Below, one piece after another: positions 1-49,735 of a stretch of 49,735 nt of DNA. Numbering within the stretch: position 1 is the stretch's first letter; every line of letters begins with the position of its first letter. The stretch covers positions 1-49,735 of the forward strand of contig JACNFR010000031.1 in NCBI GenBank assembly GCA_014384555.1, in the 5' to 3' direction. The position numbers and the translations under genes were made by a program. This stretch comes from Candidatus Nitrosopumilus sp. (lineage in GTDB: Archaea > Thermoproteota > Nitrososphaeria > Nitrososphaerales > Nitrosopumilaceae). The notes below the pieces were generated by a model that was given only the letters and a program-made list of their open reading frames with translations, searched no databases and was not told the DNA's origin.

Positions 1-68
1 TTGTTTGGTTTGTTTTGATTAGGGTTGTTTGGTTTGTTTGATTTCTTTTGATTAGGGTTGTTTGGTTT
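1..68 (-). repeat. 33-bp tandem repeat encoding KPNNPNQ-type tail
   Basis: A 23-base block at 13-35 recurs identically at 46-68, a 33-base period. Bases 1-12 match 34-45 with two mismatches. In the aldolase frame it encodes an 11-residue repeat, KPNNPNQ followed by K/N-K-S/P-N. It reaches the window edge, so the copy number is unknown. Confidence 0.85.
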
Positions 69-863
69 TTTCTTTGGTTCTTCACTAACTAATTTTTTAT
101 ACAGTTTGAATGCCTGTTCAACATTTTGATTATTGTGAACAATTGCCCTAACAGCTTTAATCATAGAAACAGGATGTTCGGATTGCCAGATGTTTCTGCC
201 CATATCGACGCCAACTGCACCGCCTTTGATTGCATTGTAAGTTAATTGTAAAGCATCACGTTCTGGAATTTTCTTTCCACCTGCAACAATGATTGGTACG
301 GGGCAGGATTGAACAACTTTTTCAAAATTATCACAATAGTAAGTTTTGACAATATGTGCACCTTGCTCTGCAGCTACTCTGCATGCCAAGGACAAATATC
401 GAGCATCCTTTCCAAGTTCTTTTCCAACTGCAGTGACGGCCAATACAGGTAATCCATATTTTTCAGCCTCACTGACTAGTTTTCCAAGATTTACAATAGT
501 TTGATATTCATATTTTGAGCCAACAAAGATAGACATTGCAAGGGCACTAGCATTTAGTCTGATTGCATCTTCAATAGATACAGTAATGTCTTCTTGAGAC
601 AAGTCCTCGCCAATAATACTTGAACCTCCAGAGACTCTTAACACCATTGGAGTATCAGTGGTTGCAGATACAGATGATCTTTGAACACCTCTTGTAACCA
701 TAAGAGAGTCACAATGTTTCAATAGAGGAGCAATGACTTTTTTTGGATCTTCTAATTTTTCAGTCGGGCCAAGAAAATATCCATGGTCAACTGCCAACAT
801 CAATGCACGGTTATTTTGTGGTTTAATTATTCTAGAAATTCTATTTTGTAATCCCCAGTCCAT
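1..863 (-). CDS. LsrF-like class I aldolase/thiolase (DhnA family), C-terminus cut by window edge
   Basis: Translating the minus strand from ATG 863 gives a TIM-barrel protein of the DeoC/FbaB/LsrF class. Visible hallmarks are DWGLQNRISRI at the start, AVDHGYF near residue 25, a VKTYY segment whose lysine (about residue 173) fits the Schiff-base lysine, VAGGKK near 194 and GVDMGRNIWQ near 218. This resembles bacterial LsrF (3-hydroxy-5-phosphonooxypentane-2,4-dione thiolase) more than archaeal ADTH synthase, but the real substrate is unknown. The frame is open upstream to the stop of the alcohol dehydrogenase gene; a TTG at 884 is an alternative start. After the barrel (about residue 260) comes a Pro/Asn/Lys/Gln repeat tail with no stop before base 1. 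It lies 45 bp behind the dehydrogenase, so the two are probably co-transcribed. Confidence 0.85.
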   Translation of the reverse strand, partial: MDWGLQNRISRIIKPQNNRALMLAVDHGYFLGPTEKLEDPKKVIAPLLKHCDSLMVTRGVQRSSVSATTDTPMVLRVSGGSSIIGEDLSQEDITVSIEDAIRLNASALAMSIFVGSKYEYQTIVNLGKLVSEAEKYGLPVLAVTAVGKELGKDARYLSLACRVAAEQGAHIVKTYYCDNFEKVVQSCPVPIIVAGGKKIPERDALQLTYNAIKGGAVGVDMGRNIWQSEHPVSMIKAVRAIVHNNQNVEQAFKLYKKLVSEEPKKKPNNPNQKKSNKPNNPNQNKPN

Positions 864-908
864 ATCTCTTCGATTTTGAAACAATGAAAATCCCTTCTTA
901 AGCGTTTC

Positions 909-1937
909 TTATTTTGTAATAATTATCTTCATAGCATTTTCACCAGAACGTGCATGATCAAATGCTTTTTGAGAATCAGAAATAGTATAGGTATGAGTGA
1001 TTAATTGTTTCACATCAATTTGAGAAGACTCGATTAGATCAAGTGCTTCTTTTGTATCAGAATCAGATGCAGCATAACTAGTAACCAGAGTAATCTCTTT
1101 TGAATAAATTTTACTCATGTCTAAATCCAGTTTTGCACCTTTTGATGGGACTCCAAACATCATCACGGTGCCACCTTTTCGCACCATGTCTATCGCATCA
1201 TCTAATGCTTTGAGACTACTTGTAGCAACTATTGCCACATCAATTCCACGATTATCAGTATTATCCAAAATTTTTTGTTTTCTAGTATCATCCATCGAGT
1301 TTATTGAATCAGTAATGTTGAATTTTTTTGCAAAATCCAATCTAAAATTATTTACATCAAAACAGAAAATTTTTGAAAACTTTTTAGCATGAGCAAGCAT
1401 CACATGCATCATTCCAGTTGGACCGACTCCAAAAATTGCTGCAGAATCACCTTCACGGTAAGAAAACTTGGACCAGGCCCTAACACAGCAAGCCAAGGGC
1501 TCAATCATTGCAGCTTCCTCAAAACTAAGAGAATCAGAAATTTTTAAAACGCCACCATGAGAAACATTCCATGCAGGAACAACATATTCTTCAGACAGAC
1601 CACATGGAGAAAGATTAGTTTCATAGTATTTTTGACACATTGTCTCATAACCATGATTGCAATAATGACAATCATAACATGGAACATGGTGATGTGTGAA
1701 TACCCTATCACCTTTTTTGAAATCAATTACATCAGAACTAACATCAATTACAATTCCAGAGGGTTCATGTCCCAAACGCATTGATGGTTGACCATATTGA
1801 CCAAAGACTTTTTCCAAATCAGAACCGCAAATTCCACAAGCTTGCATCTGTACTAAAATTTCACCAGACGTCAATCGAGGTTTTTCTATCTCATCTACAG
1901 AAATTACAGATGGTTCTTTAACAGATGCAGTTTTCAT
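909..1937 (-). CDS. Zinc-dependent medium-chain alcohol/polyol dehydrogenase
   Basis: A 342-residue medium-chain dehydrogenase. CGICGSD (residues 34-40) and GHE (56-58) supply catalytic zinc ligands, and E146 in MIEPLAC is the probable further ligand. Cys 87, 90, 93 and 101 form the structural-zinc lobe. GVGPTG (170-175) is the Rossmann dinucleotide loop. The family oxidises alcohols, sugars or threonine with NAD(P); the substrate cannot be read from sequence. It starts at ATG 1937, 32 bp after the ATPase F gene and just before the LsrF-like aldolase. A dehydrogenase-aldolase pair suggests a shared small-molecule pathway (inference). Confidence 0.9.
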   Translation of the reverse strand: MKTASVKEPSVISVDEIEKPRLTSGEILVQMQACGICGSDLEKVFGQYGQPSMRLGHEPSGIVIDVSSDVIDFKKGDRVFTHHHVPCYDCHYCNHGYETMCQKYYETNLSPCGLSEEYVVPAWNVSHGGVLKISDSLSFEEAAMIEPLACCVRAWSKFSYREGDSAAIFGVGPTGMMHVMLAHAKKFSKIFCFDVNNFRLDFAKKFNITDSINSMDDTRKQKILDNTDNRGIDVAIVATSSLKALDDAIDMVRKGGTVMMFGVPSKGAKLDLDMSKIYSKEITLVTSYAASDSDTKEALDLIESSQIDVKQLITHTYTISDSQKAFDHARSGENAMKIIITK

Positions 1938-1969
1938 GGTTGAGTATCAGAAATTTGATTATAAGTAGA

Positions 1970-2263
1970 TTATACGCCGAGAATCTTCTTCAACATTACC
2001 CTGTAATCAACTTCAGTTTTCTCACTTCCAGCTGCAGGTAATGAAAATACGAGAGTTGATTTTTCAGCTCGAAGTGTAGTTAATTCATCGTTAATAGATT
2101 CTGTAATATCATCACTAACTAAAACAAGACCAACATCAGAATCATCAGTCAAGATTTTAATTTCCTCTAATGCTTTTTGAGGATCCTCAGAAATTTTACC
2201 TGGAATTCCAGCTAATTGGAAACTAGTGACAAAAGATTTGCTTCCAACAGTAAATATTTTCAC
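1970..2263 (-). CDS. atpF: A-type (archaeal) ATP synthase subunit F
   Basis: From GTG 2263 the product is 97 residues, the usual size for A/V-type ATPase subunit F. It shows the N-terminal KIFTVGSKSFVTSFQLAGI strand-helix and the central DVGLVLVSDDI strand typical of the family, then a C-terminal helix. Subunit F sits on the central stalk and modulates rotation. The frame extends upstream to 2317, but the family start matches VKIFTVG, so GTG 2263 is preferred. No other ATPase subunit is nearby; it leads a probable operon with the dehydrogenase and aldolase. Confidence 0.8.
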   Translation of the reverse strand: MKIFTVGSKSFVTSFQLAGIPGKISEDPQKALEEIKILTDDSDVGLVLVSDDITESINDELTTLRAEKSTLVFSLPAAGSEKTEVDYRVMLKKILGV

Positions 2264-2352
2264 AGTTGAGAATTTTCTCCATTCTAATTTAACCCTTTTT
2301 GGAGGATAGGAGATCAAGAAAGATTGATTTAGTTTGAAAAACTAGTGAATTC

Positions 2353-2652
2353 ATGGCAGAAATTGACACTCAAAAAGACGTCTATTTGTTCCTACATGGA
2401 AGAATGGATCTTAAAGAAAAAGCAACAAATGCATTGACTGGAAAAGGATTTTCAGCAGACAAAGTCATCATGGCTTTACCAACTAAAGTTGGAAATGTTG
2501 GAGATTATATGGCAATGTTATGGATGCCTCCAAATCCAGACCACATCAAGATTCAACAAATTACCAAAGTTGAAGAAGTAGAACCAGAAGGGATGGTCGG
2601 TCTTTGGAAAGGAGCTTCAAAAGAAGATATAGATTCTATTCCGTTAGTATAG
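2353..2652 (+). CDS. Small conserved-looking protein of unknown function
   Basis: A 99-residue soluble protein from ATG 2353 with no signal peptide, membrane segment or metal motif. It contains a GFSADKVIMALPTKVGNVGDY segment, a WMPPNPDH turn and an acidic tail. Codon use matches the neighbours, and it is tightly packed against the convergent gene ending at 2654. It diverges from the ATPase F gene. I do not recognise the family. Confidence 0.75.
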   Translation: MAEIDTQKDVYLFLHGRMDLKEKATNALTGKGFSADKVIMALPTKVGNVGDYMAMLWMPPNPDHIKIQQITKVEEVEPEGMVGLWKGASKEDIDSIPLV

Positions 2653-2653
2653 A

Positions 2654-2905
2654 CTAGCTGAATCCAGCCCCAAAATCTGTACCTTTTTCTAAAACATCAC
2701 TTGAATCAGAATTTTTTAATTTTCTATAAAGTAATGTTTCATAAACCATTTTCAAGGCTTCTTCATCATCAAGATCACAATCGTCTTTGATCTGATTTTT
2801 GTATTTTTCTAGTTTAGCAACATCTTGTTCATCAGGAGAAATATCATCATGAAGCATAAGATTTGCAATTTTTTCTATTTCAGAATTTTGTTGGTCGTCA
2901 TTCAT
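2654..2905 (-). CDS. Small acidic protein, unknown function
   Basis: 83 residues, rich in Asp/Glu, predicted mostly helical, ending in GTDFGAGFS. ATG 2905 follows an AT-rich leader. It is one of several small acidic proteins in this window and lies one base downstream of the convergent gene ending at 2652. No domain recognised. Confidence 0.65.
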   Translation of the reverse strand: MNDDQQNSEIEKIANLMLHDDISPDEQDVAKLEKYKNQIKDDCDLDDEEALKMVYETLLYRKLKNSDSSDVLEKGTDFGAGFS

Positions 2906-2949
2906 AATTCTATAAAGATTTTCTAGTTATTAATAAGTTCGAATGAATG

Positions 2950-3252
2950 TCACAAATCATCAATTAAACCCGAAAGAAAATCAGAAAATTCATCATCAGA
3001 AAAAACAATCTCCTCCACCTGATTTTGATTTCTAGCAAGATGTGCAGATTCTAAATGATAACAAGTAGTTTTCCCATTTAATTTGCCAAAGTAAAATCCA
3101 GGACAAGAGCAGTAATTACAATCAGGATCAATCCAATGTTCTTGACCTTTTCCAACAACAGTCCAAATCTTTCTTTGAGTTGGTTCAAAAACATGTAACT
3201 TTACACGTTTTTCAGAAACAATAGATTGAATTCTCTCCAGATCTTTGTTCAC
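2950..3252 (-). CDS. SWIM zinc-finger domain protein
   Basis: 100 residues. The SWIM signature CxC...CxH is present as C48/C50 and C64/H66, with an extra Cys at 45, in a fold preceded by strands around KLHVFEPTQRKIWTVVG and followed by an acidic C-terminus (about 82-100). SWIM domains bind zinc and mediate DNA or protein contacts; small archaeal SWIM proteins have been linked to RadA-paralogue recombination factors (family knowledge, not shown here). It diverges from the phosphoesterase gene across about 34 bp. Confidence 0.8.
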   Translation of the reverse strand: MNKDLERIQSIVSEKRVKLHVFEPTQRKIWTVVGKGQEHWIDPDCNYCSCPGFYFGKLNGKTTCYHLESAHLARNQNQVEEIVFSDDEFSDFLSGLIDDL

Positions 3253-3286
3253 AAGGGTTTAATCAGATATCTACAGTATAACTTTG

Positions 3287-4036
3287 ATGCTGCAAACTAG
3301 AATCATACCATCAAAACCTGCACTAATTTTAGAAGGGAAGAAAAAGAATCTAATCGTTACAGATATCCATATTGGATTTGAAAACAGCATGGAATCAAAC
3401 CAAATATTCGTAGGTAAAAATTCAACAACAAATGAATCAATACAAGAATTGTCTCAAATTATAGATTCAGAAAAACCAGATTCGGTGATTTTGTTAGGAG
3501 ATATCAAATCAAGTATTAAAAATATATCAAGAAATGAATGGGATGAAGTTCCATTATTTTTTAAAAGAATAAGAGAAAAATGCGATGTAATTTTAATCCC
3601 AGGCAATCATGATGCAAACATTCAGAGATTAGTACCAGACAATATTTCAATGATTAGTTCAACAGGAATGGTTGAAGAAAATGTTTTGTTGACACATGGA
3701 CATACAATGCCATCAGAAAACTTTTCTCATGTTGACAAGATTATCATGGGTCATGTTCATCCAGTTTTTTTCCAAGAAGATTCAGTAATGAATGGTCAAA
3801 GAGTATGGATTTCAATCAAAACAGAAAAAGAAAATATTTTTCCAAATAAAACAGGAGAAATCGAAATTATAATAATTCCATCATTTAACAAATACTTTTA
3901 CGCAACACATAGAAAGCAATACAAAAAATCGATTTCTCCAATCATCAATAAAATAAAAAAAATATCAAAAGCAAAAATCATTACATTGGATGGAACAATT
4001 ATAGGAAATGAATCAAATATCAATCAAGTAATTTGA
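3287..4036 (+). CDS. Calcineurin-like metallophosphoesterase (archaeal SbcD-related)
   Basis: 249 residues from ATG 3287; the TTG three bases earlier is less likely. The full phosphoesterase motif set is visible: D26-x-H28 (TDIHIG), GD at 71-72, GNHD at 106-109, HGH at 137-139 and GHVHP at 155-159. These coordinate the two metals of a nuclease/phosphatase of the MJ0037-type, SbcD/Mre11-related family. The C-terminal third is Lys-rich. Its substrate is unknown. It diverges from the SWIM protein, and a joint DNA-processing role is possible. Confidence 0.85.
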   Translation: MLQTRIIPSKPALILEGKKKNLIVTDIHIGFENSMESNQIFVGKNSTTNESIQELSQIIDSEKPDSVILLGDIKSSIKNISRNEWDEVPLFFKRIREKCDVILIPGNHDANIQRLVPDNISMISSTGMVEENVLLTHGHTMPSENFSHVDKIIMGHVHPVFFQEDSVMNGQRVWISIKTEKENIFPNKTGEIEIIIIPSFNKYFYATHRKQYKKSISPIINKIKKISKAKIITLDGTIIGNESNINQVI

Positions 4037-4489
4037 TCAGATAAATTTAGTTACAAACATTCCTTTGATAGCACAGCTAGGACATCTTTGTGATTTTGCC
4101 CATGTTTTGACAGTTTCAGAATATGCAACACGCATTTCATAAGAATTGCCACAATTTTGGCATGAAACATTTGCAGGGTAACTACTCTTGTTCCAATCAT
4201 CATTGGGTTCACGCATAAATTTAGCAATCAGATCTCTTCCTTTTTCAGAAATACGATAAAGAGTTAGATCATGAAATCCAGGCTTATCATCAAACGGAAT
4301 TCTTTGTACAAGTTCATTTTCATCAAGGAAGACCAAAATATCTTTGAGTTTAAATTCTGCAATCTTTATTTTCACAAAATTTTTCTTTACACTGTTTTTT
4401 AAATAAACAAATCTAATTCCATCAACATCAAACTTCTCAATTTTACTTAGAACTTCATCAAGTTCATCATCAGAGAATTTTTTTGCCAT
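4037..4489 (-). CDS. Winged-helix-like protein with C-terminal zinc ribbon
   Basis: 150 residues. The first 95 are helical with a strand pair (LTLYRISEKGRDLIAKF) that looks like the wing and last helix of a winged helix. The C-terminus has two CxxC knuckles, C110/C113 and C136/C139, forming a zinc ribbon. A DNA- or RNA-binding regulator is plausible but not proved. It ends directly against the convergent phosphoesterase gene and lies 38 bp downstream of carB. Confidence 0.7.
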   Translation of the reverse strand: MAKKFSDDELDEVLSKIEKFDVDGIRFVYLKNSVKKNFVKIKIAEFKLKDILVFLDENELVQRIPFDDKPGFHDLTLYRISEKGRDLIAKFMREPNDDWNKSSYPANVSCQNCGNSYEMRVAYSETVKTWAKSQRCPSCAIKGMFVTKFI

Positions 4490-4527
4490 ATACTTTTTTA
4501 GAATACTTGTGTTTATGTTTTTAAAAA

Positions 4528-7500
4528 TTATTCATATTCATCATAAGGCTCTATAGGATCTTTTGTGGTTTTATTATGTCTTAACCACTCTAATGTTTTT
4601 ACAAAAGAATCGGCTAATTCCATAGTAGTTAATACAGGAATTCCTAATTCAAGAGATTTTCGTCTGATTTGATATTCATCATCAAGCATTCCAACATATT
4701 TTTCCAAAGTGGACGTACTTGGAATATTTATGATAAAGTCAATTTTTCGCTCATATAATAAATCAGAAATATTTGGTTTTCTTTCAGGTTCTGAAATTTT
4801 ATGTACAATCTCAACTTCACCAATTTTTTCCTCAAAGAACTCTGCAGTATGTTCTGTTGCTAAAATTTTGAATCCCAATTGTTTGAGTTTTGCAATTGTT
4901 GGAAGTAATTTTTCTTTATTTTGAGCGCCGCCAACAGTCACTAATGCAGAGCCCTTATCAGGCAAATTATACCCAACAGATGTCAATCCTTTAGATAATG
5001 CATCATAGAAACTATTTCCAAAACATGCAGCCTCACCAGTAGATTGCATTTCAACACCTAATGCAATATCTGCACCTTCTAATTGCATAAAGGAAAACTG
5101 TGGAACTTTAATTCCATAATTAGTAATTTTTTGCCATTTATTTTCAGGGATTTTAGGCAGAGGTTTGTCTAAAATTGCCTTGGCAGCAAGAGCAATCAGG
5201 TTTGTTTTCACTAATTTTGAAACAAACGGCATAGAACGTGAAGCTCGGATGTTTAGCTCTATCACATACACATGATCATCATGAACTAAAAATTGCAAAT
5301 TGAATGGCCCTTTAACATTAAATGTCAGAGCAATCTTTTTGGTATATTCGTTTATGGTTTCAATAATTTTATTGCTTAAACGCCATGGCGGAATTACCAT
5401 CATAGCATCTCCAGAGTGAACACCCGCACTATCAATATGTTCAACAATTGCTCCAATTACAACTTCTTTTCCATTACTAATTCCATCCACGTCTACTTCA
5501 AGTGAATTTAACATGAATTTTGAAATTACAACAGGATGATCAGGAGAGACATCTGTTGCTTCTTTCACATATGTTTTTAATTCTTCTTGAGACCAAACAA
5601 CTTTCATTGCAGCACCTGATAAAACATAAGAAGGTCTAACAATAACAGGGAACTCAACTTCCTGAGCAAACGATTTTGCTTCATTGAGATTAGAGAAGGC
5701 TTGCCATTGTGGTTGTTGTATGTGTAATTTATCAAGTTCTGCACTAAATTTAGAACGATCTTCTGCTCTATCAACATCTTGTGCACTTGTACCCAAAATA
5801 TTCACACCATGTTGTGCAAGACCAGGAGTCAAGTTATTTGCAGTTTGTCCACCAACACATGTGATAATTCCTTTAGGATTTTCAAATTCTACAATATCCA
5901 AAATTCTTTCTTGAGTTAGTTCCTCAAAATACAATCGTGTACAAATATCATAATCAGTTGAAACTGTTTCAGGATTACAATTAACTACTGAAACATTTTT
6001 TTCTCCATTTTCTTGAAGACCCCAAACCATGTTTACTGTACCCCAATCAAATTCAACACTACTACCAATTCGATAAGGGCCAGCCCCAAGAACTACAATT
6101 CCTTTTTCATCTTTAGGAACTTCGATATCATTAGAATGTCCACCATATGTCAGATACAGATAGTTGGTCACAGCAGGCCACTCAGCGGCCAACGTATCAA
6201 TCTGTTTGACAGAAGGAATCACGCCTAGTTTTTTTCTCAAATCACGTATTTCATCAGGAGTTTTGTCTTTGGCACGAGCAATTTGTTTATCAGAAAAGCC
6301 CGTTTTTTTAGCCTCCCAAAGCAACGATTCATCAAGTTCGGATTTTTTGAGTTTTTCTTCAATGTTTACAATATTTTTTATTTTTTCTACAAACCAAGGA
6401 TCAATAGTAGATAATTTGTAAATTCGTTCAACTGAAATTCCCATCTTCAATGCAATTGCAACATGATAAAGAATATGATCATCATGATGAGATAACTTGT
6501 ATTCAATATCTTCTTCAGTGTATTTTTGACCATTTGTACGATTCAAAACTAATCCATCATTTCCAATATCCAACATTCTAATCGCTTTTTGAAATGATTC
6601 TTCAAATGTTCTACCAACTGCCATGACTTCACCAACAGATTTCATTGTAGGTCCAAGACGTCTATTCACTAGTTCAAATTTATCAAAATCCCATCTAGGA
6701 TGTTTACATACAATGTAATCAAGGGACGGTTCAAAACAAGCTGTTGTATTTTTGGTGACTCTATTAACTAATTCAGATAAATTGTAACCCAATCCAATCT
6801 TTGCAGACATGTATGCCAAAGGATATCCAGTTGCTTTACTTGCTAATGCAGATGAACGTGAAAGTCTTGGATTAATTTCAATTGCAACATACTTGTCAGA
6901 ATCAGAGTCAAGAGCATATTGAATATTGCATTCACCTACAATTCCAACATGTTTTGTTGCACGTAATGCTGCAGAACGTAACATATGATATTCATGATTA
7001 TCAATTGTTTGGGATGGAGCAACTACAATATTATCACCAGTATGTGCTTTCATTGAAAGAACGTTCTCCATATTACAAACAATTACATTGTTTCCATCAT
7101 AGTCTTGCATTACCTCATATTCAATTTGCTTCCAATGACCAATGTATTCCTCAACTAGAACTTGTTTGACAAGGCTAGCTTTGAGACCGCGCTCTACAAT
7201 TTCATGTAATTCAATTTCATTGTAAGCAACACCACCACCTCGACCCCCCAGAGTATACGCAACTCGAATGATCACAGGATAGGACAGTTCTTCTGCTGCC
7301 TTTTTGGCATCTTCAAAATTATTTACAGTCTTACTTTTCAGAACAGGAACTCCACATTCATTCATAGAATCTTTGAAAAGTTGCCTATCTTCGGTTTTTT
7401 TAATACCCTGAATTTGAGTTCCAAGGACATTCACACCATATTTTTTAAGAATTCCAGCCTCATCTAGATTAACTCCACAATTCAGAGCAGTTTGCCCACC

Positions 7501-7770
7501 ATATGCCAGCATGATTCCATCAGGTCTTTCTTTTTCAATAATTGATTCAACATATTCTGCATTAACTGGAAGTAGATACACTTGATCAGCAAATCTAGTA
7601 TCAGTTTGAATCGTTGCAATGTTTGGATTAATTAAAACACTGTTTATTCCATCTTCATGAATTGCTTTAAGGCATTGACTTCCAGAATAATCAAATTCAC
7701 CAGCTTCTCCAATTTTGATAGCACCACTACCCAGTACAAGAATTTTCTTTAGGGATTCATTTTTTGGCAT
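4528..7770 (-). CDS. carB: Carbamoyl-phosphate synthase large subunit
   Basis: 1080 residues, full length. The two homologous halves each begin with an ATP-grasp pre-domain (VLGSGAIKIGEAGEFDYSGSQ near residue 12, VLGAGPYRIGSSVEFDWG near 565). The second carries the carbamate/ATP site, and an MGS-like allosteric domain begins near residue 945 (ALVTVGGAQNKEKL). It makes carbamoyl phosphate from ammonia released by CarA, bicarbonate and two ATP, feeding pyrimidine and arginine synthesis. It follows carA by 3 bases, so it is in the same operon. The tail is short and acidic. Confidence 0.98.
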   Translation of the reverse strand: MPKNESLKKILVLGSGAIKIGEAGEFDYSGSQCLKAIHEDGINSVLINPNIATIQTDTRFADQVYLLPVNAEYVESIIEKERPDGIMLAYGGQTALNCGVNLDEAGILKKYGVNVLGTQIQGIKKTEDRQLFKDSMNECGVPVLKSKTVNNFEDAKKAAEELSYPVIIRVAYTLGGRGGGVAYNEIELHEIVERGLKASLVKQVLVEEYIGHWKQIEYEVMQDYDGNNVIVCNMENVLSMKAHTGDNIVVAPSQTIDNHEYHMLRSAALRATKHVGIVGECNIQYALDSDSDKYVAIEINPRLSRSSALASKATGYPLAYMSAKIGLGYNLSELVNRVTKNTTACFEPSLDYIVCKHPRWDFDKFELVNRRLGPTMKSVGEVMAVGRTFEESFQKAIRMLDIGNDGLVLNRTNGQKYTEEDIEYKLSHHDDHILYHVAIALKMGISVERIYKLSTIDPWFVEKIKNIVNIEEKLKKSELDESLLWEAKKTGFSDKQIARAKDKTPDEIRDLRKKLGVIPSVKQIDTLAAEWPAVTNYLYLTYGGHSNDIEVPKDEKGIVVLGAGPYRIGSSVEFDWGTVNMVWGLQENGEKNVSVVNCNPETVSTDYDICTRLYFEELTQERILDIVEFENPKGIITCVGGQTANNLTPGLAQHGVNILGTSAQDVDRAEDRSKFSAELDKLHIQQPQWQAFSNLNEAKSFAQEVEFPVIVRPSYVLSGAAMKVVWSQEELKTYVKEATDVSPDHPVVISKFMLNSLEVDVDGISNGKEVVIGAIVEHIDSAGVHSGDAMMVIPPWRLSNKIIETINEYTKKIALTFNVKGPFNLQFLVHDDHVYVIELNIRASRSMPFVSKLVKTNLIALAAKAILDKPLPKIPENKWQKITNYGIKVPQFSFMQLEGADIALGVEMQSTGEAACFGNSFYDALSKGLTSVGYNLPDKGSALVTVGGAQNKEKLLPTIAKLKQLGFKILATEHTAEFFEEKIGEVEIVHKISEPERKPNISDLLYERKIDFIINIPSTSTLEKYVGMLDDEYQIRRKSLELGIPVLTTMELADSFVKTLEWLRHNKTTKDPIEPYDEYE

Positions 7771-7773
7771 TTT

Positions 7774-8913
7774 TTATTTCTCCATAAGTTGTTTTAATTC
7801 TTCAAAAACAAATTTACAGTCAAATGGACCAGGAGCAGCTTCAGGATGAAACTGCACTGCAATACAATTTTGTTTTTTATGTTTTATTCCTTCAACTGTT
7901 TTATCATCGGCGTTTGTAAACCATAATTTAAAATCGGATTTTTCAATAGATTCAGGAGTAATTCCATATCCATGATTCTGACTTGTAACATACACTTGAT
8001 TGTTTTCTAAATTAATGCAAGGTTTGTTTTGTCCACGATGTCCATATTTTAGTTTGTAAGTTTCAGTGTTACCAGCAATTCCAATTATTTGTGCACCTAA
8101 ACATATACCCAATGTAGGAACATTATTTTCAATTAATTTTTTAGCAGTGTCAATGGTATCAGGGCATTTTTGTGGATCACCAGGACCACTACTTAGCACA
8201 ACACCCTTAGGATTATGAGACATTATTTTTTCATACGTAGTATCCCATGGAACTAAAATTGCCTTATAACCAAGTTCACGAATATTTCTCAAAATTGCAT
8301 TTTTTGCACCAGTATCTACTACAACAATAGACTTTTCATTATTTCCAAATACCTGTTCTTCTTTTGTAGATACAACATCCATGAATTGTTCAGAATCATA
8401 ATGCTTTGCAGATTTTAGTTGTTCTTTTATCAATTCAACATCAATCTCAGTATCAGATACGACAAGAGCAGCCATCATGACACCTCCGGTTCGAAGTTTT
8501 TTCGTCAACTCCCTAGTATCAATTCCAGAAATTCCAGGCACTTTTTCATCATTCATCCATTCATCCAGAGTCATAGTAAGATTCCAATGACTGGCAGTTA
8601 ATGATAATTGATGTACCACTAAGCCTCGAATTTGCATTTTGCTAGATTCAAAGAATTTTGATATTCCATCATCATCTTTGATAGACGGATCAGGAACACC
8701 ATAATTCCCAACTAGAGGATATGTTAAAGTGAGAATTTGACCATTGTATGACGGATCAGTGAGAGCCTCAGTATATCCAACCATCCCAGTATTGAAGACA
8801 ATTTCGCCAAAAACAGTTGTAGAATAACCAAAACCTTGACCATCAAGAACAGTGCCATCATCAAAAATCAGTTTTCCAAACTTGTTTGCGTGGTTTGATT
8901 TCTTTGTAGTAAT
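7774..8913 (-). CDS. carA: Carbamoyl-phosphate synthase small (glutaminase) subunit, apparent ATT start
   Basis: The class I glutamine amidotransferase subunit. The nucleophile lies in GICLGAQ (Cys about residue 271 counted from ATT 8913), with His/Glu in FHPEAAPG (about 356/358). The first ATG (8784) lies inside the conserved NTGMVGYTE motif, so it is too late. Upstream codons keep a clear CarA N-terminus (FGKLIFDDGTVLDGQGFGY) in an open frame back to TAA 8947-8949. That stretch has no ATG, GTG or TTG. ATT 8911-8913 follows a GAGGG purine run by about five bases and would give 379 residues, normal for the family; CTG 8869-8871 is a less likely alternative. Confidence 0.92.
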   Translation of the reverse strand: MTTKKSNHANKFGKLIFDDGTVLDGQGFGYSTTVFGEIVFNTGMVGYTEALTDPSYNGQILTLTYPLVGNYGVPDPSIKDDDGISKFFESSKMQIRGLVVHQLSLTASHWNLTMTLDEWMNDEKVPGISGIDTRELTKKLRTGGVMMAALVVSDTEIDVELIKEQLKSAKHYDSEQFMDVVSTKEEQVFGNNEKSIVVVDTGAKNAILRNIRELGYKAILVPWDTTYEKIMSHNPKGVVLSSGPGDPQKCPDTIDTAKKLIENNVPTLGICLGAQIIGIAGNTETYKLKYGHRGQNKPCINLENNQVYVTSQNHGYGITPESIEKSDFKLWFTNADDKTVEGIKHKKQNCIAVQFHPEAAPGPFDCKFVFEELKQLMEK

Positions 8914-8923
8914 TGTGACCCTC
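8911..8923 (-). promoter_or_regulatory. Possible ribosome-binding site and ATT start of carA
   Basis: On the minus strand the sequence reads GAGGG, five bases, then ATT. The purine run could pair with the 16S 3' end. This spacing favours ATT 8913 as the start, in a gene with no standard start codon in its N-terminal region. A sequencing error is the main alternative. Confidence 0.4.
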
Positions 8924-9002
8924 GTAAAGTCCGAGTTATTATGAATTTAAGTTTTGTGCGTAATGAAGATTCAAAAAATTGATCGCAAAGAATGAAACTC
9001 GA

Positions 9003-10196
9003 TCAAAGGGCTTGGAACTCTTCACTCCACTTGTGATAAGCGCGGATCATTTCAGTTGAAACACTTGGTTTTCTTCTTTCCATAATATTTTTGAAATCAG
9101 CTGTTGTGAGATCTCTTGGTTGAATTGGAGATTCGCCTTCAACTGGTTCATGATAATCAGGAGCGTTGAAAATTTCATGAACAGTTTTAATTTGTGCTGC
9201 TTGGCAGACATCTTTGATATCACTTGCACTGTATCCGTCAAATAATTTTGCCAAATCCCTATTGTTCACACTCATATTTTTATTTAATTTAGCAGTATAT
9301 TGACTAAAGAGATTTTCTCTAGCTTCTTGTGTAGGTAAGGAAACATAAATTCTCTTTTGGAATCTTCTAAGAAATGGCCAGTCAAGACTCCATGGTTTGT
9401 TTGTCGCTCCAATTACATAAAGCATCAATTGTTTACCTTTACTATTAACACCATCCATCTCAGTTAAGAATTGGTTTTTAGTTCTAACTTCTCCACCAAC
9501 TTCACTACTTCTAGAACCCAATAGAGAATCAACTTCATCTACAAATAAAATTACAGGTTTACCTTCTTTCTCAGCATATTGTCTTGCCATTGCAAATAAT
9601 TTTGAAACATTCTTTTCTGCCTCGCCCAGCCATTTACTCATCATAGATGATGCATCCACATTTATGAAATAACCATCCATCTCATTTGCAGTTGCTGCTG
9701 CAAGCATAGTTTTTCCAGTTCCAGGTGGACCGTATAGTAACATTCCTTTTGGCCATCCAAGTGGAAACAAGTCAGGTCTTTTAGTAGGATATACAATGGA
9801 TTCACGTAATGCGCTTTTTGCATCATCTAATCCAATGACTTGATCCCAAGTAACATCAGGTTTTTCTTTCATAATTAATTCTTCAAAATCATTTTCATTT
9901 TCTTGTCTTTGAACAGATTTCTTTTGCTCTTCATCAGAAGCTTTAGGATCAACTGCAGGCTCAACTCCATGAGCCTGTTGTAATGCAGTAATTCTTCCAT
10001 GGTAAGAATTACATCGATCTTTGTAAATTTGATTTAATTTACTGGTAGGGTAAAGTTGTAATAATTTCACGAGGGCATCAATTGCATGTTGATAATGAGT
10101 GATTGCCATACCACGTGCACCTTGAGAATCAAATTTGATGGCTTCAGAAGCATATTTGCTTGCTGTGTTTTCTAATTCTTGGGGGGCTAAACTCAT
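9003..10196 (-). CDS. cdvC: CdvC, Vps4-like AAA+ ATPase of the ESCRT cell-division system
   Basis: 397 residues. An N-terminal three-helix MIT domain (about 5-78) is followed by a charged linker (80-110) and an AAA+ module with Walker A GPPGTGKT (156-163), Walker B LFVDE (217-221) and the arginine-finger region FLRRFQKR. The C-terminal part has the Vps4-like helices and ends RAYHKWSEEFQAL. CdvC disassembles ESCRT-III polymers; its MIT domain binds CdvB-type tails. It starts at ATG 10196, 9 bp after a helical acidic protein and downstream of an ESCRT-III-like gene. Confidence 0.95.
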   Translation of the reverse strand: MSLAPQELENTASKYASEAIKFDSQGARGMAITHYQHAIDALVKLLQLYPTSKLNQIYKDRCNSYHGRITALQQAHGVEPAVDPKASDEEQKKSVQRQENENDFEELIMKEKPDVTWDQVIGLDDAKSALRESIVYPTKRPDLFPLGWPKGMLLYGPPGTGKTMLAAATANEMDGYFINVDASSMMSKWLGEAEKNVSKLFAMARQYAEKEGKPVILFVDEVDSLLGSRSSEVGGEVRTKNQFLTEMDGVNSKGKQLMLYVIGATNKPWSLDWPFLRRFQKRIYVSLPTQEARENLFSQYTAKLNKNMSVNNRDLAKLFDGYSASDIKDVCQAAQIKTVHEIFNAPDYHEPVEGESPIQPRDLTTADFKNIMERRKPSVSTEMIRAYHKWSEEFQAL

Positions 10197-10205
10197 CTTA
10201 ATTAC

Positions 10206-10691
10206 CTACGCATTATCTCCTTGAGAATTTTCTAGGTATCCTACGGTGTGAATCTCAGTAGCAAAATTGGTTAAATTAATTGCACTTGTTTCATGTTCAT
10301 TATAATCAGGTCCGTCAAGATATTTTTTTTTAAAATCAGATTTTTCAGATATATGACTATGCATATCTTTGACTTTGTTTATTGAATCCTCAGCAGAAAG
10401 AATCAGTTCAGATACCTCATCATCCAAATCACCTAGAGAGCCTGCAGTTTCAGTAATTATAGAGGTAAAATATTTTAGAATTGAACGCATTTCTTTTTTA
10501 TCAGCATATTTGCACATCATAAAATCAGCAATTCCAACGATTTTATCTAAATCCTGTAATTCATCTAAAGAAAGTTTATCAATTTTTGAATCATCAGTAG
10601 ATTTTATTTCGGTTAATTTTTTGTCAATTTTAGAAGAAATGGATCTTATACGCTCTACATCCTTTAAAAAATCTCGTTTTTGATTCAACAT
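10206..10691 (-). CDS. Helical acidic protein encoded between an ESCRT-III-like gene and cdvC
   Basis: 161 residues from ATG 10691, one base after the stop of the upstream gene. The frame also contains an earlier Met at 10721 inside that gene. The sequence is predicted almost wholly alpha-helical, with Lys/Asp/Glu-rich heptad-like stretches (about 1-115) and a looser C-terminus. There is no membrane segment or recognised domain. Tight coupling to the gene before it and to cdvC suggests a role in the same membrane-remodelling machinery (inference). It could be a very divergent ESCRT-III core or an unrelated partner. Confidence 0.75.
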   Translation of the reverse strand: MLNQKRDFLKDVERIRSISSKIDKKLTEIKSTDDSKIDKLSLDELQDLDKIVGIADFMMCKYADKKEMRSILKYFTSIITETAGSLGDLDDEVSELILSAEDSINKVKDMHSHISEKSDFKKKYLDGPDYNEHETSAINLTNFATEIHTVGYLENSQGDNA

Positions 10692-10692
10692 C

Positions 10693-11301
10693 TCAAGTAT
10701 TGCATAGTTTAAAAAAATCAAGATTAGGGTACTGCTTACTTAATTTAGAGTCGGCCATCAATTTTACTTCATTAAGTAATGTTGACGACTCTGTGTTGGA
10801 TTGACTAAAATCAAATCTGGCAGTAGTAAGAGCAGCAGAATCAAGGACAATGCTTCCCAAATGAACTGATATTTCAGATAATTTTTGGCTACAATTTGGA
10901 ATAATTCTAAACAATTGAGCACTGACAGTTCGAATTAAAGGAATAGAAGAAGGTAAGATTTCTGGAATGCTGCCAATATTGGAAATTTGCCGCGCATTCT
11001 TTTTTACTTGTAATAAAATATCCAAGGAATAAGTCACAAGATGTTCTAGAGTAAGGGAATCAACATGAGTTTTATCTGATTCATCAAAATCATGAACCAA
11101 ATCCTTGTTTGTTTCTTTTAATTCAGATTGTTTATCATTAAGAACATCTATTATTTCATCCAATAGATTCATAGAATATTCCAATCTAGGAACCAGGGTT
11201 ACAGAGTGAGAAATATTTTCAAACCCTAATGAATCGACACTGTATTTTACCAACATACCAATTACCACTTCTAGATTTTGTATATCAGGACAGTGTATCA
11301 A
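10693..11301 (-). CDS. Divergent ESCRT-III (CdvB/Snf7-like) protein
   Basis: 202 residues. The order of segments matches thaumarchaeal CdvB paralogues: a long helical pair (LVPRLEYSMNLLDEIIDVL, about 36-75), a second helix with a polar face, then IPLIRTVSAQLFRIIPN and LSEISVHLGSIVLDS (about 118-155). It ends with an ESTLLNEV-like helix and KLSKQYPNL, like the AE-rich helix and FPxLP end of CdvB. No MIM-type tail or winged helix follows. The call rests on pattern matching by eye. The start is TTG 11301; ATG 11256 is an alternative. It probably opens the operon with the helical gene and cdvC. Confidence 0.65.
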   Translation of the reverse strand: MIHCPDIQNLEVVIGMLVKYSVDSLGFENISHSVTLVPRLEYSMNLLDEIIDVLNDKQSELKETNKDLVHDFDESDKTHVDSLTLEHLVTYSLDILLQVKKNARQISNIGSIPEILPSSIPLIRTVSAQLFRIIPNCSQKLSEISVHLGSIVLDSAALTTARFDFSQSNTESSTLLNEVKLMADSKLSKQYPNLDFFKLCNT

Positions 11302-11415
11302 ATAATTTAGTAACCACAGTTACACCCATCTGCAGATACAATTTTGATTTTTTTTGAGTATTTGTGTAAAGGAATTTAGCTCTCAATTTTACCTAATAAC
11401 AAATCAAGGATAATC

Positions 11416-12576
11416 ATGGTAAATGAGCACGTTTTAACAGTTAGTTTAGAAGAATTTGGATTAAGCAAGTATGAAGCCCAGGCATATGTAGCCCTTATAG
11501 CAAAAGGGACTATTTCAGCCAGTGAATTAGCATATTATTCTGAAATCCCCAGAACAAAAATTTACCCAACATTACTAAAATTAGAAAATAAGAAACTAGT
11601 CATTATTTCAAAAAGCAAACCCATAATGTGTACAGCAATTGCTCCAGAGGATGCTTTTGATGGAATCATTCATGAGCAAATCAATAAAGTAAATGCAATG
11701 AATACACTAATTTCAAATTTAAAAAAGGCAAGTGAAGAGAGTAGAAAAACGAGAGGTTCTGAAGAAAAAAGATATTTCCATTTGAGTGCAAATAATGTTT
11801 TATCTCAGCTCCAAACAATGATTGATGGTTCAAAAGCATCAATCAAAATTATGACAGATCAGTGGGGTTTTGGATTATTAGCTGAATGCAGAGAGCAATT
11901 ACTATCAGTATTGCGTAGAAATTTAGATGTCAAAGTACTAGTTTCACCATCACAAATTTGTTCTGAATCATATAGATCTATTCCAGATGGAGTTGAAATT
12001 AGAGCATCAGAGATTACACAAAATTGTTTCATTTTTGATGAAACAGAATTACTAATGATAAATAATGAAAACGGTAAAGGAGCAATTTTTTCATCTACAG
12101 AAATTTTAGGAATAAATCAAGAAAAAGTATTTTCAAATATTTGGAAAAACGCTACTAAAACTAAAGCTCTTGCAGATATGACAAAAGTAGAGGCACAAGA
12201 AATTTACAAAATAATCAAAACAGTAAACGAGGCAGGTTTGATGTATATTCTAAACTCTGCAATGATATCTAAAAAACAAGATGCAGACATGCTCAAGTTA
12301 TTAGAAAAAAATGGAATTTCACTAAAATCAAAAACACTTGATGATATAATCGAGATAATGGATGCAGTTATGCAAATTACATGTTCAGGACATGTTAATT
12401 TTGAAGCAAATACCAAAAACATCACAGTAGAATCAAAATTGAACAGTGGACATTCATTACCATGGGTATCAGTTTTGGATGGATGTCTTCAAAAACAAGG
12501 ATATAAGACCAGAACGGTGTACCAAAATAATTCAAACAAAGGCGAAAAAGTACTCATTAAAATAAGTAAAAATTAA
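11416..12576 (+). CDS. TrmB-family transcriptional regulator
   Basis: 386 residues. An N-terminal TrmB winged helix (LEEFGLSKYEAQAYVALIAKG, then a helix-turn-helix SASELAYYSEIPRTKIYPTLLKLE) spans about 8-75, followed by a coiled coil and a phospholipase-D-like effector domain (about 115-255, DQWGFGLLAECREQLL). An extra C-terminal domain of about 120 residues is of unknown function. TrmB proteins sense sugars or other ligands and bind promoters. It is divergent from the ESCRT-III-like operon across 114 bp, so it might control that operon (inference). Start ATG 11416. Confidence 0.85.
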   Translation: MVNEHVLTVSLEEFGLSKYEAQAYVALIAKGTISASELAYYSEIPRTKIYPTLLKLENKKLVIISKSKPIMCTAIAPEDAFDGIIHEQINKVNAMNTLISNLKKASEESRKTRGSEEKRYFHLSANNVLSQLQTMIDGSKASIKIMTDQWGFGLLAECREQLLSVLRRNLDVKVLVSPSQICSESYRSIPDGVEIRASEITQNCFIFDETELLMINNENGKGAIFSSTEILGINQEKVFSNIWKNATKTKALADMTKVEAQEIYKIIKTVNEAGLMYILNSAMISKKQDADMLKLLEKNGISLKSKTLDDIIEIMDAVMQITCSGHVNFEANTKNITVESKLNSGHSLPWVSVLDGCLQKQGYKTRTVYQNNSNKGEKVLIKISKN

Positions 12577-12605
12577 AATTTTTCAAAAATAGAAAACAAG
12601 TATAA

Positions 12606-12755
12606 TTATTCAGACTCAGTATCAGATTTTTTCTGAGATTCCTTATACGCAATATATGAAATAAAGTCAGACGTAGTTTGAAAAGGAGTATTGCCTCTAA
12701 GATTTTTCTCAATATGAGCAGATACTCTATGGACTAATTTTTCACTATCAATCAT
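12606..12755 (-). CDS. Small protein, unknown function
   Basis: 49 residues from ATG 12755 (MIDSEKLVHRVSAH...). The frame is open further upstream, but ATG 12755 overlaps the stop of the preceding small ORF by 8 bp, which suggests translational coupling. It is basic in the middle and Ser/Glu-rich at the end, with no recognised domain. Confidence 0.55.
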   Translation of the reverse strand: MIDSEKLVHRVSAHIEKNLRGNTPFQTTSDFISYIAYKESQKKSDTESE

Positions 12756-12855
12756 CTTCGTATTCTTGCTGAATGAGTTCAATAGTCTTAGAATCAAATT
12801 TTGCAAAGCATTTGTTTAATTCTTCCTCATCTAATTCTTCATCATGGAATAACAT
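12748..12855 (-). CDS. Very small acidic ORF coupled to the next small gene
   Basis: 35 residues from ATG 12855, ending at TGA 12748-12750. It is strongly acidic (HDEELDEEELNK and EYEDD) with one Cys. It overlaps the following small ORF by 8 bp in another frame. The neat overlap is the main evidence that both are genes. Confidence 0.4.
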   Translation of the reverse strand: MLFHDEELDEEELNKCFAKFDSKTIELIQQEYEDD

Positions 12856-13029
12856 ATTCCAATTTCAAATTCTCTATTCATTAGATTAGTAGGTAAGAAA
12901 CATGTACAAAATACTCAAAATAGGATAGTTTTAGAAAACAGAGTAAATTGTCATTAAAACAAGTGCGCGAATACACAATGCAAGGATATCAGTCAGCACC
13001 AATAAATAATTCTAGATAAAAGACTGGCC

Positions 13030-13635
13030 ATGCAGATGATTTCGATAGAATATATTTTAAAATGTATGAATGATGAAAAAAATTATTTTGGAGACATTTG
13101 GGAAAACTGTCTCAATAATAAGAAAAGATTCAACAGAGCCAAACTGAAAGAAATATTAAAAAAAATGGAAGTGCTTGGGCACATTAAAAAACACGGTTAC
13201 AAAAATACAGCATATTATGAAAAATATTATCACTATTCACTTGAAGAACATATTGGTTTTATCAACAACCTAATTTTTACATATGAATCTAGAATAAATT
13301 CTGCATTAAAGAACATAGAAAGTAGAAAGATTTTTTCAGACATATCCAAGGATCTTGTTTCACGTAAATTTAGCAAATATACAAAAACAGATTATGAGTC
13401 ATTACTGATAAGTATGACAAGCATGTTTGAATTGGCATCATCAATCCTATGGACAAAAGAAAACACCGATGATAGTGAATTAAAAAAAGAATTGAAAAAT
13501 TGTTTCAAACAAATCAACGAATTCATGGATAAGACAAACCAAAAATTGTTAGAAGGTAGAAAAACAAATGAGCGAATATTATTACAAAAAGACTTTAGCA
13601 GTAAAATTCCAAAAGCAGGACATCTAAAGATTTAG
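13030..13635 (+). CDS. Putative winged-helix protein with helical C-terminus
   Basis: 201 residues. The first 75 look like a winged helix (AKLKEILKKMEVLGHIKKHGYKNTAYYEKYYHY: recognition helix, then a wing strand). The remainder is Lys/Glu-rich and helical, possibly a dimerisation coiled coil. It resembles in layout the proteins at 29158-29727 and 30878-31288. A DNA-binding regulator is likely, but the target is unknown. Start ATG 13030; the next in-frame Met (13036) is an alternative. Confidence 0.7.
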   Translation: MQMISIEYILKCMNDEKNYFGDIWENCLNNKKRFNRAKLKEILKKMEVLGHIKKHGYKNTAYYEKYYHYSLEEHIGFINNLIFTYESRINSALKNIESRKIFSDISKDLVSRKFSKYTKTDYESLLISMTSMFELASSILWTKENTDDSELKKELKNCFKQINEFMDKTNQKLLEGRKTNERILLQKDFSSKIPKAGHLKI

Positions 13636-13816
13636 AAAAACACCAAGTGTTACCAGAGACATTTACTAGATCCTCATCATAAAATGCCTCCAGTAACAAA
13701 AAATATCAAATTTTTTCACATATACAGTAATCCATAATTATTCTAAAACTTGGAGAGAAAATTCATAACACATATCTGTAAAAACTAAAATCAGACAACA
13801 ATTTAAGAACAGAGTC

Positions 13817-14272
13817 ATGATCGAAGAAAAACTTGAATCACTAGGAATTAAACTTCCAAACCCACCTACACCTGCAGGATCATATGTTCCAGCAGTAAAG
13901 ACTGGAAATTTGTTATTTATCTCAGGTCAAATTCCAATGGAGGAAGGCAAAGTACTGTTCACAGGAAAAGTCACAGATGATAATCTTGAGACTGCTCAAA
14001 AATCAGCTAGAATGTGCACAATCAATCTTTTGGCTCAAATTAAAAGAGAACTTGGCAGTTTGGATAAAGTAACAAAAATTGTAAGACTATCAGGATTTGT
14101 GAATTCAGATACAGAATTTTACCAACACCCCAAAGTAATCAATCCTGCATCAGATTTGTTCTTTGAAGTATTTGGAGATAAGGGAAAGCATTCTCGAATT
14201 GCAGTAGGAGTTGCATGTTTGCCATTTAATTCAATGACTGAAATTGATGCAATAGTTGAATTTTCAGAATAA
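13817..14272 (+). CDS. RidA/YjgF/UK114-family protein
   Basis: 151 residues, a full family-length protein. Hallmarks are YVPAVKTGNLLFISGQIP in the first third, LDKVTKIVRLSGFVNSDTEFYQHPKVIN in the middle, and SRIAVGVACLPFNSMTEIDAIVEF at the end. RidA proteins form trimers and deaminate reactive enamine/imine intermediates; the longer YjgH-like subfamily is less well characterised. Start ATG 13817. It stands alone in orientation with its downstream neighbours. Confidence 0.9.
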   Translation: MIEEKLESLGIKLPNPPTPAGSYVPAVKTGNLLFISGQIPMEEGKVLFTGKVTDDNLETAQKSARMCTINLLAQIKRELGSLDKVTKIVRLSGFVNSDTEFYQHPKVINPASDLFFEVFGDKGKHSRIAVGVACLPFNSMTEIDAIVEFSE

Positions 14273-14317
14273 GCAATTTGGAAATTTTCTTAAATAGATT
14301 TTTGCACCGATGCATTC

Positions 14318-14515
14318 ATGGCACAGGTGTGTAAAGGGTTATGTGAACGACAAAAATCAATTTCGTTTACAAATAATTTACGTTATAAAATAGGTCAGAA
14401 ATGGTGTTCATTATGTGCATTGTTTTTACTCACTGAAGAAAATACATGCCCATGTTGCAAAACAAGACTTAGAACAAAAGCAAGGAGTAAAAAATATGAA
14501 ATGCCAAGAATGTAA
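14318..14515 (+). CDS. Small Cys-rich zinc-finger-like protein
   Basis: 65 residues with C5/C9, C30/C33 and C44/C46/C47 arranged as probable zinc knuckles, and a basic tail (RLRTKARSKKYE). The layout (CKGLC near the start, WCSLC, CPCC, RLRT) looks like a recurring small thaumarchaeal protein type. Function unknown; nucleic-acid binding is plausible. Start ATG 14318. Confidence 0.7.
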   Translation: MAQVCKGLCERQKSISFTNNLRYKIGQKWCSLCALFLLTEENTCPCCKTRLRTKARSKKYEMPRM

Positions 14516-14657
14516 TCATGATAAAGGAAAATGCGAATGTTTGTGTTGTTGTTCAATTTCAAAAATAGGATGTGTGTATTGTATATTACCAGTGATAGGA
14601 CATAGACAAATTAAGAAAAGACTAAGGAAAAGATCACTAAATTGTATTCAAAGATAA
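14496..14657 (+). CDS. Possible small Cys-rich ORF
   Basis: 53 residues from ATG 14496 (MKCQECNHDKGKCECLCCC...), overlapping the previous gene by 20 bp in another frame. Nine Cys in the first 33 residues suggest metal binding, and the tail is basic. It may be real and coupled, or a chance ORF. Confidence 0.35.
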   Translation: MKCQECNHDKGKCECLCCCSISKIGCVYCILPVIGHRQIKKRLRKRSLNCIQR

Positions 14658-14715
14658 TAACATTACCACATATTTGTTAAAACCATTCATATAGGTCAAA
14701 AAGGCATGAAAAGGA

Positions 14716-15534
14716 ATGCTAAAAATATCATTGTTTATGTTTTTTGCAGTATCAATGGTTTCAACTTTAGCTTTTGCAGAATCAACCATACAAGTAGAAA
14801 CATCAGACAATGAAATCAAATCTTTAGAATCAATTTGGATTACAGGAAAAATTACAGACGCATCTCAATTCAAACCAATTAAACTCAGAATAATGGGACC
14901 TGATGGAGCAATAGTCTTTGCACCATTGGTGGCAATTAATGACGATGGGGAATTTAGGAAATTATTAAATCCGCCAGTGCCAAGCTTTGCAGCAGGAGAA
15001 TACATTGTCACTGCAAGCCATGATGACACAAAAATGGTTGCTCAGACCCAATTTACAGTGATTTCTCAAGAAATTACAAAAAATCCAGAGGCCCAGCAAG
15101 TAAAGCCTGAAACAATTTTAGAGAAAGAGCCAGAAATTGCTAGCGGCATATCCATGCAAGCAGAAGCAGAAAATGGTTCAGATATCATCAAAATTACAGG
15201 GAATACAAGTTACAAAAGTACAGATATCACATTAATTGTAAAATCACCAGCTGGAAATTTGGTAACAATTGATCAAGTGACACCTGGAATATACGGAGAT
15301 TTTGATGTTGAAATCAAAGTAGGGGGTTCAATGTGGAAAGAAGATGGAATGTATACAATAACTGCAAATCAAGGAATATCATCAGAACATAAAGAATCAA
15401 TCAAAGTGGAAATTAAAGACGGTGTAGTTGTTCCAGAGTTTGGAGTTGTGGCATCATTAGTTTTAGCAATATCAATAATTTCAATAATTATAGTATCATC
15501 AAAATCAAGATTTCTTACATTATCTAGATATTAA
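14716..15534 (+). CDS. PEFG-CTERM surface protein
   Basis: 272 residues with a signal peptide (about 1-21, ending AFA), two beta-rich extracellular repeats (about 25-115 and 150-240), a Pro/Glu linker, and a C-terminal VVPEFG motif followed by a hydrophobic helix and a basic end. PEFG-CTERM is the thaumarchaeal sorting signal thought to be processed by an archaeosortase. The mature protein is expected outside the cell. The ligand is unknown. Start ATG 14716; an upstream ATG at 14706 is out of frame. Confidence 0.85.
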   Translation: MLKISLFMFFAVSMVSTLAFAESTIQVETSDNEIKSLESIWITGKITDASQFKPIKLRIMGPDGAIVFAPLVAINDDGEFRKLLNPPVPSFAAGEYIVTASHDDTKMVAQTQFTVISQEITKNPEAQQVKPETILEKEPEIASGISMQAEAENGSDIIKITGNTSYKSTDITLIVKSPAGNLVTIDQVTPGIYGDFDVEIKVGGSMWKEDGMYTITANQGISSEHKESIKVEIKDGVVVPEFGVVASLVLAISIISIIIVSSKSRFLTLSRY

Positions 15535-15557
15535 TCCCAGAATATCTCAATCTAATC

Positions 15558-15926
15558 ATGAAAAATTTAGATGAAATAAAATCAGAAAAATATATTTCAG
15601 TTGAGACTTATAAAAAAGATGGGACATCAGTAAAAACACCAGTATGGTTTACAATTAAAGATAATTTGGTTTATGTTGTAACCCGAGATCAAACAGGAAA
15701 AGTAAAACGCCTAAAAAATAACCTCAATGTAAAAATTGCAACGTGTAACATTAAAGGGAAAATTAAGGGTAAATGGGATTCAGGGACTGTTGAAATTTTG
15801 GATGAACAAGAAACTAAAGAAGCAGTAAAACGAAGAGACAAAAAATATGGATTTTTCTCTAAAATGGCAAGATTTCTTACCAAAAACAAAGGGGAATTGT
15901 TTGCTTTTTCAATCAAGATAGATTGA
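15558..15926 (+). CDS. PPOX-class flavin/F420-dependent oxidoreductase-like protein
   Basis: 122 residues with the split-barrel fold of the pyridoxamine-phosphate-oxidase superfamily: VETYKKDGTSVKTPVWFTIKDNLVYVVT, then GKVKRLKNNLNVKIATCN and a closing GTVEIL strand. The short length and the R/K-rich middle fit the small F420-binding PPOX group, but cofactor and substrate are not shown. Start ATG 15558. Confidence 0.8.
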   Translation: MKNLDEIKSEKYISVETYKKDGTSVKTPVWFTIKDNLVYVVTRDQTGKVKRLKNNLNVKIATCNIKGKIKGKWDSGTVEILDEQETKEAVKRRDKKYGFFSKMARFLTKNKGELFAFSIKID

Positions 15927-15968
15927 TTGCGATGTATTTCATATCTACAAAATATGTTTCTAAAAAAA

Positions 15969-16448
15969 CTAAGCGATCTTTTGTAATTTTATTTCGCGTT
16001 TTAGTTTGTAAGCTGTTAGTCCTGCAAAGCCAAAAATAATTGCCAATCCCAAATAAGCTAAAACTTGGCTATATTCAATAAGTACAGATGATACACCTGT
16101 TCCCACAATACCTGGAAGTAAAGATAATACATAGAGCCACCAACCACAGCAACCTAACGGCACAAGAGAAAAGAATGAGAAAAAAGATGTTGCAGCAGTA
16201 CTACCAGTATTTCCTCCAAATGCTTTTTTCTGTGCATTTAATTTACAACCCAAAGTTTTACTTTTTTCAGATAGAAAAACCTGCAATCCAATTCCAATAC
16301 CCATCCCAATTATTACAATCGAATTTAATTGAAATGCAGCACTAATTGCATCTAGAGGTTCCAATGCAGGAGTTGTAATTACAACTACAGTAAGATATAC
16401 AATTACAGTAATAATTCCAACAAGAGTTGCTTTTTGAATCGGTTTCAT
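15969..16448 (-). CDS. Multi-pass membrane protein of unknown function
   Basis: 159 residues with four hydrophobic segments (about 8-28, 44-62, 92-112, 130-150). Between segments 2 and 3 is a soluble loop, and the third contains a GCCGW motif. Its start overlaps the stop of the DUF3179 gene (TAATG), so the two are probably translated together. Cysteines C69, C99 and C100 could bind metal or heme (inference). Not otherwise recognised. Confidence 0.75.
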   Translation of the reverse strand: MKPIQKATLVGIITVIVYLTVVVITTPALEPLDAISAAFQLNSIVIIGMGIGIGLQVFLSEKSKTLGCKLNAQKKAFGGNTGSTAATSFFSFFSLVPLGCCGWWLYVLSLLPGIVGTGVSSVLIEYSQVLAYLGLAIIFGFAGLTAYKLKREIKLQKIA

Positions 16449-17557
16449 TATTCATCACTAAAAACTAAGGTTTGAGGATGAAATGCAACCCATTCAAACC
16501 AAAATCCAGGCTCAATTGGCATTCGCTCTAACTGCTCTCCTTCATATTCACCAGATACAGATAGACCATCATAATTCCATTCGGAATTAGTTTGGATATC
16601 TAAAATTTTTTCATCATCATATACAAAGTCCAATACATCTCCGTTAATTGTTCTCTCAAATGCACGAGAGTTTTCAGAAAATAGCGATACTAACATTATA
16701 GAGGTCTCACCAATCAAATCATTGATGATAACATTTGATTCAATATCATTTTGTTTGTAAGCTTTGTAAATTCCATCTTCATTAAATCCAATGATTATTT
16801 CTTTTGGAAATAGTCTATCATCACGATGTTCTACAGGGAACATAATTCTAGGTTCAGTGTAATAATTTCCATAAGGATCAGTTGCATATGAGCGAATGTG
16901 GCCCGTATCAGTAGTTAGCACCTTGGTATCAGGATGAAGTTGTTTCCAATCACCCCAAGTTATTACATCAAATGGAACTAAATTCAATTTATATCCAGTT
17001 AGTTCGCCTTTAACTGCCATTCCAAGAGCTTGACTCCAATAAGATTCAGTTAATCGGTCATACATCAACAAATTACTGTTGTAAAGTTTTCCAGATGTCC
17101 CGAATTCTACTTCTTGTCCATCAATTATTCTCTCAAAGACTTGGTTTGTGTAACACAGAGGACAATAAGTGACTGAAACAGGGGTATCACCCACTTCATC
17201 ATTAACAATTTCATGCCAAACCAAAATGAAAATAGGATATGCTTTTGTTTCACCATTGATTTCCAACCCAATCACAGTATCAGAATCAGACATGAACTGA
17301 GAACTTTGCACATCTGCAAATACGGGATTGTCAATTGATGGGATTCCGTCCTTTGGAGGACCGCCACCTTTTATCCTATCAAGAGGAATCAGATGTTTTA
17401 CACCGTCAGTCTCCATCATTGTAAGTTCTGAAGACATATCAGATTCTCCAGAATTAGCAAAAGTGGTTTGAGGAATAGATACACCGCCATACAAAATAGC
17501 CAAAGAGGCAAGAGCCACAGATACAATTATGATTGGTACAATAACTTTGAGATTCAA
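16448..17557 (-). CDS. DUF3179 domain protein, secreted or membrane-anchored
   Basis: 369 residues. An N-terminal hydrophobic segment (about 5-25) is a signal or anchor. The DUF3179 body includes DRIKGGGPPKDGIPSIDNPVF, IGLEINGETKAYPIFILVWHEIVND and the CPLC motif (YCPLCYTNQVFER), a paired-Cys site. This domain family is widespread in archaea and bacteria and of unproved function; the Cys pair suggests redox or metal binding outside the cell. It overlaps the following membrane-protein gene and is divergent from DoxX. Confidence 0.9.
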   Translation of the reverse strand: MNLKVIVPIIIVSVALASLAILYGGVSIPQTTFANSGESDMSSELTMMETDGVKHLIPLDRIKGGGPPKDGIPSIDNPVFADVQSSQFMSDSDTVIGLEINGETKAYPIFILVWHEIVNDEVGDTPVSVTYCPLCYTNQVFERIIDGQEVEFGTSGKLYNSNLLMYDRLTESYWSQALGMAVKGELTGYKLNLVPFDVITWGDWKQLHPDTKVLTTDTGHIRSYATDPYGNYYTEPRIMFPVEHRDDRLFPKEIIIGFNEDGIYKAYKQNDIESNVIINDLIGETSIMLVSLFSENSRAFERTINGDVLDFVYDDEKILDIQTNSEWNYDGLSVSGEYEGEQLERMPIEPGFWFEWVAFHPQTLVFSDE

Positions 17558-17647
17558 TTTTGAATAATTTTGGCCAGTAAAATATTAAACAATTATTCCA
17601 ATTTGATTTGGATAAACTCTTTTAATAAATTTCTAAAAGATTCAATC

Positions 17648-18070
17648 ATGAATACAGAAGCGAACCTTAAAGGAAATGTATTACATGACATTACTCATTG
17701 GGGACTCAGAGCATCAATTGGTGCAATATTCATAGTCCATAGTTTGAAAAAATTCGATCCCAGTTGGCAGGAATGGTTAGCCAGTATTGGAATGCCACCA
17801 GAAATGCAGTTACCAATTGCATTAGCAGAACTCATTGGAGGAATATTGTTAATTGCAGGAATACTGACTAGAGTCACAGGTTCAATTTTTGCAGTAATTT
17901 TACTGGGGGCAATATTTCACATCAGATGGGAAAACGGATTTTTTGTTTCTCAAGGAGGATGGGAATGGGATTTGGTGATGCTTGCAGTAGTTCTTGCAAT
18001 AATTGTTGCAGGTCCTGGAAGAATATCAATTTCACACCTAGTGAAAAAAATTCCTAGATTCTTACAGTGA
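17648..18070 (+). CDS. DoxX-family membrane protein
   Basis: 140 residues from ATG 17648 (the open frame also reaches a TTG at 17570). Four transmembrane helices are visible: IGAIFIVHSLKKF with the DoxX hallmark, LPIALAELIGGILLIAGIL, TGSIFAVILLGAIFHI and WDLVMLAVVLAIIVAG. DoxX proteins are quinone-linked or redox-stress membrane proteins; the exact role here is unknown. It diverges from the DUF3179 pair, forming a small envelope-redox neighbourhood. Confidence 0.85.
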   Translation: MNTEANLKGNVLHDITHWGLRASIGAIFIVHSLKKFDPSWQEWLASIGMPPEMQLPIALAELIGGILLIAGILTRVTGSIFAVILLGAIFHIRWENGFFVSQGGWEWDLVMLAVVLAIIVAGPGRISISHLVKKIPRFLQ

Positions 18071-19240
18071 TTATTTTATTTTTTTATTTAATTCTGTGAT
18101 GAATTTTTTTATTTTAGGTTTTGGAATTACAGCGCCGCATGCTTTATCATGGCCACCGCCAGAACCGCCAAGACTAGTTGCTAAAAGATTTACAATTTTG
18201 CCCAAGTGAACCTTACAGTCTTTTGAACCTCTAACTGAGACAGCATAAATTCCATGATCAACTCGTTCTTTGTATGCAACACCGACATCTTTTCCAGACA
18301 ATCCCATTACAAAATTGACTGCACCACTTGCACCAGCATCTAAAATTTCCATATGACCAAGATTAGTCATTGTTTTCAATCCCACCTTTACTTTTGCAAT
18401 CATTTGAGATAGTTTTTCTACTTGAATTTGTGCAAATTCATAAGTATTTGGAATATCATGTGGGAATCTAGAGTCTGCTAATTCTTCAACTAAATATTGT
18501 AAATAGTCAGGTTCTCTTTGGCGACCTACAATATTGTAAGTCATCACAGTTGCACTAATCAATGCAAATTGTCGATCATAGATTTGTAGTAATTTTGCAC
18601 CAAGTGGTCGAGTTTCCATATAATCAGTAATGGCAGCACATGCTGCTACAAATGATGCATGATCGTTGAGTTTTGATTTGAATGCAGTGTAAGTTAGAAC
18701 AGCAGTACACTCATTGATATCATGGATTACTTTTACTTTGATTTTAAGCAATGCCTTTACAACATCAGGATCAATATCATGATGATCAATGTAAGTAACT
18801 GAAACTTTATTTTTTCTCAGTCTAGTCATAATATCTATAAATTCATCTTGTGTTTTTTTGCTTAATCCCAAATCACAAATGAATAATGATTTTAATTTTT
18901 CATCTAAAACAACTTGATTTAATGCCTCCATCTGTCCAGGATAATCTACAAGAATAGCATCACCGCCAAAGGCTTGTCGGATTAATGCTGCAGAACTAAT
19001 TCCATCACAGTCTTCTTTATGAGAAATACAGATAACTTTTGTTCGTTGTTGTTTAGTAGATTTTTTTATTGTAGGTTTGGAAGTTTTTTTGGTTACTTTT
19101 TTAGCTGCTGTTTTTTTGGTTACTTTTTTAGCTGCTGTTTTTTTGGTTACTTTTTTAGCTGCTGTTTTTTTAGACACTGAAGGTTTTTTCTTTACAGATT
19201 TCTTAATTTTAGAGACAGCCAATACAGATTGAAAAATCAC
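18071..19240 (-). CDS. DHH/DHHA1 phosphoesterase (RecJ-like) with Lys-rich repeat N-tail
   Basis: 389 residues. The DHH core shows DCDGISSAAL (77-86) and YIDHHDID, and the DHHA1 end has GGSGGGHDKACG. These are catalytic motifs of RecJ/GAN-type exonucleases or oligonucleotide phosphatases. Before the core lies a basic tail (about 10-68) with three copies of AAKKVTKKT, resembling a histone-H1-like DNA-binding tail. The start is GTG 19240; TTG 19222 is another option. It stands alone, convergent with DoxX. Confidence 0.88.
   Translation of the reverse strand: MIFQSVLAVSKIKKSVKKKPSVSKKTAAKKVTKKTAAKKVTKKTAAKKVTKKTSKPTIKKSTKQQRTKVICISHKEDCDGISSAALIRQAFGGDAILVDYPGQMEALNQVVLDEKLKSLFICDLGLSKKTQDEFIDIMTRLRKNKVSVTYIDHHDIDPDVVKALLKIKVKVIHDINECTAVLTYTAFKSKLNDHASFVAACAAITDYMETRPLGAKLLQIYDRQFALISATVMTYNIVGRQREPDYLQYLVEELADSRFPHDIPNTYEFAQIQVEKLSQMIAKVKVGLKTMTNLGHMEILDAGASGAVNFVMGLSGKDVGVAYKERVDHGIYAVSVRGSKDCKVHLGKIVNLLATSLGGSGGGHDKACGAVIPKPKIKKFITELNKKIK
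19091..19171 (-). repeat. Three perfect 27-bp tandem repeats in the DHH gene
   Basis: Units at 19091-19117, 19118-19144 and 19145-19171 are identical. They encode the repeated nine residues AAKKVTKKT in the N-tail of the DHH protein. Perfect identity suggests recent expansion or slippage. Confidence 0.95.
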
Positions 19241-19269
19241 AAACCCTCATTTAAATGAAGAATGTAAAG

Positions 19270-19485
19270 TTAATATTTTCTAGAAGGTTTTTTGATACTT
19301 TGATTTACCAATGAGCTTGAATCAAGACAGACATCATAAAGAGATAATCCATCCATCTGAGTTTGTTGATCTATTTCTTGAATTTTTTTCAATTCATCAG
19401 ATGATGCATTTAGTACCATGTCATCGAGTTTTTTCAAATGTTCACGCTCTTTAGGAGTCATTAGTTTTTGATTAAAAATCATCAT
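19270..19485 (-). CDS. Small helical protein near citrate synthase
   Basis: 71 residues. It is helical in the first two thirds, with a DGLSLYDVCLDSS segment near residue 50 and a basic end. That segment resembles GITFYDMVFEVLY of the small gene on the other side of citrate synthase (20745-20951). Start Met 1 or Met 2. Function unknown. Confidence 0.6.
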   Translation of the reverse strand: MMIFNQKLMTPKEREHLKKLDDMVLNASSDELKKIQEIDQQTQMDGLSLYDVCLDSSSLVNQSIKKPSRKY

Positions 19486-19542
19486 TTATGACCAAAAGTT
19501 GCCATATTAGACTAATTACTAAATTTCATAGACATGATTTTA

Positions 19543-19557
19543 GCTAAAATATTATAG
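19543..19557 (+). promoter_or_regulatory. Possible TATA box of the citrate synthase gene
   Basis: CTAAAATATTATAG-like sequence about 22-36 bases upstream of ATG 19579, the spacing expected for a near-leaderless archaeal transcript. No mapped start supports it. Confidence 0.4.
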
Positions 19558-19578
19558 AAGAATTATGATAGGCTCAAT

Positions 19579-20742
19579 ATGGAGACAAAAAATATCGGTC
19601 TACGTGGAATTGAAGTTGCAGATACAAGAATTTCAAACATAGATGGAGAAAAAGGCAGACTCATTTATCGTGGATTTGACATTTTAGATCTTACAAAAAA
19701 CTCAACATTTGAAGAAACAGCATATCTATTACTTTACGATAGTTTACCAACTAAACAAGAATTAGACGAATTTAATGGAAAACTCATTGATGCAAGATAC
19801 ATTCCAAAACAAATGCAAAAAAACATGGGGAACTGGAGAAAAGATGCAGATCCAATGGACATGCTCCAAGCATTTGTGTCTGCACTTGCAGGATATTACG
19901 ATGAAGAATTTTCAAATAAAGATGCCAGTTATGAAAAAGCCATAAATCTCATTGCAAAAGTTCCCACAATTGTTGCTAGTTGGCATAGAATAAGAAACGG
20001 ATTAGAACCAATGGATCCAGATTCATCACTTAGTCACGCTGCAAATTTTCTTTACATGATGTTTGGAGAAAGACCAGACCCCGAAGTTGAAAAAATATTT
20101 GATACGTGTTTGATTCTTCATGCAGATCATACTTTCAACGCATCAACTTTCACAGCAAGACAAGTTGCATCAACTAGAGCACACATGTATTCAGCTTCAA
20201 GTGCCGCAATAGGAGCACTAAGTGGAGAACTACATGGAGGGGCCAATACAGAAGTTATGAAGATGCTCTTAGAAATTGGAGAATTAGACAAAGTTGAAGG
20301 ATGGATTAAAGAAAAGATGAATGCAGGGGAGAGAATTATGGGTATGGGTCATGCAGTTTACAAGACATATGATCCTAGAGCACAAGTGTTAAAAGAACTA
20401 TCAAGAAAACTTGCAGAAAAAACCAAAGAACCATGGTATGACATCACAGAAAAAGTGGAAACTACTACTATTTCAGAAATGAAGTCTCAGAAGGATAAAG
20501 ACATCTATCCAAATGTGGACCTGTACAGTGCATCATTATACTATATGTTAAAAATTCCAATGGATCTCAATACCCCAATCTTTGCAATTTCAAGGGTTGT
20601 AGGATGGGCAGCTCACATCATTGAAGAAAAATTTGCAGAAGCAGCACCAAAGCCAGCATTATACAGACCAAAGGCCACATACGTTGGAAAATATTGTGGA
20701 CCTGAAGGTTGTGAATATCAAACATTAGACTTGAGAAAATAA
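19579..20742 (+). CDS. gltA: Citrate synthase
   Basis: 387 residues, full length for an archaeal type citrate synthase. It carries NIDGEKGRLIYRGFDI at the start, LHADHTFNASTFTAR mid-protein, the GELHGGAN stretch, the catalytic His in MGHAVYKTYDPRA and IFAISRVVGWAAHIIEE near the end. It condenses acetyl-CoA with oxaloacetate, feeding the oxidative branch of the citric-acid cycle and 2-oxoglutarate supply. It is monocistronic, with convergent small genes either side. Confidence 0.97.
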   Translation: METKNIGLRGIEVADTRISNIDGEKGRLIYRGFDILDLTKNSTFEETAYLLLYDSLPTKQELDEFNGKLIDARYIPKQMQKNMGNWRKDADPMDMLQAFVSALAGYYDEEFSNKDASYEKAINLIAKVPTIVASWHRIRNGLEPMDPDSSLSHAANFLYMMFGERPDPEVEKIFDTCLILHADHTFNASTFTARQVASTRAHMYSASSAAIGALSGELHGGANTEVMKMLLEIGELDKVEGWIKEKMNAGERIMGMGHAVYKTYDPRAQVLKELSRKLAEKTKEPWYDITEKVETTTISEMKSQKDKDIYPNVDLYSASLYYMLKIPMDLNTPIFAISRVVGWAAHIIEEKFAEAAPKPALYRPKATYVGKYCGPEGCEYQTLDLRK

Positions 20743-20744
20743 AT

Positions 20745-20951
20745 TTAATTTCTTGTACTTAACCAATCTTTGGCTTTAGAGTTTACATCGTGTTTGTATA
20801 GCACTTCAAAAACCATGTCATAAAATGTGATACCTTTTTTCTGAGCCTGATCATCTAACCATTTGATTCCATCTGCCAATTCTGGATCATATTCGGAGAA
20901 TTCAACTAATTCATCGACCATTTTTGAGAAGAAAGCGTGTGACTCTAACAT
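20745..20951 (-). CDS. Small conserved-looking protein near citrate synthase
   Basis: 68 residues from ATG 20951 (MLESHAFF...); the frame also opens at 21005. Contains YDPELADGIKWLDDQAQKKGITFYDMVFEVLYKHD, largely helical. The GITFYD segment recalls GLSLYD in the small gene at 19270-19485. It ends 2 bp after citrate synthase in the opposite direction. Function unknown. Confidence 0.65.
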   Translation of the reverse strand: MLESHAFFSKMVDELVEFSEYDPELADGIKWLDDQAQKKGITFYDMVFEVLYKHDVNSKAKDWLSTRN

Positions 20952-21027
20952 ATGTACACCTTTCAATCTATGATCATAAGTGGGGGATTCAAAATATATT
21001 AACAAAAGACCACTTTTTGGTTGACAA

Positions 21028-21438
21028 TTGAACCATATTTTCTATTCAGATGGGAATGCAAAAAAAATTGCATGGATAATTCAAACAAATGATTCAATTG
21101 TTGATCAAAGTAGAGAACATGCACAAATATACAAAAATAAAATTACAGATTTACAATCAAAATATGTTGCATTACATATCGGGTTGTTTTGGGGAATTGG
21201 AGTATTCAAAATAAAAAATGAAGATGTTGTCAAAATAAAATTAGATGAAAAAACAATGATTAATCAATTAAATGCAGACTTGCAAATAGAAGATGAATTT
21301 ATTGCCAATCGAATTAAATTCATCAAACAGTTAACTACACAAAGAAAATTAAAGATCGAATTTGAACAAATCCAACAAAAAGATAATCTGGCAAATAAAA
21401 TACTAGAAGCAAAAGAGCTTAAGACCAAAAACGGATAG
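21028..21438 (+). CDS. Small protein of unknown function
   Basis: 136 residues starting at TTG 21028 (no ATG in the N-terminal region). The first part, HIFYSDGNAKKIAWIIQTND, is strand-rich. A Glu/Lys/Gln-rich helical tail follows (about 80-136). No domain recognised. The TTG start is the only one that keeps the hydrophobic strand. Confidence 0.55.
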   Translation: MNHIFYSDGNAKKIAWIIQTNDSIVDQSREHAQIYKNKITDLQSKYVALHIGLFWGIGVFKIKNEDVVKIKLDEKTMINQLNADLQIEDEFIANRIKFIKQLTTQRKLKIEFEQIQQKDNLANKILEAKELKTKNG

Positions 21439-21562
21439 TTACTTGGTGAGAGCTCAATCGCAGTTTGTAACCATATTTGGCACCAGTTTGATAAAAGAAA
21501 GATTTGTTCAATAACATTGACAACGCCTCATCTTCAATTACAGCGATCCTATGAAAATTTCA
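21419..21562 (-). other. Short protein-like open stretch, possible gene remnant or microprotein
   Basis: In the 245-bp gap before the cupredoxin, the minus strand is open for about 47 codons and reads IAVIEDEALSMLLNKSFF then a YGYKLRLSSH stretch, ending at TAA 21419-21421. Only a late ATG (21517) gives a start, for 32 residues. The amino-acid pattern looks more natural than noise, but it is too short to call. Confidence 0.25.
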
Positions 21563-21683
21563 ATTGACGATCGACAATGTTGAAAATATTTCAATAATAA
21601 TGAATTCAAATAAGATAAACTTGTGAAAAAATCCATTTACAAAGATTAGATTTATTTAGTATGCAGAAAATCTTTGATTAATT

Positions 21684-22589
21684 ATGGCAAGCATAGACAA
21701 AGCAGCAATTGCATTTACAATTGCAATTATTGTTGTAGGTGTAGGAACAGCATTCTATATGGATGGTGTTCAAAGCGCCGGTCCCAGTGTCTCAACTCCA
21801 ACTGTTACAAAAACAGTTGAACCAGTAATGGAAGAAAAAATGAAACCATTGAAATCTGGTTATGAGCGAGCCACATCTGATACAGATCCAGGATTGGGTC
21901 ATGAATCACACCAACTTGCAGTACTATTGGCACCAAGTGACATGATATATTCAGGTACACTAGTTTATGATGCATCTGAAAATATTCAACTAGTCACACT
22001 TAGAGGACCAATCGGAGCTGATGAAAAACCAGCAAAGACTTGGACACCAGATGGTGAAACAATCTTTGAATTAACATTTGTTGATCCAAAGAATGCAAAA
22101 GGTGAATGGGCATTTTCCGGTAATGCTTTAGCAGTTCACACAATGAAAACCACTGCATTCACAGTTGATTACAAAATACTAGACCTCACAAAAACAGAGG
22201 CTATTATTGTAGAAGAAAAAACTGTAGAACTTGAAGAAAAAATATCCATAGAAGTTACAGCTCCAGCTATGGAAGAACCAGCAGGACCAACAACTCACAC
22301 AGTTGACATTCCAGTAGGTACTTCAGTTCCAGGATGTGAAGAAAATAATGCATGCTACTTACCAGCAGACATCACAATCAATGCTGGAGACACAGTAGAA
22401 TGGATTAACATTGACACAGCTGCACACACAGTAACTGGTGGCAGTCCAGCTGATGGTCCATCAGGTATATTTGATAGCAGTCTAGTCATGGCAGATGCAG
22501 TTTATGCATTTGAATTCAATGATCCAGGCAGCTACGATTACTTCTGTATGGTACATCCTTGGATGGTCGGTAGTGTTACAGTGAACTAG
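21684..22589 (+). CDS. Membrane-anchored blue-copper (plastocyanin-like) protein
   Basis: 301 residues. An N-terminal helix (about 7-25) anchors the protein. A middle beta domain (about 70-170) is of unknown type, then an acidic linker and a C-terminal cupredoxin. The type-1 copper ligands are H248 (AAHTVTGG), C288, H291 and M294 (FCMVHPWM). Such proteins carry electrons outside the membrane in ammonia-oxidising archaea, which use copper instead of c-type cytochromes. Start ATG 21684; transcription appears to be alone. Confidence 0.93.
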   Translation: MASIDKAAIAFTIAIIVVGVGTAFYMDGVQSAGPSVSTPTVTKTVEPVMEEKMKPLKSGYERATSDTDPGLGHESHQLAVLLAPSDMIYSGTLVYDASENIQLVTLRGPIGADEKPAKTWTPDGETIFELTFVDPKNAKGEWAFSGNALAVHTMKTTAFTVDYKILDLTKTEAIIVEEKTVELEEKISIEVTAPAMEEPAGPTTHTVDIPVGTSVPGCEENNACYLPADITINAGDTVEWINIDTAAHTVTGGSPADGPSGIFDSSLVMADAVYAFEFNDPGSYDYFCMVHPWMVGSVTVN

Positions 22590-22611
22590 CAAAAAACTTT
22601 TTCCTTTTTTC

Positions 22612-24198
22612 TTATTTTATTTGATTTTTCCTTATAGTTCTATTATATGCCACACCAAATCTATGGGTTTCATCTCTTACATACTGTAAGATTTTCAAAG
22701 AGGATTTGTATTTGGGGATTATAATGGGACTCTTATGTTTTGGAAGATATACTTCCTCATTTTCTTTTGCCAAAGATATACACGGTACATTCAAACCAAG
22801 AGACACCAGAGATTTCATAGCAGAGCCAAGTTGTCCTTTACCACCATCTACAACAATCAAATCAGGCAGTTCAGAATTTTCTTCTAATAATCTATAGTAT
22901 CTTCTTTTGATAATTTCTTCAATCATCGCAAAATCATCCCTTCCCGAAACTGTTTTGATTTTAAATTTCCTATACCCATCTTTGTTAGGAATCCCTCCAA
23001 CAAATCTAGCCATAGAACCCACAGCAAAATCCTCACCATGATTAGAAATATCAAAGCATTCAATGATGTTTGGAATAACGGGAAGATTAAGAATTTCTTT
23101 TAATTCAACCAAGCCAGGGTCACCACCTTTTGAATGAATTAATTGGATATTTTTTAAAATTAGATTAATGATATCTTTTTTCTTTCCGCGAGTAGGGACA
23201 GAGATCTTTACATCAAACCCAGATTGTTCTGAAAGTAAAGATTCTAGCAATATTTGATTTTCAGGAAGTTCACTAACTATGATGAATTTTGGGATTTTAT
23301 GTGTGGAATAATATTGATATAAAAAATTTGAGAATGAATTATCACCTACCAAATCATAAAAGAACTTATCACTATCTCGAATCACGCCATTGATCATTCT
23401 AAAATTCATCACAATTGCAGATTGTTCTTGAATACTCATTCCAAAGTATTCCTCATCAGAATTTTCAACATATTCCATTTTTTGTTTTGTTTGAAGACTT
23501 CCAAGCCTAATCAAAGTATCACGAATATCCTTTGCACGCTCAAATTGCTGCAATTCTGCAGCTTGCTGCATTTCCTCTTCTAATTTTTTTATAAAAATCC
23601 TAGTTTGATTTTTTCCTTTTAGAACATCTTGTAATGCTTCTACATGTTTAGGATATCTTTCCTGAGCATCTTTGAATTCACATGGACCTTCACAATTCCC
23701 CAAATGATATTCTAAACAAACCTTCTTTGGAAGAGTTTTACAAATTCTAATTTGAAATGCTTTTCTTAACGTACCGATTGTAAGTAATTTAGAACTGCCT
23801 TGTGTGAATGGACCAAAAGTTTTACCTTTTCCTAGAAATTTTCCATCTCTAGTTCTTCTTGAAACCAATAATCTAGGAAATTTTTCATCAGAGATTCTAA
23901 GATACGTATACCTTTGTTGATCTTTTAATTCAATATTGAATCTAGGCCTATATTTCTTGATCATATTTGACTCTAAGAGAAATGCTTCACTTTCATTATC
24001 AGTTAAAACAAATTCAATATCAGAAATATTTTCAACTAGTTTTTGTGTTTTATAATTTTGATTTTTGTTAAAATATGATCTTACTCTATTTTTCAAATTT
24101 TTTGCCTTGCCAATATAGATAATTGTTCCATCAATATCTCTCATCAAATAGATTCCAGGATCCGTAGGAACAGTAATTTTTGAAATATCAAAAGTCAT
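22612..24198 (-). CDS. uvrC: UvrC, excinuclease ABC subunit C (short form)
   Basis: 528 residues. It contains the GIY-YIG nuclease (PGIYLMRDIDGTIIYIGKAKNLKNRVRSYF, about 14-45), a Cys-rich part (CKTLPKKVCLEYHLGNCEGPC), a UVR segment (about 205-235) and the RNase-H-like second nuclease (FDISNHGED..., VVDGGKGQL). It ends soon after RDETHRFGVAYNR, so the C-terminal helix-hairpin-helix pair found in many bacterial UvrC proteins is absent. It makes the dual incisions in nucleotide excision repair. It overlaps uvrA by 4 bp. Confidence 0.96.
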   Translation of the reverse strand: MTFDISKITVPTDPGIYLMRDIDGTIIYIGKAKNLKNRVRSYFNKNQNYKTQKLVENISDIEFVLTDNESEAFLLESNMIKKYRPRFNIELKDQQRYTYLRISDEKFPRLLVSRRTRDGKFLGKGKTFGPFTQGSSKLLTIGTLRKAFQIRICKTLPKKVCLEYHLGNCEGPCEFKDAQERYPKHVEALQDVLKGKNQTRIFIKKLEEEMQQAAELQQFERAKDIRDTLIRLGSLQTKQKMEYVENSDEEYFGMSIQEQSAIVMNFRMINGVIRDSDKFFYDLVGDNSFSNFLYQYYSTHKIPKFIIVSELPENQILLESLLSEQSGFDVKISVPTRGKKKDIINLILKNIQLIHSKGGDPGLVELKEILNLPVIPNIIECFDISNHGEDFAVGSMARFVGGIPNKDGYRKFKIKTVSGRDDFAMIEEIIKRRYYRLLEENSELPDLIVVDGGKGQLGSAMKSLVSLGLNVPCISLAKENEEVYLPKHKSPIIIPKYKSSLKILQYVRDETHRFGVAYNRTIRKNQIK

Positions 24199-27014
24199 TT
24201 TTTCAATATTTTCTTCAAATACTTTCCAGTATAACTTCCAGGTGCTTTTGAAATATCCTTAGGAGTGCCAATTGCTACAACTCGCCCACCTTCATCACCA
24301 CCTTCAGGTCCAAGATCAATTAGCCAATCAGAATTTTTGATAACATCCATGTTGTGCTCAATTACCACAACAGTATTTCCAAGATTCACAAGGCGGTTAA
24401 GAACATCTAACAATTTTTGAACATCTGCAAAGTGCAAGCCTGTCGTAGGCTCGTCTAATATGTAGAGAGTTTTTCCAGTCCCTCGTTTTGATAGTTCAGA
24501 TGCGAGTTTGACTCTTTGAGCCTCACCACCAGATAACGTGGTAGAAGACTGTCCTAGTTTGATATACTCTAAACCAACATCATATACTGTTTGCAATTTT
24601 CGTTTAATTGCAGGGATGTTTTCAAAGAAATTTAATGCCTCATAGACAGTCATGTCCAGAATATCTGAAATGTTTTTTCCCTTGTACAGTACAGATAGAG
24701 TTTCAGTATTGTATCTTTTTCCTTTACACTCATCACACTTTACATAAACATCAGATAGAAACTGCATTTCAATTTGCTTTACTCCATCGCCATCACATGC
24801 AAAACATCTACCATCAGCCACATTAAACGAAAATTGTCCAGGCGCATATCCACGTTCTTTGGATAATGCAGTATTTGCATACAGTTCTCTAATTGGCGTA
24901 AACGCTCCAATGTATGTTGCAGGATTTGAACGCGGAGTCCTACCAATTGGAGATTGATCAATAGCAATTACTTTATCAATGTTTTCCAATCCAGTAATTT
25001 CTTTATGAGTGCCAGGTCTAACATTTGATTTGTAAAAATGATTTTCTAAGGATTTTAATAAAATATCATTGATTAATGTAGATTTTCCAGAACCCGAAAC
25101 TCCAGTTACAGAAACAAAAAGACCCAAAGGAATTTCAACATCTATACCTTTAAGATTATTTTCAGATGCGTTCTTTACAAACAATGAACCAGAACGATTA
25201 CGAGTTTTATTTTCCAAATTTATCAAGGAATTATCTTTTAGATACGAACCAGTCACAGACCGATTATCCTTTAGAATTTGATTTACAGTTCCCTCAAAAA
25301 CAACATTTCCTCCATGTACACCTGCTCCAGGGCCCAAATCAATCATCCAATCTGAATTTCGGATAACTTCCTCGTCATGCTCTACAACAATTACAGTATT
25401 TCCCAGATTTCGTAGCTTATTTAGCGTTTTAATGAGTCGTGTGTTATCTCGCTGATGTAAACCAATGGTAGGTTCATCAAGGACATATAATACTCCAGTC
25501 AAATTGGAACCAATCTGAGTTGCCAATCTAATTCGTTGTGATTCGCCACCAGATAACGTGGAACTTAATCTGTTTAATGTAAGATAGTTCAATCCCACAT
25601 TCATTAAAAATTCAAGACGTTCTCTTATCTCTTTTAAAACATCTCTTGCAATGTATTGTTCATTTTCAGTTAACTTCAATGAAGAAAAGAAATCATAACA
25701 ATGATCAATTGACATATCACAAACATCCATTATTCCTTGTTCATTAATTTTAACTGCAAGTGATTCTGGCTTTAATTTTTTACCATCACATGTAGTGCAA
25801 GGAGTGTCACGCATGAATTGCTTTAACCATTCTCTTTTTGATTCAGAATCAGTTTCCATAAATGTTCGTTGTAAATTAGATAAAACACCTTCAAACGTAT
25901 TTGTAGATTGCCAAGATGAATCTCCAGATTTTGAACGATATGTGAAATCTATCAAATCATCTGTACCATGTAAAATTATTTTAAGATGTTTAGGTTGAAT
26001 TTTATCAAAAGGAGTCATCAAATCAAAACCAAATTTTTTGCCTACTGCCCTTAATGCTTGTCGTCTAAATGCAGAAAATCTTCCACTCCAAGGCACTATT
26101 GCGCCATCTAAAATGGATTTTGTTTTATCAGGTACAACTAAATCTGCATCAAATTCCATCTTCACTCCCAGACCATTACATGTTTTACACATACCAAAAG
26201 GAGAGTTGAATGAAAATGAACGAGGTTCTAATTCACCTACTGTCAATCCACAATAAGGACACGCATTGTTTTGTGAGAAAATTTTTTCTGATTTCTCAGT
26301 TGCAATCATAACATCACCTTTAGATGCCTTGATTGCAGTCTGTATGGCTTCAAAAAGTCTAGATCGTTCTGATTTCTCAGTAGTAATCCTATCAACTACA
26401 ATCTCAATATTGTGCCATTTTTGCCTGTCAAGGGATGGAATTTCATCATCTAGGCTCAAAATTTCACCATTTAGTCGTATTCTAGAGTATCCATCTTTTT
26501 TGATTTGTTCAAATAACTTCTCATAAGTTCCCTTTTTTCTCTGAATGATTGGAGCTAAAATGAGAATCTTTTTTCCTGAAAAATCTTTGAGTACTGAATC
26601 ACATATTCGTTCAATAGATTGTGTTGAAACTTTGCGTCCACAATTTGTACAATAAGGAATACCAATTCTTGCAAATAACAATCTCATGTAATCATAAATT
26701 TCAGTAGTAGTTCCAACAGTAGAACGAGGATTTTTACTAGTAGTTTTTTGTTGTATTGAAATTGCAGGGGATAGACCTTCAATCGAATCAACATCAGGCT
26801 TATCCATCATTTCTAAAAATTGACGAGCATAAGATGAAAGGGATTCAACATATCTTCTCTGGCCTTCAGCATAAATAGTATCAAATGCCAACGTAGACTT
26901 GCCAGATCCAGATAAGCCACTAATTACAACCAATTTGTTTTTTGGAATATCAATATCCAAATTCTTTAGATTGTGATGACGGGCGCCACGAATTTTCAGT
27001 TTATTTTCTACCAT
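24195..27014 (-). CDS. uvrA: UvrA, excinuclease ABC subunit A
   Basis: 939 residues from ATG 27014 (MVENKLKIRGARHHNL); an earlier Met at 27026 is less typical. Two ABC ATPase halves carry GLSGSGKST and GVSGSGKST Walker A loops and LSGGE(S/A)QR signatures, plus the zinc modules CPYCG...CKTCNG and CFACDG...CDECKG. It finds damaged DNA as a dimer and loads UvrB. It overlaps uvrB by 14 bp and uvrC by 4 bp, indicating one transcript. Confidence 0.98.
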   Translation of the reverse strand: MVENKLKIRGARHHNLKNLDIDIPKNKLVVISGLSGSGKSTLAFDTIYAEGQRRYVESLSSYARQFLEMMDKPDVDSIEGLSPAISIQQKTTSKNPRSTVGTTTEIYDYMRLLFARIGIPYCTNCGRKVSTQSIERICDSVLKDFSGKKILILAPIIQRKKGTYEKLFEQIKKDGYSRIRLNGEILSLDDEIPSLDRQKWHNIEIVVDRITTEKSERSRLFEAIQTAIKASKGDVMIATEKSEKIFSQNNACPYCGLTVGELEPRSFSFNSPFGMCKTCNGLGVKMEFDADLVVPDKTKSILDGAIVPWSGRFSAFRRQALRAVGKKFGFDLMTPFDKIQPKHLKIILHGTDDLIDFTYRSKSGDSSWQSTNTFEGVLSNLQRTFMETDSESKREWLKQFMRDTPCTTCDGKKLKPESLAVKINEQGIMDVCDMSIDHCYDFFSSLKLTENEQYIARDVLKEIRERLEFLMNVGLNYLTLNRLSSTLSGGESQRIRLATQIGSNLTGVLYVLDEPTIGLHQRDNTRLIKTLNKLRNLGNTVIVVEHDEEVIRNSDWMIDLGPGAGVHGGNVVFEGTVNQILKDNRSVTGSYLKDNSLINLENKTRNRSGSLFVKNASENNLKGIDVEIPLGLFVSVTGVSGSGKSTLINDILLKSLENHFYKSNVRPGTHKEITGLENIDKVIAIDQSPIGRTPRSNPATYIGAFTPIRELYANTALSKERGYAPGQFSFNVADGRCFACDGDGVKQIEMQFLSDVYVKCDECKGKRYNTETLSVLYKGKNISDILDMTVYEALNFFENIPAIKRKLQTVYDVGLEYIKLGQSSTTLSGGEAQRVKLASELSKRGTGKTLYILDEPTTGLHFADVQKLLDVLNRLVNLGNTVVVIEHNMDVIKNSDWLIDLGPEGGDEGGRVVAIGTPKDISKAPGSYTGKYLKKILKK

Positions 27015-28956
27015 TTTTAAATTCAATCTCCTTTTCCATTCTTTTTATTCTATCTCTACATTCAATTGCACGTTCAAAATCTAATTCCTCAGAATATTTT
27101 TTCATTTGTGCATCCAATTCAATTATTTCAGTAGACAAATCATGTGTTGATTTTAATTTTGAATCATCTAAAGCAACTTCTTGATCTGGAACAGATTTGA
27201 TAATTGTTTTAGGAATAATATTATGATCTTTGTTATATTGTATTTGTTTTTCTCTACGACGCTTTGTTTCACTCACAGCATTTTTCATAGATTTCGTATT
27301 GTTATCAGCATACATTATGACAGTTCCGTTTACATTTCTTGCAGCTCTACCACAGGTCTGAATCAAACTTGTAAAATTTCTCAAAAACCCTTCCTTATCA
27401 GCATCCAATATTGCAACCAAAGAGACTTCTGGGATATCCAATCCCTCCCTGAGAAGATTAATCCCCACAAGAACGTCAAATTCGCCAAGACGTAGTTGCC
27501 TAATTATCTCAGTTCGTTGCAATCCTTCAATTTCAGAATGCATGTATCTTACCCGAACTTGCTTTTTTGAAAGATATTCAGCCAAATCTTCAGCCATTCG
27601 TTTTGTGAGAGTTGTGACCAAAACACGCTCAGAATTAGCAGATCTTTTGTGTATTTCTTTAATTAAATCATCCATTTGATCCTTTGTAGGTCTGATTTCA
27701 ATTTGAGGATCAAGTAAGCCAGTAGGTCTAACGAGTTGTTCAGCAATATGAGAGGAGATGTTTTTTTCATATTCAGAAGGTGTTGCTGAAACGAAGATGG
27801 TATTTTGGATGTATTTTTCAAATTCTTCAAATTTCAATGGACGATTATCAAATGCACTTGGCAGTCTAAATCCATATGTTATCAATTCATTTTTTCTAGA
27901 ATGATCACCTTTGTACATACCATGAAGTTGTGGCAAAGTAACATGTGATTCATCAATCACCATTAGATAGTCATCACCAAAAAAATCCATCAAACAAAAT
28001 GCTTTTTCTCCAGCTTTTCTTCCATCAAAATGTCTAGAATAATTTTCAATTCCAGAACAATATCCCAACTCCTCAATCATTTCTAAATCATATTTTGTTC
28101 TCATCTCTAGTCTTTGTTTTTCTAATTCATTTAATTCAGGCAGTCTTAATTTCAATTCATCTTTAATTGAAGTTACAGCTTTTTTTCGAACATCTTTTGC
28201 AATTAGATAGTGTTTGGCAGGAAAAATTTTCATTTGCTGGATTCTCTTTTTTTCTTTAAGGGATACATGATCTAAAATAGCAATTTTTTCTATCTCATCT
28301 CCAAACATAGAAATTCTAACTAAATCTTCAGAATATGCCGGGGTAACATCAATAGTATCTCCCTTTACTCTAAAGTTTCCAGGGGCCACTTCAGTATCGT
28401 TTCTTTCATATCGAGCATCTACAAATCGTCGTATAATCTCGTTTCTTTTAATTTCATCACCAGTGTTAATTGTGATAGCTAAATCTTCCCAATCACGCGG
28501 GTTTCCAAGAGAATAGATGCAAGAAACGGTAGATATGATGATAGTGGGTTCTCCTGAAAGCAGCATTGCAGTAGCTTCCAGTCTTAATTTTTCAATTTTT
28601 TCATTAATCTGAGTATCTTTTTCAATATACGTATCAGTTTGTGGAAGATAACTTTCTGGTTGATAATAGTCATAGTATGATACAAAATATCCAACATTAT
28701 TTTTTGGAAAAAATTGTTTTAGTTCTGCATAAAGTTGTGCTGCAAGAGTTTTGTTATGGGAAATTACCAGAGTATTCTTTCCTGTCCTTGCAATTACATT
28801 TGCAATAGAGAATGTTTTGCCACTCCCAGTCACACCAAGAAGAGTTTGAATTGCTCCTTTCTTTACACCCTTAACTAAAGCATCAATTGCTTGGGGCTGA
28901 TCACCTGTAGGGGCATAATCAGATACCAATTCAAACTGAGATAGTAGTTCCAACAT
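27001..28956 (-). CDS. uvrB: UvrB, excinuclease ABC subunit B
   Basis: 651 residues from ATG 28956 (MLELLSQFELVSDYAPTGDQ); the frame opens 17 codons earlier, but this start fits the family. Helicase motifs include GVTGSGKT, the damage-sensing beta-hairpin YYDYYQPESYLPQTDTYI, DESHVTLPQ and LLREGLDIPEVSLV. A C-terminal UVR domain (about 610-650) contacts UvrC. It is first in the uvrB-uvrA-uvrC transcript. This set is bacterial in origin and found only in mesophilic or moderately thermophilic archaea (established). Confidence 0.98.
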   Translation of the reverse strand: MLELLSQFELVSDYAPTGDQPQAIDALVKGVKKGAIQTLLGVTGSGKTFSIANVIARTGKNTLVISHNKTLAAQLYAELKQFFPKNNVGYFVSYYDYYQPESYLPQTDTYIEKDTQINEKIEKLRLEATAMLLSGEPTIIISTVSCIYSLGNPRDWEDLAITINTGDEIKRNEIIRRFVDARYERNDTEVAPGNFRVKGDTIDVTPAYSEDLVRISMFGDEIEKIAILDHVSLKEKKRIQQMKIFPAKHYLIAKDVRKKAVTSIKDELKLRLPELNELEKQRLEMRTKYDLEMIEELGYCSGIENYSRHFDGRKAGEKAFCLMDFFGDDYLMVIDESHVTLPQLHGMYKGDHSRKNELITYGFRLPSAFDNRPLKFEEFEKYIQNTIFVSATPSEYEKNISSHIAEQLVRPTGLLDPQIEIRPTKDQMDDLIKEIHKRSANSERVLVTTLTKRMAEDLAEYLSKKQVRVRYMHSEIEGLQRTEIIRQLRLGEFDVLVGINLLREGLDIPEVSLVAILDADKEGFLRNFTSLIQTCGRAARNVNGTVIMYADNNTKSMKNAVSETKRRREKQIQYNKDHNIIPKTIIKSVPDQEVALDDSKLKSTHDLSTEIIELDAQMKKYSEELDFERAIECRDRIKRMEKEIEFKNGRK

Positions 28957-29157
28957 ATACAATCCCCAAAAACTGAACTTATAGCTAACGTTTGTAGAGT
29001 GAAACACTCAGGTAAACAGAAAACAGTTCAGAGTAAAATATAGTATAAATTTATGACATATGAAAGAGTAAACTTTCAAGGATTTGTAGTAATTTCTGAA
29101 GGATAGAAAGCACATTAAATGAAATGATTTAACTAACGGTTTTCGTAATCAAACCAT

Positions 29158-29727
29158 TTGACAACCATCTATGATGATAAAATATTCAATCTAACTACCA
29201 ACTGGAGAGCTACAAATGAAATTGTCAAAAAAGTGGGCGGCGACAAATCAGCCATAATTCAGGCATTAAAGAGGCTAGCAGAGATGGATTATCTTGAAAC
29301 TAAACCCAATACAAATAAAATTCTCTACAAAAAAAAGGATACGATTCAAAGTGAATTTAATTTTTTACAAATGATGACAGTTTTTGAAGCCAATCAAAAA
29401 ATGGAGCTAAACATCATAAAACAAATTCCCACAATTATGATGGATGATGGAGTACGCTTTAGGAAAAAAGGATTAGAATTACTAGAACATATTCAAGAAG
29501 AAGTTAACAGGGCTTACATGGTCATCATAAGATTAGAACATCAACAAAAATTGGAAATCATACCTTACAAAATAGCAAAAGAAAGAAAAGAAAAACTAGA
29601 GAGATATATTGAAAAAATCATGACTGCAATTTTAAACCAATCTCAAGAGACAAAAACTAAAACAGCAATACAAGAATACTTTCAAAATCACACTATGAAA
29701 TTAAAATTTAAAACAATAAAGACATAA
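29158..29727 (+). CDS. Putative winged-helix regulator with helical C-terminus
   Basis: 189 residues starting at TTG 29158. NEIVKKVGGDKSAIIQALKRLAEMDYLETKPNTNKILYKKKD looks like a winged helix with its wing (about 20-62). The remainder is helical and Lys/Glu-rich. It resembles the proteins at 13030 and 30878 in layout. A TATA-like run lies about 105-120 bases upstream, so the transcript could have a long leader. Target unknown. Confidence 0.65.
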   Translation: MTTIYDDKIFNLTTNWRATNEIVKKVGGDKSAIIQALKRLAEMDYLETKPNTNKILYKKKDTIQSEFNFLQMMTVFEANQKMELNIIKQIPTIMMDDGVRFRKKGLELLEHIQEEVNRAYMVIIRLEHQQKLEIIPYKIAKERKEKLERYIEKIMTAILNQSQETKTKTAIQEYFQNHTMKLKFKTIKT

Positions 29728-29734
29728 GATAAAA

Positions 29735-30367
29735 TCACCATACAGGCTCATCAATCATTTTCAAACCTGAATCAGTTACCTCAAAACCCATAATTTTCAA
29801 AGTTTTCAGGGCAGAATGGGAATTTTTCTTTAGAATTTTTTGAGCTAGATTCAGTCTATCATCAGACCTCATATGCTGACCAATTTTGTATTTCCCATGA
29901 AGTGTTTTAGGAGTTACTTTGATTACACTAACAGCATCCAAAACTCTCATATCAGATTGGATTGGATCATACTGTCCTTCAGGCTGATACTTTTCCATCA
30001 ATCCATTTAGTGCAAGTGTTTTTTCTTCTCTATCAGATACAAAAGAGGCTATTCCTTTGATTACAATGCTGATGTATAGCGTATCAGCTAAAGATGCATT
30101 GTGTGGATCTTCAAAGTAAGAAGGTAAAAATTCTAGTTCTCTGTCAGCTTCAAATCCTACTTTGTTGTCTCTAGAAATATTATCTAATTTTTCACCCTTT
30201 ACATGAGAATGCATGTAGACTACATCATTACGAAATACAAAATTCATGGGAATTATCTGAGGAAACCCATTTGCATCAATGCTAGCAACACGTCCGACAT
30301 GTTCATCATTCAAAAATTCTTTAATTTTCTCATATGAACGGATTTGGAGAATTCCAGTTAGTTGCAT
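29735..30367 (-). CDS. Pyridoxamine-phosphate-oxidase-like FMN-binding protein
   Basis: 210 residues. A split-barrel PPOX domain (about 10-165) has LNDEHVGRVASIDANGFPQIIPMNFVFRNDVVYMHSH and GEKLDNISRDNKVGFEAD, and a TLYISIVIKGIASFV strand. A C-terminal extension of about 45 helical residues follows. Related NimA/HugZ-like proteins bind flavin or heme; the role here is unknown. Start ATG 30367. Confidence 0.85.
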   Translation of the reverse strand: MQLTGILQIRSYEKIKEFLNDEHVGRVASIDANGFPQIIPMNFVFRNDVVYMHSHVKGEKLDNISRDNKVGFEADRELEFLPSYFEDPHNASLADTLYISIVIKGIASFVSDREEKTLALNGLMEKYQPEGQYDPIQSDMRVLDAVSVIKVTPKTLHGKYKIGQHMRSDDRLNLAQKILKKNSHSALKTLKIMGFEVTDSGLKMIDEPVW

Positions 30368-30443
30368 AAAATAATTTAATTAAATAATATTATAAATCCA
30401 GAGTATCGAAATTCCTAAAATAGAAGATGAATTAAAAAGTATC

Positions 30444-30668
30444 ATGGATGATCCTTATCTGAATGAATTAAGAGCAGACTTTCAAGGGTATTCAGATCAA
30501 TTAAAAAAATTAAAAACAAAATTACTAAAAACAAATTCTCCAGAATTACAAGCAAAAATAATCAAACAAATTGATTCAATAGCAAACAAGATGGAAAATA
30601 ACCAAAAGCAGTCAGTAAAGGTGACAAAATCTAGAATCAAGGAAAGAAAAGCAAAATCAAAAAGATAG
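30444..30668 (+). CDS. Small basic coiled-coil protein
   Basis: 74 residues, helical, with heptad-like Leu/Lys pattern and a strongly basic end (SRIKERKAKSKR). ATG 30444 follows an AT-rich leader. Possibly nucleic-acid-binding; no domain recognised. Confidence 0.55.
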   Translation: MDDPYLNELRADFQGYSDQLKKLKTKLLKTNSPELQAKIIKQIDSIANKMENNQKQSVKVTKSRIKERKAKSKR

Positions 30669-30670
30669 AG

Positions 30671-30763
30671 TTATTCTTCTTCATCTAATTCTTTGGCCAT
30701 TGCCTTGATTTCTAAAATTCTACATTCTAATTCAGTACATTCAGTTTTGAATTCCGTACTCAT
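30671..30763 (-). CDS. Possible microprotein, acidic
   Basis: 30 residues from ATG 30763 to TAA 30671, helical, with two Cys (ECTELEC) and an acidic end. It sits in the gap between two small genes. Coding status is uncertain. Confidence 0.35.
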   Translation of the reverse strand: MSTEFKTECTELECRILEIKAMAKELDEEE

Positions 30764-30877
30764 AGAATACAATTACAGAAATAATCAAAAGCAAACAACA
30801 TTCTAAAACTTGACTTTTTTCATCCAAATTCTTCATTAATGTAAATTGCTAAATTTAGGATAATTTAGAAGAAGAAA

Positions 30878-31288
30878 ATGAGCGAAATAGATGAAGAATG
30901 GGAAGAGGCCACCAAGAAAACATTAGATCTTCTAGAAGAATGGGGTTCAGATTCAAGATTCATCTGGTTTAGAGAACTGCATAGAATTACTGATATCGAT
31001 AAAGGATTACTACGAAATATTCTCAATGAACTGAAAAAAACAAAAGAAGTCAAAGAGATGCACGGTACTAACAATAGGATATTTTTTTGTCTAAAAAAAT
31101 ATTACATCAAATGCAGAGATGTTGAATTTAGATTCAAAGGTAAAGAAATAATGTTAAGGGATGGAAGTAAAACAAAGATCATTCAAGGCTCCACAAATGC
31201 AACTGAGCGAACTAGGAAGAGATTAGAGAAACAGAGAAACAAACGCAAAGCAAAATCAAAAAATAAAGAAAAGGCCAGCAGACATTAA
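30878..31288 (+). CDS. Small protein with winged-helix-like N-terminus and basic tail
   Basis: 136 residues. FRELHRITDIDKGLLRNILNELKKTKEVKEMHGTNNRIFFCLKKYY (about 30-75) reads as a recognition helix and wing. The end is extremely Lys/Arg-rich (about 105-136). A DNA-binding chromatin or regulatory protein is plausible. Start ATG 30878. It is convergent with the acidic ORF ending at 31290. Confidence 0.65.
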   Translation: MSEIDEEWEEATKKTLDLLEEWGSDSRFIWFRELHRITDIDKGLLRNILNELKKTKEVKEMHGTNNRIFFCLKKYYIKCRDVEFRFKGKEIMLRDGSKTKIIQGSTNATERTRKRLEKQRNKRKAKSKNKEKASRH

Positions 31289-31289
31289 A

Positions 31290-31520
31290 TTATAAGGAAT
31301 CTTCAGCTTGACGTCTTGCAAAATTAGATTCTGCACGTTTTAGTTTTGAAGATTCTGCAACATCTTCAGTCATATCATATAGATTGTGTAACTCCAAATC
31401 AGGAGTCAATTCATCTTCCTTTTCATCATCCAAATCATATTCAAGATTTGCCAAGATTTCCACATTTTCTTCTAAAATATCAAGGCATTTTTTTACTGAT
31501 TCAGGAATGTCTTCATCCAT
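31290..31520 (-). CDS. Small acidic helical protein
   Basis: 76 residues, high in Asp/Glu and Leu, with no Trp and one Cys. Convergent with the basic protein, ending one base from it. No domain recognised; Met 1 at ATG 31520. Confidence 0.6.
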   Translation of the reverse strand: MDEDIPESVKKCLDILEENVEILANLEYDLDDEKEDELTPDLELHNLYDMTEDVAESSKLKRAESNFARRQAEDSL

Positions 31521-31579
31521 GATATTATGTAATAGATAGTAAACTAAATGATTTACTGTATGTAAGAGAAAAGAACGTC

Positions 31580-32698
31580 TTATTGTCTAGCCTTGGCCTT
31601 GGCTTTTTCACGTAATACAGGCATCACATGACTTGCAAATTTGTCAATGGAACCAAAGTAGTTCTTACCCCAGAATCTAATTACAAAGTGATTAACACCA
31701 GCATCCATGAATCTCTCAAATACAGGAATCATATCTTCAGGAGTACCAACTGCAGTAGATGAACGTGCAACGTCATTAGGAATTTTAGTTGCAGCCTCTC
31801 GCATCTTTACAATCCAACTTTGATCAGACATGGAATATTCTGTAAAGTATTTCACGAAATCAAATCCTTCAATTTCTTTTAATCCGTGAACTCTCAAAAT
31901 TTCAGGCTTGAATAAACTAACTTTCACTGCTTCTTTCATTTTAGCCCAAGATGCTTCTGCATCTTCTGAAAAGTAGACATCAATATCTAAAGCCATTTGG
32001 AAATTATCTTTTTCTTCTTGTGTTCTGTTATTAGCATCCATAGAGACCTCGATTTGTTTTTTATGATCTTCAAACAATTCAGGAGTATAACCAATTGGTA
32101 GCCATCCATCACCGAGTTTTCCAGTTAATGCAAGTGTACGTTTACCACCAGAGGCCATATAGGTTGGTGGACGTGGTTTTCTAATTGGAGGAGCTTGTAA
32201 ACATGCGCCTTCAAGTTGATAATATTTTCCTGCATAATCTACAGTGTTGTCAGGGGTTGATTGGTATAATTTATGAATAGTTTCAATTTGTTCTTCCCAC
32301 TTAGAAACTGGTTTCTCAAATGGAATGCAAAATTCTTTAAGATTTTGTGCTTCACCTGCTCCAATTCCCAAAATTGCTCTACCTTTTGAAACTCTATCAA
32401 GAGTAATAGCTGCTAGCGCAATGTTAGAAGGATGTCTTCTAATGGCATCAGTTACACAAGTTCCTAGTTCAACATTACTTGTCACAGCTGCAATTGCAGA
32501 TAACATTACCCAAGGATCAAGGACAGTTGCATTTTTCCATTGGGGGACATTTGTGTGGTCCATATAGAAAATAGAATCATAACCAGTTTTATCAGCAAGT
32601 ATACATGCTGTCAATATCTGGTCTTCAGTATAACCAGCTCTTGCTACGTTTAGTCCATTCTGAATACCGAATTTGAGCTGTTTTGATGCCAAGTACAA
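31580..32698 (-). CDS. F420-type luciferase-like (LLM) oxidoreductase, methylene-H4MPT-reductase-like
   Basis: 372 residues. It has the LLM barrel: FGIQNG near the start, YDSIFYMDHT, LDPWVMLSAIAAVTSNVELGTCVTDAIRRHP and AILGIGAGEAQN, with a DGWLPIGYTPE stretch. These match the F420-dependent group that includes Mer. Substrate is not proved. The start is TTG 32698, or TTG 32692; no ATG lies in the N-terminal region. It follows the semialdehyde reductase by 93 bp, with a 7-bp hairpin between them. Confidence 0.85.
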   Translation of the reverse strand: MYLASKQLKFGIQNGLNVARAGYTEDQILTACILADKTGYDSIFYMDHTNVPQWKNATVLDPWVMLSAIAAVTSNVELGTCVTDAIRRHPSNIALAAITLDRVSKGRAILGIGAGEAQNLKEFCIPFEKPVSKWEEQIETIHKLYQSTPDNTVDYAGKYYQLEGACLQAPPIRKPRPPTYMASGGKRTLALTGKLGDGWLPIGYTPELFEDHKKQIEVSMDANNRTQEEKDNFQMALDIDVYFSEDAEASWAKMKEAVKVSLFKPEILRVHGLKEIEGFDFVKYFTEYSMSDQSWIVKMREAATKIPNDVARSSTAVGTPEDMIPVFERFMDAGVNHFVIRFWGKNYFGSIDKFASHVMPVLREKAKAKARQ

Positions 32699-32731
32699 TT
32701 ATCTTAGAGTATTAGAATAAAAGGTTTCACC

Positions 32732-32752
32732 AAGCTGCCAATTTCGCAGCTT
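32732..32752 (-). other. Perfect 7-bp stem hairpin between two genes
   Basis: AAGCTGC, a 7-base loop, then GCAGCTT. On the minus strand it lies downstream of the semialdehyde reductase gene, after T-rich runs (32765-32790), and 34 bp before the LLM gene start. It could be a terminator part, an mRNA-processing site or a leader structure. Confidence 0.6.
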
Positions 32753-32764
32753 CTCAATAAAATA

Positions 32765-32790
32765 TAAAAAAAGTAAAAAATGTTGAATTT
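32765..32790 (-). terminator. T-rich terminator after the semialdehyde reductase gene
   Basis: Read on the minus strand, two T-runs of six and seven separated by AC follow the gene within about 20 bases. T-runs are the usual archaeal termination signal. Confidence 0.45.
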
Positions 32791-32791
32791 T

Positions 32792-33736
32792 TTACAAATT
32801 ACCTGCATTGATATCTTCAAGACATTTTACAACATCGTTTTTAGATATTGGAATTGGGTTTGGATCCAAATGTCCTTTATCTGTCATTACGGTGTCTGCT
32901 GCTTCTGAAATATCTGCTTTGAGTTCTAGTTTGTCAAAGCCGAGTTTATCCATAGCCTCCTTGAATCTATCATAGAAGATTGATTTGTTATGCTTGTGTG
33001 CAACGGTAGTACAAGAGGATAACGAATATCCGTGGGGTACACCTTCATTTGAGAACACATAGGACAATGCATGTCCTAAAGTGGTTGAACAATTACCAAA
33101 GCCCATTCCAGACAACATTGATCCGTAAGGATAGTTTTCTGGTTTGTCATTCATAATTGCATCATACAGAATATCAAATGCTTGTTTGCATAAAGTTCTG
33201 GTCAAGTCATTACCTAGTTTGCTATCATAGCCTTCGGTTGCTTGAGCACATGCATCACAGACAGAATTTTTTAGAACTTGTTCTGGAGTGCCATCCATAA
33301 AGTATGAATCCACTACAGCCATGTCAGCTAAAAATTTGTCTTCACGTAACAATTTCTTTTTACCATCAAATTTCAGAACACAATAAGTTGTCATTTCAGC
33401 TCCAGTTCCAAATGTTGTTGGAATTAAGATTTTTTCTTTTTTCATCTCAGGTGCAGCATATTTTACTACATCCATCGAACTTCCACCACCAAGTCCAATT
33501 AGACAGGATGGATCTTTGTCTTTGAATTGTGAAATAACAGTATTGACATCTTCAATTGATGGCTCAGGTTTTACTTGGTCATACAACATGTAATCCTGTA
33601 TACCCATTCTTGCCAACCATTTGTCAGATAGTGCTGGCGGAACGGTTGTGACAACTAGGGCATTTTTTGGATACTCTGTTTCACCAAGTGCATTTTCTCC
33701 AAAGTTGATAACTTTTGGAATGCGTACTGTTTGCAT
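32792..33736 (-). CDS. Iron-containing alcohol dehydrogenase, probable succinic/malonic semialdehyde reductase
   Basis: 314 residues, group III ADH fold without the longest C-terminal domain. GLGGGSSMDVVKYAA binds the cofactor; FGTGAEMTTYCV, EGYDSKLGNDLTRTL and GHALSYVFSNEGVPHGYS carry metal-ligand positions. An iron-type dehydrogenase of this kind was reported to reduce succinic (and malonic) semialdehyde in Nitrosopumilus, a step of the 3HP/4HB carbon-fixation cycle (from memory of that work). Start ATG 33736. It is divergent from glycerate kinase, with a 43-bp gap. Confidence 0.85.
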   Translation of the reverse strand: MQTVRIPKVINFGENALGETEYPKNALVVTTVPPALSDKWLARMGIQDYMLYDQVKPEPSIEDVNTVISQFKDKDPSCLIGLGGGSSMDVVKYAAPEMKKEKILIPTTFGTGAEMTTYCVLKFDGKKKLLREDKFLADMAVVDSYFMDGTPEQVLKNSVCDACAQATEGYDSKLGNDLTRTLCKQAFDILYDAIMNDKPENYPYGSMLSGMGFGNCSTTLGHALSYVFSNEGVPHGYSLSSCTTVAHKHNKSIFYDRFKEAMDKLGFDKLELKADISEAADTVMTDKGHLDPNPIPISKNDVVKCLEDINAGNL

Positions 33737-33779
33737 AAATCAAAGACATCATTGATTATTATTATATCTTGCATTATCT

Positions 33780-35066
33780 ATGGACATCATGATAATTCAA
33801 AATTTTGATGACCTGGCAACTACAGACAAGAAAAAAGATTGTTTGGAAATTTTAGAGGCAGGACTTCAAGCAGCAAACCCAGAAAATATAATCAAAAAAT
33901 TTGTCACCCCTAATGAAATCAAAATTAATGGTAAATCATTCAATTTAGAGAAATATTCAAACATCTATTCAGTAGCTTTTGGAAAGGCAGGAGACACCAT
34001 GACCAGGGCATTAAATGCAATAATTCCATTAAAAAGTGGGGTCATAGTCATTCCTAAAGGCTCAAAATCAGTAATCAAAGGTAAAAAATTCCAGATTTTC
34101 AATTCCAGACACCCAAGACCAGATACCACAAGTGTGAAGGCAGCAAAGGAAGTCATGAAATTCGTTCAAAACAAACGAAGCGACGAGTTGATAATTTTTC
34201 TAGTTTCAGGAGGAGGCTCATCATTGCTGGCAATGCCGGACGACATTACATTAGATGACAAAGTGCATGTCACAGATACTCTGCTAAAATCAGGAGCCAG
34301 TATACAAGAATTCAATTGTATAAGAAAACACCTATCTAAAATCAAGGGAGGTAAACTTGTGGAGAATATGAAATGCAATGGTATCGGGTTAGTAATGTCA
34401 GATGTTGAAGGAGATGATCTATCATCTATTGCATCAGGTACAACATACATGGATGATACAACATATGCAGATGCATTAGAAATCATCAAAAAATACAAAA
34501 TAGGATGGAAAATACCCAATGAAGTTTTTACACTTTTAAAAAATAGAATGAATGAAAAAGAACTAGAGACTCCAAAAAAAGCTAAAATTGAAAATTATGT
34601 GATAGCAAACAATGGTGATTGCCTAAATGAAATGAAATCTAAAGCAGAAGAAATGGGCTATACAGTTAATGTGATCAATATTTTCGGAGACATTAAAGAA
34701 GTAGTAACAAAAATTCTTGAAAAAATTTCAGAGAACGATAAAACATGCATTATTTTTGGTGGAGAGCCAACAGTCAAAGTTATAGGAAAAGGGATGGGAG
34801 GAAGAAATCAAGAATTAGTTTTAAGACTATTAAAAAATACACAGAAATTAAAAAAAATGGTCATTTCATCTGCAGGGACTGATGGAATAGATGGTAATTC
34901 AATTTTTGCAGGAGCAATTACAGAAAATGTAAAAGTTGATTTGGATATAATGAAAGGATTTCTCAAAAATAATGATTCAGGAAGATTTTTTCAAAAACAA
35001 AAAGGAAATATCAAAACAAGCCCAACTCACACAAATCTAATGGATATAGGCGTGATTTTAAGATAA
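33780..35066 (+). CDS. Glycerate 2-kinase (MOFRL family)
   Basis: 428 residues. Conserved patches are AFGKAGDTMTRAL, IFNSRHPRPDTTSVKAA, the nucleotide stretch FLVSGGGSSLLAMP, LLKSGASIQEFNCIRKHLSKIKGGKL, and the C-terminal MOFRL module GGEPTVKVIGKGMGGRNQELVL...SAGTDGIDGNS. It phosphorylates D-glycerate to 2-phosphoglycerate, joining glyoxylate/serine metabolism to the lower glycolytic pathway. Start ATG 33780, or ATG 33789. Single gene. Confidence 0.95.
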   Translation: MDIMIIQNFDDLATTDKKKDCLEILEAGLQAANPENIIKKFVTPNEIKINGKSFNLEKYSNIYSVAFGKAGDTMTRALNAIIPLKSGVIVIPKGSKSVIKGKKFQIFNSRHPRPDTTSVKAAKEVMKFVQNKRSDELIIFLVSGGGSSLLAMPDDITLDDKVHVTDTLLKSGASIQEFNCIRKHLSKIKGGKLVENMKCNGIGLVMSDVEGDDLSSIASGTTYMDDTTYADALEIIKKYKIGWKIPNEVFTLLKNRMNEKELETPKKAKIENYVIANNGDCLNEMKSKAEEMGYTVNVINIFGDIKEVVTKILEKISENDKTCIIFGGEPTVKVIGKGMGGRNQELVLRLLKNTQKLKKMVISSAGTDGIDGNSIFAGAITENVKVDLDIMKGFLKNNDSGRFFQKQKGNIKTSPTHTNLMDIGVILR

Positions 35067-35173
35067 ATTTTCAAAAAATTACTTGTAAAAATATCAATTT
35101 TTTTAAATTTAATTAAACATATGATTATTCACAAAGGAGAGCCCTTCAAATATCATAATTGTCTAATTAAGAC

Positions 35174-35278
35174 ATGGTAAAAAATAACCACGGATTTTGC
35201 AATGACATTTCCTGCAAATGTGACTGTCATGAGGGATCAAGTTTTAGAAGAGGTAATAGGAAGAGACAGTATTGCTAG
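35174..35278 (+). CDS. Cys/His-rich microprotein
   Basis: 34 residues from ATG 35174 to TAG 35276-35278. It shows CNDISCKCDCHEG (a C-x4-C-x-C-x-C-H cluster) and a basic tail ending QYC. Its end overlaps the first codons of one possible start (TTG 35272) of the next Cys-rich gene. A zinc-binding microprotein is plausible. Confidence 0.45.
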   Translation: MVKNNHGFCNDISCKCDCHEGSSFRRGNRKRQYC

Positions 35279-35298
35279 AAAAACAATTCAATCCAGAT

Positions 35299-35508
35299 AT
35301 GTTGTATAATAGAGTAGTTCATTTCTATATCGATAAAAAAGGATATTCAAAAGACAAAGCAAATGAAATTGCTCAGACAGTAGTACAGAAAGAAGCTCTA
35401 CGAAGAATTTGTAAAAATGAAAAATGTAAGCACTTTTCACATGATCATATCAGAAATGCAGAAACATGTCTAGTAAATAATTGTGGATGTAATGAATTTA
35501 CGAAGTAA
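35299..35508 (+). CDS. Small protein with C-terminal Cys/His cluster
   Basis: 69 residues from ATG 35299 (MLYNRVVHFYIDKKGYSKDKA...); the frame opens at TTG 35272. A helical first half is followed by CKNEKCKHFSHDHIRN and CLVNNCGC, likely zinc ligands. Codon use fits the region. Function unknown; it follows the microprotein at 35174 directly. Confidence 0.7.
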   Translation: MLYNRVVHFYIDKKGYSKDKANEIAQTVVQKEALRRICKNEKCKHFSHDHIRNAETCLVNNCGCNEFTK

Positions 35509-36481
35509 AATTATCTAATGAATTTTCAAGTAAAGGCTGTGCACTAATTCCTCTTTTCCTCAAATCTTCTGCAAATTCATCTACAAACCCATGGATTGTG
35601 TAAACTTGTTCAGCTCCTGATTGCACAACCATATCAATTAACTCATTGTAATCACAATGATCACTCATAGGAAAAGAATAATCAGTTCGTCTCCCAAAAG
35701 AATATTTCATGGATTGTGCCCATCCACTAAATCCAATTGTTACAGCACCATATTTTGATTTCATGTCTTGGACAAATTTGTTTTTACTTGACATCATAGG
35801 GGCAACCATAACCCATGGCTTTTTTTCAAGCAAACCATTTTTTTCAGCTTCAGTATGTCCAATACCATCATTTAGAGATACGCCAAATTTTTGATGTAAT
35901 GTGTTCATGTCTTTTACAGAATCATGTAGGTATAATGGACCCCAGTGTCCAAAGAACTGAGTGATAGTTTGGGCTTTACCTAATTGATATCCCATCAAAA
36001 TTACAGGAACGCCTCTACCATAAAGTTCAGAAATTAATTCATTTACTTGTTTAAGAATATCTTCAAGTTTTGGAAAAACAAATTCAGGTAAGCCAAATGT
36101 GCATTCAGTGATCAAAGTTTTGCACTTTGGGATTTTAGCGCCTTTCAGAAATCCACGATCCCTAGTACAAACATCCCCAGTATAGAAAATATCATCAAAA
36201 AGTAATCCTTTAGCACCTAAAATATGGCCACTGTCAATTAAAGAGAAATCATCAAGGGATTCAACATGATTTTCCATCCTAAATCCTCTAAGATAGGCTA
36301 TTTCATTAGTCTCAATAGAAGATAAAATGGTTCCACCGTTTTTTGAGGGAAGATGATCAGAGTGTGCATGAGATACAAAGTTTATTCCATTGACATCACT
36401 GTTTTTTGGATCCAAGTAAACTCGTTTATCATCAACTTCACACAGAATTCCATTCTTTGTCATCCTGACTTTACTAGGCAA
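35498..36481 (-). CDS. Metallo-beta-lactamase/beta-CASP nuclease-like protein
   Basis: 327 residues. The MBL motif HAHSDH (38-43) is followed by SGHILGAKGLLF, FYTGD, SDHCDYNEL and a C-terminal VYTIHGF strand. This matches the exonuclease/mRNA-3'-end-processing group (Artemis/SNM1- or ligase-associated exonuclease-like), acting on nucleic acids with two zinc ions. Start ATG 36481. Its end overlaps the convergent Cys-rich gene by 11 bp. Confidence 0.85.
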   Translation of the reverse strand: MPSKVRMTKNGILCEVDDKRVYLDPKNSDVNGINFVSHAHSDHLPSKNGGTILSSIETNEIAYLRGFRMENHVESLDDFSLIDSGHILGAKGLLFDDIFYTGDVCTRDRGFLKGAKIPKCKTLITECTFGLPEFVFPKLEDILKQVNELISELYGRGVPVILMGYQLGKAQTITQFFGHWGPLYLHDSVKDMNTLHQKFGVSLNDGIGHTEAEKNGLLEKKPWVMVAPMMSSKNKFVQDMKSKYGAVTIGFSGWAQSMKYSFGRRTDYSFPMSDHCDYNELIDMVVQSGAEQVYTIHGFVDEFAEDLRKRGISAQPLLENSLDNFTS

Positions 36482-36539
36482 TGAAAATCAAATCAGTTGG
36501 ATTTGATATAAATTGCAGGTTTGATCTACTATTGACTAG

Positions 36540-37157
36540 TTGCTAAATCTAGGAATTCTAATCTCAGGTCGTGGGAGTAACATGGAATCCATCCTAAAGG
36601 CAATTAAGAAAAAAAAGATTCCAATCAATCCAACTATAGTAATTTCTAACAAACATGATGCCAAAGGACTCAAAATAGCTCAAAAATTAGGAGTCAAAAT
36701 CGAAGTGGTTCAGAGTAAAGGATTCAAAGGAACCAGAGCCGAATACGATAAAGAAATTATTTCTATCCTCACAAAACATGGAGTCACGCCAAAAAATGGC
36801 CTTGTATGCCTTGCAGGATTTATGAGAATCATTAGTCCAGAGTTTGTCAAAAAATACAAAAACAGAATAATCAATATTCACCCAGCATTATTACCAGCAT
36901 TTCCAGGATTGGATTCACAAAAACAAGCATTAGAATATGGAGCCAAAGTGTCAGGGTGTTCAGTTCATTTTGTAGATTCAGGAATGGACACAGGACCTGT
37001 AATTATTCAAGCAGTAGTCAAGATTAATGAAAAAGATACTGAAGAATCACTTTCAAAAAGAATTCTAAAAGAAGAACATAGAATTTATCCAGAGGCAGTA
37101 AATCTATTTGCCAGAAAGAAAATCAAAGTTTCAGGCAGAAGGACAATAATTAGTTAA
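36540..37157 (+). CDS. purN: Phosphoribosylglycinamide formyltransferase
   Basis: 205 residues. SGRGSNMESIL near the start binds the phosphoribosyl group; HPALLPAFPG and the SGCSVHFVDSGMDTGPVI stretch carry catalytic Asn/His/Asp positions. It transfers formyl from 10-formyl-THF in purine synthesis. The start must be TTG 36540, because TAG precedes it directly. It lies near folD, the cyclo-ligase and purD. Confidence 0.95.
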   Translation: MLNLGILISGRGSNMESILKAIKKKKIPINPTIVISNKHDAKGLKIAQKLGVKIEVVQSKGFKGTRAEYDKEIISILTKHGVTPKNGLVCLAGFMRIISPEFVKKYKNRIINIHPALLPAFPGLDSQKQALEYGAKVSGCSVHFVDSGMDTGPVIIQAVVKINEKDTEESLSKRILKEEHRIYPEAVNLFARKKIKVSGRRTIIS

Positions 37158-37474
37158 GAATCAGGACCGCCAAAAAAATACAAAACCTTGAGTTCTTGAG
37201 TATTTCCATGAAAATAATGCTCTACATCTTTAGCTACAAAAAATAATTTATCTTTAGATACTTTGTAATCCTTGTCCTTGATTTTCAGAAAACCATTACC
37301 AGATATGACAAAATATACCTCATCACTGTCATGAGGGGTTTGTGTATCTTCTTCACCTGGTTTCAATACTAGAACTCCTGCAGCTAAACTATCCTTATTG
37401 ATAAAAGTTTGAAAGTACGAATTATTGTTTTTAATTTTTTCTAGATATGTTTCTAAATCATACTCTAGTTTCAA
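37154..37474 (-). CDS. Cupin-domain protein
   Basis: 106 residues with a single cupin barrel: PGEEDTQTPHDSDEVYFVISGNGFLKI (metal His/Glu positions) and DKLFFVAKDVEHYFHG (second motif His). Small cupins are metal-binding enzymes or sensors; the substrate is unknown. It is 2 bp downstream of the ABM-like gene and probably co-transcribed with it. It is convergent with purN. Confidence 0.85.
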   Translation of the reverse strand: MKLEYDLETYLEKIKNNNSYFQTFINKDSLAAGVLVLKPGEEDTQTPHDSDEVYFVISGNGFLKIKDKDYKVSKDKLFFVAKDVEHYFHGNTQELKVLYFFGGPDS

Positions 37475-37476
37475 TT

Positions 37477-37761
37477 TTATTCAGCAGCTACTTCGTATGT
37501 TTTTCTTTGAGGGTCTGCACTCATGAAAGAATGTCCAGTTGGGTGAATTTTTTCATGTTCAGGGCTCTGATGCATTTTGATAAAAGTCTCCTTACTCTCA
37601 TGCTCTACAAGAATTCTAAAACTTCCATCAGTGGATTTCAAGAATCGTCTTGAAATGAATCCAGGAAAATTACATAATACTTTGTTTGATTCTGCAAACC
37701 AGCTTTTGAAATCTTCTTCAGCGCCATCTTTGAGGGAAATGTCGGCTATCATTACAAACAT
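37477..37761 (-). CDS. Antibiotic-biosynthesis-monooxygenase-like (ABM) small protein
   Basis: 94 residues from ATG 37761 (MFVMIADISLKDGAEEDF); the frame runs up to TTG 37821. The ferredoxin-like ABM fold is seen in FKSWFAESNKVLCNFPGFISRRFLKS and SFRILVEHESKETF. An AT-rich TTAAAT box lies about 28 bases before ATG 37761, supporting that start. ABM proteins are heme-degrading or quinol-type oxygenases or of unknown function. Pair with the cupin. Confidence 0.75.
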   Translation of the reverse strand: MFVMIADISLKDGAEEDFKSWFAESNKVLCNFPGFISRRFLKSTDGSFRILVEHESKETFIKMHQSPEHEKIHPTGHSFMSADPQRKTYEVAAE

Positions 37762-37852
37762 GATATGACTAGGAAAAGAACCATTTAATTTCTTTTCCAC
37801 GATTTTCAACTTGAATTCCAAGAATTAAATATCTACAAATCAAAAGCAGATC

Positions 37853-38716
37853 ATGGTAGGAGTCAAAATTGATGGTAAGCTTATTGCTCAATCAGTCAAA
37901 GACAGAGTCAAAAAAGCAGCAGAAGAGTTGAAAAAACAAGGAATTTCACCATGTTTAGCCACAGTCCTGATTGGAGAAGATCCAGCTTCTGCCACATATG
38001 TACGGAATAAACACAAGGCATGCGAGGAGGTCGGAATAGCAACCAAAGACCACAAATTAGATTCAAACATTACACAATTAGAATTAATAAAAATTATTGA
38101 CGAATTAAATTCAGATAGAACAGTTCATGGAATTCTAGTGCAACTCCCATTACCAAAACAGTTAGATGAATTTTCCACCACATCAAGAATTTCACCATTA
38201 AAAGATGTAGATGGTTTGACTCCACATAATGCAGGATTACTAGCTATGAAAAAAGCGGCATTGGTTGCATGTACACCATCAGGAGTTATGGAGATGTTTG
38301 ATTATCATGATATCAATCTAGAAGGGAAAAACATAGTACTAATCAATCGAAGTAACCTAGTAGGAAAACCACTATATCATTTATTGTTAGAAAAAAATGC
38401 CACAGTAATTACTTGTCATTCTAAAACCAAAAATTTAGCAGAATTATGTCAAGCTGCAGATATTATCATCACCGCAGTAGGCGACAGAAACAAATTCAAA
38501 TTAACTCCAGACATGATCAAAGAAGGAGCAATTGTAATTGATGTAGCAATATCAAGATTTCAAGAAAAATTGGTAGGAGATTCAGATTATGAGGAGATAA
38601 TTCAAAAAGCATCATTTGCAACACCTGTTCCAGGCGGAGTTGGACCCATGACAGTTGCAATGCTATTGAAAAATACAATAACTGCAGCATCATTGAGTAG
38701 TCAAATTGGGCAATAA
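37853..38716 (+). CDS. folD: Methylene-THF dehydrogenase/methenyl-THF cyclohydrolase
   Basis: 287 residues, bacterial-type bifunctional FolD. GEDPASATYVRNKHKACEEVGI binds folate, HGILVQLPLP and the PLKDVDGLTPHN region follow, and PCTPSGVME-type (ACTPSGVMEM) and GRSNLVGKP-like motifs (NRSNLVGKPLYHLL) form the NADP site. It interconverts methylene- and formyl-THF, supplying PurN. Start ATG 37853. It overlaps the next gene by 11 bp. Confidence 0.97.
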   Translation: MVGVKIDGKLIAQSVKDRVKKAAEELKKQGISPCLATVLIGEDPASATYVRNKHKACEEVGIATKDHKLDSNITQLELIKIIDELNSDRTVHGILVQLPLPKQLDEFSTTSRISPLKDVDGLTPHNAGLLAMKKAALVACTPSGVMEMFDYHDINLEGKNIVLINRSNLVGKPLYHLLLEKNATVITCHSKTKNLAELCQAADIIITAVGDRNKFKLTPDMIKEGAIVIDVAISRFQEKLVGDSDYEEIIQKASFATPVPGGVGPMTVAMLLKNTITAASLSSQIGQ

Positions 38717-39269
38717 TCCTGAAAAAGAATCATTACGAAATCGTCTTTTGGAAACAAGAGACAATACATCTTTTGATTTGTTAAAAATTGCAAGTGGAAA
38801 TATTCAGAAAAAATTAAAGAAAGTATATGCTTTCAAAAATGCCCAAAAAATTGGAGCGTATTACCCAATAGGAAGTGAGATTTTTACTCAAGATATAATC
38901 CAAGAATTAATCAGTCAAGGAAAGGAGGTTTTCCTGCCCAAAGTTATTGGTGAAACCATGGAATTTAGAAAAATTGAGGATTTTTCAAGCCTAGAACAAG
39001 GCAGTTTTGACATAATGGAACCAAAAGACAATTGTCCAGTTGAGAATGACCTAGATGTCATTCTAGTACCAACAGTAGGAATAGATCATAGTGGAGTTAG
39101 ATTAGGGTATGGTTATGGATTCTATGACAAATTTTTGGCAGAAAACAAAACTACAACAATTTCCCTTACCTTGGAAAAACAAATTATCAAAAAAATCCCA
39201 AAATCAGATCATGATATCTTAATTGATTGGATACTCACAGAAGATCAAATGATACATACTCAAAGATAA
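38706..39269 (+). CDS. 5-formyltetrahydrofolate cyclo-ligase
   Basis: 187 residues from TTG 38706 (the only start before the conserved NPEKESLRNRLLETRDN). It contains IGAYYPIGSEIFTQDI, KEVFLPKV and the ATP site RLGYGYGFYDKFL. It converts 5-formyl-THF to methenyl-THF, returning folate to the FolD reaction. Overlap with folD suggests co-translation. Convergent with purD. Confidence 0.95.
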   Translation: MGNNPEKESLRNRLLETRDNTSFDLLKIASGNIQKKLKKVYAFKNAQKIGAYYPIGSEIFTQDIIQELISQGKEVFLPKVIGETMEFRKIEDFSSLEQGSFDIMEPKDNCPVENDLDVILVPTVGIDHSGVRLGYGYGFYDKFLAENKTTTISLTLEKQIIKKIPKSDHDILIDWILTEDQMIHTQR

Positions 39270-40522
39270 GAAAGGCCTTTTTGGCCGATATCTTTTCGAC
39301 AAAATTTTTGAGACCAAGTAATTTTTTCAGTTGCAGCATATGCATTCTTAATTGCAGATTCCAATGTATCACCCAATGCAGTCACTCCCAATACACGTCC
39401 ACCGTTTGAAAGAATCTTTTCTCCAGATTTTTTTGTTCCAGCATGGAAAACAATTGCACCATCAGGAATAGAATCAAACCCAGTTATCTCATCATCTTTG
39501 GAATAAGCCTCAGGATATCCCTTTGATGCCAAAACAACACATACTGCAGATTTGGATTTCCAAGTAGTGGGAGGTAAAGAGGACAACGTACCATCAACAC
39601 TTGCGACAAAATAATCATACAAATCAAAATCCATTCTCATAGTAATTGGCTGACATTCAGGATCACCCATTCGAGCATTGTATTCTAAAACAAAAGGTTT
39701 GCCATCTCTAATCATAATTCCAGCATACAAAAATCCCTTAAACAAAATTCCTTCCTTTTTCATTGCATGGATGGTTTTTTCAATAACTTCTTCTTGAATT
39801 ATTTTTGCTAAACTATCATTAACTATAGGAGTAGGAGAATATGCACCCATTCCTCCAGTGTTTGGACCCTCATCATTATCAAAAATTCTCTTATGATCTT
39901 GACTAGAAGCCATAGGAATAGCAATATCTCCATCTGAAAGGGCAATGTATGAGGCTTCAATTCCATCAATTCTTTCCTCAATGATAATTCGATTTCCAGC
40001 ATCACCAAATGTCTTATTTACCAAAATGGTTTGAATTGCAGAAATTGCCTCATCATTACTATTGCAAACAATTACACCTTTTCCTGCTGCAAGGCCATCA
40101 GCCTTTACAACCACATTGTAGTCAAGGGATTCAACATATTCTTGAGCTTTTTGAGGATCATCAAATATTTCAAAACGAGCAGTTGGGATTTCGTTTCTTT
40201 TCATGAAGTCTTTTGCCCAAATCTTACTGGATTCAAGTTGAGCTGCTTGCTGAGAAGGGCCAAAAACTTTCAGACCTAATTTATTGAATTTATCAACAAT
40301 TCCGGCAGCTAGAGGATCCTCAGGTCCAACCACAGTAAAACAATTATTCTTTTGAGCAAAATCGGCTAATCCATCTAAATCATCAACATTAATTGGAACA
40401 TTATTTTCTGTTCCCCCATTTCCAGGGGCAGTAAAAACAGTTTCAACTTTATCGCTTTGAGCTAATTTCCATGATAAAGCATGTTCTCGTCCACCAGAAC
40501 CAATCACTAAGACATTTACCAA
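39260..40522 (-). CDS. purD: Phosphoribosylamine-glycine ligase
   Basis: About 420 residues. NVLVIGSGGREHALSWKLA opens the family domain, then PEDPLAAGIVDKF, an ATP-grasp domain with VVKADGLAAGKGVIV, NTGGMGAYSP and MGDPECQPI. It makes GAR from phosphoribosylamine and glycine, the step before PurN. The frame opens at TTG 40567; TTG 40525 or 40522 gives the family start. Divergent from ileS. Confidence 0.95.
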   Translation of the reverse strand: MVNVLVIGSGGREHALSWKLAQSDKVETVFTAPGNGGTENNVPINVDDLDGLADFAQKNNCFTVVGPEDPLAAGIVDKFNKLGLKVFGPSQQAAQLESSKIWAKDFMKRNEIPTARFEIFDDPQKAQEYVESLDYNVVVKADGLAAGKGVIVCNSNDEAISAIQTILVNKTFGDAGNRIIIEERIDGIEASYIALSDGDIAIPMASSQDHKRIFDNDEGPNTGGMGAYSPTPIVNDSLAKIIQEEVIEKTIHAMKKEGILFKGFLYAGIMIRDGKPFVLEYNARMGDPECQPITMRMDFDLYDYFVASVDGTLSSLPPTTWKSKSAVCVVLASKGYPEAYSKDDEITGFDSIPDGAIVFHAGTKKSGEKILSNGGRVLGVTALGDTLESAIKNAYAATEKITWSQKFCRKDIGQKGLSYL

Positions 40523-40576
40523 CAAAAAATTATCTTTTTCCCAATTATATAATCCAAGTCTCAACAAATCAATTTA

Positions 40577-40587
40577 GCTTTATAATG
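40577..40587 (+). promoter_or_regulatory. Possible TATA box of ileS
   Basis: GCTTTATAATG lies about 28 bases (centre) before ATG 40610, the spacing for a near-leaderless transcript. Unsupported by mapping. Confidence 0.45.
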
Positions 40588-40609
40588 CCACAAACATTCC
40601 AAAATTCAG

Positions 40610-43600
40610 ATGGAACTTTCTGCAAAATTTGACGCTAAAGCAATAGAATCTGAAGTTAGAAAATATATCAAATCCATTGATTTGGAAAAACAAATTTTTG
40701 CATCAGACAAGCCTGAAAAAATTAGATTTATCGAAGGCCCACCCACTATGAATGGTATCCCACATGCTGGACATCTTAGGGGCAGAGTAATCAAGGATTT
40801 GTGGTACCGATTCAATACACTACAAGGGAAAAAAATTCAATTTAATGGAGGATGGGATACACAAGGACTTCCAGTTGAATTACAAGTTGAAAAAGAATTA
40901 GGAGTAACTGGAGGAAAAAGTGAAGCCATCAAAGAATTCGGAGTTGAGAAAATTGTTTCTGAATGTAAAAAAGTCGTAGAGAAATTTAACAAGACATGGG
41001 TTGAAGTAGATGAACAACTTGGAATGTCATTTAATCATGAAAAAGCATATTGGACTTTTAGAGACGAGTTTATCGAAAGAGAATGGCAAGTCCTCAAAAA
41101 AGCATATGAAAACAAAATTTTAGAAGAAGACTTTACTGTTATTGCATATTGTCCAAGTTGTCAAACGTCACTTAGTCATGCTGAAGTCAATCAAGGATAC
41201 GAAGAAGTCAAAGATCCATCACTATACTACAAAGTCAAACTAGTGGATGAGGATGCATTTTTGATTGTATGGACTACAATGCCATTTACACTTGTGACAG
41301 ATGCAATGGTAGGATTACAGCCCGAAGAAGATTATGCGTATGTCAAAGTGGAAAATGAAACTTGGATTATTGGGAAAACAAGATTAGAAGAATTCATGGC
41401 AGAGGTAAAAATTGAAGAATATAAAATTGAGAAAACCGCAAAAGGTTCAGAATTTGAAGGAAAAAAATACATTCACCCATTATTGGATTTAATTCCAGAA
41501 CTAAATGAAATTTCAAAACTAGACAATTATCATGTGGCAGTATCAGAGACATTTGTAGATGCCAGTACAGGAAGTGGTCTGGTCCACCTATCACCTGCAA
41601 ATGGTGAGGAAGATATCAAAATTGCAAATAAACGTAAAGTCAAAATTTTCAGTCCCATTGATGACGAGGTAAAATTTACTGAAAAAGCAGGAAAATACCA
41701 GGGAATGTTTGTAAGAGATGCAGATATGCCAATTGTAGAGGATCTAAAAGAGTGCAATGCACTTGTAAAAATTGGTAAAATTAAACACAAGTATCCATTA
41801 TGCTGGAGATCACACCATCCAATTGTTTGGCTAGCTAGAAGAGGATGGTTTTACAAATTAGACAGGTTAGATAACAAAGCAATTGATGCTGCAGAAAGTG
41901 TAGAATACTTTTTTGAGCAACCAAAAAATAGATTTCTTGGAATTATCAAAGAACGACACCCATGGTGTATTTCTCGAGAAAGGATTTGGGGTTGTCCTCT
42001 ACCAGTATGGAATTGTGAGGATTGTGGCGAGAAAAATTGGTTCTTTAACAGAAAAGACATTGTGGAAGCTGCAGACAAATTACCAGACGGTCCTAACTTT
42101 GAATTACACAGACCATGGATTGACAATATTACAATAAAATGTAAAAAATGTAATGGAGTCAATACAAAAAGAGAAGAATATGTTTTAGATACTTGGCACA
42201 ACAGTGGTTCTGCACCATATTCATCTCTAACTGATGAAGAATATGCAAATGAAATTCCTGCACCATTTTTCACAGAAGGTATTGATCAAACTAGAGGTTG
42301 GGCATACACATTACTAATTGAAAATGTAATTTTAAACAACGCAGCAACTCCTCCTTACAAAGCATTCTTGTTTCAAGGACATGTGTTAGATGAGAAAGGA
42401 GGAAAAATGAGTAAAAGTAAAGGTAATGTTTTAGAAGGTGCAGAGTTACTTGAAAAATACCCAGTTGATTTAATTAGATTCTATTTTATGTGGAAAGCAA
42501 GTCCAATCGAGCCACTAAGTTTCAGTACAGACGAATTAATGTCAAGACCATATCAGGTAATTAACACATTATTCAATTTGCACCTATATTTTCAACAAAA
42601 TAGCCAATACGATAATTTTGACAAATCAAACTCTATAGAATGGGCAAAGCAAAATGATTTACTTACGTCTCCAGACATATGGCTATTATCTAAACTCCAA
42701 AAACTAATTCAGGTGCTTACTGAGAAAAATGAATCATGTAAATTTCACGAAGGGGCAAAAGCAATCGATGATTTCATAATCAACAACCTTAGTCAAATTT
42801 ACATCCCGATTACTAGAGGGGAATTATGGGATGAAGACGATGAAAAGAAAAATAGAAGATTATCAATATATGCAGTCCTAAGCGAAGTTCTAAAAACATT
42901 AGATATTCTGATTCATCCATTTTGCCCATTTACAAGTGAGCATCTATACCAGTCAATATTTCCAGGAAAACAAAGTATCCTACTTGACAAATGGCCAATA
43001 TACCAAGAAGATTTAGTCAATGAAGAAATTGAAGAGTCATTTGACATAATGAAAGACATTGTATCCATTTCTTCAGCTGCCAGAATGAAAGGAAAGTTGA
43101 AAAGAAGATGGCCATTAAATGAAGCCCAGATTTGCGTAAAGAAAGGCCAAAAAATTAAACTCGAATCATTATCTGAACTATTACAATCTCAGCTAAATGT
43201 TGAAAAATTCACAATTACTGAAACAGAAAAAGAATCAGGATTAGAACAAATTCTAGAATTAAAACAATTAGGATTACCTGTCAGAGGAGTAATTGAATTA
43301 GAAAGAAAACGAATTGGACCTAAAGCAAAACAACACATGGGAAAACTTGTTTCCACATTTAATGAAACAAATCCAGATGAGATAATTTCATCATTAGAAA
43401 AAAATTCAAAATACGATTTTAATATTGATGGAGAAACAATCTCATTAGATAATGACGATTTTATAATTGATTTTGATGCAAGTGAGAATTTTGCAGCTGC
43501 AAAAAGAGACAACTTTACTGTAATTATTTCCACATCTAGAAACAAAGAGATGATGGCAAAAGGATTGGTAAAAGACATTGCAAGAAGACTTCAAACACTT

Positions 43601-43807
43601 AGAAAAGAGAGAGGGTATACACCAACTGATGTTTTAGAAATTGCATCAATTTTAGAATTAGATGAAGAGTCACTTGAAATGATGAAAGAAAAAGCTAAAG
43701 AATTAGCATTTTTGGTCAGAGTAAAACAAGTAAACTTTACAGAATCATGTAAAGAATACAAAGAAGATGATATTGATGGTCAAAAAATCAAAATTTCAGT
43801 AGAATAG
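40610..43807 (+). CDS. ileS: Isoleucyl-tRNA synthetase
   Basis: 1065 residues, class I synthetase. GPPTMNGIPHAGH (HIGH-type motif, His 52-55 region) and KMSKSKGN are visible, with an inserted editing domain (about 185-390) and an anticodon-binding domain (about 660 onward). Zinc knuckles CPSC and CEDC/CKKC are present. It charges tRNA-Ile and edits valine. Start ATG 40610. Monocistronic and divergent from purD. Confidence 0.98.
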   Translation: MELSAKFDAKAIESEVRKYIKSIDLEKQIFASDKPEKIRFIEGPPTMNGIPHAGHLRGRVIKDLWYRFNTLQGKKIQFNGGWDTQGLPVELQVEKELGVTGGKSEAIKEFGVEKIVSECKKVVEKFNKTWVEVDEQLGMSFNHEKAYWTFRDEFIEREWQVLKKAYENKILEEDFTVIAYCPSCQTSLSHAEVNQGYEEVKDPSLYYKVKLVDEDAFLIVWTTMPFTLVTDAMVGLQPEEDYAYVKVENETWIIGKTRLEEFMAEVKIEEYKIEKTAKGSEFEGKKYIHPLLDLIPELNEISKLDNYHVAVSETFVDASTGSGLVHLSPANGEEDIKIANKRKVKIFSPIDDEVKFTEKAGKYQGMFVRDADMPIVEDLKECNALVKIGKIKHKYPLCWRSHHPIVWLARRGWFYKLDRLDNKAIDAAESVEYFFEQPKNRFLGIIKERHPWCISRERIWGCPLPVWNCEDCGEKNWFFNRKDIVEAADKLPDGPNFELHRPWIDNITIKCKKCNGVNTKREEYVLDTWHNSGSAPYSSLTDEEYANEIPAPFFTEGIDQTRGWAYTLLIENVILNNAATPPYKAFLFQGHVLDEKGGKMSKSKGNVLEGAELLEKYPVDLIRFYFMWKASPIEPLSFSTDELMSRPYQVINTLFNLHLYFQQNSQYDNFDKSNSIEWAKQNDLLTSPDIWLLSKLQKLIQVLTEKNESCKFHEGAKAIDDFIINNLSQIYIPITRGELWDEDDEKKNRRLSIYAVLSEVLKTLDILIHPFCPFTSEHLYQSIFPGKQSILLDKWPIYQEDLVNEEIEESFDIMKDIVSISSAARMKGKLKRRWPLNEAQICVKKGQKIKLESLSELLQSQLNVEKFTITETEKESGLEQILELKQLGLPVRGVIELERKRIGPKAKQHMGKLVSTFNETNPDEIISSLEKNSKYDFNIDGETISLDNDDFIIDFDASENFAAAKRDNFTVIISTSRNKEMMAKGLVKDIARRLQTLRKERGYTPTDVLEIASILELDEESLEMMKEKAKELAFLVRVKQVNFTESCKEYKEDDIDGQKIKISVE

Positions 43808-43859
43808 ATTTTGAGAATGAATGTAATATTTTTATTACAATCAGAAATCCCATAAGCAA

Positions 43860-44444
43860 ATGTCAGAATCAACCCCAAATGTTGTTGGAATTAACGTTCT
43901 AAAACAAAATGGCCTAGATGTTGATGAGTTGTTAAAGGAATTAATCAAAAATGCAGCAGTAGAATTTACTGCATACTATTACTTTACCAATCTCAGAGCA
44001 CATTGCACAGGCATGGAGGGGGAAGGATTGAAAGGAATTATCGAAGATGCAAGATTAGAAGATCTTAGTCACTTTGAATCATGTCTTGAGAGAATCTATC
44101 AGTTAGGTGGAGCTCTTCCAAATGACGCAACAGAATTTATTAAAATGTCTGGCTGCGAATTCTTACAACTTCCAGCAAATCCAACAGATCATAAAGCGAT
44201 TCTAGAAAAATGTCTCAAAGCAGAACAGGGGGCAATTGTCAACTGGAATAAAATTTGCCAGATGACATTAGGAAAAGATCCTGCCACATATGATATTGCA
44301 AAAGATATCCTAGCTGAAGAGATCGAACATGAGTCTTGGTTCCTAGAGCTAATCTATGGTAGACCATCAGGACACATGAGAAGAAAGTATGCAGGTGAAA
44401 GACCACATACAAGAAAACATTCTAGAGCATTAGATATGGCCTAA
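43860..44444 (+). CDS. Dps-like (DPSL) ferritin-family protein
   Basis: 194 residues, a four-helix ferritin-like protein. Probable metal ligands are E35, E67 and H71 in the first half, and E122, E153/E154 and H157 in the second (LAEEIEHES). Cys 49 and Cys 99 lie where DPSL proteins often keep a Cys pair. Members sequester iron and remove peroxide. The tail is basic (about 170-194), as in DNA-binding Dps. Start ATG 43860. Confidence 0.87.
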   Translation: MSESTPNVVGINVLKQNGLDVDELLKELIKNAAVEFTAYYYFTNLRAHCTGMEGEGLKGIIEDARLEDLSHFESCLERIYQLGGALPNDATEFIKMSGCEFLQLPANPTDHKAILEKCLKAEQGAIVNWNKICQMTLGKDPATYDIAKDILAEEIEHESWFLELIYGRPSGHMRRKYAGERPHTRKHSRALDMA

Positions 44445-44558
44445 GTGCCAAATCATTTTCTTTATTTTAAATTTAGAATTAAAGTGACTTCATACACGAC
44501 AAGTTGTGAAGATGCGTTGTTTTATTACGGTTAAATAGAAAAATCACATATTAGTAAT

Positions 44559-44888
44559 ATGGTAAAGCAGATCAGCCTCGATGCATGGCAAATTCAGCAT
44601 TTATCAGATCTGTTAGAAAAAGGCTCAAACATCGTTGCAAAAACAAACAGGCCAATCATTCTGTATAGACAAACACTAGAAGAAGAAGAGGAATCTTATG
44701 AAGAAATTGTGTGTTCTCTTACCAAAGGATATGTTATTGAGCAAATGGTAACATCTGGAGGAATCTTAGTTCCAAGCTTTCATCAGCAATTTGTTTTTAC
44801 TATTGAGGAATACCCTCAAGAATTGTTACGAAAAAGTAAAGATCGCTTTTTAGAAATGATTGATTTTCTAGATGAACAACTGAAATAG
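44559..44888 (+). CDS. Small protein of unknown function
   Basis: 109 residues, soluble. A helical start (SLDAWQIQHLSDLLEKG) is followed by an acidic EEEEESYEEI loop, a TKGYVIEQMVTSGGILVP strand set and a helical end. No domain recognised. It precedes sucC by 40 bp on the same strand. Start ATG 44559. Confidence 0.65.
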   Translation: MVKQISLDAWQIQHLSDLLEKGSNIVAKTNRPIILYRQTLEEEEESYEEIVCSLTKGYVIEQMVTSGGILVPSFHQQFVFTIEEYPQELLRKSKDRFLEMIDFLDEQLK

Positions 44889-44928
44889 TATCATAGTTAA
44901 TAAAGACCGTAAATTTCATGATTTTTGC

Positions 44929-46035
44929 ATGCAATTACTAGAATTTCAGGCTAAAGAATTATTCAGAGAATATGGAATCAACCTACTAGATAGCATCTCG
45001 TCTACCAATATCGAAGATGGGCGCAAGCATGCAAAGGAATTAGGATATCCATTTGTAATCAAAATTCAGGTACCAGTAGGAGGCAGAGGAAAGGCAGGAG
45101 GCATTCAAAAATGTCAAAATGATGACGAATTTGAGCTAAAATATCCTCAAGTCATGGACTTGACAATCAAGGGAGAAAAAGCAAGAGCAATTTTACTTGA
45201 AAAGATGGCAGACATTAAAAAAGAATTGTATCTTTCAATATTTTTGAATCGTTCAAAAAGATGTTATACAATTATTGCATCAGCTGAAGGCGGTGTTGAA
45301 ATCGAGTCAGTGAAAAATCAAATCATCAAAGAAGTAGGATTAGGAGATGTTTCAGATGAATTGGCAAGAGAAGTTGCAAAGGAAATGGAATTAGAAGGAA
45401 ATACGGCAGAGCAATTTGTAGACACTTTGAAAAAATTATCAAAATTAACAATTGAAAAAGAAGCAGAACTTGTTGAGATTAATCCATTAGCAATCATGCA
45501 AGATAATACAATCATGGCATTAGATGGAAAATTTGTAACAGATGATAATAGCAATTTCAGACATCCAGAATTACAACAGTACCAAGAAAAAACAGCAATT
45601 GAAGAACAAGCTGAAAAAAGTGGATTTTCTTTAGTTGAACTTGATGGAGATATCGCAGTGGTAGGTAATGGTGCAGGACTTGTAATGTCAACATTAGACA
45701 TGTTATCAGATAACGGTGGAAAACCTGCATGTTTCCTAGATGTAGGGGGCGGTGCAACAACAGAATCTGTGTATGAAGCATTAACGTTAATCAGTCAACT
45801 ACCAAGAGTAAAGGGAATTCTTGTAAATCTCTATGGAGGAATTGTAAAAACAACAGTTGTTGCTGAAGCATTTCTTAAAGCATATGAAAATAATCTAATT
45901 GATTTGCCAGTGTTTTCAAGACTAAAAGGTACTGAATCAGAAAAAGCAAAAGAAATGCTTCAAGGATCTAGAACCAACATATTTGATTCAGTAGAAGATG
46001 CAATTAATGCAGCAGTTATGGGGATAAAAAAATGA
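44929..46035 (+). CDS. sucC: Succinyl-CoA synthetase beta subunit
   Basis: 368 residues. An ATP-grasp domain (EFQAKELFREYGI, VPVGGRGKAGGI, LVEINPLAI) and the CoA-ligase domain (FLDVGGGATTESV) are complete. With SucD it converts succinyl-CoA and ADP/GDP to succinate and NTP, or the reverse. In an autotroph using the 4-hydroxybutyrate branch this joins the citric-acid cycle to succinyl-CoA. It overlaps sucD by 4 bp. Confidence 0.97.
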   Translation: MQLLEFQAKELFREYGINLLDSISSTNIEDGRKHAKELGYPFVIKIQVPVGGRGKAGGIQKCQNDDEFELKYPQVMDLTIKGEKARAILLEKMADIKKELYLSIFLNRSKRCYTIIASAEGGVEIESVKNQIIKEVGLGDVSDELAREVAKEMELEGNTAEQFVDTLKKLSKLTIEKEAELVEINPLAIMQDNTIMALDGKFVTDDNSNFRHPELQQYQEKTAIEEQAEKSGFSLVELDGDIAVVGNGAGLVMSTLDMLSDNGGKPACFLDVGGGATTESVYEALTLISQLPRVKGILVNLYGGIVKTTVVAEAFLKAYENNLIDLPVFSRLKGTESEKAKEMLQGSRTNIFDSVEDAINAAVMGIKK

Positions 46036-46949
46036 CAGACATTTTTGAATTACTAAAAGGCAAGCCAGGAGATTCAGATTATGAAAAGAAAGGAGTAATT
46101 GTTCAAGGCATCACCGGTGCATATGGCTCACTACATACAAAACAAATGATGGCATATGGAACCAATGTAGTTGCAGGTGTCACTCCAGGTAAAGGAGGTC
46201 AGAAATTTGAAGATAAAGTTCCAGTTTACAACACAATGCAGGAGGCAGTAGATGCAACTAATGCAAAAATATCAATCGTATTTGTTCCAGCAAAATTCTT
46301 TTTATCAGCAGCTAAAGATGCATTAGAATCAGGAATCAAACTACTAGTTGCAATTCCAGAACATGTCCCAATTAGAGACACAATGGAGGCATTAGATTTA
46401 GCAAACAAAAAAGGTGCAACAATTATCGGACCAAACACACCAGGAATAATGATTCCAGAATTAATCAAGATAGGAATCATGCCACCAATGCCATTCAAGG
46501 CAGGAAAAATTGCCGTATTATCAAAAAGTGGAACATTACTTTATGAAATTTCAGATGCTCTTACTAACTCTGGATTTGGTCAATCAATTACCATTGGAAT
46601 TGGTGGAGACCCAGTTAACGGAACAAGATTGATTGATGCATTTGAAATGGTAAAAGACATTCCAGATATGGAAGGTTTGGTAATAGTTGGAGAAATAGGT
46701 GGAGACTCTGAAGAAATTTTGGCTCAAAGAATTATCGATAGTGGATTTAACAAACCAACAGTAGCATACATTGCAGGACGTGCAGCACCTAAAGAAAAGA
46801 GAATGGGTCATGCAGGAGCAATCGTAATGGGAACTTATGGGTCAGCAGAATCCAAAGTATCTATGTTTAACAAAGCAAACATACCAGTAGCCAAAAGACC
46901 TGCAGAAGTACCAGTATTACTAGCTGGAAAGATGGAAAAATCCGATTAG
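46032..46949 (+). CDS. sucD: Succinyl-CoA synthetase alpha subunit
   Basis: 305 residues. A Rossmann domain with VQGITGAYGSLHTKQMMAYGT binds CoA, and the phospho-His sits in RMGHAGAIVMG (about residue 260). ATG 46032 overlaps the sucC stop as ATGA. Complete; partner of sucC. Confidence 0.97.
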   Translation: MTDIFELLKGKPGDSDYEKKGVIVQGITGAYGSLHTKQMMAYGTNVVAGVTPGKGGQKFEDKVPVYNTMQEAVDATNAKISIVFVPAKFFLSAAKDALESGIKLLVAIPEHVPIRDTMEALDLANKKGATIIGPNTPGIMIPELIKIGIMPPMPFKAGKIAVLSKSGTLLYEISDALTNSGFGQSITIGIGGDPVNGTRLIDAFEMVKDIPDMEGLVIVGEIGGDSEEILAQRIIDSGFNKPTVAYIAGRAAPKEKRMGHAGAIVMGTYGSAESKVSMFNKANIPVAKRPAEVPVLLAGKMEKSD

Positions 46950-46980
46950 ATTAAAAGAGAGGAATTGAGGAGAGAATTAA

Positions 46981-47148
46981 ATGCCAGTTACAGACCCCGA
47001 GAAGAAAAGAATTGCTCAACAAGCACGTCTTGTAATGAAAATTTGTTTCAAATGTGGATGCAGAAATGACATTGATGCTACACGATGTAGAAAATGTAGA
47101 AATCCATACTTGCGACTAAAGAACAGAAACCTCGGCGTCAAGAAATAG
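46981..47148 (+). CDS. rpl40e: Ribosomal protein L40e
   Basis: 55 residues. The zinc knuckle CFKCGCRNDIDATRCRKC is followed by a basic end (RLKNRNLGVKK), exactly the archaeal L40e pattern. A GAGGAGA purine run precedes ATG 46981 by about seven bases. It follows sucD by 31 bp. Confidence 0.95.
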   Translation: MPVTDPEKKRIAQQARLVMKICFKCGCRNDIDATRCRKCRNPYLRLKNRNLGVKK

Positions 47149-47150
47149 AA

Positions 47151-47399
47151 TTAAGCAATCATTAGTCTTTGTCTATAGTCTACAATTGCAGATTTTAATT
47201 CAGCATAATGTTGTTTAACAAATGATTTTGCATCTTCAGGACTATCTAATTCTTCAAAAATTAGCTGCAGATCATCAGGTAACTGATCATTCATTTGATA
47301 CAAAACTTTAGCAGCCTCTACATATTGTCCTAAATTGTCAGCATATTCAAAAGCTAATTTCATCCTATCAATCAAGGCATCAAATTCTTGTAAAGACAT
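47151..47399 (-). CDS. Small protein of unknown function
   Basis: 82 residues, helical, acidic, ending YRQRLMIA. Convergent with L40e, ending 2 bp from it. Start ATG 47399. No domain recognised. Confidence 0.65.
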   Translation of the reverse strand: MSLQEFDALIDRMKLAFEYADNLGQYVEAAKVLYQMNDQLPDDLQLIFEELDSPEDAKSFVKQHYAELKSAIVDYRQRLMIA

Positions 47400-47493
47400 G
47401 ATAATTATTTTTTAAAATCAGTAATAAAGCCCAAGGTAATTGTGACATAATCACATAGCAAAGACAAAAAAACCACCCACATGAAAGATAGTT

Positions 47494-47589
47494 GGACCGG
47501 TCGTCTAGTTTGGTTTGGATGACGCACTCACACTGCGTAAGGAAATTAATTTCCCGCAAAGGTCGTGGGTTCAAATCCCATCCGGTCCA
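47494..47589 (+). tRNA. tRNA-Val (anticodon CAC) with a predicted 21-nt intron
   Basis: Acceptor GGACCGG pairs with CCGGTCC (47582-47588); A47589 is the discriminator. The anticodon arm is ACGCA / CTCACAC / TGCGT with anticodon CAC at 47529-47531 (T33 before it). The T arm is GTGGG / TTCAAAT / CCCAT. Without an intron, the variable loop would be 26 bases. Removing 47540-47560 leaves the normal five-base AGGTC. The D loop has T at position 21 rather than A. Confidence 0.9.
47540..47560 (+). other. Predicted noncanonical tRNA intron (position 44/45) in a bulge-helix-bulge
   Basis: TGCG (47534-47537) pairs with CGCA (47555-47558) as the 4-bp central helix. Bulge TAA (47538-47540) and bulge AAG (47559-47561) lie on opposite strands. 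GGAAATTAATTTCC (47541-47554) forms the inner hairpin. Cutting after the second base of each bulge excises 21 bases. The outer helix is only about two pairs, so a relaxed motif. Confidence 0.7.
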
Positions 47590-47599
47590 TCCCCACTGT

Positions 47600-47618
47600 G
47601 GGTTCAGACCCCTTTTTT
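47600..47618 (+). terminator. Short hairpin plus T6 after tRNA-Val
   Basis: GGGT / TCAG / ACCC (47600-47611) is followed by CT-rich sequence and TTTTTT (47613-47618). The same hairpin type, GGGT / GCAG / ACCC, lies at 47704-47715. Confidence 0.55.
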
Positions 47619-47703
47619 GTATCAATTCTTGTAATTATTTTGTAAATTTTCTAAAATGTTTGTGTCATTTTGTTATTGATTGTTGAAAAAATTATACCGT
47701 CTT

Positions 47704-47732
47704 GGGTGCAGACCCTAGAGGTTCTGAACCCA
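47704..47732. repeat. Second GGGT-hairpin and inverted copy of the post-tRNA motif
   Basis: GGGTGCAGACCC (47704-47715) is a one-base variant of GGGTTCAGACCC (47600-47611). TCTGAACCCA (47723-47732) is the exact reverse complement of TGGGTTCAGA (47599-47608). The rest of the 206-bp gap is AT-rich, without a gene that I can see; a T-run on the minus strand (47686-47691) could end the znu transcript. Confidence 0.6.
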
Positions 47733-47795
47733 TAGTTTTATTTTAAACTTTGAGAAGAAAACTTGGATGCATTGTGGGGTGGACCATTTTATTGT

Positions 47796-48650
47796 TTATG
47801 CATTATGAGAAATTTTTGAAGGTTCTTGGATATGAATTTTTGAAATTAATCCCAGAGAGCGACATGCAAGCGTTCCAAGCAACAAGGCAACTGCAATCAA
47901 GACGATCGTTCCTGAGGGTGCCAAGTTAAGATAGTATGAAAGAAGTATTCCCGTAACTACAGAAAACACGGACATGGATATAGAAATTCCAACAGTTTTT
48001 TTGAATCCCTTGCCAAATAACATTGCAGAAAGGTTTGGTATCACAATTAGTGCCGAGATAAGCAGTATTCCCACAAGTCGCATCGATGTAACCACTGTTA
48101 CTGCTGCAATAACGACAAACAGGTAATTCAGCATAGTCACATTCAGTCCTGCCACTTTTGCCTGTTCCTCGTTAAAGGAAATATGCAAAAACTGTTTTTG
48201 AAATACCAAAAGCGTTCCAACTATTCCAGCACTAATAGCAGTGATTGTGATTGTATCTTCTTGGCTGATTAAAAGAATGCTTCCAAACAAAAAGCTAAAC
48301 AGGTCTACTGAAAATCCTCCTGAGGCACTCACTAGTGTCACACCTACCGCAAGACCAGACACTAAAACAACTGCAACTGCGGCATCTCCAGAGATCTTTG
48401 TACTAGAACGAAGTTTCTGCAAGCCCAGTCCTCCTAGTACAGATACAACAAAAGCACTCCACAACGGAGCAACTCCGAGAAACAACCCTACAGAAATTCC
48501 ACCAAAAGCAACGTGTGCTATGCCGTCGCCAAAAAGTGCATACCTTCTAAGTACAAGAAAAGTTCCCATAAACGAACAGATTACCGCTACAGAAATTCCA
48601 GCAATTATAGCTTTTTGCATAAAGCCATACGATAAGACATCAAGAAGCAT
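47796..48650 (-). CDS. znuB: Metal (zinc-type) ABC transporter permease
   Basis: 284 residues with eight or nine hydrophobic segments. FLVLRRYALFGDGIAHVAFGG near the start and FVVIAAVTVVTSMRLVGILLISALIVIPNLSAML are typical of the ZnuB/MntB permease family. The C-terminus is short and soluble. It imports zinc or manganese with ZnuC and ZnuA. It follows znuC by 8 bp. Confidence 0.93.
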   Translation of the reverse strand: MLLDVLSYGFMQKAIIAGISVAVICSFMGTFLVLRRYALFGDGIAHVAFGGISVGLFLGVAPLWSAFVVSVLGGLGLQKLRSSTKISGDAAVAVVLVSGLAVGVTLVSASGGFSVDLFSFLFGSILLISQEDTITITAISAGIVGTLLVFQKQFLHISFNEEQAKVAGLNVTMLNYLFVVIAAVTVVTSMRLVGILLISALIVIPNLSAMLFGKGFKKTVGISISMSVFSVVTGILLSYYLNLAPSGTIVLIAVALLLGTLACRSLGLISKIHIQEPSKISHNA

Positions 48651-48658
48651 GGTTTCAC

Positions 48659-49465
48659 CTAATGATTATGATCATGCATATGCATCTGCATTGCAGATTC
48701 TGTGTAGGTTTTTAGAATCTTTTCGTCTGCAAAGAATTTTTCTTTTTCTCCGTGAAAGAAAAGTTTTCTGTTCATGCATGCAACTCTGTTTGCGTATTTT
48801 TTTATTGCATCAAGATCATGGGACGACCAGACAACCGTGATTCCGTTTTCTTTGTTAATTTTCTTGATGACGCTATAGAACTTGTTTTGTGATTCCATAT
48901 CTACACTTGTGACAGGCTCATCAAGAATTAAAAGTAGTGGATCTTTTACTAGAGATTTGGCAATGAATACTCTCTGAAGTTCTCCACCTGAGAGTTCTCC
49001 TATCCTTCTGTTTTTCAAATGTTCCAAGCCAACCGTTTTTAGAGCTTCCAGTATCTTGTCTTCGGTTTTGTCAATTTTTTTGTAAACTCTGTTCCAACAG
49101 CAACCACACTGCTGAATCAGTTTAGCACCCTTTACAATTTTTTTATCAGAGATAATTCCCATTGACACTATATCATAGACTGTTGCAGGAAAGTTTGGCT
49201 CAAATGCAATCTTTTGCGGGACATATCCTACACGTGGGATCAATGACTTGTACTTTTCTGGTCCGTAACCAAACAGATTTATCTTTCCTTTGTAATCCTG
49301 TATTCCCAATATGGCACGAAACAAGGTTGTCTTTCCTGCCCCATTAGGACCTACTATTCCTAGGAGGTCTCCTTCTGCAACGTCAAAACTGATGTCATCT
49401 ACTGCAATGTGGTTGTTGTATCCTATTGTTAGATTTTCCACCTGAAGAACACTTGTCATTGACAT
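48659..49465 (-). CDS. znuC: Metal ABC transporter ATP-binding protein with CGCC insert and His-rich tail
   Basis: 268 residues. Walker A GPNGAGKT (39-46), signature LSGGE (158-162) and Walker B LLLILDEP (177-184) are intact. Between them is an unusual Cys-rich patch, CGCCWNR (120-126), and the protein ends MQMHMHDHNH. Both could bind zinc and sense cytoplasmic metal (inference). The start (ATG 49465 or 49459) overlaps the znuA stop. Confidence 0.94.
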   Translation of the reverse strand: MSMTSVLQVENLTIGYNNHIAVDDISFDVAEGDLLGIVGPNGAGKTTLFRAILGIQDYKGKINLFGYGPEKYKSLIPRVGYVPQKIAFEPNFPATVYDIVSMGIISDKKIVKGAKLIQQCGCCWNRVYKKIDKTEDKILEALKTVGLEHLKNRRIGELSGGELQRVFIAKSLVKDPLLLILDEPVTSVDMESQNKFYSVIKKINKENGITVVWSSHDLDAIKKYANRVACMNRKLFFHGEKEKFFADEKILKTYTESAMQMHMHDHNH

Positions 49466-49735
49466 TCTAGGGCCACCTTGAGTGCATCTAAGTTTTGCTC
49501 CATTTTTTCCAAAAATGTAACACCCTCAGATGCTTCGTCAGGAGTTAATGCCTCTAATGGGCTGAAGATCATGACTTGTGCACCTGCTTCATCTGCAATT
49601 ACTTCTGCAAGTCTTGGGTCTACCAGTTCTTCAGCAAATATTACCTTAATGTCATTGTCATTTACAAAATCTATAAATTCAGCAATTTCAGATGCAGTTT
49701 TGGAACCATATTTGCCAAGATAGATGAAAACTTTT
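49456..49735 (-). CDS. znuA: Metal ABC transporter solute-binding protein, C-terminal part
   Basis: The frame at the right edge reads KVFIYLGKYGSKTASEIAEF, then IKVIFAEELVDPRLAEVIADEAGAQV and VMIFSPLEALTPDEA to TGA 49456-49458. The FAEELVDPR and ADEAGA segments match the C-lobe of ZnuA/TroA metal-binding proteins, and the last residues include a Cys. The N-terminus lies beyond the window. Confidence 0.9.
   Translation of the reverse strand, partial: KVFIYLGKYGSKTASEIAEFIDFVNDNDIKVIFAEELVDPRLAEVIADEAGAQVMIFSPLEALTPDEASEGVTFLEKMEQNLDALKVALECQ

Follow-up and report, generated by a model that had tools for sequence, protein, structure and literature searches.

The stretch of DNA analyzed here, hereafter the window, comprises 49,735 nucleotides of a Candidatus Nitrosopumilus sp. 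genome (contig JACNFR010000031.1) and carries on its minus strand three closely spaced genes, the last of which encodes CdvC. The features considered are the following:

10693–11256, minus strand: P0001 (slot 1), a derived ESCRT-III protein of the CdvB1/2 type, most likely 187 aa from the conserved ATG at 11256
10693–11301, minus strand: long open reading frame form of P0001, 202 aa if the TTG at 11301 is the start
10206–10691, minus strand: P0002 (slot 2), 161 aa, most probably a shortened ESCRT-III protein that descends from winged-helix CdvB
9003–10196, minus strand: cdvC (P0003), Vps4-type ATPase with MIT, AAA and Vps4_C domains, 397 aa
10714–10737, minus strand: KQYPNLDF, C-terminal motif of P0001 at the place of the MIM2 core, located by alignment
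11303–11313, minus strand: TATA-like element TTACTAAATTA, candidate operon promoter, from the alignment of 29 upstream regions

All three open reading frames lie where an earlier note on this DNA had placed them, in the order ESCRT-III-like protein, helical protein and cdvC, with the first co-directional with cdvC; a single base (10692) separates P0001 from P0002 and 9 bases (10197–10205) separate P0002 from cdvC. The cdvC product is above the Pfam cut-offs for MIT, AAA and Vps4_C and matches NCBIfam NF041006 at E 9.6e-151, with 502 bits being under the curated equivalog score of 650. The cdvA gene lies outside this operon, on another contig of the genome. The length of 202 aa previously given for the first product used the TTG at 11301. 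A stop codon is present between the place of this TTG and the conserved ATG in 10 of 21 orthologues, with three more out of frame there, and the same DNA is conserved in a promoter-like fashion, so that P0001 is most likely 187 aa long and would start at window position 11256. Within TTACTAAATTA (11313–11303, minus strand), directly upstream of the TTG chosen in the earlier note, TTACTAAA is at least 80% conserved and the last three bases at least 60% among 29 aligned upstream regions, drawn from the 54 slot-1 loci of the window's family; we regard this element as a candidate promoter of the operon.

The gene order recurs beyond this assembly, since tblastn finds the three genes together in 23 of 25 genomes of the same genus. 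At loci anchored on cdvC alone, both partner genes precede cdvC in 31 of 35 genomes of the same family (f1), which we selected from among the matches listed; slot 2 is kept in 34 and slot 1 in 31 of these loci. Neither gene lies beside cdvC in one genome of the family (G120), and slot 1 is broken in genome G188. Elsewhere, both genes are found before cdvC at 8 of 8 loci of families f2 and f3, 10 of 23 loci of f8 and 24 of 26 loci of other families; a search of viral contigs for relatives found none. The two partner genes diverge fast and yet are under purifying selection, with dN/dS values of 0.13–0.22 for P0001 and 0.09–0.13 for P0002, and of 0.04–0.07 for cdvC over its first 332 codons (six pairs each). 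Within the genus, identity to the window is 61–82% for P0001 and 65–89% for P0002 (G019 and G021 left out), compared with 94–99% for the best-conserved CdvB paralogue encoded elsewhere (five genomes).

Slot 1 and its C-terminal end

P0001 belongs to the ESCRT-III/CdvB superfamily by core homology and predicted fold, which agrees with its earlier description as a divergent ESCRT-III protein that keeps the helix order. In its 202-aa form it matches NCBIfam NF041005 (CdvB1/B2) at E 7.2e-9 over residues 96–197 and CdvB2 of the PDB at E 6.9e-9, and its profile matches slot-1 proteins of other families at E 4.6e-22 and 6.5e-19. Pfam gave no ESCRT-III match for P0001 or P0002, and a Snf7 search of the genome missed P0001; weak matches, such as those to topoisomerase, PspAA or CRT10 (E 0.01–0.02), were taken as chance. 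The predicted model of P0001 (pLDDT 81, pTM 0.77), for which the predictor was supplied with an alignment of CdvB homologues, retrieved nine Foldseek matches at E ≤ 0.001, all CdvB or CdvB2, and had its best match with the CdvB2 filament (Z 20.1, rmsd 4.1 over 170 residues; the first non-ESCRT row had 12.7).

With CdvB1 and CdvB2 (NF041005; PDB 9s97–9s99) P0001 shares the fold of its model, the helix order and a significant sequence match, as well as its slot, which in other families is occupied by a CdvB1/2-type protein. It differs from them in its diverged N-terminal half, to which the profile match does not extend, in a pair of short deletions (4 and 8 residues), and in the altered MIM2 core of its family, the second proline of which is lost in 54 of 54 members counted. 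Because the score against NF041005 lies far under the cut-off (35.4 against 350 bits) and the MIM2 core is absent, we consider P0001 to be a relative, and not a member, of the CdvB1/B2 equivalog.

The KLSKQYPNL end noticed previously is present, and P0001 has no winged helix, as had been said. The accompanying statement that it has no MIM tail is correct insofar as there is no standard MIM2 core, but overlooks that KQYPNLDF occupies the place of this core (EKFPDLP elsewhere) and differs from it in having lost the second proline. A short regular expression, used to recognize the MIM2 core, finds it in none of 54 slot-1 proteins of the window's family (L041, a short and diverged open reading frame, being kept in the count) and in 41 of 47 from other families (including L144 of f8, with its match IPCIP away from the C-terminus). 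Three further proteins, L029, L067 and L094, are of the slot-1 type on inspection and stand outside these counts; none ends in a MIM2 core, and their addition gives 0 of 55 for f1 and 9 of 16 for f8. (Two of the three sat in the intermediate profile of the reversed-control run and of the f2 hold-out run described below). The altered end is itself mostly conserved in the family, in which 28 of 30 CdvB paralogues encoded elsewhere keep the MIM2 core, with FPSVP in the tails of the other CdvB proteins.

Slot 2 and the winged helix of CdvB

The second product had been described as having no recognized family, but our profile comparisons suggest, as the best explanation, that it arose from winged-helix CdvB by truncation; this link depends on intermediates from other ammonia oxidizers, effectively those of f8. 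The P0002 family matches these intermediates at E 1.5e-9, and the intermediates match winged-helix CdvB at E 3.4e-15. The former match scored 64.4, whereas controls reached at most 16.3 with 60 column-shuffled profiles and 22.1 with one profile reversed; the highest reversed control, the P0002 family against its own reverse, had 28.9 (E 0.0011), which is below 64.4 but not nothing. These comparisons used separate profiles with reversed and shuffled controls, and a mixed-set iterative search was set aside as evidence because helical profiles drift. With Z = 100,000, P0002 of the window reaches E 1.7e-3 against the profile of the intermediates, and E 0.01 or better is reached by 53 of the 57 proteins of its family. 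The winged-helix CdvB profile matches 0 of these 57 proteins at E 0.01, and P0002 itself has no match to NF041008 (CdvB); with the profile of the winged helix alone likewise matching none of the 57, we file P0002 as a CdvB derivative and not as CdvB. In a tree of selected rows, the P0002 family groups with the intermediates at 100/100, and these two together with CdvB are parted from slot 1 at 100/100. Four held-out slot-2 proteins of f2 match the CdvB profile and not the P0002 profile. P0002 also gave E 0.008 against MIT over 22 columns (Z = 100,000), and its predicted model is poor (pLDDT 58, pTM 0.26).

Like winged-helix CdvB (NF041008; PDB 2xvc and 9s9j), P0002 is encoded directly before cdvC, and it appears homologous to it through the intermediates; unlike CdvB, it has neither the winged helix nor a MIM2 region, and some of the N-terminal helix is probably missing too, the median length of slot 2 in the window's family being 165 aa.

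The winged helix of CdvB binds CdvA in Sulfolobus. Profile searches found this domain in 0 of 75 slot-2 proteins of amoA-bearing families, being absent from all four such families sampled, versus 23 of 25 slot-2 proteins of other families; amoA is present in 22 of 24 genomes versus none of 18 from the non-amoA families. Of these 25 proteins, 13 went into building the profile, and 10 of the other 12 match it. Four slot-2 proteins from within the order were scanned with the NCBIfam CdvB profile: in two the match extends across the winged-helix part, and those of f4 and f16 match only up to the core. An f16 protein also gave no winged-helix match. Outside the order, a slot-2 protein of Methanomethylicus matches 2xvc, the solved winged helix of CdvB, with E 6e-4; our winged-helix profile, when compared with the PDB, retrieved GntR-type winged helices at E 0.009 and not 2xvc. 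Absence of the domain is not confined to ammonia oxidizers, since slot 2 of f7 and f15 lacks it and 14 of 62 named loci outside ammonia oxidizers do not match the profile, in a test that is not fully independent because some of these loci are the same contigs as those of profile-building genomes. Although papers state that thaumarchaeal CdvB proteins are without winged helix, relatives of the ammonia oxidizers do carry winged-helix CdvB.

History of the locus

As in the cdvA-cdvB-cdvC locus of Sulfolobus, an ESCRT-III gene directly precedes cdvC, and in most non-amoA families slot 2 encodes a CdvB-like protein that has a winged helix. The window's operon differs from it in having no cdvA and an added gene of the CdvB1/2 type, and both ESCRT-III proteins of the window's family are without docking parts. 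The earlier note had supposed that the best-known CdvB is usually encoded away from CdvC, and that the pair could define a second, specialized ESCRT complex. A CdvB paralogue at the main locus is in fact already known, as is a coiled-coil protein upstream of cdvC; one CdvB at or near cdvC in Thaumarchaeota is mentioned in PMC5840170 and PMC8970359. The history is most likely the reverse of that proposed, for this looks like the main cdv locus that is ancestral to the order and to lineages outside it, cdvB1/2-cdvB(winged helix)-cdvC, with stripped proteins. In a further tree, which also supports the ESCRT-III homology of P0001, the window genome's three other CdvB proteins group with or next to slot-1 proteins from ammonia oxidizers.

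A second complex with a job other than division, for instance in membrane repair or the release of vesicles, with division left to the CdvB paralogues from other loci, would accord with the faster divergence of P0001 and P0002 relative to the best-conserved of these paralogues, and with the fact that the N. maritimus CdvB proteins named in the publications considered are those encoded elsewhere. We nevertheless consider it unlikely, because the pair precedes the only cdvC found in most genomes (among the matches listed) and appears to trace to the main-locus pair.

P0002 is probably arCOG08707, a coiled-coil protein upstream of thaumarchaeal cdvC, given their common position and helical make-up. 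This protein was reported to be similar to no known proteins (PMC10936438), whereas an origin from CdvB is traced here for P0002; we found no derivation of it from CdvB in the literature. The published description would allow P0002 to be an unrelated coiled-coil protein, or a CdvA-like (steadiness-box) hairpin protein, recruited to the operon, and the direct match of the P0002-family profile to that of winged-helix CdvB is indeed not significant (E 0.04). Such recruitment seems quite improbable, since hhalign with 25 CdvA sequences gave only E 0.33, which makes anything more than a distant relation to the steadiness-box family unlikely, against the far stronger match to the intermediates, and since descent from CdvB is in keeping with both the tree and the slot position. 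Least credible is that both genes are relics with little function left, as their loss in G120, the broken slot 1 of G188, the lack of the full pair at 13 of 23 f8 loci and the lost domains might suggest, for dN/dS values of 0.09–0.22, the retention of both slots at most family loci and the mostly conserved P0001-type end all speak against it.

CdvA tails and cell division

MIM2-like motifs are found in CdvA of 10 of 11 members of the window's family, versus 1 of 7 in f8 and 1 of 10 in other families. The last count includes L116 and L120, which are true CdvA, and leaves out L121 and L122, which are under the Pfam cut-off; CdvA of L120 (f4) has one such motif. Altogether, CdvA of the window's family has 22 motifs versus 2.0 in shuffled tails, with none of 300 shuffles as high. 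Because just 7 of the 18 genomes from non-amoA families have a CdvA above the Pfam cut-off, and none of the five from f2 and f3 does, this comparison is thin. The CdvA tails of f1, with motifs such as LPEVP and FPEPP, are proline-rich, and here too MIM2 was recognized by a short regular expression.

The explanation that we favor, and hold to be reasonably probable, is that the operon represents the ammonia-oxidizer version of the ancestral cdvB1/2-cdvB(winged helix)-cdvC operon, its pair of stripped proteins being subunits of the division polymer. The families differ by degrees in the docking parts that they lack: slot 2 is without the winged helix in the four amoA-bearing families sampled, and in the window's family slot 2 is also shortened, the MIM2 core of slot 1 is altered and CdvA has MIM2-like motifs. 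P0001 and P0002 would be made with CdvC from one transcript and would function in division, in which the two short ESCRT-III proteins may form core or nucleating subunits of the polymer. On its own, neither protein would any longer attach to CdvA through a winged helix or to CdvC through a standard MIM2, and CdvC would now reach the division site through CdvA; removal by CdvC, if any, might proceed via the altered YPNLDF end or via MIM2-bearing CdvB paralogues in a mixed polymer.

This favored explanation fits the account of N. maritimus in a review (PMC5840170, PMC8970359), with CdvA and CdvC at mid-cell and CdvB diffuse. Against it stands the account of the same work (Pelve 2011) in PMC5797428, which, contrary to the review, has two CdvB paralogues at mid-cell; the f8 loci, of which 10 of 23 have both genes, and G120, with neither, also count against it. 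In the passages considered of the one primary paper on Nitrosopumilus CdvB (PMC3684127), which describes a polymer assay in fission yeast, the operon pair is not among the proteins tested.

More speculatively, and with considerable doubt on our side, the machine may have been rewired in the window's family, the CdvC-binding motif having in effect moved from the ESCRT-III protein of the main locus to CdvA, with the CdvA-binding winged helix of CdvB gone and a "naked" pair left without standard docking. The changes specific to f1 are few events on one branch, so that their coincidence tests cause weakly. If true, rewiring would explain the reviewed mid-cell band of CdvA and CdvC but not of the tested CdvB, and the operon pair would be predicted to be the real division ESCRT-III in Nitrosopumilus. 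The analysis supplies a probable origin for a protein family for which no similarity had been reported, and turns the puzzle of Nitrosopumilus division, with its conflicting accounts of CdvB at mid-cell, into candidate contacts: CdvA tail with CdvC MIT, P0001 tail with CdvC MIT, and P0001 with P0002. Because the losses are graded from family to family, the locus also offers a natural series in which to study how an ESCRT machine can be retained after losing its adaptors.

An ESCRT-III gene at the cdvC locus

Two genes precede cdvC in the window; their positions are hereafter called slot 1 and slot 2, the latter adjoining cdvC:

10693-11301, minus strand: P0001 (slot 1), open reading frame with printed start TTG
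10206-10691, minus strand: P0002 (slot 2), open reading frame of 161 aa
9003-10196, minus strand: cdvC, whose product (P0003, 397 aa) has MIT, AAA and Vps4_C domains

The gaps are 1 base between P0001 and P0002 and 9 bases between P0002 and cdvC, and the three genes would form a single transcript. P0001 is an ESCRT-III protein, matched by the NCBIfam CdvB1/B2 model with E 7.2e-9, at a score well under the equivalog cut-off of this model, and by a solved CdvB2 chain with E 6.9e-9. Its predicted structure (pLDDT 81, pTM 0.77) has five long helices and ends in a short one. The nearest match is the CdvB2 filament (Foldseek E 5.9e-6; Z 20.1 vs 12.7 for the best unrelated row), which is supportive and no independent proof, the input alignment of the predictor being one of CdvB homologues.

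Of 21 P0001 orthologues, 10 have a stop codon between the place of the TTG and a conserved ATG at window position 11256; in three others the stretch upstream of this ATG is out of frame. Because of these interruptions, together with the conserved upstream DNA containing the TATA-like TTACTAAATTA, we read P0001 as a protein of 187 aa. The intergenic region is shared with a divergent regulator-like gene (window 11416-12576, plus strand), presumably of TrmB type.

Distribution of the locus and of winged-helix CdvB

Families of the order carry the numbers f1 to f17 assigned by the search tool; f1, the family of the window, and f8 are taken here to be Nitrosopumilaceae and Nitrososphaeraceae, respectively. 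A CdvC profile matched at E<=1e-90 in at least 176 of the 201 genomes of the order. From the CdvC matches listed, 100 stretches were taken across families and 92 loci were counted; the eight set aside comprise five second copies of cdvC, two short stretches and a repeat. Both partner genes precede cdvC at 31/35 sampled loci of f1 (slot 2 being present at 34), 6/6 of f2, 2/2 of f3, 10/23 of f8 and 24/26 of the remaining families. In other families, the slot-1 product is of CdvB1/2 type, ~215 aa long and strongly conserved. Slot 2, the place of P0002, encodes in most of these families a protein of ~250-330 aa that combines an ESCRT-III core with a winged helix at the C-terminus. The winged-helix profile matches 0/75 slot-2 proteins in f1, f2, f3 and f8 versus 23/25 elsewhere, the exceptions being f7 and f15. 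Of 24 genomes from f1, f2, f3 and f8, 22 gave a match for amoA, the assembly of the window being one of the two misses; 18 genomes from other families, with f11 and f16 outside this sample, gave none.

Outside the ammonia oxidisers, the slot-2 protein is CdvB. Four slot-2 proteins of the order were scanned with the NCBIfam CdvB profile of 260 positions: for f10 and f5 (L214, L243) the match runs through the winged-helix part (positions 14-256 and 21-254, respectively); for f4 and f16 it covers the core only. The winged-helix part is likewise covered in three proteins from beyond the order (L228, L240, L245), of which that of L245 (Methanomethylicus) matches the solved CdvB winged helix 2xvc with E 6e-4. 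Slot 1, slot 2 and cdvC occur together at 69 of 80 named loci, seven of which are classed as ammonia-oxidiser loci from their family or their name (Nitrosocaldus, Nitrosothermus, isolates HR04 and SAT137, and one MAG); the winged-helix profile matches slot 2 in none of these seven and in 48 of the remaining 62. The 14 unmatched loci include genuinely short slot-2 proteins as well as L228, L240 and L245, which shows that some true winged helices escape the profile.

The cdv locus of f8 is falling apart, slot 2 being absent at 13 of 23 sampled cdvC loci and both partners at seven (L068, L084, L093, L138, L139, L142, L143 and others are among the affected loci). All five second cdvC copies fetched from genus g24 (L043, L049, L087, L160, L162) stand without either ESCRT-III partner gene. 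In G188, a genome of the same genus, slot 1 is split: only a match to its last 30 codons (C1:1352787-1352876) precedes slot 2 and cdvC, and a distant copy (C1:137776-138306) is without the last 10 aligned residues, as if a rearrangement had cut through the gene. The f5 MAG G028, without amoA, has two cdvC genes (L061, L062) with an ESCRT-III gene in front of each; at one of them the slot-1/slot-2 pair is complete, and at the other a cdvA match directly follows cdvC.

Probable descent of P0002 through intermediate proteins

Profile comparisons and trees argue that P0002 descends from slot-2 CdvB, traced through intermediates. The profile of 57 f1 slot-2 proteins matches that of 18 intermediates from f2, f3 and f8 with E 1.5e-9 and score 64.4, for which 60 column-shuffled controls reached at most 16.3 and reversed profiles at most 22.1; among all reversed controls the top score (28.9, E 0.0011) came from pairing the P0002 family with its reverse. 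The intermediates match the slot-2 profile of other families with E 3.4e-15 and slot 1 more weakly (2e-7 and 8e-7). Compared directly with slot 2 of other families, the P0002 family gives no significant match (E 0.04); the ranges aligned there agree with the chain. With database size set to 100,000, 53 of the 57 f1 proteins reach E 0.01 or better against the profile of the intermediates (P0002 of the window, E 1.7e-3), and none matches the winged-helix CdvB or slot-1 profiles at 0.01. Against CdvA the family gives E 0.33, and against MIT E 0.008 over 22 columns.

In 20 stretches of f2 and f8 that were added once the first profiles existed, seven f8 slot-2 proteins match both P0002-family and CdvB profiles, whereas the four f2 proteins match the CdvB profile and not that of P0002; f8 is thus the real bridge between the two. 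In a tree of selected sequences (12 of the P0002 family, 14 intermediates, 11 other slot-2 and 12 slot-1 proteins), P0002 proteins join f8 intermediates with 90/75 and all intermediates with 100/100, and the branch between all slot-2 proteins and slot 1 has 100/100. Without P0002, 29 slot-2 proteins remain on one side of a 100/100 branch, and P0001 lies among ammonia-oxidiser slot-1 proteins, beside f8 (95/99). The trees have long branches, which the program flagged. Among open-licence PubMed Central papers, we found none deriving arCOG08707, the published coiled-coil protein upstream of thaumarchaeal cdvC (PMC10936438) and probably the family of P0002, from CdvB, nor any that reports a CdvB with winged helix from amoA-less members of the order.

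Docking parts and the division machinery of Nitrosopumilaceae

According to passages of PMC5840170, PMC8970359 and PMC7615534, in Sulfolobus CdvA recruits CdvB by contacting its winged helix, and MIT-MIM2 contact joins CdvC to ESCRT-III. With a MIM2 core expression adapted from PMC8970359 (Y added to the hydrophobic set, middle residue free), the motif is found in 41/47 non-f1 slot-1 proteins versus 0/54 of f1. Since the aligned f1 end is KQYPNLDF or a near variant in nearly all, the motif has been changed, not merely lost. CdvB paralogues encoded elsewhere in ten f1 genomes have the core in 28 of 30 cases (30 of 32 places; one of the two dropped is a slot-1 gene). Between the MIT helices of CdvC (P0003 residues 49-55), YPxYxLN is present in 16/16 aligned non-f1 sequences and its second Y missing in 12/12 of f1, on the same branch as the slot-1 MIM2 loss.

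MIM2-like motifs occur in 10/11 CdvA proteins of f1 (one of the 12 genomes gave no match for CdvA), with 22 motifs observed against 2.0 in shuffled tails and none of 300 shuffles as high; they occur in 1/7 of f8 and 1/10 of other families. CdvA passes the Pfam cut-off in 0/5 genomes of f2 and f3 and in 7/18 of other families; Nitrosocaldus cavascurensis has no CdvA according to a passage of PMC5797428. In f1 and f8, the C-terminus of CdvA is a motif with tryptophan (DWLxRM, SWLxQVI etc.; set L096-L125), though CdvB there is without winged helix; similar ends occur in 4/10 CdvA of other families (L119, L123-L125), and some genomes have a second CdvA without the motif.

Across six pairs within the genus, P0001 has a dN/dS of 0.13-0.22 and P0002 one of 0.09-0.13; cdvC, over its first 332 codons, has 0.04-0.07. 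P0001 and P0002 diverge fast, yet are kept.

In Nitrosopumilus maritimus, as presented in parts of PMC5840170 and PMC8970359, CdvA and CdvC are at mid-cell and CdvB is diffuse, whereas PMC5797428, citing the same original work, instead places two CdvB paralogues at mid-cell. PMC5840170 mentions four CdvB paralogues, a short one lying at the main locus, and a figure legend of PMC8970359 gives a CdvB gene near cdvC in 3/4 Thaumarchaeota. One of three CdvB proteins formed polymers in yeast, as given in part of PMC3684127, the pair P0001/P0002 being outside its constructs. CdvA-CdvC binding by MIM2 in Thaumarchaeota was already proposed from domain content in a passage of PMC8970359. The present data add that the main-locus ESCRT-III proteins of f1 have both standard docking parts missing, with position and constraint kept. 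P0001 and P0002 may thus be partners, forming the core or nucleating pair of the division polymer, and CdvA would bring in CdvC.
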